Shown here one piece after another: positions 1-34,785 of a DNA stretch of 34,785 bases. The stretch is from a virus. The notes beneath the pieces are model-generated. The model was not told the DNA's origin and did not search any database. It saw only the letters and a program-made list of their open reading frames with translations. Within the stretch, counting starts at the first letter, position 1. Every line of letters starts with the position of its first letter. The stretch lies in IMG/VR virus record IMGVR_UViG_3300043466_002550, positions 1-34,785 of that record; one strand, written 5' to 3'. A program made the position numbers and the translations under genes.

Positions 1-60
1 CAACAATTTGAAGCAATGGTTGAAAATATTTTTATCAGCACTAAAAAAGAAACAATATGA
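1..60 (+). CDS. 3' end of the tail-joining gene (duplicate of 34659-34718)
   Basis: These bases are the last 20 codons (19 residues and the TGA stop at 58-60) of the gene annotated in full at 34080-34718, present here only because the contig ends overlap. The stop overlaps the next start as ATGA, which suggests translational coupling. Confidence 0.9.
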   Translation, partial: QQFEAMVENIFISTKKETI

Positions 61-127
61 GTTTTGGATATTCAGGAATAGTAGCAGGTAGCGCAATCAA
101 TAGCTACACACAAGCGAGAAGGTCAGC
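1..127. repeat. Terminal direct repeat, left copy (circular closure)
   Basis: Bases 1-127 are identical to bases 34659-34785. The overlap covers the end of the tail-joining gene and the start of the following tail gene, and both reading frames continue cleanly across the join. An exact 127-base overlap is typical of an assembler with k=127 closing a circular or terminally redundant molecule, so it is more likely an assembly overlap than a biological terminal repeat. Confidence 0.95.
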
Positions 128-1619
128 AGATATGATATATCAACGTGGCAATACCTATAACATAAACCTAACAGGAAGCACATACGTGTCGTCAATGGAA
201 ATGGTTGTGGATATGTACGTTGATGATATTAAGGTTGGTACAATGTCAGTAGTACCTTATGATATAACACAAGCAGCAGGTCCAATATACACTTACAATT
301 TTAATTTTAGACCGTATGACTACCTATCAAATTATATTAATTCAGAACATTATACGTTCTATTGGTTAAATGATTGGCAAACAACCAACACGCAAATCAA
401 TATCAATAACACATACAAGAACGAGATTAAAGCAAACTTCAAATATGGTTATAGATATTTGAGTGGTACTACATTGGTAACAGAATTTACAGGTTCAACA
501 CCTACTAATGATTATAACCACTGGTCACCAATACCTGATTGTCCTACGGTGTACGATAGTTTTAGTGACTACACAAATACAGGAAAGTATTTTGATTTGA
601 TTGGTGGTGCTTTTCAATTGGATGAAAAATATATATTACCTAACTACGACCAAACAGTTGGTGAGGTTGCGTTATTGAATGGTGGATATTTTGCTACCGT
701 TGATAGTGCTTTAAACCTTGCACCAATCAGTCAGTTCTTAATGAGTGGACCTACACTACCTGAAGCAAGTGAGGCATCAAGATTTTTAACTGATGCGCCA
801 CGCATCCAAACTATACAAACTGATGAAAATTACGTATTATATTACTTGAACGGATTAACAGGTGACAGACAATATACTGAAACTGATTGGTGTTACTTCC
901 AATTTTATGATGAGAATAATAATCGCATACAATACTTTTCGCAGCCATTGAATTATGCAGGAACAATATACGCACCACCAACAGGATATACTGATAATTT
1001 AACTATCAACGCACTTCCTTGTGGACCTGCAGATATTAATAACATATTTGCAACAATAGATTTTTCAACGGTTGCTTATTATACAGTTCAATTATGTTAT
1101 GGAAGTGGTGGACCTGTAGGACCGATTAGTGAGTTGTTCTATTTTTATGTGGAGACAAACTGTCTACCACAAAATACAAGAGTAGCGTTCTTAAATAATA
1201 GAGGTGGATATGACTACTACACATTTACTGCGTATAGACAAGACACCAAAAAAATAACAAGACAAACTTATGATAGTAGATATTATCAAACCAATCCTAA
1301 TACTCCCGATAGAAGTGTGGGTAGAACCATTAAAACTTTTGCAACGGATGTGGAACAAGAGATTGTATTAGAAAGTGATTTTATTTCAGTAGCTGTTGGT
1401 CAATGGTTAGAACAACTATTCTATTCACCACAAGTGTACATTATGAAGCCTGATTATATTTCACCAATAGACAGACAAGATAAAGTGTATAAAGATTTAA
1501 ACCCTGTACAAATATTATCAACTGAGGTGGAGACAATTACGAAGAAGCACCAAAAATTAAATAAATACAAAATCACGATGAAGGTTGCAAACAACTTTTT
1601 TGTGAATAAAGGTTTCTAA
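57..1619 (+). CDS. Baseplate/distal-tail structural protein (520 aa)
   Basis: Large protein rich in Tyr, Asn and Thr, with no signal peptide or membrane segment, as expected of a beta-rich virion protein. I recognise no enzymatic domain. The C-terminal third has the stretch NCLPQNTRVAFLNNRGGYDYYTF-like (about residues 375-400), a Cys then 'aFLNrrGgyDyytF' pattern I associate with distal-tail or baseplate proteins of Bacteroidetes phages. It starts at ATG 57, overlapping the upstream stop by ATGA, and ends 3 nt before the 1475-aa tail protein. Its position among tail genes supports a tail-tip role. The exact role (distal tail protein, hub or upper baseplate) is inference. Confidence 0.6.
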   Translation: MSFGYSGIVAGSAINSYTQARRSADMIYQRGNTYNINLTGSTYVSSMEMVVDMYVDDIKVGTMSVVPYDITQAAGPIYTYNFNFRPYDYLSNYINSEHYTFYWLNDWQTTNTQININNTYKNEIKANFKYGYRYLSGTTLVTEFTGSTPTNDYNHWSPIPDCPTVYDSFSDYTNTGKYFDLIGGAFQLDEKYILPNYDQTVGEVALLNGGYFATVDSALNLAPISQFLMSGPTLPEASEASRFLTDAPRIQTIQTDENYVLYYLNGLTGDRQYTETDWCYFQFYDENNNRIQYFSQPLNYAGTIYAPPTGYTDNLTINALPCGPADINNIFATIDFSTVAYYTVQLCYGSGGPVGPISELFYFYVETNCLPQNTRVAFLNNRGGYDYYTFTAYRQDTKKITRQTYDSRYYQTNPNTPDRSVGRTIKTFATDVEQEIVLESDFISVAVGQWLEQLFYSPQVYIMKPDYISPIDRQDKVYKDLNPVQILSTEVETITKKHQKLNKYKITMKVANNFFVNKGF

Positions 1620-1622
1620 TAT

Positions 1623-4600
1623 ATGAGTAGTCAACAACAAACATTATTAAGGGTACAAACAAACGTACCATCTTTAACTTTATCAGGCGCAACAACATAT
1701 GAATATTTAGATTTGTATGATGATATACCTATCAAGATAAATAAATCGTTTGCAGAATTACAAGACATATCAAAAAAGAACACTGACTTTTCAGTAAATC
1801 TTTCTTTACCTGGTTCAAAAACAAACAACAGATTTTTTGAAAGTTTCTTTAACGTGGATGTGGATGCGTTGTATTTTTTTAGTAATAAGAAGACACCTTG
1901 TGACGTATTAATAGACAACCAATCATTCTTTAATGGTTATATGAGGTTGAATAAAGTGAATGTGTTAGATAGTAAGGTAGAGTATGACGTAACATTATTT
2001 AGTAGTGTAGCTAATTTATTCGGTGATATAGGAAACAAGCTATTAAAAGATTTAGATTTTAGTGACCCAGAATATACTTTTAACCACACGTTCAATTTAT
2101 ACAACGCAGTTGAACCTTATCAAGATGAGGAAACTAATTTTGGTTTAAATCAAGAAGCACCTTATCTATATTTTTATCCAATAGTACATAATGGTTATGA
2201 ATATTCAGGTTCAACAATTAATTTAAGTGGTGGTACCACAAACGAACAAACAAGATTTTATACATCAACAGGACCTATATCAGGATGGACAGGTAGTACA
2301 GAAATGTTTGCAGCAGGTGTTCAACATTATAGAATTAACACACCAGGCGAAGGTATATATGACAATCAATTGAAACCTGCATTAAGTATGTGGGGATTAT
2401 TAAAATTGATATTCAAGACATACGGATATAGTATTACATCGGACTTTATGAACACACCCTGGATGAAGACCTTATATATGTATGGTTATTTTAGTTCAAG
2501 CGCAACAAAATTTAGCTACACATTAAACACAATAGAATATCTACCACGAGAAGGAGTTGAATTAATTTATAGCGGTTCAACAAGTTATGCTACACCATTG
2601 AGTGTTATTATATGTAAGAGAGGTACAGGCATCCCTTGTTATTGTTCTGAAACAATTAATTATAGGTTTGCTAATATGTTCCCATATACTGAAAGCGGTT
2701 CAATACCGACAGGTGTAAGTGGTGCAACATTCAACGCAGTGTATGGATTTGATTTTGGCATCCCAACTGATGGGGTACCTGTTGCAGACATAAGTACGTT
2801 AAAGTATTTACCAAAAGCTGTAGGCTCACCTGTTATATTTCAGGAAGGTGATGCAGTTAATTTTAGTTTAGTGGTAGACCAAAATATTAAACAGATAGAT
2901 ATTATATCATCTATTGCTAAAAAGTTTAATTTAGTATTTATTCCTGACCCTAATAATCCACGCAATATAATTATTGAACCTTATTCTTACTACATTGGAA
3001 CAGGTGTGGTACACGATTGGACAAGTAAATTATCTTACGATAAAGGATTTTCAGTTGAACCTGCGTTAAACTATATTGAAAGCAATTTAATTTTTACAGA
3101 TTTAGAAGATGGTGATTATGGAAATAAAGAATTTAAAGATAGAGAGAAGCAGGTTTATGGAACGCAGTTGTTTTACGGACCAACTGATTTTAAATCACAA
3201 ACAGGAATTACAGAAACAATATTCTCACCTGAGGTATTAAGACAATGGGACACCGCAGACCAGCCTAACAATGGTGGTATTAAATTACCATTAGGTATTA
3301 ATTATGTGGGTTCATCAACAACGGAAGATGTTGGTGGTAATAGTCAAACATTCTACGCTTATAAAGGATTAAAAACAAAACCTAAACTATTTTGGTTCTT
3401 AGGTTGTCATAATATGTTTTTAGACACATTAGGTGAAGTATATGAATATAATACAGGATATAGTACATATAAGATAAATGTCAATTCATCAGATGATGCG
3501 ACGGGTTTATCTTTATTAACAGCACCAATCATATCACATACAATGCCAATGGGTATGAAAGATAGTGATAAGATTAATAATGATAGTGCGTGTGTATTAT
3601 TTAGTTCAGAATTTCCTGTTGATATTGGTGTGCAGACATACAATGTATATACAGAAAATGATGCGTACAATTTATTTTATGAGAATAGAATAAGTAATTT
3701 ATATAATTCAAATACAAGATTTGTTAATGGTATGTTTGATTTAAAATATTCAGACATTATCAATTTGGAACCTAAGGATATTATTAAAATACAAGAACAA
3801 TACTTTTACGTTAATAAAATATCAGAATATAATTTAGTAAGTCCTGAATTGACAAGGGTTGAATTGGTACAGACCAATTTAAATCCACAAACATATCCAA
3901 CACGATATTTCAAATATCAGTACTGCGACCAAACAGGTTATACGTTTGCAATAGCTACTGACTTTACTAACCCTAATTTAAGAGACACAAGTTTTGGTTG
4001 GAGTATATATTACGACCAAATGATTGGAACATTTACAGGTTCAACTGTACCATCAGGATTTACAGCTTGTTTAAGAGATATAAGAACGTCAACAATCAAT
4101 TTTATTCCATTTACAATAAATGAAATAACTGAAAGCGAATATCAAAACTCAGGATATATAAATTGGACTGGTGACACGATGCTTGAACACGTATGGAATT
4201 ATGTTAATCCATCATTCCCAAATACCACATATGCGTTTGGTTTAAGCCTACCATCATTTTGGATTAACGATGCTGGTACATATACAGGTCTAAACTTATT
4301 TACGAATTGCGCTGAGTTTAATAGCACTGCAACAACATACGGAATATTAACAGGGTCATCACAATATTATGGTGCACCATTGACAGGAAGCTGCTTTAAC
4401 TATTACACACACTTTCAAACATCAGGTAACACTGCAGGAATTATAAGGGATGTATTAATTAATGATGACTATTCAACTTATGTTGGTGGTAGTTTTAGAA
4501 AATACAATAGCGCAACGGTTGGTAGTATAACAGGTAGCACTGGACCTAATATGATTAAACTTAAATACGATGGTTCGGTAGACCCATCATTTACAAATTA

Positions 4601-6050
4601 TGGTTTTGGTCAGACAGGTGATGTATATACAATTAAAAAACAATCAACAGGTAAATTAATTGTTGCTGGTGGATTTGGGTCTTATAGTGGAAATACAAGG
4701 TTACTTATATTAAGATTAAATGTTGATGGAACATTAGACACAACATTTAACGCATCATCAATAATAGGCTTCACTGGTGGTAGTGGTGGTATAAATGATG
4801 TAGAAATATTAAGTGATGATAGTATTATTGCAGTGGGTGGCTTACAAATAAGTGGTTCAACTCAAACATCAATAGCTAAATTTAATAGTAATGGTGGATT
4901 AGCAACAGGATTTACAAGAAACCTTGTAACTACAGGTTCAACAATATATGACGTTGAGGTTTATAATGGTCAATTAGTAGGTTCATTTGATGGTAGAATT
5001 GTAGTATGTGGTAACTTTACAACGTGGGGTGGAGTGTCAAGAAATAGAATTGCAATGCTAAATAGTGATGGAACTTTATTTACTTTCTTTAATCCAGGAA
5101 CAGGTTTTACAGGAGGTACAATATCAAATGTGGAAATACAATCTGATGGAAAAATTATTGTAGGTGGTCAATTTACATCATATAATGGAACAACAGGTCT
5201 ACAAGGTATTTGTAGATTAAATTATGATGGAACATTAGACACCACATTCCAAACAAACTTTACAGGTGGAACACCATATACTTGTTTTAGACCTTTATAT
5301 TTACCAACAGGAAAAATATTAACAACGCTTAGTTATAATAGTGGTACAACCATATATAAATTTGTTAGATTAAATAGTGATGGTTCAATAGACCCAACAT
5401 TTAATACGGGAACTTATGATAATTTTAATTTTAGTACAGAAAATGCAACTGCAGTACAAGAAGATGGAACAATTTATTTTGGTAGCACATTCCAAACTTA
5501 CAATGGTAGAAATTTATGGTCAATAGTTAAATTAAATCCTGATGGTTACTTCGTTGAGTGTCCTGAAGACGCATCTTCTATACCATTACCAATTACACCT
5601 GAATTAGAACCTTTAAATCTTAACTCAAGAACAGTTAATTTAACATTAACCAAAACTCCTTTTTATGACACTTCATTCCCTGACCAAACTTCTGTATTAT
5701 TAGCAGGACAACGTTTCACTGAAATTAATAAATTATATCAATATACATTTACAGGTACAACTACTTTAACAATGTTTGCAATAATTGGTACTATATTAGG
5801 TACAAGACGTGCAAGAGTTGATATATATCAAAAATATTTTACTCAAGATGAGGAAAATGGTGATAAGGGTATTGTAAGAGAATTAATAGAAAGCACAACT
5901 GCTATCTTATTTCAACCTCCTTATGGTTATATAGTTCCAGTAATAAGTAAAACTTTACCTGACGCTACACCACCATTACCACCTGCACCAGCACGTAATA
6001 CGGTATATCATTTAGAATTTGATGTGGAGGTTTCATTCTATACGGTATAA
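1623..6050 (+). CDS. Large tail-tip/baseplate protein with delta-60 repeats (1475 aa)
   Basis: Probable baseplate or tail-tip protein. Residues about 35-80 (KSFAELQDISKKNTDFSV, then LPGSKTNNRFFESFFNVDVD) match a pattern I recall from the start of tail proteins of Bacteroidetes phages. Residues about 975-1310 carry about seven copies, spaced roughly 55-60 residues apart, of the motif [KR]-L-[NK]-x-D-G-x-x-D-x-x-F, for example RLNVDGTLDTTF and RLNYDGTLDTTF. These are delta-60 repeats (DUF5122 type), which probably form a beta-propeller. They alternate with 'GKIIVGGxFxxYNG' strands. The last 170 residues look like another beta domain. The propeller may bind a receptor or glycan (inference). The start at ATG 1623 follows the previous stop by 3 nt. 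Confidence 0.7.
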   Translation: MSSQQQTLLRVQTNVPSLTLSGATTYEYLDLYDDIPIKINKSFAELQDISKKNTDFSVNLSLPGSKTNNRFFESFFNVDVDALYFFSNKKTPCDVLIDNQSFFNGYMRLNKVNVLDSKVEYDVTLFSSVANLFGDIGNKLLKDLDFSDPEYTFNHTFNLYNAVEPYQDEETNFGLNQEAPYLYFYPIVHNGYEYSGSTINLSGGTTNEQTRFYTSTGPISGWTGSTEMFAAGVQHYRINTPGEGIYDNQLKPALSMWGLLKLIFKTYGYSITSDFMNTPWMKTLYMYGYFSSSATKFSYTLNTIEYLPREGVELIYSGSTSYATPLSVIICKRGTGIPCYCSETINYRFANMFPYTESGSIPTGVSGATFNAVYGFDFGIPTDGVPVADISTLKYLPKAVGSPVIFQEGDAVNFSLVVDQNIKQIDIISSIAKKFNLVFIPDPNNPRNIIIEPYSYYIGTGVVHDWTSKLSYDKGFSVEPALNYIESNLIFTDLEDGDYGNKEFKDREKQVYGTQLFYGPTDFKSQTGITETIFSPEVLRQWDTADQPNNGGIKLPLGINYVGSSTTEDVGGNSQTFYAYKGLKTKPKLFWFLGCHNMFLDTLGEVYEYNTGYSTYKINVNSSDDATGLSLLTAPIISHTMPMGMKDSDKINNDSACVLFSSEFPVDIGVQTYNVYTENDAYNLFYENRISNLYNSNTRFVNGMFDLKYSDIINLEPKDIIKIQEQYFYVNKISEYNLVSPELTRVELVQTNLNPQTYPTRYFKYQYCDQTGYTFAIATDFTNPNLRDTSFGWSIYYDQMIGTFTGSTVPSGFTACLRDIRTSTINFIPFTINEITESEYQNSGYINWTGDTMLEHVWNYVNPSFPNTTYAFGLSLPSFWINDAGTYTGLNLFTNCAEFNSTATTYGILTGSSQYYGAPLTGSCFNYYTHFQTSGNTAGIIRDVLINDDYSTYVGGSFRKYNSATVGSITGSTGPNMIKLKYDGSVDPSFTNYGFGQTGDVYTIKKQSTGKLIVAGGFGSYSGNTRLLILRLNVDGTLDTTFNASSIIGFTGGSGGINDVEILSDDSIIAVGGLQISGSTQTSIAKFNSNGGLATGFTRNLVTTGSTIYDVEVYNGQLVGSFDGRIVVCGNFTTWGGVSRNRIAMLNSDGTLFTFFNPGTGFTGGTISNVEIQSDGKIIVGGQFTSYNGTTGLQGICRLNYDGTLDTTFQTNFTGGTPYTCFRPLYLPTGKILTTLSYNSGTTIYKFVRLNSDGSIDPTFNTGTYDNFNFSTENATAVQEDGTIYFGSTFQTYNGRNLWSIVKLNPDGYFVECPEDASSIPLPITPELEPLNLNSRTVNLTLTKTPFYDTSFPDQTSVLLAGQRFTEINKLYQYTFTGTTTLTMFAIIGTILGTRRARVDIYQKYFTQDEENGDKGIVRELIESTTAILFQPPYGYIVPVISKTLPDATPPLPPAPARNTVYHLEFDVEVSFYTV

Positions 6051-6073
6051 AGTTAAAAGACAATAACAAATAA

Positions 6074-6083
6074 TTTATATTTA
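6074..6083 (+). promoter_or_regulatory. TATATTTA-type element 5 nt before a tail gene
   Basis: TTTATATTTA ends 5 nt upstream of the ATG at 6089. The same TATATTTA core sits 5-7 nt before the starts at 10851, 14939 and 29434 and 37 nt before 12423. It resembles the Bacteroidetes -7 box TAnnTTTG with the final G replaced. No TTTG box lies at the expected upstream distance. It may be a promoter giving almost leaderless mRNA, or an A/U-rich translation signal. Confidence 0.35.
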
Positions 6084-6088
6084 ATAAT

Positions 6089-7405
6089 ATGGGTAGAAAA
6101 TATATAGGACAGGTAAATAATCACAACTTCGTATATCCAAATTACGAAATGACTGAGTATGATGTAGAAATTGTACACGATATTAATAACAACTGTATAT
6201 CAGGTACGGTAACAAGTTTTAGTGCAACCACTATATCAAGTTCAAGTATTACTTTTACTTATAATGGTTCGTATAATTTTAACGGTGCTGACCCATTTAA
6301 AGGTGCTATATTAACACCATTAATAACTGCACCTTATTTATCGGTGCACTGTCAAGTTCCAGGTAATACATATATGAACACGTGGAGGGTCGTAGACACA
6401 AGAAGTACGACTTATAACCCACCAACTTTACCTACATCAGGTTCGTGGACAGGAGACACATTTACAATTACACCTGCAACATTTGGTTTAGCAAGTTTTA
6501 CAAGTGGTACATATTATTTTGAGTTTAGATTTATAGCTGAAAAATGTTTGTATAAGATTTGTACAACATTGAATGTTACTATAACAACTCCAACGCCTAC
6601 TCCTACAAGAACTGCTACACCTACGCCAACGCCTACTGCAACTGCTACACCAACTCCTACGCCTACTCCAACTGCAGGACCAATAACAAGTACACCAACC
6701 CCAACTCCTACTGCTACTCCTGCACCTGTAGGACAATGTTATTGCTTTCCAATTGTAGTAACAGGTAGCACATTACCACCACCTGAAGGTGGTGTTATTG
6801 CAACACTACAATATAACGATTGTTTTGGTACATTAACTGCACGTGCTTTTACAACAGGACCAGGAACATATTATCAGTGCATCCAGGTTATAGATAGTGT
6901 GGTTCAATATGACCCAATTGGAACCGAAGGTATAGATGAAAGTTATTTAACATTAACATACTTAACAGGAAACTGTAATACAGGATATGATTGTTCAGGT
7001 TATACTCCTGCGAGTACACCAACCCCAACTCCTACGCCTACAGCTACAAGTGTAGGACCTACAGCAACTCCTACTCCTACTCCGACTGCAACAGCAGTTC
7101 CACCAACCGCAACTCCTACTCCTACGCCTACGGTTACTCCTACGCCTACTCCAACTGCAACAGTAGATTATGATTATTATACTGCGGATGTATTTGATTG
7201 TAATGATTGTAGTGCATCAATAGACACTATATTGGTAGCGTTTCCTGCAGGTTCGTCAGTAACAATAAATAGATTTTATATACCTGTAGGTGGACCTGAT
7301 GGTAATTCATATAGAATTGCGGCGTCAGCAAGTCCAGGTATTGCTTTCTTATTAACAACTTCATATGGTTCATTCACAACTTGTGCATTAGCGTGTGTCG
7401 TATAA
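6089..7405 (+). CDS. Modular tail/virion protein with Thr-Pro linkers (438 aa)
   Basis: Three beta-type modules joined by two low-complexity linkers. The N-terminal module (residues 1-165) ends in a Cys-containing segment. The first linker (about 167-212) is a run of TPTPTATPTP-type repeats. The middle module (about 213-305) contains several cysteines. The second linker (about 308-355) is again Thr-Pro rich, and a Cys-rich C-terminal module follows. Such extended PT linkers usually separate globular binding domains. The gene lies between the 1475-aa tail protein and the tape measure region, so a virion surface or fibre role is likely but unproven. A TATATTTA element precedes it, suggesting its own transcription start. 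The linker DNA consists of repeated ACTCCTACG-like units, which could expand or contract. Confidence 0.6.
   Translation: MGRKYIGQVNNHNFVYPNYEMTEYDVEIVHDINNNCISGTVTSFSATTISSSSITFTYNGSYNFNGADPFKGAILTPLITAPYLSVHCQVPGNTYMNTWRVVDTRSTTYNPPTLPTSGSWTGDTFTITPATFGLASFTSGTYYFEFRFIAEKCLYKICTTLNVTITTPTPTPTRTATPTPTPTATATPTPTPTPTAGPITSTPTPTPTATPAPVGQCYCFPIVVTGSTLPPPEGGVIATLQYNDCFGTLTARAFTTGPGTYYQCIQVIDSVVQYDPIGTEGIDESYLTLTYLTGNCNTGYDCSGYTPASTPTPTPTPTATSVGPTATPTPTPTATAVPPTATPTPTPTVTPTPTPTATVDYDYYTADVFDCNDCSASIDTILVAFPAGSSVTINRFYIPVGGPDGNSYRIAASASPGIAFLLTTSYGSFTTCALACVV
6586..6726 (+). repeat. Degenerate Thr-Pro coding repeat, linker 1
   Basis: Repeats of six-base units such as CCTACT, CCTACG and CCAACT encode the first (Thr-Pro)n linker of the 438-aa protein. 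Synonymous variation between units suggests selection on the protein repeat rather than very recent expansion. The low complexity also opens long but meaningless frames on both strands here. Confidence 0.7.
7012..7164 (+). repeat. Degenerate Thr-Pro coding repeat, linker 2
   Basis: Second tract of ACTCCTACG/CCTACTCCG-like units, encoding the second (Thr-Pro)n linker of the same protein. The two tracts share unit types, so recombination between them could delete the middle module; this is an inference. Confidence 0.7.
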
Positions 7406-7420
7406 AATAAAAAATAGAAT

Positions 7421-7606
7421 ATGAATATAGAAATGAACAACGCGGATTTGGATGTAAAAAACATTTTATTAAATAATGAAATGGTGAAGATGAGAGAGAC
7501 CCTTTTTAATATCAATTTTGATTTTACGTCAATTAAAATGTTGAGGGGAGATAAAAAGATATTGGATTTAAGTTTCAATGACACAAAAAAAGAATTGATA
7601 GATTAA
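7421..7606 (+). CDS. Small protein before the tape measure gene (61 aa)
   Basis: Small charged protein (MNIEMNNADLDVKNILL start) with no recognised domain. It lies directly upstream of the tape measure gene, with its stop 1 nt before that ATG, in a short operon. Tail assembly chaperones often occupy this position, but this protein is too short for a typical one, and a better chaperone candidate lies at 28580. It might be a truncated chaperone, a tail cofactor or unrelated. I do not recognise it. Confidence 0.6.
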   Translation: MNIEMNNADLDVKNILLNNEMVKMRETLFNINFDFTSIKMLRGDKKILDLSFNDTKKELID

Positions 7607-7607
7607 T

Positions 7608-10600
7608 ATGGCTAAAACACTTATATTAGACACACAAGTAAAGACCGACCAGATAGATAAAGCGGTCAGTAAATTAGGTCAATTAAAAGATTTAGGTAGG
7701 GGTCTTAAAATACAATATGATATTGATAATAAACCTTTAGAAGTAGTTATTGATAAGACAAAAAATTTACAAGAACAATTTAAGTTAGTTACTCGTGAAC
7801 TTAAAAGAACTAAGGAAGGTACTGCTGAGTTTCAATTGTTGGCTAAAACACAAGGTGATATTCAAGATGCGTTAGGAAGAACAGCAGCAAAATCAAAAGA
7901 TTTATTTTCGTCTTTATCATTATTACCAGGTCCTATTGGTCAGTTTTTTAACCAGTTACAAGGTACTATTGAATTATTAAAAACATTTTCATCATTTACC
8001 TTTAAAGATGTTGCTTTTCAATTTAAAGAAGCCGCAGGTGATATTGCTGATATTGCAGAAAATTTATCTGATGTTACAGACAATACAGGTAAAATAGCTG
8101 GACCTACAACTTCAGCAGTTAATGGTTTAGCGGAAGCAACAACCGCAGGTGCTGCTGCAACAGTAGCTTCAACAGTAGCGGTAAAATCAAATACAGTAGC
8201 AACAGTAGATAATATAGCTGCACAAGAAATAAACACTTTATCAGGTAGAAAATTATCAGCTGTAATTCAAGCAACTACAACAGCTTTAGGTGCTGTTGAT
8301 GCAACATATAAAAATAATATTGTTACGATGGTTCTTGCTGATGGAACTACTGCACAATTAACTAAATCAGAAATTTTAAATCAAGCTGCAACATTAGGTA
8401 TAGTACAAGCAAATACGGCTGCTGCTGCTTCAACAAGTATTTTTACAGAAACTTTAGTAGCGTTACGTGCAGTGCTTACTTCAACATTTGTTGTTATTAC
8501 AAGTTTGGTTACAGCTATTGGTCTTATAGGTTTTAAGACATATCAATGGGTAACAGCAACAACTGCTGCGGAAGAAGCACAAAAATCTATTAAAGAAGCG
8601 TTAAAGAAAGGTACTGAGGAATTAGGTAAAGCACAAAACGCAGTTAATGAAGTTCGTATTGCGTTTGAATTAGCTGCAAAAGGAACTATTACAAAAAAGG
8701 ACGCGTTAGACACATATAATAAAGTATTAGGTTCATCTATTGGTCAAGCAAAAACATTTAAAGAAGCTGAAGATTTATATAACGCTAATACAGGAAACTA
8801 TATTCGTGCAACAGGTCTTCGTGCGGAAGCACAAGCGTTATTTGCGGTTGCTGCAACAAAAAGTGCGGAAGCAATTGCTGCGGAACAACGAGGATTTTTT
8901 AGTTTTGAAAGAGGATTATTCCAAAATAAGACAAGTGAATTAATAGAAAGAAAGAATAAGCTAAATGAAACTGCTAATTTAATTAGAGAACAAGGTAACA
9001 AGTTGTTAGCGGACGCACTTGAATTAGAAAGTACATTTACTCCTGAAACCAAAACACCTGAAACAAAAACTCCTGACACAAAAAAGAAAGAAATTGATAT
9101 TAAAGCAGCAAACGCTTTATTACTAAAACTTCAACAAGAAAATACTGTTAATATATTAAATGAGGAAAGGAAAAGACAGGATGCGCAATTAAAAATAGAT
9201 AAACAAAATGAAGAAGCGCAAATTCAACAATTATTTGAAATTGAAGGTAAAAAAGTTAAATTAACTGTAGAACAAGAAAAAATTAAATCCGATTTGCTTG
9301 AACAAGTTAGAGTTAAATACGGATTAAAAGTAATTGATTTAAATAAGAAAAGACAAGAAGAAGATAATAAAACATTTGATGACGACCAAAAGAAATTAAA
9401 GGAATATCAAGATAAGATATTTGAAATAACAAACAACGCTGACGAAAATGAATTTTCAAGAAATAAAGCTGCAAGAACTAAAAAGTTTGAAGACGATAAA
9501 GCTGCATTAGAGAAAGACACTAACTTCCAAAAGCAATCATTAGAAGAAAAGATTAGAATATTACTTGCGTTAGAAAAGGAATATAATAGGGAGATAGAAA
9601 AAATAGATGCGGATGAAGTTGCAAGTAAAGAAGAAACAAATCAAAAACTAAGAGATAAGAACATTAAAAAATTAGAGGATGAATTAAAGTTCTTGCAGAT
9701 TAGAGGTGAAGCGTTAAGAGAAGGAACTAAATCATTCTTTAATAATCAACGTGATATACTTAAAGCAGCAGAAAAGAAAGAACTTGCTGACTTAGAAGAT
9801 AAAGCAATAAAAGAAAAACTTACAATTGAACAGATTGAAAAAGAAAAACTTGCAATTAAAGAAAAGTATTTAAAAGCTGCAAAAGATATTACCAATCAGG
9901 AATTAGAACAAATATTACAAGCAGCACAAGCAACATTGGGTGTGGCACAATCTATTGCACAAGATATTGGTAAGGTTGCACAATTAGAACAACAGGTTGC
10001 ACTTGAAGAAGCTAAAAAAAGATATATTGCGCAAAATGAACTTGATAAAAAGACAATCACGAATGCAGAACAACAAGAAGCTAAGTTATTAGAAAATAAG
10101 AAAAAGTTTGCTAAAGAAGAAGATGATATAAAGAGAAAAGCATTTGAGGAGAATAAGAAAATACAAATTGCACAAGCAATTATTGCCACATTACAGTCAG
10201 CTGTAGGTGCGTTCTCATCTCTTATTGCAACACCTTTTGTTGGACCAGTAATTGCACCGATTGCAGCAGCAGCAGCGTTGGTATTTGGTTATAAACAAGT
10301 AGCAGCAATTAAAAAGACACAATATCAATCACCAATTGAATTAAGTGAAAGTGAAACTGTTACTGTACCAAAATCAAATCCTGGTAGAAACTACGAAAAG
10401 GGTGGTATGATTGGTGGTAGAAGACACGCAGAAGGTGGTACATTGATTGAAGCGGAGAAAGGTGAGGCAATTATGACAAGAGGCAGTGTTGCAACGTTTG
10501 GTCCTTTACTATCATTAATGAACCAGGCAGGTGGTGGAGTTTCATTTAATTCAAACTTAATGACAACAAGACAAGATAATCCAATTGTAAATAACCCTGC

Positions 10601-10703
10601 ACAAGAACAAGCACCATTAATAGTGAAGACATATGTAGTTTCTCAGGAATTAACAACTGAAGCACAACGTCAAGCACGTCTTAAAAACCTATCAACAATT
10701 TAA
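7608..10703 (+). CDS. Tail tape measure protein (1031 aa)
   Basis: Determines tail length and is threaded through the tail tube. Evidence: the second-longest structural gene after the fibre-type proteins; long alpha-helical, Lys/Glu/Gln-rich coiled coil (residues about 490-860); a hydrophobic segment near residues 280-305 (LTSTFVVITSLVTAIGLIGF) and a second near 865-900 (SLIATPFVGPVIAPIAAAAALVF); and a glycine-rich C-terminal stretch 'GGMIGGRRHAEGGTLIEAEKGE' type, which I associate with tape measures of Bacteroidetes phages. At about 1.5 angstrom per residue, the usual rule, it would set a tail of roughly 150 nm. The ATG at 7608 follows the preceding stop by 1 nt (TAATATGG). No peptidase or transglycosylase motif was seen. 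Confidence 0.88.
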   Translation: MAKTLILDTQVKTDQIDKAVSKLGQLKDLGRGLKIQYDIDNKPLEVVIDKTKNLQEQFKLVTRELKRTKEGTAEFQLLAKTQGDIQDALGRTAAKSKDLFSSLSLLPGPIGQFFNQLQGTIELLKTFSSFTFKDVAFQFKEAAGDIADIAENLSDVTDNTGKIAGPTTSAVNGLAEATTAGAAATVASTVAVKSNTVATVDNIAAQEINTLSGRKLSAVIQATTTALGAVDATYKNNIVTMVLADGTTAQLTKSEILNQAATLGIVQANTAAAASTSIFTETLVALRAVLTSTFVVITSLVTAIGLIGFKTYQWVTATTAAEEAQKSIKEALKKGTEELGKAQNAVNEVRIAFELAAKGTITKKDALDTYNKVLGSSIGQAKTFKEAEDLYNANTGNYIRATGLRAEAQALFAVAATKSAEAIAAEQRGFFSFERGLFQNKTSELIERKNKLNETANLIREQGNKLLADALELESTFTPETKTPETKTPDTKKKEIDIKAANALLLKLQQENTVNILNEERKRQDAQLKIDKQNEEAQIQQLFEIEGKKVKLTVEQEKIKSDLLEQVRVKYGLKVIDLNKKRQEEDNKTFDDDQKKLKEYQDKIFEITNNADENEFSRNKAARTKKFEDDKAALEKDTNFQKQSLEEKIRILLALEKEYNREIEKIDADEVASKEETNQKLRDKNIKKLEDELKFLQIRGEALREGTKSFFNNQRDILKAAEKKELADLEDKAIKEKLTIEQIEKEKLAIKEKYLKAAKDITNQELEQILQAAQATLGVAQSIAQDIGKVAQLEQQVALEEAKKRYIAQNELDKKTITNAEQQEAKLLENKKKFAKEEDDIKRKAFEENKKIQIAQAIIATLQSAVGAFSSLIATPFVGPVIAPIAAAAALVFGYKQVAAIKKTQYQSPIELSESETVTVPKSNPGRNYEKGGMIGGRRHAEGGTLIEAEKGEAIMTRGSVATFGPLLSLMNQAGGGVSFNSNLMTTRQDNPIVNNPAQEQAPLIVKTYVVSQELTTEAQRQARLKNLSTI

Positions 10704-10704
10704 T

Positions 10705-10830
10705 ATGGCTAAGAGTAAATCATCAAACAACAATAAAGTCTCTTTTGGAAAGAGAAAATGTGGGTCTGCAAAAAAGTCCTACAATAAACACACACCGAAA
10801 CCTAAACCTTATCGTTCACAAGGACGTTAA
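10705..10830 (+). CDS. Small basic protein (41 aa)
   Basis: The start ATG lies 1 nt after the tape measure stop (TAATATGG). The 41 residues contain about 13 Lys/Arg and end in KPKPYRSQGR, with FGKRKCGSAKKSYNKHTP before it. The pattern 'FGKRxxGxAKKxxNKHxxKxKPYxxQGR' looks like a small basic protein type I have seen next to head genes in related phages, so I consider it real despite its size. A nucleic-acid-binding or internal virion role is plausible from the charge, but there is no direct evidence. It is followed by the TATATTTA element before the protease gene. Confidence 0.6.
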   Translation: MAKSKSSNNNKVSFGKRKCGSAKKSYNKHTPKPKPYRSQGR

Positions 10831-10837
10831 AAATATA

Positions 10838-10845
10838 TATATTTA
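10838..10845 (+). promoter_or_regulatory. TATATTTA element before the head protease gene
   Basis: TATATTTA ends 5 nt before ATG 10851, in the 20-nt gap after the small basic protein gene. Same element and spacing as at 6074, so it may drive a head-gene transcript. Confidence 0.35.
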
Positions 10846-10850
10846 TCAAT

Positions 10851-12350
10851 ATGATTAAGAAAGACAAATTATTTGAATTAAAGATAGAAGAAGATGATGA
10901 CGTTAGTGGTATAGATAGTATATCACTTGTGGATGAACCCGCGATTGAAATTAATTGGATGTACTTCAACAAGGTGAAACAACAAGAGTTTCATATTCCT
11001 GATAATGAGGATGAGAAGTATTTGGAAAAATTAAAAGCAATTGCGCAGGATGAACAAGAATTACTTAATGAAGGTTGGGTAGTTTCAAAAGTTACACCAA
11101 TGGGTAAGGAAGGTTTTATTACTGCACCAGACCCAAACGCTGCATCAGCAGAAAATGAAAAGGAATATAGAGTAAGATATAAATACGTATTAAATCCAGC
11201 AGCAGGTACACAACCTATTATAGACACTACAAGGGATTTTTGTAGGGAATTAGTACAAAAGAATTATGTATGGAGGTTAGAAGATTTGGATGCACTTACA
11301 AACGATGAAGGTGACCCTGCAATAGTGTGGCGTGGTGGCTATAATTGTCGTCATTTATGGGCGAGAATAGAATATAACTACGATGACACCATTAGAAATA
11401 AAGCGTCCGTAAATAGGGGTAAAATTGACCCACAAGCACCATTGGACACAAGGATATTAGGAATGGAACAACCTTCAACAGTTGTACCATCACATCCATC
11501 GTTCAGTAAAGTAGAAATGGAAAGTGTGAGTGACTATCCTGAAAGTGTTAGTAATAACGCAAAAGCAGTATTGAAGTATGTAGAAGAAAATGGGTGGGGA
11601 AGTTGTGGAACTGAGGTAGGAAAAATACGTGCTAATCAATTAGCTAATGGTGAACCTATTAGTTTAGAAACTGTAAAACGTATGTATAGTTACTTATCAA
11701 GACACGAAGTAGATTTAGAAAGTAGTAAGTCATACGATGATGGATGTGGTAAGTTAATGTATGATAGTTGGGGTGGTAAGAGTGCTTTAAGTTGGAGTGA
11801 AAGTAAATTAAATGATTTTGGTTATGACGTAGGTTCAATTGGTGGATATGAAGACCCAAACATTAAAAAGAAAAAGAAGAAGGACCAAAAGTTTGCACAA
11901 GATGAAGAAAAACGTACAATAGTTGGACCTGCAATGGTTCCTGATTTACGCATCCGACGTAGAACAAAAGATGGTGAGATGTATGAAGTATTTTTTAGTG
12001 AAGAAACTATCAAGATGATTGCTGAAAAATATATGAAGAACCAATACACACGCAATAACGATTTGATGCACGATGGTACAGCAGTTAAAGATGTGTATGT
12101 GGTAGAGAGTTGGATTAAGGAAGATATGGAAGATAAATCCAACAAGTATGGTTATGGTGATTTACCAATCGGTACGTGGTTTGTTGCAATGAAGGTAGCA
12201 AAAACACCTGAGGGTGATAAGGTATGGGAGATGGTAAAGTCAGGAGAATTAGCAGGATATAGCGTGTCAGGATGGTTTGAAGAAGTGGCGCAGTTCTGTC
12301 GTGAGGAGATGTTCCTGAAAAAAGTTGCGGAAATTCTAAACAAATACTAA
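10851..12350 (+). CDS. Head maturation protease, XkdF/S78-like, with inserted domains (499 aa)
   Basis: Probable prohead protease that cleaves scaffold and capsid during head maturation. The C-terminal domain (about residues 360-485) matches the XkdF-like serine protease family (Peptidase_S78_2): VGPAMVPDLRIRRR, then DLMHDG with His407, VYVVESW with Ser420, GTWFVAMKV and GYSVSGWF. His407 and Ser420 are the likely catalytic pair. The N-terminus (SGIDSISLVDEPAIEINW) also fits this family. Between them are a Cys131...GGYNCRH (Cys166, His168) segment resembling the C-terminal part of Mu gpF-like minor head proteins, and a YPESVSNNAK...GCGKLMYDSWGG segment (about 228-310) known to me from other phage head proteins but of unknown function. 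It lies just before the scaffold and capsid genes. Confidence 0.82.
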   Translation: MIKKDKLFELKIEEDDDVSGIDSISLVDEPAIEINWMYFNKVKQQEFHIPDNEDEKYLEKLKAIAQDEQELLNEGWVVSKVTPMGKEGFITAPDPNAASAENEKEYRVRYKYVLNPAAGTQPIIDTTRDFCRELVQKNYVWRLEDLDALTNDEGDPAIVWRGGYNCRHLWARIEYNYDDTIRNKASVNRGKIDPQAPLDTRILGMEQPSTVVPSHPSFSKVEMESVSDYPESVSNNAKAVLKYVEENGWGSCGTEVGKIRANQLANGEPISLETVKRMYSYLSRHEVDLESSKSYDDGCGKLMYDSWGGKSALSWSESKLNDFGYDVGSIGGYEDPNIKKKKKKDQKFAQDEEKRTIVGPAMVPDLRIRRRTKDGEMYEVFFSEETIKMIAEKYMKNQYTRNNDLMHDGTAVKDVYVVESWIKEDMEDKSNKYGYGDLPIGTWFVAMKVAKTPEGDKVWEMVKSGELAGYSVSGWFEEVAQFCREEMFLKKVAEILNKY

Positions 12351-12377
12351 AATAAAATGGGAATATATACACATTTA

Positions 12378-12385
12378 TATATTTA
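12378..12385 (+). promoter_or_regulatory. TATATTTA element before the scaffold-capsid genes
   Basis: The 72-nt gap before the scaffold gene contains TTTATATATTTAGTATTAG, with the TATATTTA core 37 nt before ATG 12423. Here the element would leave a short A-rich leader rather than a leaderless start, which fits a strong promoter for the capsid genes. Confidence 0.35.
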
Positions 12386-12422
12386 GTATTAGAATTAATA
12401 AATAAAATAAAAAAAATAGATT

Positions 12423-13187
12423 ATGTCTAATCCAAAAAAAGCTATTAACGAGATTAAGAAATTGATGGTGCAGTTTGGTTTTATGACCGAAGAAGCTACA
12501 CCTCTATCTTTCAAGTTAGTAGACGGAACAAGTATTAACGCAGAAGCGTTAGAAATTGGTAAGTCAGTTGTTAAAATCAGCGAACAATTTGAAGCAGTGT
12601 CTTTAGAAGACGGTACTTACCGCACTAAGGACAATTTTGAGATTGAAGTTTCTAACGGTGAAATTACTGCTGTTAAAGAAATTTTCGTTGAAGCAAAATT
12701 AAAAGATGGTACTATCGTTAAGGTAGAAGGTGAAGGTTTGGCTGAAGGTGCTGCTGTAAAAGTAATTACCGAAGATATGCCAGACGGCATTCCTGCACCC
12801 GATGGTGTTCATATGTTAGAAGACGGTACTGAAGTTGAAACAAAAGAAGGTTTAATCGTTTCTGTAAAAGAAGCAATTAAAGAAGGTGATGCTCAGGTAG
12901 ATGCTTCAATAGATGAGATGCCAGAAGTTGAAGATGTTGACGGTGGCGACCCAATTCAAATTGAACTAATTGAAATGTTAAAGGACTTTATGAAAAAGAT
13001 GGCTGAGAAAATGTCCCAAATGGAACAAAAAATGTACTCAGTTGAAAATGATTTTAACGCTTTCAAAAAAGAACCTGCTGCTAAAAAAATAGCTGACGGT
13101 AAAACAGAATTTAATAATGTTTCTAATGTGTCTGATGACGATAAAGTGTCATCAATTATGGCTTTCAGAAACGCAAATAAAAAATAA
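12423..13187 (+). CDS. Capsid scaffolding protein (254 aa)
   Basis: Very acidic protein between the head protease and the major capsid gene, the usual position of a scaffold. Residues about 25-150 hold repeated beta-hairpin-like units of the form 'LxDGTxVxxExG' (KLVDGTSINAEA, KLKDGTIVKVEGEG, MLEDGTEVETKEG). Residues about 178-212 form a Met-rich helix or coiled coil (EMLKDFMKKMAEKMSQMEQKM), and the C-terminus is short and basic (MAFRNANKK), as in scaffolds that dock on the capsid. It would be cleaved or expelled after assembly. A capsid-associated decoration role is less likely. Confidence 0.7.
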   Translation: MSNPKKAINEIKKLMVQFGFMTEEATPLSFKLVDGTSINAEALEIGKSVVKISEQFEAVSLEDGTYRTKDNFEIEVSNGEITAVKEIFVEAKLKDGTIVKVEGEGLAEGAAVKVITEDMPDGIPAPDGVHMLEDGTEVETKEGLIVSVKEAIKEGDAQVDASIDEMPEVEDVDGGDPIQIELIEMLKDFMKKMAEKMSQMEQKMYSVENDFNAFKKEPAAKKIADGKTEFNNVSNVSDDDKVSSIMAFRNANKK

Positions 13188-13210
13188 TTAAAAAAACAAA
13201 AAAACGAATT

Positions 13211-14179
13211 ATGAAAATTTATTCAAAAGACGAATTTAGTTATGTAGTTTCAAGTATTACTGGTTTCACAGACCAATCTTCTCAAGAAATTATAGCTAAA
13301 GCACTTATCGGTGCAACAACTCCTGCAAACACAACTGTAAAGTTAGGTGTTCGTGGTACTCAACAAATTCAATTGTTAAACAGTGCGCCTGTTTATCAAA
13401 CTGGTGCTTGTGGATGGGATGCAAGTGGTACAACTACTTTCACTCAAGTAAGTTTAGCTTCTCAACACGAGAAAGTGAACGAAGAATTATGTTTCCAACA
13501 ATTATGGGACACATACCAATCATTATTGTTACCTGCAGGTCAAGACCCAGAAACAGTACCTTTCTTAACTCAAATCATTGATTTAAAAGTTAAGCAAATT
13601 CAACAACGTATTGAAACAAAATTATGGGGTGCAACAGTTGCAGGTGGTGACGCTTTCAACGGTTTCAATTACTTAATTGCAACAGGTCAAACTTCAGTTG
13701 CTGCTTCAGCTTCAGGAACTACATTTAGTTCAACTGCTGCTTACGGTACAAACGGTAACCCAATCACTGAGGTAGACAAATTAATTTCTGCTTTATCTGA
13801 TGATGCTTTAGTATTTGATGATTTAGTAGTGTTTATGTCTTACTCTAACTTCCGTCTTTACAATCAGGCGTTAGTGAAAGCAAACTTCTTCCAAAACTAC
13901 ATTGGTACAACTAACGTTACAAACAATATGAGTGCAATCCACCCATCAACTAACGTGAAAGTGTTACCTACATTAGGTTTGGCGAATAGTGGTAAAGTTG
14001 TAATTGGACCTGCACAATATATGTTCTGCGGATTTGATTTAATGTCAGACCACGAAAAGATGGATGCGTTTTGGTCAAGAGATTTTGACGTATTAAAATT
14101 ACGTGCAAACTATTCTTATTCAGCAGCAATTGCTTCTTTCGCAGGAATTAACTACTTCGCAACTAACAACGTAGCTTAG
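13211..14179 (+). CDS. Major capsid protein (322 aa)
   Basis: Forms the capsid shell, probably with the HK97 fold. Evidence: directly downstream of the protease and scaffold genes, length typical for major capsid proteins, a soluble mixed alpha/beta sequence without membrane segments, and a distinct composition (more C-ended codons such as AAC and TTC than its neighbours), as in highly expressed genes. It contains a long central helix-like segment (FLTQIIDLKVKQIQQRIETKLWG, about residues 118-140) and a 'GPAQYMFCGFDLMSDHEKMDAFWSRDFD' region (about 265-293) near the C-terminus, where many capsid proteins have the P- and A-domain strands. A weak hairpin terminator follows. Confidence 0.82.
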   Translation: MKIYSKDEFSYVVSSITGFTDQSSQEIIAKALIGATTPANTTVKLGVRGTQQIQLLNSAPVYQTGACGWDASGTTTFTQVSLASQHEKVNEELCFQQLWDTYQSLLLPAGQDPETVPFLTQIIDLKVKQIQQRIETKLWGATVAGGDAFNGFNYLIATGQTSVAASASGTTFSSTAAYGTNGNPITEVDKLISALSDDALVFDDLVVFMSYSNFRLYNQALVKANFFQNYIGTTNVTNNMSAIHPSTNVKVLPTLGLANSGKVVIGPAQYMFCGFDLMSDHEKMDAFWSRDFDVLKLRANYSYSAAIASFAGINYFATNNVA

Positions 14180-14203
14180 TATTAAAATAGATTAAAAAAA
14201 CAT

Positions 14204-14224
14204 AAGGGGTGAAAGTCCCCTTTT
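14204..14224 (+). terminator. Rho-independent terminator after the capsid gene
   Basis: Stem AAGGGG (14204-14209) pairs with CCCCTT (14217-14222) around a 7-nt loop and runs into TTTT. The short U-tract suggests partial termination, so some transcription may continue into the tail tube gene. Confidence 0.7.
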
Positions 14225-14256
14225 AATAAAAGAAAAAAAAATTAAATTAAAATATT

Positions 14257-14826
14257 ATGAGTTGTTTTATTTCAAGTGGAGTAGCAATTGGTTGTTCTGA
14301 TAGTATTGGTGGCGTTAAAAAAATCTACGTTGGTGGACAATCTGGTTATACATCAGGTTACACATACAACACAGTAGGTTCAGTTACTGGTGCAACGGAT
14401 AGCGGTGATGTTTCTTATTTTGCGTTTGATATGAAGCGTGGAGTTTCCAGCTACGTACAAACTACAACTAAGAACTACGAAAATGGCACCGTTTATTGGG
14501 AACAAGTTCTTACTGCTGTATTAAACAAAATGGATGCTGAAAAACGCAATCAATTAAAAATCTTAGGTCAAAACGACACGTTACAAATTTTGGTTGTAGA
14601 CCAAAACGATAATGTGTATGTAATGGGTCAAGTAAATTATTCTTACTTATCAGGTGGTGATGCACAAACAGGTTTGGCATTAGCAGACAGAAATGGTATG
14701 ACATTAATTTTCACTGCTCAAGAGCAAGAGCCATCAAGATTATTAGCTGCACCTTCGGGTTATACAGGTAACACACCTGAGGCTTTAATTGCTGCTGTAT
14801 TTACAGGTTCAACGATTGTAGGATAA
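14257..14826 (+). CDS. Major tail tube protein candidate (189 aa)
   Basis: Likely forms the tail tube. It is a compact beta-rich protein of the right size, flanked by terminators on both sides, so it is transcribed as a separate abundant unit like the capsid gene. The start (MSCFISSGVAIGCSDSIGGVKKIYVGG) resembles the opening of tail tube proteins I know from Bacteroidetes phages, and the body (VYWEQVLTAVLNKMDAEKRNQLKILGQND) fits that family. Codon use resembles that of the capsid gene. The phage has a tape measure but no sheath, so a tube subunit is required and this is the best candidate. Alternative: a head decoration protein. Confidence 0.65.
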   Translation: MSCFISSGVAIGCSDSIGGVKKIYVGGQSGYTSGYTYNTVGSVTGATDSGDVSYFAFDMKRGVSSYVQTTTKNYENGTVYWEQVLTAVLNKMDAEKRNQLKILGQNDTLQILVVDQNDNVYVMGQVNYSYLSGGDAQTGLALADRNGMTLIFTAQEQEPSRLLAAPSGYTGNTPEALIAAVFTGSTIVG

Positions 14827-14871
14827 TATTCGTCCGAAAGGACAATTTCTATATCTAAATCTAACGAAAAG

Positions 14872-14894
14872 AGGGTCTTAGGACCCTTTTTTTT
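14872..14894 (+). terminator. Strong Rho-independent terminator after the tail tube gene
   Basis: Stem AGGGTC (14872-14877) with loop TTAG and GACCCT (14882-14887), followed immediately by a run of eight T. A smaller GTCC-GAAA-GGAC tetraloop hairpin lies just upstream at 14832-14843. Confidence 0.85.
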
Positions 14895-14923
14895 ATGTTA
14901 TACACTTCCAAATCAATTTTTTT

Positions 14924-14931
14924 TATATTTA
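14924..14931 (+). promoter_or_regulatory. TATATTTA element after a terminator
   Basis: A run of T leads into TATATTTA, which ends 7 nt before ATG 14939. It lies immediately downstream of a strong terminator, so a promoter is needed here. This is the best contextual argument that the TATATTTA element is a promoter. Confidence 0.45.
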
Positions 14932-14938
14932 GTAGTAT

Positions 14939-15310
14939 ATGATAATATTACAAAAGGGACAAGTTAATGAGTTGGTGCTTAATATCAATAATAACTCAAG
15001 AACCGACTTTTCGGGATATACCCTAACATTTTTACATATCTTATCGCAGGAAGAAAAATCCTACACTATCAGCACGTCCAATCCACTACAATTTGGTGAG
15101 AACATTAGGTACTGCGAAATAGTATTAGATTTATATACTGATGATTTAAATTACGAAGGACAATATCAATTGGATATATTTGGTAATGGTACCACAAAAG
15201 TATTTACAGGTATAGCAAGATTGAATGGTACTACTGAAAAAGGAAATACATATACATCGTACGCTTCTCCTGATGAAGATAATAGCAATTACATTTACAT
15301 ACAAGATTAA
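14939..15310 (+). CDS. Beta-rich structural protein of unknown function (123 aa)
   Basis: Short protein with alternating hydrophobic and polar residues and a 'YEGQYQLDIFGNGTTKVFTGIARLNG' core, which suggests an immunoglobulin-like or other beta-sandwich domain. There is no signal peptide. It lies 2 nt upstream of the portal gene, behind the strong terminator and a TATATTTA element, and opens the portal-adaptor transcript. Possible roles are a neck or fibre-attachment protein. I do not recognise a named family. Confidence 0.6.
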   Translation: MIILQKGQVNELVLNINNNSRTDFSGYTLTFLHILSQEEKSYTISTSNPLQFGENIRYCEIVLDLYTDDLNYEGQYQLDIFGNGTTKVFTGIARLNGTTEKGNTYTSYASPDEDNSNYIYIQD

Positions 15311-15312
15311 TT

Positions 15313-16476
15313 ATGAGTGAAGAAAAACAAAAATACCAATTAGCAAAAAGTGATTTTAGACAAGAACCATTACTTCCAATATTCAGTGAAGTATTAAATC
15401 GTTTGGACTACGTTCTATACGGTGAAGGTAACTTGATGCCACAATTTCTAATATCAAGGTATAACAACTGCGCAATCCATAAAGCAATTATAACATCAAA
15501 AAAAGAACAGATATTAGGTGATGGAATTGTTTCATTAAACAACCCAATGGTAACCGTTAATTTAATTAACGATAGTGAAGATGTTACTGACGTGCTTGAA
15601 AAGTGTGCGTTGGATTTAGTATTGTTCGGTGGATTTGCATTAAACGTAATATGGTCAAAAGACCGTAAGAGTATTGCAGAAATATACCACATTGATTTTA
15701 GTAGATTAAGAAGTGGTAAGATTAATCCTGAGACAGATAAAATTGAAAAATATTATTACTGTGCAGACTGGTCTAACACAAAAAAGTTTAAGATTGATGA
15801 GTACCCTTGTTTCAGTCAGAAAGAGAGTAACCCAAATCAAGTTTATTACTACAAACAATATTCACCATCGCAGTCGTACTACCCACACCCTGATTATAGT
15901 GGTGGACTTAGTGCAATTGAAATTGATGTGAACATAAAAGAATTTCACGCTAATAATTTGAAGAATGGTATGCTGCCGTCATTATGGATTAATATGAATA
16001 ACGGCATCCCTGGTGAAGAAGAACAACGTCTCGTTACACGTGCATTAGAAAGCCAATTTACAAGTGTAAATAACGCAGGTAGACCAATCATCTCCTTCAA
16101 CGAAAGCAAGGAATTATCCCCTGAAATAACGCAAATAGCTACATCAGGTAACGACCAATACTACCAAACAATTTATGACGATATTGTACGTTCAATTTTG
16201 TCTGCACATCGTATTTCAAGCGGTGAGTTATTTGGTATTAGCACTGCAAACAAGTTGGGTAGCAAGGACGAAATAAATACGCATATTGAATATATACGTA
16301 AGTCAGTAATACAACCATATCAAAAACAATTGTTGGGTGTATTTGACAAGCTATTAACACTTAAAACAGGTGTTCCAACAACATTAGAAATTAAACCAAT
16401 GAGTATATACGAAGAAGGTGATATAGAACAACAACCGACAGTAGTTGACACTCCAGAAACCCCAACACAAATATAA
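15313..16476 (+). CDS. Portal protein, PBSX/HK97-like (387 aa)
   Basis: Dodecameric ring at the capsid vertex through which DNA is packaged and to which the tail attaches. Evidence: 'FLISRYNNCAIHKAIITSKKEQILGDGI' near the N-terminus (about residues 45-73), the central 'VLEKCALDLVLFGGFALNVIWSKD', and the C-terminal 'LSAHRISSGELFGI' followed by a long helix (IEYIRKSVIQPYQKQLLGVFDKLL), all characteristic of small portals. The length is somewhat short for the family, as in PBSX-like portals. It is followed by the head-tail adaptor gene. Unusually, it lies downstream of the capsid and tail tube genes rather than next to the terminase. Confidence 0.85.
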   Translation: MSEEKQKYQLAKSDFRQEPLLPIFSEVLNRLDYVLYGEGNLMPQFLISRYNNCAIHKAIITSKKEQILGDGIVSLNNPMVTVNLINDSEDVTDVLEKCALDLVLFGGFALNVIWSKDRKSIAEIYHIDFSRLRSGKINPETDKIEKYYYCADWSNTKKFKIDEYPCFSQKESNPNQVYYYKQYSPSQSYYPHPDYSGGLSAIEIDVNIKEFHANNLKNGMLPSLWINMNNGIPGEEEQRLVTRALESQFTSVNNAGRPIISFNESKELSPEITQIATSGNDQYYQTIYDDIVRSILSAHRISSGELFGISTANKLGSKDEINTHIEYIRKSVIQPYQKQLLGVFDKLLTLKTGVPTTLEIKPMSIYEEGDIEQQPTVVDTPETPTQI

Positions 16477-16477
16477 T

Positions 16478-17107
16478 ATGGCTAACGTACTACTCGTTTC
16501 AGAAAATAAAATTAAGGCTTTCACAAATTTAAATAAAAATTGTGATATTGATGCTATACGTGCTGAAATAGGCATTGCGCAGGACATACATCTCCAACCA
16601 TTATTAGGAACATTATTCTACGACCATTTATTAAATCAAGTAAGCGCAACAGGAAATACTTTTAACGCTGATGAATTAATTTTAGTAAATGATTATATCA
16701 GTAACTACCTTATACAAGTTTCTTATTACGAAATTATACCTGCATTACATTTACGTTCAATGAATGTTGGTGTTGTTAAAGCTGGTGCAGTTGATGGTGG
16801 ACGTGATGGTGTGGATATTGAAACAATGAAATATCTTCGTAACATCCAAAAGCAACGTGCTGATTTTTATATGATGAGGTTGCAGGATTATCTTATAACA
16901 GGACGTGGTCAAAACAAATTCCCTCAGTACAACACACAAACTACTATTGATGGTATGATTGCAAATCGTAGTGAAAAGTACAACTCTCCTATATACTTAA
17001 ACCACACATCAAGGTATGGTTATAGTTTAGCGCAGACAATGAGAAACTTAGATGTATATTCAGACCAGGCGCATTATAACCCTCCTTGTATGGATTGCGG
17101 ATATTAA
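16478..17107 (+). CDS. Head-tail adaptor (connector) protein (209 aa)
   Basis: Helical protein directly downstream of the portal gene, start ATG 16478 (TAATATGG, 1 nt after the portal stop). A longer open frame upstream overlaps the portal gene and is not used. The region IRAEIGIAQDIHLQPLLGTLFYDHLLNQV (about residues 26-53) matches the helical connector pattern of DUF6712-like adaptors, comparable in role to SPP1 gp15 or HK97 gp6. It would bind below the portal and link it to the tail. It ends in a Cys-rich tail (PPCMDCGY). Confidence 0.7.
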   Translation: MANVLLVSENKIKAFTNLNKNCDIDAIRAEIGIAQDIHLQPLLGTLFYDHLLNQVSATGNTFNADELILVNDYISNYLIQVSYYEIIPALHLRSMNVGVVKAGAVDGGRDGVDIETMKYLRNIQKQRADFYMMRLQDYLITGRGQNKFPQYNTQTTIDGMIANRSEKYNSPIYLNHTSRYGYSLAQTMRNLDVYSDQAHYNPPCMDCGY

Positions 17108-17118
17108 AATTAATTAGA

Positions 17119-17379
17119 ATGAACGACACAATTATATTATTAATTTCAAACGTGATGACAGGTGTAGCTGCGTGGTTTGTTGGTAAGCGTAGAAGTGATG
17201 CAGAAACAGACAATCAGGTGCTGCGCAATTTAGAACTATCAGTTAATTTGTACAAGCAGATTATTGACGACCTTAAAAAAGAAATACACGAACTTAACGT
17301 GCAGGTGCAGAACCTTGAAGCAAAAGTAGAAAGCCTAATGACGGAGAACAAAAAATTAAAAAGAAAAAATGGATTATAG
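17119..17379 (+). CDS. Single-span membrane protein with coiled coil, holin/spanin-like (86 aa)
   Basis: Chosen start ATG 17119. A GTG/ATG further upstream would overlap the adaptor gene and put charged residues before the hydrophobic segment. An N-terminal hydrophobic segment (residues 3-22, ILLISNVMTGVAAWFVG) is followed by a basic KRR and a 50-residue coiled coil (LYKQIIDDLKKEIHELNVQVQNLEAKVESLM). This architecture is common for small phage membrane proteins near the end of late operons, some of which act as holins or inner-membrane spanin subunits. A lysis role is inference, because no endolysin is visible nearby. Confidence 0.65.
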   Translation: MNDTIILLISNVMTGVAAWFVGKRRSDAETDNQVLRNLELSVNLYKQIIDDLKKEIHELNVQVQNLEAKVESLMTENKKLKRKNGL

Positions 17380-17686
17380 TAAAAAACATTTTGAGAACAT
17401 CATCAAGGTAAAGTTTGGTGTTAAAGAAGATTATATTGACCCAAATCCTTGTTGGGAAGGATATGAAGCCATTGGTACTAAAATTGACGAAAATGGGCGT
17501 GAAGTTCCCAATTGTATTCCTATCAAGGAAGAACAATCTAAGGTCAAGGAAGGCTTTCCTATACCCTCTCCTGAAGGTGAAGACGAGGACAAGTACATTA
17601 GCAGGTGTATTAGCGCAATCGTAGATGAATATCCCGAAGATGGACAGGCTTATGCGGTCTGCAAATCTAAATGGGATGAGAGATAA
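17369..17686 (+). CDS. Small acidic phage protein with Cys motifs (105 aa)
   Basis: Overlaps the previous gene by 11 nt. It contains 'DPNPCWEGYEAIGTK' and 'GREVPNCIP' (residues about 23-51) and 'DKYISRCISAIVDEYPEDGQAYAVCKSKW' (about 74-102). Both elements are familiar to me as separate modules at the ends of phage portal, protease or minor head proteins, with four conserved Cys, but I know no function for them. Here they form a free-standing protein. It might associate with the head or be a remnant of a head protein. Confidence 0.65.
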   Translation: MDYSKKHFENIIKVKFGVKEDYIDPNPCWEGYEAIGTKIDENGREVPNCIPIKEEQSKVKEGFPIPSPEGEDEDKYISRCISAIVDEYPEDGQAYAVCKSKWDER

Positions 17687-17789
17687 ACTATTTAGATGGT
17701 ACCTGTACTTATGTTTAGTATGGGTATTTGCTGCACTCACTTTTGATGTGGTTATGTTGGTCCACCATTTTTACACGAACGGATGGTAG
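17676..17789 (+). CDS. Very small membrane protein, last plus-strand late gene (37 aa)
   Basis: ATG 17676 lies inside the end of the preceding gene (11-nt overlap) and the frame ends at TAG 17787-17789. Short basic N-terminus (MRDKLFRWY), then one hydrophobic span (LYLCLVWVFAALTFDVVMLV) and a polar tail. Its place at the end of the late operon, overlapping the previous gene and next to another membrane protein, suggests a real gene, possibly holin-like. The size makes this uncertain. Confidence 0.5.
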   Translation: MRDKLFRWYLYLCLVWVFAALTFDVVMLVHHFYTNGW

Positions 17790-17836
17790 AATATTGTCTG
17801 GCAAAAATCTACCCCCAAATCTTGCCAGACAATATT
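17790..17836. repeat. 15-bp perfect inverted repeat at the convergent gene junction
   Basis: Left arm 17790-17804 (AATATTGTCTGGCAA) and right arm 17822-17836 are perfect complements separated by 17 nt. It starts directly at the end of the last plus-strand stop codon. There is no T-tract on either side, so it is not a classical terminator. It could block RNA polymerase, stabilise 3' ends or be a protein-binding site. Confidence 0.7.
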
Positions 17837-17847
17837 GGTGCTGGTGC

Positions 17848-17879
17848 AAAAAAAACCCCATCCACGAATGGACAGGGTT
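17848..17879 (-). terminator. Terminator of the minus-strand GNAT operon
   Basis: Read on the minus strand, AACCC (17879-17875) pairs with GGGTT (17858-17854), with an inner TCCA/TGGA stem and a 4-nt loop, followed by a run of U from the A-tract 17848-17855. It lies 36 nt beyond the last minus-strand gene and separates it from the convergent plus-strand genes. Confidence 0.75.
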
Positions 17880-17914
17880 GTCAGGGATAAGAGTTATGAG
17901 AACTTACCACATAA

Positions 17915-18166
17915 CTATTTTGTTTTTAATGTGATGATATAGTCAGTACCTAATTCGTTTAGGTTGTCTACAATATTGTTTAAATTACCGATGCGTTCGT
18001 TTTGTGGTCTACTCATAATACACGCAATTAAACCTCTTAAATGGTCATCAAGGGTAGGCTGCGCTTTTGTCCTTGTTCTTACTCGTTTAGGTTTTTCTGT
18101 TAGTAGCCTATCTACTTTCTGCACCGTATTGACCAACTTGTTTAGGTCTGTAAAAATGTTACTCAT
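17915..18166 (-). CDS. Small protein of unknown function (83 aa)
   Basis: Last gene of the proximal minus-strand operon. Mostly helical, with a basic KPKRVRTRTK patch at residues 25-34 that could bind nucleic acid. No recognised domain. The start is in the context AAGTTATG, shared with the two upstream genes of this operon, which supports it. It ends 36 nt before the terminator. Confidence 0.65.
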   Translation of the reverse strand: MSNIFTDLNKLVNTVQKVDRLLTEKPKRVRTRTKAQPTLDDHLRGLIACIMSRPQNERIGNLNNIVDNLNELGTDYIITLKTK

Positions 18167-18169
18167 AAC

Positions 18170-18421
18170 TTATTTTTTTAATTGGTTTAACATTTGTCTT
18201 AACATCGCGTTACCCGATTGTTCCCCATCAGCTAATAACCACGTAGGGTCAAACTTAGGGTTGTAGGCGTTTAGTTGTAAAACTGACACCCAACTATCTT
18301 TTGGTAGCTTTTCATCCACACCGTAATAGTGCAGGTAATAGGTCTTCTTTTTTAGGAATATGTAACAATCTTTTGTCTTCAACATACCCAAATTTTTTTG
18401 GTAAATTTCTTCTTGTGTCAT
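18170..18421 (-). CDS. Small protein of unknown function (83 aa)
   Basis: Start in the operon's AAGTTATG context. The N-terminal half is rich in Lys and aromatic residues (CYIFLKKKTYYLHYYG), the C-terminal half is helical (NAMLRQMLNQLKK). No recognised family. It sits 3 nt upstream of the next gene, in one operon with the acetyltransferase. Confidence 0.65.
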   Translation of the reverse strand: MTQEEIYQKNLGMLKTKDCYIFLKKKTYYLHYYGVDEKLPKDSWVSVLQLNAYNPKFDPTWLLADGEQSGNAMLRQMLNQLKK

Positions 18422-18453
18422 AACTTTTTTATTTAGAGTGTAAAGGTAGACAC

Positions 18454-19149
18454 TTATATTGTGTCCACCAAATTTAATTTTGAATAATAATCGTTATACC
18501 ACTTGTCAATATGAAACTCCATTTCTGCGTGGTCAGAAAGTCGGTTCACCGTATTACCTTTAATTATAAGTTCTTTACTGCCTGTCTTGTGGTATTTGCT
18601 TACTCTAAACCCAAACTTCCTAAAAAACTTGCACTGCAAACTTACCTCGTTAATGTAATATTCAGGACCTAATGTGGCGCAGCCAATACAATCCAAATGG
18701 ATGGGTGGAAACTCACTTTTGTAGGTCTCAAGTAGCAAATCAAAAAAGACACCCATTAACGCAGTACCATAACCCTTACCTTGATGTTCAGGGTAAATAG
18801 CAAGGTTCTCAAGTTCAATACCATTACCTTTAATACTAATGGTCAACATACCATAATTAGCTACAATACGGATGTTACGAGTGACCCTTAATTCCTTATT
18901 GAACTTAAAGCGGATATTGGTGTCCCAAAACTGCAGGAACGGATAATCTTTTGCGAATATCGGTAGCTGTTCAGACAATTGTTGGAACGCCTCATTAGGT
19001 TGGATAAACACAAAATGTGAGATGGTGTCAGCAGGATTGTAGCAGAACGGTGGTTCAACCATACATTCCTTAATCGTAGCAGATTTATCTGCGGTGTACT
19101 TGTCCTTCCAAAACTGAATGTCCGAAGGAACGTGTGTGTAGTTTTTCAT
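18454..19149 (-). CDS. GNAT-family N-acetyltransferase (231 aa)
   Basis: Transfers an acetyl group from acetyl-CoA to an unknown acceptor. The GNAT core covers about residues 95-190: motif A 'LENLAIYPEHQGKGYGTALM', with the Q-G-K-G-Y-G phosphate-binding loop near residue 123, and motif B-like 'FFRKFGFRVSKYHKT'. The start ATG 19149 is preferred over an in-frame ATG 21 nt upstream because it has the AAGTTATG context of the two following genes and lies just below the promoter at 19168-19197. The 90-residue N-terminal extension is unlike any domain I know. It could modify a host or phage protein, tRNA or a small molecule. An early expressed, host-directed role is inference. Confidence 0.8.
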   Translation of the reverse strand: MKNYTHVPSDIQFWKDKYTADKSATIKECMVEPPFCYNPADTISHFVFIQPNEAFQQLSEQLPIFAKDYPFLQFWDTNIRFKFNKELRVTRNIRIVANYGMLTISIKGNGIELENLAIYPEHQGKGYGTALMGVFFDLLLETYKSEFPPIHLDCIGCATLGPEYYINEVSLQCKFFRKFGFRVSKYHKTGSKELIIKGNTVNRLSDHAEMEFHIDKWYNDYYSKLNLVDTI

Positions 19150-19167
19150 AACTTTTAATTTAGATTG

Positions 19168-19197
19168 CAAATATACGACTATTTGTGATATTCCAAA
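19168..19197 (-). promoter_or_regulatory. Bacteroidetes-type promoter of the GNAT operon
   Basis: On the minus strand TTTG (19197-19194), an 18-nt spacer and TATATTTG (19175-19168) match the Bacteroidetes housekeeping -33/-7 consensus (TTTG, TAnnTTTG). The predicted transcript would start about 10 nt before the chosen acetyltransferase ATG. This is the clearest promoter in the window and supports the host assignment. Confidence 0.65.
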
Positions 19198-19202
19198 AAA
19201 TA

Positions 19203-19562
19203 TTATAAAAACTTATCCACATTTTTTTTATAGAACTTCAACAGGAAATTGTACGATAGCTTTTTAGCACTCCTGTAATACTGATTTTCAGGGTTAGTTA
19301 CCCACTGCAGATTTTCCACCCTATTGTCGTGCCTGATATGGTTAATGTGGTGTACGTCTTCCTTACCCTCTATTTTAGGAATGAACGCAGCAGCTACCAA
19401 TCGGTGGACCCGAAGGAACACCTGCTTACCATTTGACCACAAACCAATACGCTTATATCCAAAATCGGTCTTCAGCTTCAAAATCTTACCAGACAAATTT
19501 CGCACACGACCAGCAGTGCTAACCTCGTAGTCGTAACCATCAATCCGTTTCCATTTTTCCAT
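19203..19562 (-). CDS. HNH homing endonuclease with NUMOD4 domain (119 aa)
   Basis: Selfish free-standing endonuclease. The N-terminal NUMOD4 motif is WKRIDGYDYEVSTAGRVRNL (residues 4-23), followed by an HNH_3-type domain: VHRLVAAAFIP (52-62), then DVHHINHIRHDN (69-80) and VENLQWVT (82-89), with His71/His72 and Asn84 as likely active-site residues. The length is normal for the family and the frame looks intact. It lies between two minus-strand operons, flanked by terminators upstream and the acetyltransferase promoter downstream, as expected for an inserted gene. It may cut phage genomes lacking the insertion. Confidence 0.88.
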   Translation of the reverse strand: MEKWKRIDGYDYEVSTAGRVRNLSGKILKLKTDFGYKRIGLWSNGKQVFLRVHRLVAAAFIPKIEGKEDVHHINHIRHDNRVENLQWVTNPENQYYRSAKKLSYNFLLKFYKKNVDKFL

Positions 19563-19589
19563 ACCATTATTATAGGAAAAAATAATGAG

Positions 19590-19629
19590 AAAAAAAAACC
19601 CCGTAGCGTCAGTGAAAAGCTACAGGGTT
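19590..19629 (-). terminator. Terminator hairpin 1 (proximal of a tandem pair)
   Basis: AACCCCGTAGC (19597-19607) pairs with GCTACAGGGTT (19619-19629) with one mismatch. On the minus strand the stem is followed by a U-run from the A-tract 19590-19598. It lies upstream of the HNH gene and downstream of the small-gene operon. Confidence 0.75.
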
Positions 19630-19653
19630 ATATTCAACATTAAAACAGATTTT

Positions 19654-19692
19654 AAAAAAAACCCTGCAGTGAACCTTATAAAGCTGCAGGGT
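19654..19692 (-). terminator. Terminator hairpin 2 of the small-gene operon
   Basis: ACCCTGCAG (19661-19669) and CTGCAGGGT (19684-19692) form a perfect 9-bp stem with a 14-nt loop, followed on the minus strand by a U-run from the A-tract 19654-19661. Together with hairpin 1 it should stop transcription coming from 22372-19848. Confidence 0.8.
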
Positions 19693-19722
19693 ATATCCAA
19701 CCGTATAAAAAAGACGTAATAA

Positions 19723-19796
19723 AACAAGGGTGGGTGTATAACAAACTAACTTTAGTGAAATGGCAATATCAAATAAAATAAATCTCCACCCTTGTT
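19723..19796. repeat. Long-loop inverted repeat upstream of the tandem terminators
   Basis: AACAAGGGTGG (19723-19733) and CCACCCTTGTT (19786-19796) are perfect 11-bp complements separated by 52 nt. There is no T-tract. The gap 19563-19847 contains this repeat and the two terminator hairpins but no gene I can support. It may be a 3' structure protecting the operon transcript or the remains of an insertion. Confidence 0.6.
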
Positions 19797-19847
19797 ATTA
19801 TAAATATAAGAAACGCACACCACAATTCCAAATATTTATAATTATTT

Positions 19848-20168
19848 TTATAAATTAATTTCTGTACGCAAGGTAAAGCCATTATCATCCTGCGACACAA
19901 TTGTCTGCGTAACCAATCCATTATCAAACATACGTTCAATTAAAAGCACACGCTGCGCTTTACATATGTCCTCATACAATCTATCATTCATTTCGTTACG
20001 ATTGGTTGGAAACGAAATAAACAGACCAGGCATCCCGTGTAGTTCAGGGTCGTAACGTGTTGTTAATGCTTGTGGGTCAGGTAGAAATTCAGAAGGAAAG
20101 TGTAGCTGCAGCATTCTTTCAAATCGTTCGTCTTGTGTTTCTTCGTTGTTAAAAAATTTAAATCCCAT
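19848..20168 (-). CDS. Small protein of unknown function (106 aa)
   Basis: Last gene of the distal minus-strand operon, start AATATGGG. Acidic, with a hydrophobic centre (HGMPGLFISFPTN). No recognised family. It follows the upstream gene by 1 nt and is followed by the three-hairpin gap. Confidence 0.65.
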   Translation of the reverse strand: MGFKFFNNEETQDERFERMLQLHFPSEFLPDPQALTTRYDPELHGMPGLFISFPTNRNEMNDRLYEDICKAQRVLLIERMFDNGLVTQTIVSQDDNGFTLRTEINL

Positions 20169-20169
20169 A

Positions 20170-20382
20170 TTAATAATAAATTTGTAACCAATCTAATGGT
20201 GGGTATTTTAATCTAACTACCAATGCAGTCCACACTTCAATCAATTCCTTTTTGTTTAGCGGCATTAATGACTTGATGTACTCGCAATCAAAATCATCGC
20301 CTGTTTCGTTCTTTAACCATTCAATCTGTTGGATGATTAATTTCTTGTTGTCGCGTTGCAGCTTATAGCTTTTTAGTTTCAT
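20170..20382 (-). CDS. Small helical protein of unknown function (70 aa)
   Basis: Charged, helical sequence with no recognised domain. Its start ATG overlaps the stop of the upstream 57-aa gene (ATGA), which indicates translational coupling. Context AATATGAA. Confidence 0.6.
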   Translation of the reverse strand: MKLKSYKLQRDNKKLIIQQIEWLKNETGDDFDCEYIKSLMPLNKKELIEVWTALVVRLKYPPLDWLQIYY

Positions 20383-20552
20383 ATTGCTTTTTCTATTTTA
20401 TGTAGCACGTTATGTAATTGTTTAAATAAATCTTCTTTTATAGGTGCAAGGTCTGCAGGTTCAGTTGCTGTGTTAGCACACACCCTTTCAAAAAAATCTA
20501 TTACTCCTACGATTGCGTTTAATTCTTCCTTGTTAAATTTTAAGTTAGGCAT
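20379..20552 (-). CDS. Small protein of unknown function (57 aa)
   Basis: Reads MPNLKFNKEELNAIVGVI and ends at TGA overlapping the next start by 4 nt. The start overlaps the stop of the upstream 56-aa gene as ATGCCTAA. The tight overlaps on both sides and the lack of any other gene here make it convincing despite its size. Amphipathic helices, no recognised domain. Confidence 0.6.
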   Translation of the reverse strand: MPNLKFNKEELNAIVGVIDFFERVCANTATEPADLAPIKEDLFKQLHNVLHKIEKAI

Positions 20553-20715
20553 CTTTATCGTTTTTAGTTTTAGCTACGTACATCTTCACACAGAATTGGT
20601 CAAACGTCATTTCTTCTTGATTGACTTGTGTGGTGTATATTTCGTATAGTCCGTTATAGTTGGCAGCTACATATTCTGTAACTGCCATCAAAAGGTACTC
20701 CTCTATTTCTTTCAT
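20545..20715 (-). CDS. Small acidic protein of unknown function (56 aa)
   Basis: Reads MKEIEEYLLMAVTEYVAANY and fills the gap between the 79-aa and 57-aa genes. Start context AATATGAA is the same as in neighbouring genes and lies 1 nt after the upstream stop. No recognised domain. Confidence 0.6.
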   Translation of the reverse strand: MKEIEEYLLMAVTEYVAANYNGLYEIYTTQVNQEEMTFDQFCVKMYVAKTKNDKDA

Positions 20716-20716
20716 A

Positions 20717-20956
20717 TTATTTATAATTTACATCGGTTTGTGAATAGGTTTTGACTACGGTTGTCTTAATATCTTCTTCGCCTGTCCAATCGTACAGATA
20801 GGATGCACCAATTTCTGCAAGGTCTTCTACTTCCTTTTCATCATAACCCTGACTATCAATCAACCATTTCTTAAACTGCATTACTTGTTCATCAGTAAGT
20901 TCTACTGTTTCGTAGGTAACAATATCACGTGCTACCCTAATGTTAAATTGTTTCAT
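20717..20956 (-). CDS. Small acidic protein of unknown function (79 aa)
   Basis: Acidic protein with a helical middle (LTDEQVMQFKKWLIDSQG) and a 'YETVELTDEQVMQFKKW' pattern reminiscent of small phage proteins that start with a beta strand and a helix. Not assigned to a family. Overlaps the upstream stop by 4 nt. Confidence 0.62.
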   Translation of the reverse strand: MKQFNIRVARDIVTYETVELTDEQVMQFKKWLIDSQGYDEKEVEDLAEIGASYLYDWTGEEDIKTTVVKTYSQTDVNYK

Positions 20957-21285
20957 ATTTCTTTACTTATTTTTTTGATGATGCGTGGTGTAAGGTTGTA
21001 GTGCTTAGTGAACATTTTACGTGAGTTTCCTTGTAGCTTATCACTATTAAGAACCGCAAGTCCAACACCCTCATACCAAAAGTTAATAGCGTCAGCTAAA
21101 ACGTCGCTGCAACCTCTTGAAAATTCAAATTGTGTTTCACCAGCATCAAGTGCGTCGTGTAAGTCAATCAACATTCGTGCAGTATTAGCTTCTTGTTGTG
21201 TTCTTATTGTTTCGTGATGAACGCAACTAATTAGTATTGCGGTTATATTACGTAAAGCGTGTGCTTCACTTACTGTTAATACCAT
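20953..21285 (-). CDS. Protein of unknown function (110 aa)
   Basis: Helical protein with several His and Cys in the first third (SCVHHETIRTQQEANTARML) and a basic C-terminus (RIIKKISKEI). Metal binding is possible but not shown. Start context AATATGG. It belongs to the same operon as its neighbours, with a 10-nt gap from the upstream gene. Confidence 0.62.
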   Translation of the reverse strand: MVLTVSEAHALRNITAILISCVHHETIRTQQEANTARMLIDLHDALDAGETQFEFSRGCSDVLADAINFWYEGVGLAVLNSDKLQGNSRKMFTKHYNLTPRIIKKISKEI

Positions 21286-21295
21286 ATTATTTTAT

Positions 21296-21652
21296 TTAAG
21301 GGATTTGAAATGAATAAATATTGTCAGGCTGCCAACGCACCACGTCAAAAACAATCCACTGCGTGTCATCGTCTTCTAATGGGTCTGCGGTCAATACGAA
21401 GTTCCATAACGGCTGCAGGTTTTGATGTGACTTGTAGCGTTCAAGACCTACCACAATCGTTCTGCTGTCACCATCTTGTGCAGTGCCACCGTAATAACCT
21501 TCCACGTACCAATCAGGTGGTAAAAAGTTGTGGCACTGTTCATTAGCTTTAAGTATAAACTCAACTTGTGCGATTGGATTTTCTAATCCATCGGGGTAGT
21601 CGTTAAAGTCAAATATGACTGCACGACCTTCGTACATTTTTGTTGTTGGCAT
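21296..21652 (-). CDS. Acidic Trp-rich protein of unknown function (118 aa)
   Basis: Strongly acidic, with several Trp in a beta-like pattern (DWYVEGYYGG, LWNFVLTAD, QWIVFDVVRW). Small, very acidic early proteins of phages often bind host factors or mimic DNA, but I see no specific motif. Start context AATATGCC, 1 nt after the upstream stop. Confidence 0.62.
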   Translation of the reverse strand: MPTTKMYEGRAVIFDFNDYPDGLENPIAQVEFILKANEQCHNFLPPDWYVEGYYGGTAQDGDSRTIVVGLERYKSHQNLQPLWNFVLTADPLEDDDTQWIVFDVVRWQPDNIYSFQIP

Positions 21653-21653
21653 A

Positions 21654-21836
21654 TTAATTGGTTGTTTGATTATTATATTCGGTTTCTACTTTACGCATCA
21701 CGTTGGTCATTACAGTAGTGGTATGTTCTTTATTGGGTAATTCCAATTCAGGCTTTTCAGCTACTACTTCTAATATACCTTGTATAAATCCATACAACAT
21801 ATTATTTTCCTCAGGGGTTAAATTAATTTGTGGCAT
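21654..21836 (-). CDS. Small acidic protein of unknown function (60 aa)
   Basis: Two predicted helices (EENNMLYGFIQGILEVVA and TTTVMTNVMRKVETEY) separated by a Pro-containing turn. The start overlaps the upstream gene's end by 14 nt. No recognised family. Confidence 0.6.
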   Translation of the reverse strand: MPQINLTPEENNMLYGFIQGILEVVAEKPELELPNKEHTTTVMTNVMRKVETEYNNQTTN

Positions 21837-22149
21837 CGTCAGATAATTTTGATAGTGAATAAAATACTACGGTGTAAAGGTTGGGGTCATTTTCGTACCA
21901 CGCAATTTGTTCCTCACGCATATCGTGCAGCAAGTAGCTACCGAATATTGATGTGATAAAGCAGCCACCAAAAGTATTGGTAGGTTCGTCACTTGCATAA
22001 TGTACTTCAAAATCGTCAGGGTCTGCACCGAATTGTGCATCCTCGTGCGTCATAATTTTGTCAAACGCATCTAACATAATTTCCTTTACTTGTGGTACGC
22101 AATCAGCAAAATTAATTGCTGCATCTTTTTTGATTAACTCAATTTTCAT
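21823..22149 (-). CDS. Acidic protein of unknown function (108 aa)
   Basis: Acidic protein with a helical N-terminal half (VKEIMLDAFDKIMTHED) and a beta-like C-terminal half (NTFGGCFITSIFGSYLLHD, then LYTVVFYSLS). No recognised family. Second gene of the distal minus-strand operon, 1 nt after the first. Confidence 0.62.
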   Translation of the reverse strand: MKIELIKKDAAINFADCVPQVKEIMLDAFDKIMTHEDAQFGADPDDFEVHYASDEPTNTFGGCFITSIFGSYLLHDMREEQIAWYENDPNLYTVVFYSLSKLSDDATN

Positions 22150-22150
22150 T

Positions 22151-22372
22151 TTAATTGTTTTTTAATTGTTTTTGAATGTGATTGGAAAAGTTTTTAAGGT
22201 CTTCGTTAGTTGTGTCCCAATTGAAGATAAATTCAGTTAGGATTTGGGATAGTCTGCACACTTCCTGCACCGTTGGTTTAACACCTAATAATGCGTACAT
22301 TTCAATTGCACGTTCCATTTGCGATTGACGGACGATAAGTTCATCCTTGTCTTTTGGACATTTGATAGCCAT
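22151..22372 (-). CDS. First gene of the distal minus-strand operon (73 aa)
   Basis: Helical protein with no recognised domain (MAIKCPKDKDELIVRQSQM start). It is the promoter-proximal gene of a ten-gene operon of small proteins reading away from the intergenic region 22373-22898. A short A-rich leader precedes the ATG. As the first early gene it may be the most strongly expressed. Confidence 0.62.
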   Translation of the reverse strand: MAIKCPKDKDELIVRQSQMERAIEMYALLGVKPTVQEVCRLSQILTEFIFNWDTTNEDLKNFSNHIQKQLKNN

Positions 22373-22415
22373 TTTTAATAATTTTAATTGTTAATACTAA
22401 CACTAATATACACAC

Positions 22416-22423
22416 TATATTTG
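22416..22423 (+). promoter_or_regulatory. Possible plus-strand promoter upstream of the structured block
   Basis: TATATTTG matches the Bacteroidetes -7 box TAnnTTTG exactly. The nearest TTG upstream (22388-22390) is 25 nt away, longer than usual, so the promoter is uncertain. If used, it would start a transcript near 22430 running through the structured block 22545-22845. Confidence 0.3.
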
Positions 22424-22544
22424 ACAATAAAAAATGTTGAGGTAAGTATTTATCCACATCCAATTTATAACTTCATTTACGAAATGCGGAATTATTTTTA
22501 AGACTATTTGGATTTTACGATTTTTTCCCTTATTTATTTTACGT

Positions 22545-22845
22545 GGGTCACCTGACAGAAAAAGGGTGACTATCGCCCTGGAGGAGTTTCAAGATAGCTA
22601 CGTTAGTCATTTTCCGTACATCAGAAGGGGTCTTATCGGTGGATATACATTACCAACTACGCTGATTAGTTGAGGAACGTACCGACCACAAAAAAGGTCT
22701 TGAGATATAAGTAAGGTATGGGTCAAGGATTGAAGGTCATATAATCAATTTACACTGGCTTTACGAAACCTCAGGGGTGTGTTGAGATTTATCTCATTAA
22801 TCAGTAGGAGAACGAATTATGCCCTGTTGTGAACGCCTGTTGGGA
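22545..22845 (+). ncRNA. Candidate structured non-coding RNA or replication/control region
   Basis: This gap between the divergent modules is about 42% G+C by hand count (22541-22860), against very AT-rich flanks, and has no convincing gene. Hairpins seen: GGTCACC (22546-22552) with GGTGACT (22565-22571); CAACTA (22654-22659) with TAGTTG (22667-22672); TCGGT (22636-22640) with ACCGA (22681-22685) enclosing it; CTTGA (22699-22703) with TCAAG (22723-22727); and TGAGA/TCTCA around 22783-22796. TAATCAG (22798-22804) complements CTGATTA (22662-22668), a possible pseudoknot with the second hairpin's loop. I match it to no known RNA family. It may equally be an origin. The strand is inferred from the promoter-like box. 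Confidence 0.4.
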
Positions 22846-22898
22846 TTTGGTTTATTGAATTATTTTATTTATATTACATTAATACAAACTAATACATT

Positions 22899-23087
22899 AT
22901 GGGATGGAAGTACAGGGATAATGAATTATCGTTGAAGGAATTTTATAATCTACCAAAAGAAAAACAGAACGACTACATACTACTGGTGCGTGGACTTAAA
23001 CCTGAGGAAAGAAGTAGTATGGATGAAATATTAATTAATAGATTTGGTGGTAATAAAATAATTAATACCTTTACATTAAAAGAATAA
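22899..23087 (+). CDS. Small protein of unknown function (62 aa)
   Basis: First plus-strand gene after the divergent region, preceded by an AT-rich stretch with TTTATATTAC. Charged helical protein (LSLKEFYNLPKEKQNDYILL) without recognised domains. The next gene follows after 1 nt. Confidence 0.6.
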   Translation: MGWKYRDNELSLKEFYNLPKEKQNDYILLVRGLKPEERSSMDEILINRFGGNKIINTFTLKE

Positions 23088-23088
23088 T

Positions 23089-23571
23089 ATGGATAGTCAA
23101 GAAACATTAGACAAGTGGATTAACTCCTGTCTAAATCATTATAACTTAAAATCAAATATCAAAATGAAGACAACAGAAGAAAGGTTCCAGCAGTTGGAAT
23201 TAGCACACGCAAGATTATTTAATCAGTTCAACACACTACATCAAGATTTTATTGTCTACAAGGATGTAATGCAGGAACAACTAACTAACTTAAAAGGATT
23301 AATAAATCTATCCTCAACAGAAGAAGCACCAGCACTACCTGATAAGCTGCAGAACAATGTGGAGTATAAAGGTATTATTAGTGAAGTAGTAGGTAGTACT
23401 CCAACTAAATGGAAGGATATGGACTACACCAATTGGGAAGTAAGATTAGAAGGTAAGGAGAAGTATGTGATGGTAGCTTTCATTCCAACGGAATATAAAT
23501 TAGCTGCAGGTGATAAGGTTAGATTTACTTACGCACAACCATTCCAACTACGTAAATTAAAATTAATATAA
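23089..23571 (+). CDS. Coiled-coil protein with OB-fold-like C-terminus (160 aa)
   Basis: Residues about 27-75 form a helical segment (TEERFQQLELAHARLFNQFNTL). The C-terminal 70 residues (VEYKGIISEVVGSTPTKWKDMDYTNWEVRLEGKEKYVMVAFIP, then LAAGDKVRFTYAQ) alternate like a five-strand OB barrel of the kind found in single-stranded-DNA-binding proteins. The gene is followed 1 nt later by a nuclease-like gene, so a DNA replication or recombination role is plausible. The ATG at 23089 is preferred for its TAATATGG context; an internal ATG at 23164 is possible. The OB assignment is inference from pattern only. Confidence 0.6.
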   Translation: MDSQETLDKWINSCLNHYNLKSNIKMKTTEERFQQLELAHARLFNQFNTLHQDFIVYKDVMQEQLTNLKGLINLSSTEEAPALPDKLQNNVEYKGIISEVVGSTPTKWKDMDYTNWEVRLEGKEKYVMVAFIPTEYKLAAGDKVRFTYAQPFQLRKLKLI

Positions 23572-23572
23572 G

Positions 23573-24088
23573 ATGAACTATCTAAAAACAAATAACGACT
23601 ACAGGTACGATATTGATGCAGCACAAATGGAATATCAAATTGAACCGAGTGCACCAAATCCCAGGTTTCCTGATTTAGCAAGAGAACAACCGAGTATTGA
23701 TTTGTTCAACAAGATATTGCGCAGTAAGATTGAAATGAAAAGTCACAACCAAACACTCAAGACAGGTAACCTGTTTATTGAGTACGAGATTGACAACAAG
23801 GGTAATGGTAAGTTTGTACCATCAGGTCTATCAAAAAGCGAAGCTGATATGTGGTTCCTCAACATCGGTGATATGGCTATATTCTTATCGGATGAATTTC
23901 TTAAATGGATGTTCACCAATAAAGAGAAGTTGGAACTTGAAACTAAAACCAACGAGAAGACTGCTGACGACCATATTGGTCACGGGTTAATAATTCCATT
24001 TTGGAGAATATTGGAACTGCAGATAGATTATCAATCACACTTAACTATAAAACGAATTAGACAATTATATATTAGCAAGAACACTTGA
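23573..24088 (+). CDS. PD-(D/E)XK nuclease-like protein (171 aa)
   Basis: The segment 'SKIEMKSHNQTLKTGNLFIEYEIDNKG' (residues 51-77), followed by 'VPSGLSKSEADMWF' (82-95), fits phage PD-(D/E)XK nucleases, in which E-x-K (Glu54, Lys56), the TGN loop, Glu70 and a 'pSGl..seAD.W' stretch form the core. An upstream acidic residue (Asp43) could complete the metal site. Likely role: processing DNA ends or recombination intermediates. It follows the OB-like gene, and a strong terminator lies downstream. Confidence 0.68.
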   Translation: MNYLKTNNDYRYDIDAAQMEYQIEPSAPNPRFPDLAREQPSIDLFNKILRSKIEMKSHNQTLKTGNLFIEYEIDNKGNGKFVPSGLSKSEADMWFLNIGDMAIFLSDEFLKWMFTNKEKLELETKTNEKTADDHIGHGLIIPFWRILELQIDYQSHLTIKRIRQLYISKNT

Positions 24089-24107
24089 TAATTTAAGTCA
24101 ACTATAA

Positions 24108-24115
24108 TATATTTA
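24108..24115 (+). promoter_or_regulatory. TATATTTA element before the 24149 terminator
   Basis: Same TATATTTA core as upstream of several late genes, but here no start codon follows closely. Instead a terminator ends about 75 nt downstream. If it is a promoter, it would drive a short RNA or a leader whose terminator controls the downstream regulator gene. Confidence 0.3.
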
Positions 24116-24148
24116 TAGTAGACAAAAACGTGAAAATTTATTGTTACT

Positions 24149-24192
24149 AAGTCCTGCAGGTTGTGCCTCCCATTCCCTCGCAGGACTTTTTT
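24149..24192 (+). terminator. Strong Rho-independent terminator after the nuclease gene
   Basis: AAGTCCTGC (24149-24157) and GCAGGACTT (24180-24188) form a 9-bp stem with a 22-nt C/T-rich loop, followed by six T. It separates the nuclease operon from the zinc-finger/HTH gene, which therefore needs its own start or readthrough. Confidence 0.88.
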
Positions 24193-24211
24193 AGTTTAAG
24201 TAAGTATTTAT

Positions 24212-24994
24212 ATGAAGGTATGTTCTAAATGTAAGGTGGAAAAAAATGATAGTGAGTATTACACGTACTACCATTCCAATTTCAATAAGCACTACACAAG
24301 AGGTGTCTGTCAAGATTGTATGAAGCTACAAGCTAAACAGGTCAAGTTAAGAATAAAGGAACAGAAACAGCTTTTAAAGGAGGAAAGAAACAAAATGATA
24401 GATATACTTGCGCAGCAGAATATAAGTCAACCAGCAGTCGCAGAATTGATTGTGGAGGATTATAGCAACAACCCTGACTACAAGAGTTGTACGATGTGCG
24501 CAGAATATAAATTATTAGAAGAATTTTACCAAAACAAGCAATCAGGGTATTACCATTCAAGATGTAAGCCTTGTCATCTACAATATTCAAGCGGTAAGTT
24601 AAACGACTACTACGAGGAAAAATATAAGACAAAAGGAGGAAGTGAACGAGTAATGCGTAAAGCAGGGGATTTTGTTGATATTTATCAAGAGGAACAGACA
24701 GCGTGGTTATTAGAATTGATTGGGTGGAGTAAGGATGGTGAGGTATGGGTGAAGAAAGGTATTAAGCAAGTGGTGGATGGAAAAATCGTGTGGGATAAAA
24801 TACGACCAAAAGAAAAACAAATTGTTTTAAGAAAGACAAGAACAGTTATTACAAACGAGGATATAAAGGATATTGTAAAATTAAGGAGTGATGGTTTATT
24901 AATAAGAGAAATTACTAAAATATATAAATGTTCAAGCACAACCATAAGAAGAATATTAAGTGAAGCATATGAAGAAGCAAAAAGAAATGGTTAA
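24212..24994 (+). CDS. Zinc-finger and helix-turn-helix DNA-binding protein (260 aa)
   Basis: Two treble-clef-like zinc sites: Cys4-x2-Cys7 with Cys33-x2-Cys36, and Cys93-x2-Cys96 with Cys118-x2-Cys121, both in 'C..C......FY......H...C..C' arrangement, separated by a charged helix. The C-terminal 45 residues (DIKDIVKLRSDGLLIREITKIYKCSSTTIRRIL) are a resolvase/sigma-4-like helix-turn-helix. No HNH or other catalytic motif follows the zinc sites. Likely a transcription regulator or DNA-binding replication factor. It follows a strong terminator and opens a group of overlapping genes ending with the sigma-like gene. Confidence 0.7.
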   Translation: MKVCSKCKVEKNDSEYYTYYHSNFNKHYTRGVCQDCMKLQAKQVKLRIKEQKQLLKEERNKMIDILAQQNISQPAVAELIVEDYSNNPDYKSCTMCAEYKLLEEFYQNKQSGYYHSRCKPCHLQYSSGKLNDYYEEKYKTKGGSERVMRKAGDFVDIYQEEQTAWLLELIGWSKDGEVWVKKGIKQVVDGKIVWDKIRPKEKQIVLRKTRTVITNEDIKDIVKLRSDGLLIREITKIYKCSSTTIRRILSEAYEEAKRNG

Positions 24995-25235
24995 GATAGG
25001 TCATTTAGATGTACCTATTGATTATTTTACATTACCTGTGGATGAGAAAGAAGTAATATGCAATTCAATATTGGAAAGTATGTTATACCTACTTGAAAAA
25101 CATATAGACCCTGAAGTGAATAGATTTGAAATACTCAATAAGATAATAGACAGTTCAATCATAATGAATGAAGACCACGAGAATTATGAAGTAGCAGGTG
25201 TTCTATTTGATATACGAAAAATGATTAATGAATAA
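24987..25235 (+). CDS. Small acidic protein of unknown function (82 aa)
   Basis: Chosen start ATG 24987, overlapping the previous stop as ATGGTTAA. The same 8-nt ATGNNTAA overlap occurs at 25228 and 26666, which supports this start over GTG 24960. Acidic, helical, without a recognised domain. It lies between a DNA-binding protein and a sigma-like factor and could modulate either (inference). Confidence 0.62.
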   Translation: MVKIGHLDVPIDYFTLPVDEKEVICNSILESMLYLLEKHIDPEVNRFEILNKIIDSSIIMNEDHENYEVAGVLFDIRKMINE

Positions 25236-25749
25236 AGATATAGAAACATTCCTTGCAAAAAATTATTACCTATTAGAAAATATAGCGTACAAATTAACGA
25301 AGGGAGACCCACTAACAAAAGATTTACTACACGAATGTATTTTGCAGGTGTTAGAAAAAGATAAGGTAGTACTGCATAAGAACGATGATAAGACCATTAC
25401 GTATTACTTCACTGCTATAATGCGCATCAACTACTTCAGCAAAACATCACCATTCCATTACAGGATAAGAAGGGAAAGACAAGCAATGAGTGTGGACATT
25501 GCAACGTGTTGGGATATATCATACGAACAAGAAGAATTTGAAACAGAAAGAATATATCAACTATTGGAGGAGAACTACGCAGAACTTGATTGGTTTAAGA
25601 AAAGCCTATTGGATATGTACCTCTCTCTCAATAGTAGTATGAACGCAGTAAGTCGTAAAACAAATATACCAAAAACAAGTATTTCTCGTTATATTAATGA
25701 GATAAGAAAGATAGTCAAGGATGACATAAAGATGAAATTAAACAGATAA
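25228..25749 (+). CDS. RNA polymerase sigma-factor-like protein (173 aa)
   Basis: Probable phage regulator that redirects host RNA polymerase. The N-terminal part (DPLTKDLLHECILQVLEKD, about residues 28-46) resembles sigma-70 region 2.1 ('DLvQevflrl'), and YYFTAIMRINYFSK...RIRRERQ fits the rest of region 2. The C-terminal part (LDMYLSLNSSMNAVSRKTNIPKTSISRYINEI) is a region-4-like helix-turn-helix. Length is typical of an ECF-type factor. It sits just upstream of the packaging genes and may recognise the TATATTTA element found before late genes. Start ATG 25228 overlaps the upstream stop by 8 nt. A weaker alternative is a terminase-associated HTH protein. Confidence 0.68.
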   Translation: MNKDIETFLAKNYYLLENIAYKLTKGDPLTKDLLHECILQVLEKDKVVLHKNDDKTITYYFTAIMRINYFSKTSPFHYRIRRERQAMSVDIATCWDISYEQEEFETERIYQLLEENYAELDWFKKSLLDMYLSLNSSMNAVSRKTNIPKTSISRYINEIRKIVKDDIKMKLNR

Positions 25750-25752
25750 GCA

Positions 25753-25860
25753 ATGGGATGTGGCTGCAAACAACCAGTGGTGAGAAACCCTAAACCTCAA
25801 ACAACAACAACAAATGGCGAAAGCGAAACAACAAGCACAACAGGAACAACAAGTAACTAA
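25753..25860 (+). CDS. Very small Cys/Thr-rich protein (35 aa)
   Basis: ATG 25753 lies 3 nt after the sigma-like gene. The start MGCGCK is a pattern I have seen in very small phage proteins, and the rest is Thr-rich (TTTTNGESETTSTTGTTSN). It overlaps the next gene by 47 nt in another frame, both encoded by an ACAACAACA-type tract. It may be real, or a start artefact of that tract. Confidence 0.4.
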   Translation: MGCGCKQPVVRNPKPQTTTTNGESETTSTTGTTSN

Positions 25861-26053
25861 CGGAATATCAAACGAGGATATTCTATTTGCACATATGGTG
25901 CTACAAGCATCAGGTGCAACACAAGAGTATAAGGATAAAGCAAACAGTATATATAAATCTATATTTAATGAAGATGTAGTATATAGCTGCTGCAAAAATA
26001 AAGCGTATATAAAGTTTGACTATTATGTGCGTAACGTATTAAAATTATTATAA
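25814..26053 (+). CDS. Small Gln-rich protein of unknown function (79 aa)
   Basis: Gln-rich N-terminus (MAKAKQQAQQEQQ) from a CAA repeat tract, then a helical domain with two adjacent Cys (DVVYSCCKNKAYIKFDYYVRNVL). ATG 25814 is the first start after a stop in this frame. The stop overlaps the small terminase start as TAATG, so the genes are coupled. Function unknown. Confidence 0.6.
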   Translation: MAKAKQQAQQEQQVTNGISNEDILFAHMVLQASGATQEYKDKANSIYKSIFNEDVVYSCCKNKAYIKFDYYVRNVLKLL

Positions 26054-26445
26054 TGGCTAAAACAGGAAGAAAAACCGATGAGATAGAATTTGAACAGGTG
26101 ATGAATAGAGTGTTTGAAATGATGTTGTACGAACATTTATCGTGGAACGAGTTTAGAGATAAAGCATCAAAAGAGTTTCAAATATCTCCACGTCAAGCAG
26201 AACGATTGTGGAGTGAGGCACGTACAAGATTGAAGGAAAGGTTTGAACGTAATAACGAAGAAATATTACAAGACCACTTAAATCAATTGTACGACTTATT
26301 AAAACGTGCAAGAGACGACAGGAACAAGAGAGTAGAACGTGAGGTGTTAGCTGATATAGCTAAAATACAATCATTAGAAGGTGTTAAGAAAGTAGACATA
26401 ACAACTAACGGACAACCAATTAGCATCAACGTTAATTTGGATTAA
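26053..26445 (+). CDS. terS: Terminase small subunit candidate (130 aa)
   Basis: Would recognise phage DNA and start packaging with the large subunit. The N-terminal half is a helix-turn-helix-like region (LSWNEFRDKASKEFQISPRQAERLWSEAR, about residues 32-60). A central amphipathic helix (EEILQDHLNQLYDLLKRARDDRNKRVEREVLADIAKI) fits the oligomerisation region, and the end (KKVDITTNGQPISINVNLD) is like the C-termini of small terminases in this phage type. It lies two genes upstream of the large terminase. Confidence 0.75.
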   Translation: MAKTGRKTDEIEFEQVMNRVFEMMLYEHLSWNEFRDKASKEFQISPRQAERLWSEARTRLKERFERNNEEILQDHLNQLYDLLKRARDDRNKRVEREVLADIAKIQSLEGVKKVDITTNGQPISINVNLD

Positions 26446-26502
26446 AAAAATTTAAACAGCGATGTGTAAAATGTCGTTTTTAGAAAAAATATATATATAA
26501 AT

Positions 26503-26673
26503 ATGGGAATAGAAAGAAGACAAAAGAGAAAGCAAAAGCACGATGTAAAGAAGATGTACGATAAACAAATGAGGTTAATGTCCACGATGACGGAAGTACA
26601 ACGTATAACACATTTGGCGCATCTACAATCAAGAATAAAACCTGCTGAACAAAAAGAAAAAGTAGATGAGTAA
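26503..26673 (+). CDS. Small basic protein (56 aa)
   Basis: ATG 26503 follows a TATATATAAAT stretch. The sequence begins MGIERRQKRKQKHDVKKMYDKQ, very basic, and its stop overlaps the next start as ATGAGTAA, the overlap seen elsewhere in this genome. A packaging cofactor or DNA-binding role is plausible from charge and position between terminase genes, but unproven. The 57-nt gap before it holds no gene. Confidence 0.6.
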   Translation: MGIERRQKRKQKHDVKKMYDKQMRLMSTMTEVQRITHLAHLQSRIKPAEQKEKVDE

Positions 26674-27241
26674 AATAGAATTTATAATCCCAACGTGGGA
26701 AAGACCTGAGGAATTAAAACTAATATTACAATCACTGATGGTGCAGACCAATCCAAATTGGAAAGCGCACGTGGTTATAGACGGATTAACGGACGAATAT
26801 CGTGGAGTGAAGGATTTATATCAGGATGAAGATAAGGTCCGCTTTAGCCACGTAGATGGTCCTAATAACGATTGGGGTCACACTGCACGTAACTACGGAT
26901 TGGACCACGCACAAGAAGAATGGATTGTAATGACAGGGGATGACAACTATTATATTCCAACCTTCGTAGATAATTTTTTAACTGAGGGTGAATTAGGTAG
27001 AGATTTAGTGTACTGTGATTTACTGCACGATATGAAAATGGATAGTTACTTACCTATTAAATCTAAAATATCTGAGGGATGGATTGATATTGGAAACTTT
27101 ATGACAAGAAGAACTACCATTGGTGATTTAAGATTAATAACAGACAGCTATCAAGCAGACTATAAATTTGTGAATTACATTAATAAACATAAGACAAGTA
27201 AGGTGGGTAAGATAAATAAAGTATTATACGTACACAACTAA
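26666..27241 (+). CDS. Family 2-type glycosyltransferase, GT-A fold (191 aa)
   Basis: Transfers a sugar from a nucleotide-sugar donor. The start SKIEFIIPTWERPEELKLILQSLMVQTNPNWKAHVVIDG is the classic GT-A nucleotide-binding beginning ('vsiiIPTynRpeeL..ll.Sl..Qt...we.ivvdDg'), and MTGDDN (about residues 90-95) is the DxD-type metal site after HTARNYGLDHAQEEWIV. It is short, and the acceptor half is reduced. It lies between the terminase subunits, its stop overlapping the large-subunit start by 1 nt (TAATG). Possible acceptors are modified DNA bases, a virion protein or a host surface glycan. The location in the packaging operon suggests late expression. Confidence 0.85.
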   Translation: MSKIEFIIPTWERPEELKLILQSLMVQTNPNWKAHVVIDGLTDEYRGVKDLYQDEDKVRFSHVDGPNNDWGHTARNYGLDHAQEEWIVMTGDDNYYIPTFVDNFLTEGELGRDLVYCDLLHDMKMDSYLPIKSKISEGWIDIGNFMTRRTTIGDLRLITDSYQADYKFVNYINKHKTSKVGKINKVLYVHN

Positions 27242-28569
27242 TGGAAATAAATTTAAACTTAACTAAGAAGCAAGGTGAAACATTTAAAATCCTACTTGAT
27301 AAAACACATCGTGAAGTATTATACGGTGGCGCAAAAGGTTCAGGTAAATCCTATTTGGGTTCTGTTTGGGTTCTATATATGTGCATTACTTATCCTGGCA
27401 TACGTGCGTTGATAGGACGTACAGTTCTGACGCAGCTACGAGTAACTACAATCAAAACATTAATGGACTTATTCAAGGAGTGTGGTATTACAGGGGAACA
27501 TTATACATACAACCAACAATCAAACGAATTGAAATTCTTTAATGGTAGTGAGATAGTGTTCAGGGATTTACAATACAATCCATCAGACCCTAACTACGAT
27601 AGTTTGGGTGGACTTGAATTAACGATTGCGTTTATAGATGAGGTTGCTCAGGTAAGTAGACAGGCGTACGATGTAGTACGTTCATTGCTGCGTTATAAGA
27701 TTAATGAGTACAAGTTAAAGCCTACACTCTTTATGTCCTGTAACCCATCACAATCGTGGTTAAAGCAGGAGTTTTATTTACCACACGTACAAGGAACATT
27801 AGATGCAACTAAAATATTCATACAGGCTTTACCAACAGATAATAAATTTTTACCAGCAGAATATTTGGATATATTAAAGAACCTACCACCAAAACAAATG
27901 AAGCGTTTGTATTTGGGTGATTGGAACTACGAGACCGAAGAAGATAGCTTGTTTGATTTTGACACCATCAGTTCAAGTGTGTTTAGAATTGCACCGAATG
28001 TAGACGATAAGAAGTTTATGAGTGTGGACGTTGCACGATTTGGTAGTGATAGGTCAGTGGTAGTATTATGGGTGGGGAATGTTATAACAGAAATATTAGT
28101 GTATAGTAAATTATCAACAACAGAATTAAGTGAGGAGATAAAAGGTTTAATACAAAAGTATGGTGTGCATCCACAAAATATTGTGGTGGATAGTGATGGA
28201 GTAGGTGGAGGTGTTGCAGACCAAATACGTGGGAAGAACTTCGTTAATAATAGTTCACCACTACACAAACAAAACTATACCAATTTAAAATCACAATGTT
28301 ATATTAAGTTAAGTGAGATGTTTAAGGAAGGTAAGATTAGTATTAATGTTATGGACCCAAACATAATAGACACACTAACACAAGAACTATTAAGTGTACG
28401 ATTAAAAGACACTGATAAAGATAATAAGGTAGGCGTACATTCAAAAGACGAGATGAAAAAGATATTGGGAACATCACCCGATATATCTGATGCAGTGATG
28501 ATGAAGATGTTATTTGAAGTGCAGAACCATAAGACGACAGGAAGGTATAGTATATCCTTCATACAATAA
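27241..28569 (+). CDS. terL: Terminase large subunit (442 aa)
   Basis: ATP-driven DNA packaging motor and nuclease. N-terminal ATPase: Walker A GGAKGSGKS (residues 29-37), Walker B TIAFIDE (Asp133-Glu134) and coupling motif FMSCNPSQSW (164-173). C-terminal RNase H-like nuclease: Asp263 in MSVDVARFGSD, Asp317/Asp319 in VVDSDGVGGG, and Asp414/Asp417 in SPDISDA near the end. All key acidic residues are present and the length is normal for this family (Terminase_6/PBSX-like). It is coupled to the glycosyltransferase gene and followed by the tail chaperone-like gene. Confidence 0.95.
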   Translation: MEINLNLTKKQGETFKILLDKTHREVLYGGAKGSGKSYLGSVWVLYMCITYPGIRALIGRTVLTQLRVTTIKTLMDLFKECGITGEHYTYNQQSNELKFFNGSEIVFRDLQYNPSDPNYDSLGGLELTIAFIDEVAQVSRQAYDVVRSLLRYKINEYKLKPTLFMSCNPSQSWLKQEFYLPHVQGTLDATKIFIQALPTDNKFLPAEYLDILKNLPPKQMKRLYLGDWNYETEEDSLFDFDTISSSVFRIAPNVDDKKFMSVDVARFGSDRSVVVLWVGNVITEILVYSKLSTTELSEEIKGLIQKYGVHPQNIVVDSDGVGGGVADQIRGKNFVNNSSPLHKQNYTNLKSQCYIKLSEMFKEGKISINVMDPNIIDTLTQELLSVRLKDTDKDNKVGVHSKDEMKKILGTSPDISDAVMMKMLFEVQNHKTTGRYSISFIQ

Positions 28570-28579
28570 ATATATATAT

Positions 28580-29323
28580 ATGATTAAGTTTAAGATTGAA
28601 GACAAGGGTTATGAACTACCCGAAGTAATGACGATAGGTCATTACGTAAAGATTTACAAGATAAAGAATTTGTTTAGTGATGATTATTACGCAGCTAAAT
28701 TAGTGAACCTATTAACAGGTGCGCCTGTTGAAGATTTGTTAGAGACAGATTATGAACAGGTTAATTTTTTAGCAGAACAAATACTAAAACTAATCCCACA
28801 AGAAATACCTAAGTTCAAGGACCGATTTACATTGGATGGTGTTGAGTATGGTTTCTTTCCTAATTGGAGGGACGTGTCGTTTGCAGAATATGTGGATATG
28901 GACACCATCTCAACTAAGAAGGAAGAAGAACTATTGGACTACCTGCATATACTTGCATCAATAATGTACAGACCAATTATAACTGAAAGGTCACACCACG
29001 ATTTTGATATTGAGAAATACGATATTAAAAGTATGAAGACACGTGCAGAACTGTTCAAAAACAAATTAGATATAGGTGTTGTTTTATCAGCGCAGTTTTT
29101 TTTTATCAACTTCGCAAGGAGATTTTCAACTCATTCCCAGCTGTCTTTAGTGACGAAGCTGCCGATATGGACGAGGATAAAAATAATGTGGTCAATGAGA
29201 AAGCTAATAATGAACGTTCTTTTCAAGCGGTCTACGGTTGGTTCGTTGTCGTCAATAGATTGGCTGGAAATGATATTGCAAAACACGACACCATCTACGA
29301 AAAAACGGTGGTGGAAGTTCTAA
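28580..29323 (+). CDS. Tail-assembly-chaperone-like protein, zero-frame product (247 aa)
   Basis: Start ATG 28580, after TATATATAT; a longer frame starting inside the terminase gene is not used. Residues 1-172 are well-ordered: an N-terminal 'ELPEVMTIGHYVKIYKI' region, then 'FTLDGVEYGFFPNWRDVSFAEYVDMDTI' and 'LDYLHILASIMYRPIIT', a layout I associate with tail assembly chaperone-like proteins. After a run of nine T (29096-29104) this frame continues 72 codons with an unconvincing composition and stops at 29321-29323, while the -1 frame holds a protein-like continuation. The true long product is probably a -1 frameshift fusion of about 272 aa. Confidence 0.65.
   Translation: MIKFKIEDKGYELPEVMTIGHYVKIYKIKNLFSDDYYAAKLVNLLTGAPVEDLLETDYEQVNFLAEQILKLIPQEIPKFKDRFTLDGVEYGFFPNWRDVSFAEYVDMDTISTKKEEELLDYLHILASIMYRPIITERSHHDFDIEKYDIKSMKTRAELFKNKLDIGVVLSAQFFFINFARRFSTHSQLSLVTKLPIWTRIKIMWSMRKLIMNVLFKRSTVGSLSSIDWLEMILQNTTPSTKKRWWKF
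29096..29104 (+). promoter_or_regulatory. Slippery T9 tract, probable -1 frameshift or transcriptional slippage site
   Basis: In the zero frame the tract reads CAG TTT TTT TTT ATC, so it holds a perfect T-TTT-TTT heptamer. Re-reading one T gives TAT CAA CTT and a continuous protein to 29397. The -1 frame is open from 29029, so the switch must occur between 29029 and 29323, and this tract is the best candidate. A sequencing or assembly loss of one T is the alternative. Confidence 0.6.
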
Positions 29324-29397
29324 ACCAATTGTCTTTCGTAATTAATTATGAGGAGGAGATGAACAGGCTTACAAGACAAGCACAAGGTGCAGTTTAA
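29104..29397 (+). CDS. C-terminal part of the tail chaperone-like protein, -1 frame
   Basis: Begins at the codon TAT reached by the -1 slip and continues as YQLRKEIFNSFPAVFSDE, then an acidic stretch (DMDEDKNNVVNEKANNE), then 'RSFQAVYGWFVVVNRLAGNDIAKHDTIYEKTVVEVLNQLSFVINYEEEMNR' up to TAA 29395-29397. The latter part looks like the 'WY..l..LA..Di.k.d.i..l...e.l..La' end of related phage proteins. No ATG occurs in this frame between 29029 and 29167, so expression either depends on the slip or restarts at ATG 29167 (76 aa). About 97 residues would be added to the first 175. Confidence 0.6.
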   Translation, partial: YQLRKEIFNSFPAVFSDEAADMDEDKNNVVNEKANNERSFQAVYGWFVVVNRLAGNDIAKHDTIYEKTVVEVLNQLSFVINYEEEMNRLTRQAQGAV

Positions 29398-29419
29398 TAA
29401 TAACCACTTCACATTTTTT

Positions 29420-29427
29420 TATATTTA
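29420..29427 (+). promoter_or_regulatory. TATATTTA element before the duplicated tail protein gene
   Basis: A run of seven T leads into TATATTTA, which ends 6 nt before ATG 29434, in a 36-nt gap after the frameshifted gene. The arrangement is nearly the same as at 14924. Confidence 0.4.
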
Positions 29428-29433
29428 TAAGTA

Positions 29434-30441
29434 ATGGTCAATTATAAACAGATTATACAGGATTTAAGTGGTATTGCTTACCACCACCCTCAGTTAAATT
29501 CATTTGGATATGGGGATATTACCCAATTGACAATGGATATTGACACCAAACAGGAACCAGTGTACGCAAAAATGTATGTGGTACCAGGTCAAACGGTGTT
29601 CGCACAAAACAGAATTGACTATAATTTCTCAATTATTATATGTGATATTGTAAATAACGACCTATCAAATCAGGAAGATGTAATGTCTGACACGTTTGAA
29701 ATAGTAAAAGACGTGTGGACTATCCTATATCAATCCTATACAGCTACGTTTGGTGGGTTCAGTATTGACTACGAACCATTATGGAACAGCAATGTGTTAC
29801 CATTTTTAGAAAGGTATGAAACATTTTTGGGTGGATGGACAATGAATATAACCATTGAACAACCATTTGACTACAACAATTGCGTATTACCTGTCTCAGG
29901 ATTAACATTACCAACATCAGTGAACGAAGTAAATTACGCATTGATATTGGATGACTTAAAAGAAATAGCACGTGCACACGAACAAATTAATTCTTATGGG
30001 TTCGGTGATATAGCGCAGCTAACAATGGACATTGAGACAGAACAAGAACCTGTCTACACGAAGATGTATGTTATACCAGGCACTGCAATATTAGCGCAGA
30101 ACGAATTGGTATATAATTTCCAAATAGTAGTGTCCGATATTGTGAATGTTGATATATCAAATCAACGTGACGTGATGAGTGACACACTTGAAATTTGTAA
30201 TGACATATTCACCATACTTTATTTGAGTGAGTACGAATTAAATTGGAACGCAACGTGTGACCCATTCCTTGAAAGATTTGAAACAGTTTTAGGTGGGTGG
30301 ACATTATCAATACAAGTAACACAACCGTTTGATTATAACCGATGCGTGTTACCTGAATTACCATTCGTGGTGCAGAATAAAAAGTGGTACGAGTTAGCAG
30401 AATTATGGAACACAATATCAACAGTATGGAGAAAAGTATAA
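29434..30441 (+). CDS. Tail-completion-type protein with internal tandem duplication (335 aa)
   Basis: Two homologous halves. Residues about 1-155 and 165-320 both run: 'hpQlNSFGYGDITQLTMDI', 'QEPVYxKMYVxPG', 'NQxDVMSDTxEI', 'FLERxETxLGGWT' and 'QPFDYNxCVLP'. Roughly half of aligned positions are identical by eye. Each half resembles a tail-completion or tail-terminator-like domain of T4-like and Bacteroidetes phages ('GfGdi...', 'DVLSDT..I', 'PF.ER..d...GW', 'NRC..P'). One fused polypeptide with two copies might form a ring of half the usual subunit number, or the copies may bind different partners. It sits between the chaperone-like gene and the tail fibre. Confidence 0.68.
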   Translation: MVNYKQIIQDLSGIAYHHPQLNSFGYGDITQLTMDIDTKQEPVYAKMYVVPGQTVFAQNRIDYNFSIIICDIVNNDLSNQEDVMSDTFEIVKDVWTILYQSYTATFGGFSIDYEPLWNSNVLPFLERYETFLGGWTMNITIEQPFDYNNCVLPVSGLTLPTSVNEVNYALILDDLKEIARAHEQINSYGFGDIAQLTMDIETEQEPVYTKMYVIPGTAILAQNELVYNFQIVVSDIVNVDISNQRDVMSDTLEICNDIFTILYLSEYELNWNATCDPFLERFETVLGGWTLSIQVTQPFDYNRCVLPELPFVVQNKKWYELAELWNTISTVWRKV

Positions 30442-30462
30442 AACAAAAAATATTAATATAAG

Positions 30463-33400
30463 ATGGGTCAATTAACAAATCAATATGTAAGCAGTTCTTA
30501 TCAGGGTCTTTTAAAGATGACTGATAGCACACAAGGTCTAACCAATACATTACAGACAATACAAACAGGTGATGGTGATAATAGTCCATTACAAATGTCA
30601 TTTACTGAGGTGAACATATCAGGTTCATTCTTTATAAACAACGTTCCAATCACAAACGGAACTAATGGTACGTCAGGTACCTCAGGTGTTGCAGGTTCGT
30701 CAGGTACGAGTGGCAGTTCAGGTTCTAACGGTTCAAGTGGAACGAGTGGTCAATCAGGTTCCTCAGGTTCAGCAGGTAGTGACGGTTCATCAGGAACAAG
30801 TGGTACGTCAGGTTCTAATGGCTCGTCAGGTACAAGTGGAGTTGACGGTTCGTCAGGAACCTCAGGTTCTAATGGTAGTGATGGAAGTAGTGGAACATCA
30901 GGTGTTGCAGGTTCGTCAGGTACGAGTGGTACATCATTTGAAAGTCCATATACAGGAGATATAATTGTTACAGGTTCAATAGATATTACAGGACAATTCT
31001 TAGTGAATGGTGTTCCTGTTACAGGTTCAGGTGGCGGTGGAGATAGAAATGGTTTAATCACAACAGGTTCGGTTACAGACACACAACAAATTACAGGTAG
31101 TTTAATATTAGGTAATACAGTTATATCAGGTTCATTAGTTGGTAATACAATTAATCGTGGTTTTATTAAAATTACAAGTGAAGCGGCAGTAAGTGGAACA
31201 CTACAATTAAATGTAACATCATCAAATGCAGTTTCACAATCTAATTTATTATTTGTACCTGCAGCACCGAGTGCAGTAGTTGCATCACAATTAACAGGTT
31301 CAATTGTTATATCAGGTAGTAATAATATTTTATTTCAGACAGCAAGAACACAATCTCCAACACAAACAGCAAATGGAATTTATGGTTATATAGGTGGTAG
31401 TAACAATATTATTTCAACAATACCTTTATTTACTACTGCGTCACTTACTCAGCGACCTGTTATGAATAATAACCAATTAAATGGTTTATTATCAATAGGA
31501 TTAATTACATCAAGTTTAAATAGCAGTACAAATAATAACGTAATTTATGGTGGAGTAACATTAGCATCACAATCAGGTTCATTTGCTTATCAAAATAATT
31601 TTAATAACTCACAAGTAACATTAAATCAAAATACTAATCCACTTACAGGTAGTGGAACAGCAGGTAATACATTTATTAGTCAAAACAATTTTGGTGGTGG
31701 TATAACATTAAACGCTGTTAGTTCATCAATACAAGCAACAGGCAATATAACATTTGGTGGTGGAACATTTGTAACAAACTCATATTTTCAAACAGGTTCA
31801 AACAGTTTTGTAAATATACAAGCAAACATATTAGGTGGTAGTAATAACCACGTTCAATTTGGTGGTAACCCTCAAACAAACATCGCAAGGAGTTTTTCTA
31901 CAAACATATTAGGTGGTACTAATAATATTGTTAATATGGACGCAACAGGTTCTAATACTAATATGTTTAGCACACTTATATACGGTCAATCACTTTCAAT
32001 TAATCCAAAAGAACAAATTGACGGTATGGCTGTTTTAGGTAAGTATAACAAACCAGTTACAGGTAGTACAATATTTGTTGTTGGTAATGGTACAGGTACA
32101 GGTGATAGAAGAAACGCAATTGAGGTAACGACTAATAATCAAACATTAATTTCAGGTTCGGTTAATATATCAGGTTCATTACAAGTTAATGGACTAACAC
32201 CACTAATAGGAACAGCAGGACTTATAACAACAGGTTCTTATAACGGACTACAATCAATGAGTAGTTCATTATTAGTTGCTAATACATCTAATGCAGGACA
32301 CCCTTATTTATTACAAGCACAAGCGTTTGATTTTACTAATAACGCTTTATCAGTTACAGGTAGAACAAATATTACAGGTTCATTAATTGTTAATGGTACA
32401 ACAATAACAGCAGTAGATAGAAACGGATTAATAACAACAGGTTCAGCTGGACAAACACAAAATATTACAGGTTCATTAATTGTTAGTAGTAGTGCCGTTA
32501 CAATAATAGCAGGACCAGGTAACCCTACTAATACTCTTGATATTCAGTCAGGTTCAATGCGAATGTCTGACATATCAGGTTCTATTAGAATTGCAACTGC
32601 AAACAACCAACCTCAATTATTTTTTAATCCGACAAGGAAAGTTGGTTTCTTCTTAGGTCAATCAAATATGGACCAAGTCAATACACAATTTGGTATTACC
32701 GATGATAGCACTGACAACTACACAATGGGTGGTAACTTTAATAACTTCAGGACAGGTTCAAATAACTTGATGTTAGGTGTTCAATCCATTAGTATAAGGT
32801 CAGGTTCTAATAACATAATTTTAGCACGTGACACAAATTACAATACAGGTTCAAATAACTTGATGTTAGGTAGAGGACCATTAGGTGTAAATGAATGTCA
32901 AGAATATTTCAATTTACAATTACCTAATGGCGGTACACCTATTATGTTTAAGAGTGGTAGTGCTGCATTAACTTTAAATAGTAATACAACAATATCAGGT
33001 TCACTAAATGTAACAGATAAAATAAACAATCTAAAAATATGGACGGGTAGTTTAAATAGTAATAGTATTGGTATTGGTAATAGTACATTAAACTCTCAAA
33101 CAGGTTCATCATTAAATAATATTGCAATTGGTGGTGGTGCTTTACAAACAAATGTAACTGGTTCTGGAATAGTTGCGATTGGTGATAGTGCTTTAAGAGA
33201 TAGTGTAGCAGGATTTAACTTAGCGTTAGGTTCGTCCGCTTTACAAGCAAACACAACAGGTCAGTACAATATTGGTATAGGTCAATCATCAGGTCAAGCA
33301 AATACAATAGGAGAAAAGAACATATCAATTGGTTGGAATAGTTTTGTTAATAATACAACAGGTTCAACCAATACAGCAATAGGCGCACAATCATTACAGA

Positions 33401-34080
33401 ATAACATTAGTGGTTCAGGTAATGTTGCAATAGGAAATAGTGCAGGTTATTACTCAACAAGTTCAAATGAATTTTTTGTTGGTAATGATAATTATGGTGG
33501 TGTTAATACTGAAAGAAGTGGTTCATTATTTTGGGGTCAATTTAATAGTACAACTGCAAACCAAACATTACAGATTAACGCACAAACATCTGTTAGAAAT
33601 AATTTAGTTGTAAGTGGTTCATTAACAGTAGGTGGTAATTTACAATTTAATGTTGGTGATTTTTACTCAACTCAAACACAAACATTAGCAGCAGGTGTTT
33701 CAGGTAGTGTAACTTATAACAATACAGGTACATCTTTTGGTGTTACATTAGCGTCAAGTTCACAATTAACAATAGCAAACGCAGGTGTTTATTCAATTAC
33801 ATTCTCAGCACAAATTAAAGGTGATGGTGGACAAGACACCGTTTATATGTGGTTAAAGAAAAACGGTACAAATGTAGCAGACACCGCAACTAAATTAGTT
33901 GCTAAAAATAACGAAGAAGATGTTATGACAGTAGAGTATATCGTTCAAGCTGCAGCAAGTGACTATTATGAAATTGCGTGGCAGAACTTAAATGGTGATG
34001 GTGATTTATTATATGAAGCAGCGTCAGGAAATATACCAGCAATACCATCAATAATAACAAGTGTAAAACAAGTTAGATAG
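30463..34080 (+). CDS. Tail fibre with collagen-like stalk and C1q-like tip (1205 aa)
   Basis: Receptor-binding tail fibre candidate. Residues 1-65 form an N-terminal attachment region. Residues 66-157 are about 31 uninterrupted Gly-x-y triplets rich in Ser, Thr and Asn (GTSG, GSSG, GSNG), a collagen-like triple helix. Residues about 165-865 are repetitive beta structure with 'GSLxVNGTxI' and 'NNIIxGGSNN' units. Residues about 868-1010 carry YadA-head-like repeats (NIAIGGGALQ, VAIGDSALR, NISIGWNSF, NTAIGAQSL, NVAIGNSAG), typical of trimeric adhesins. Residues about 1070-1205 resemble a C1q/TNF-like jelly roll (AGVYSITFSAQIKGDGG, VYMWLKKNGTNV). No S74 chaperone peptidase is visible. Ends with TAG overlapping the next GTG. 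Confidence 0.85.
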   Translation: MGQLTNQYVSSSYQGLLKMTDSTQGLTNTLQTIQTGDGDNSPLQMSFTEVNISGSFFINNVPITNGTNGTSGTSGVAGSSGTSGSSGSNGSSGTSGQSGSSGSAGSDGSSGTSGTSGSNGSSGTSGVDGSSGTSGSNGSDGSSGTSGVAGSSGTSGTSFESPYTGDIIVTGSIDITGQFLVNGVPVTGSGGGGDRNGLITTGSVTDTQQITGSLILGNTVISGSLVGNTINRGFIKITSEAAVSGTLQLNVTSSNAVSQSNLLFVPAAPSAVVASQLTGSIVISGSNNILFQTARTQSPTQTANGIYGYIGGSNNIISTIPLFTTASLTQRPVMNNNQLNGLLSIGLITSSLNSSTNNNVIYGGVTLASQSGSFAYQNNFNNSQVTLNQNTNPLTGSGTAGNTFISQNNFGGGITLNAVSSSIQATGNITFGGGTFVTNSYFQTGSNSFVNIQANILGGSNNHVQFGGNPQTNIARSFSTNILGGTNNIVNMDATGSNTNMFSTLIYGQSLSINPKEQIDGMAVLGKYNKPVTGSTIFVVGNGTGTGDRRNAIEVTTNNQTLISGSVNISGSLQVNGLTPLIGTAGLITTGSYNGLQSMSSSLLVANTSNAGHPYLLQAQAFDFTNNALSVTGRTNITGSLIVNGTTITAVDRNGLITTGSAGQTQNITGSLIVSSSAVTIIAGPGNPTNTLDIQSGSMRMSDISGSIRIATANNQPQLFFNPTRKVGFFLGQSNMDQVNTQFGITDDSTDNYTMGGNFNNFRTGSNNLMLGVQSISIRSGSNNIILARDTNYNTGSNNLMLGRGPLGVNECQEYFNLQLPNGGTPIMFKSGSAALTLNSNTTISGSLNVTDKINNLKIWTGSLNSNSIGIGNSTLNSQTGSSLNNIAIGGGALQTNVTGSGIVAIGDSALRDSVAGFNLALGSSALQANTTGQYNIGIGQSSGQANTIGEKNISIGWNSFVNNTTGSTNTAIGAQSLQNNISGSGNVAIGNSAGYYSTSSNEFFVGNDNYGGVNTERSGSLFWGQFNSTTANQTLQINAQTSVRNNLVVSGSLTVGGNLQFNVGDFYSTQTQTLAAGVSGSVTYNNTGTSFGVTLASSSQLTIANAGVYSITFSAQIKGDGGQDTVYMWLKKNGTNVADTATKLVAKNNEEDVMTVEYIVQAAASDYYEIAWQNLNGDGDLLYEAASGNIPAIPSIITSVKQVR
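30658..30936 (+). repeat. Collagen-like Gly-x-y coding repeat
   Basis: Repeated GGTTCGTCAGGTACG/TCAGGTACC-like nonamers encode the Gly-Ser/Thr-rich triplets of the fibre stalk. The units use varied codons but share longer blocks such as GTTGCAGGTTCGTCAGGTACGAGTGG at both ends (30688 and 30903 areas), so unequal recombination could change stalk length. Confidence 0.8.
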
Positions 34081-34718
34081 TGGATATAGAAACTATAACA
34101 ACAATAATGGATGAAGTACTGAAAGGAGTATTGGACCTTAATGAATATCCTTATGGTCGTGAAGGAAAGTTTGGTAACAAGGTTGCTACAGGTTCTTTAC
34201 GTGCGTCTATTATGGTAGAACCTACATCACGTAAAGGTGTTATTAGTTTCCAAATCTTCGCTAATGATTATTTCCAATGGGTACAATCAGGTCGTGCAGC
34301 AGAAATGAAGGGTGTTCCAATTGATGCGATATTAGATTGGATGAATGCAAGAGGAATATTTGCAACAGATAAACAGAATAATAAATTTGATGCACTACAA
34401 TCTCAAGTTTCTACTGCGTATATTATAAACAAATCAAGATTAAAGAAAGGTAAGAAAGCGTTACCGATGAAAGTATTGCTTGATTGGATAAAAGAAAAGA
34501 ATGTAAAGTTCAACATTGACTTACAAAAAGGTATGGCGTTCGCTATACAAAAAAACATAATCAAGTTTGGTATTGCACCAGCAGATATAGAAGATAAATT
34601 TTATGATAAATTAGAAAGTAGTCCAGTGTTTATGGATGCGTTAGAACAATATACGTTCCAACAATTTGAAGCAATGGTTGAAAATATTTTTATCAGCACT
34701 AAAAAAGAAACAATATGA
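34080..34718 (+). CDS. Head-tail joining / tail completion protein, HK97 gp10-like (212 aa)
   Basis: Starts with GTG 34080, overlapping the fibre stop (TAGTG); an ATG at 34107 is a possible internal start. The segment 'VATGSLRASIMVEPTS...ISFQIFANDYFQWVQSGRAAEMKGVPIDAILDWMNARGI' (about residues 35-97) fits the gp10-type pattern 'tGnLrrSi...v.f....Y...ve.Gr.pg..pP...i..Wi..kGi', and 'FAIQKNIIKFGIAP' fits its C-terminal helix. These proteins link the neck and tail tube. The gene crosses the assembly junction, since its last 60 nt recur as 1-60, and it is coupled to the following baseplate gene. Confidence 0.72.
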   Translation: MDIETITTIMDEVLKGVLDLNEYPYGREGKFGNKVATGSLRASIMVEPTSRKGVISFQIFANDYFQWVQSGRAAEMKGVPIDAILDWMNARGIFATDKQNNKFDALQSQVSTAYIINKSRLKKGKKALPMKVLLDWIKEKNVKFNIDLQKGMAFAIQKNIIKFGIAPADIEDKFYDKLESSPVFMDALEQYTFQQFEAMVENIFISTKKETI

Positions 34719-34785
34719 GTTTTGGATATTCAGGAATAGTAGCAGGTAGCGCAATCAATAGCTACACACAAGCGAGAAGGTCAGC
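34659..34785. repeat. Terminal direct repeat, right copy (circular closure)
   Basis: Exact second copy of bases 1-127. Removing one copy gives a circular genome of about 34,658 bp. Genes touching this segment (34080-34718 and the one starting at 34715) are the same genes seen at the left end. Confidence 0.95.
34715..34785 (+). CDS. 5' start of the 520-aa baseplate gene (duplicate of 57-127)
   Basis: First 23 codons of the gene annotated in full at 57-1619, repeated only because the contig ends overlap. Confidence 0.9.
   Translation, partial: MSFGYSGIVAGSAINSYTQARRS

Follow-up and report, generated by a model that had tools for sequence, protein, structure and literature searches.

Comparative sequence evidence for a conserved -1 frameshift gene with two selected C-termini next to terL in Bacteroidota tailed phages

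Does the gene that follows the terminase in this viral genome encode one protein or two? The window analyzed here, meaning the whole 34,785-nucleotide stretch of the record, carries on its plus strand a 0-frame open reading frame (ORF; 28580..29323) that begins with the ATG at 28580, ends with the stop codon at 29321-29323 and encodes 247 aa. Within it lies a run of nine T (T9; 29096..29104, plus strand), and the sequence at 29084-29120 reads ...TTATCAGCG CAG TTT TTT TTT ATC AAC..., with T9 in register. The run contains the slip heptamer T_TTT_TTT (29098-29104; 0-frame codons TTT TTT). A step back of one base there would join aa 1-175, the common N-terminal domain, to a 97-aa extension in the -1 frame (29104..29397, plus strand; stop codon TAA ending at 29397), giving 175 + 97 = 272 aa. 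In the unshifted frame the same domain is followed by a 72-aa C-terminal tail (72 codons plus stop), which overlies the -1 frame at 29105..29323 (plus strand). The initial annotation had proposed a programmed -1 frameshift at this tract in a tail-chaperone-like gene, and direct reading of the sequence and of the ORF coordinates bears out the register of CAG TTT TTT TTT ATC and the two product lengths of 247 and 272 aa.

The terminase large subunit gene, terL (27241..28569, plus strand; phrog_2, E 3e-40, with Terminase_3 and Terminase_6N), lies directly upstream of the frameshift gene, in agreement with the earlier remark that the gene adjoins the terminase and not the tape measure. A virion-structural-like gene (29434..30441, plus strand; phrog_30964 and phrog_349) lies downstream, and the order terL, frameshift gene, virion-structural-like gene was found in both clades of relatives considered below.

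By itself the T9 tract is no more than chance would produce in an AT-rich phage, with three such tracts in the whole window against 4.6 expected; the evidence lies in the relatives. Searches of IMG/VR returned 24 and then 80 loci, giving 98 close rows with the site covered; a few of these represent the same contig twice, and the distinct close sequences number 64. Two distant sets, drawn from marine contigs, contributed 73 and 71 distinct loci (a 72nd in the second set ends at a contig edge). The more distant relatives (27-35% identity) were also met in flavobacterial genome contigs. A -1 switch at the homologous place, on a run of T7 to T12, was found in all 98 close and all 73 + 71 distant loci, approximately 240 in total. 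In the cultured Nonlabens phage P12024S the run is T9 and the -1 switch falls at the same place; GenBank and RefSeq split its frameshift gene (7824-8518) into two hypothetical proteins, genes 38 and 39. One switch site is thus shared by diverged homologues, as expected of a programmed -1 frameshift gene, and on this comparison its coincidence with the tract is far beyond chance. The question of whether homologues keep the tract together with the switch is answered affirmatively, since a T run was always present, and no uninterrupted homologue turned up among the relatives examined.

The heptamer itself is conserved. T_TTT_TTT is kept in the 0-frame register in 98/98 close loci, with T9 in 89 and T7 in nine; in the latter the first two T are swapped (ACT, AGT or TCT) and the heptamer remains in register, so that the X_XXY_YYZ pattern is present in the T7 variants as well. 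The distant loci all have T9 to T12, across three reading registers. Among 85 divergent representatives, the third position of the slip codons is T in 100%, whereas other conserved Phe columns of the same sequences use TTC in 12-29%. Natural length variants that keep the frame switch therefore exist at T7 (nine loci) and at T12. By eye, a Shine-Dalgarno-like GGAG stands 5' of the site in many relatives and is absent from the window.

Conservation in the -1 frame starts with the first codons past the slip site, where R, P and F are each 100% conserved at columns 180, 188 and 191, and translation would therefore enter the frame at that point. Between the two clades the -1 domain is homologous (HHalign probability 97.5), and it is predicted to be helical, with confidence in its last 55-60 residues only.

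The 0-frame tail was the less expected part of the gene. The initial annotation had noted that 247 aa is unusually close to 272 aa; the observation of size was sound, and the reason, that selection acts on the unshifted tail as well, was missed. Past the slip, most relatives have no 0-frame stop for 55-93 codons, and 64/64 distinct close sequences have none for 62-93 codons, whereas synonymous resampling of the -1 protein gave mean openings of approximately 5-36 codons (P mostly < 0.02). Among 51 representatives of the close clade there were no 0-frame stops from the slip to column 243, compared with hundreds in the third frame, and among 43 representatives of clade 2 there were 0 in 2250 cells, compared with 270 in the third frame. 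Where the amino acid is unchanged, codon identity in the close clade was 1.21 times the N-domain level in the overlap and 0.87 past it (Mann-Whitney, P 5e-7 and 2e-5, respectively). Synonymous conservation in clade 2 was likewise raised (1.23 versus 1.00 in the N-domain, P ~9e-7); past the overlap it was 1.10, a far-end contrast weaker than that in the close clade.

The ratio of third- to first-position substitutions (p3/p1) points in the same direction, with values of 1.85 for the N-domain, 1.03 for the overlap, 0.62 for the linker (columns 193-217) and 1.54 past the 0-frame stop (permutation, P < 1e-4). Substitutions in the linker follow the codon pattern of the 0 frame, falling on its wobble position; this stretch evolves as a gene in the 0 frame does. 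Its conservation is also higher in the 0 frame (K202 100%, W205 100%, R208 94%) than in the -1 frame (61%, 53% and 84%). In simulations, 0-frame amino-acid identity exceeded expectation; because the third frame did so too, this test was not used alone. The stop-free 0 frame, the suppressed synonymous change and the 0-frame wobble of the linker together show that both alternative C-termini are under selection in a dual-coding overlap. The tails of clades 1 and 2 share 23.7% identity, are not clearly homologous and differ in mean charge (+10 versus -3), and for these reasons the -1 domain looks older, with the 0-frame tails overprinted upon it. Some relatives have short tails of 19-46 codons, with 25 in P12024S.

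Taken together, we give a probability of about 0.7 to a programmed -1 frameshift gene, carried by tailed phages of Bacteroidota, with two products as described here. Comparative sequence analysis demonstrates the switch, the slip heptamer and the selection on both C-termini, and the frameshift originally proposed is strongly supported, its switch, place and heptamer being conserved across phages with only ~25-30% protein identity, a cultured isolate among them; at the level of sequence evolution its conserved and programmed nature is confirmed. In the proposed mechanism, the majority of ribosomes would stay in the 0 frame and make the 247-aa protein (N-domain plus 0-frame tail), which is probably the major product, while some would shift into the -1 frame on T_TTT_TTT (29098-29104) to make the 272-aa protein, in which the same N-domain carries the helical C-domain encoded in the -1 frame. 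Through the 0-frame tail the major form would have its own function. We consider it rather likely, at slightly lower confidence, that the gene encodes a two-ended tail chaperone, in which a single slip site chooses between two functional C-domains encoded in two frames of the same 55-93 codons, the 0-frame tail having arisen separately in different lineages by overprinting of the older -1 domain.

Several other explanations were weighed. Homopolymers are prone to sequencing and assembly error, and a real gene with T10 and one continuous frame would account for a C-domain that is conserved in all relatives and arises only from -1 fusion. We dropped this explanation and give it virtually no weight, because approximately 240 independent loci share the switch, including the isolates P12024S and Flagellimonas onchidii, and because the T7 relatives keep the heptamer in register; the selection on the 0-frame tail itself also stands against it. 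That the -1 frame is instead a separate gene with its own start is very improbable. An ATG-started -1 ORF does exist (29167-29397, 76 aa, from the ATG at 29167), and P12024S gene 39 is annotated in just this way, but strong -1 conservation begins at the slip, upstream of any start, and a conserved slip heptamer is not required under such an arrangement; an internal start was ruled out on the former ground. The 0-frame tail could also lack a protein function and be kept open only against premature termination or for the protection of the mRNA, as the dissimilar, differently charged tails of the two clades and the short tails of some relatives would allow. We regard this as improbable given that linker residues (K202, W205 and R208) are better conserved in the 0 frame than in the -1 frame and that linker substitutions obey the 0-frame codon pattern.

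The alternative that bears on mechanism is that RNA polymerase slips on T9 and adds a U, the -1 product then coming from edited transcripts. Bacterial RNA polymerase slips efficiently in vivo on runs of nine A or T (PMC5009743), and the distant loci all carry runs of 9-12, in three reading registers, as 89/98 close ones carry T9. On the other side, nine close relatives with T7 keep the switch, and hydrophobic residues can account for the flanking T, the middle T being invariant in half of the N-domain hydrophobic columns. In E. coli, U_UUU_UUU has been reported to be less slippery than A_AAA_AAG (PMC5009743), which counts against a ribosomal frameshift. The T7 relatives and the in-register heptamer nonetheless favor tandem tRNA slippage, and we infer that ribosomal slippage is clearly the likelier route, slippage by polymerase being unlikely although well short of negligible. 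The natural T7 and T9 variants could separate the two.

Downstream RNA stimulators are frequent at -1 frameshift sites and are not obligatory. RNAalifold on 38 sequences gave no pairs, and thus no conserved stimulatory structure was found around the slip; downstream of it, single-strand folds of the window were no better than shuffles. A hairpin upstream of the slip in the window has a z of -1.9.

The tail-chaperone label of the initial annotation remains plausible and is weakly supported. AlphaFold modeled the N-domain of the 0-frame product (residues 1-175) with a pLDDT of ~80-90 and the tail as low-confidence helices. Foldseek against the PDB gave no significant match; it matched many uncharacterized phage proteins, including P12024S gene 38. 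On a second look, the best PDB match was the HK97 tail assembly chaperone 2ob9, with a low Z of 4.1 (next 2.6), over model residues 1-73 (68 residues aligned, rmsd 3.4). Matches to Phage_TAC_19 were scattered and weak (2/42 members, best E 0.06). A PDB sequence search with the protein yielded nothing useful, and Pfam matches such as TetR_C_19 were dismissed as noise. Neither a tape measure gene nor a major tail gene could be recognized in the window; that the frameshift gene adjoins terL and not a recognized tape measure gene is a point against a chaperone. The 0-frame gene also does not end soon after the slip in the manner of G/GT, since 72 codons remain here and 62-93 in close relatives. 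We nevertheless think that the pair probably acts like lambda gpG/gpGT as tail assembly chaperones.

As in lambda gpG/gpGT, a -1 shift on a slip heptamer in a tailed-phage structural region joins the N-domain to an alternative C-domain, yielding a short 0-frame form and a fusion form. In lambda, however, G ends 18 nt past the slip (the length of the G/T overlap), the slip site is unlike T_TTT_TTT, and GT sits between the major tail and tape measure genes; here the 0 frame goes on for 72 selected codons and the gene follows terL. Phage P2 gpE/gpE+E' is another -1 frameshift that extends a tail protein, next to the tape measure gene T, but E stops ~20 nt past the annotated shift, without a long dual-coding overlap. 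HK97 gp13 (PDB 2ob9) is the best second-look structural match of our protein and HK97 likewise uses a -1 frameshift, whereas sequence similarity was not found, the Z is low and the gene order differs. A further counterpart is phrog_32199, with P12024S genes 38 and 39, which have a homologous N-domain and -1 C-domain, T9 and a position after terL; they differ in their annotation as two hypothetical proteins and in the 25-codon tail. In textbook frameshifted tail chaperones, the unshifted form ends close to the slip.

In the literature searched, mainly non-subscription papers, no report was found of this gene family, nor of a tail chaperone with a long dual-coding overlap. What is new is the selection on both C-termini in the overlap. 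Selection on the unshifted tail suggests that the short form plays an active part, and the gene would be a natural and widespread example of two proteins that constrain one another through their overlapping C-termini. The comparison further shows that hypothetical genes adjoining terL in Bacteroidota phages, whether annotated as a single ORF or as two, are frameshift genes.

Other possible relatives were seen in structure searches. The BFVD entries A0A6J5N0W0, A0A516L5A8 and A0A516L611 match the model of the 0-frame product and, weakly, that of the C-domain; judged from these models they may be uninterrupted relatives, and a profile search returned only frameshifted ones. Flavobacterium phage 6H encodes a structurally similar protein (10352-10927) with a different downstream frame arrangement, and a clear slip heptamer was not found in that region.

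Elsewhere in the window, the gene at 29434-30441 is made up of one domain (phrog_30964) repeated twice in tandem, whereas Flagellimonas and Pricia prophages have a single copy (~149 aa) after the frameshift gene. The 1205-aa protein encoded at 30463-34080 has long GTSGTSGS-type collagen-like repeats and is probably a tail fibre. A 1475-aa protein at 1623-6050 carries seven DUF5122 beta-propeller repeats, and its N-terminus (phrog_38559) is common to P12024S-type phages. Two genes ~3 kb apart, at 10851-12350 and 15313-16476, match the portal profile phrog_33693 at 424-522 and 12-367, respectively, and the former also matches head maturation protease and S49-like families.
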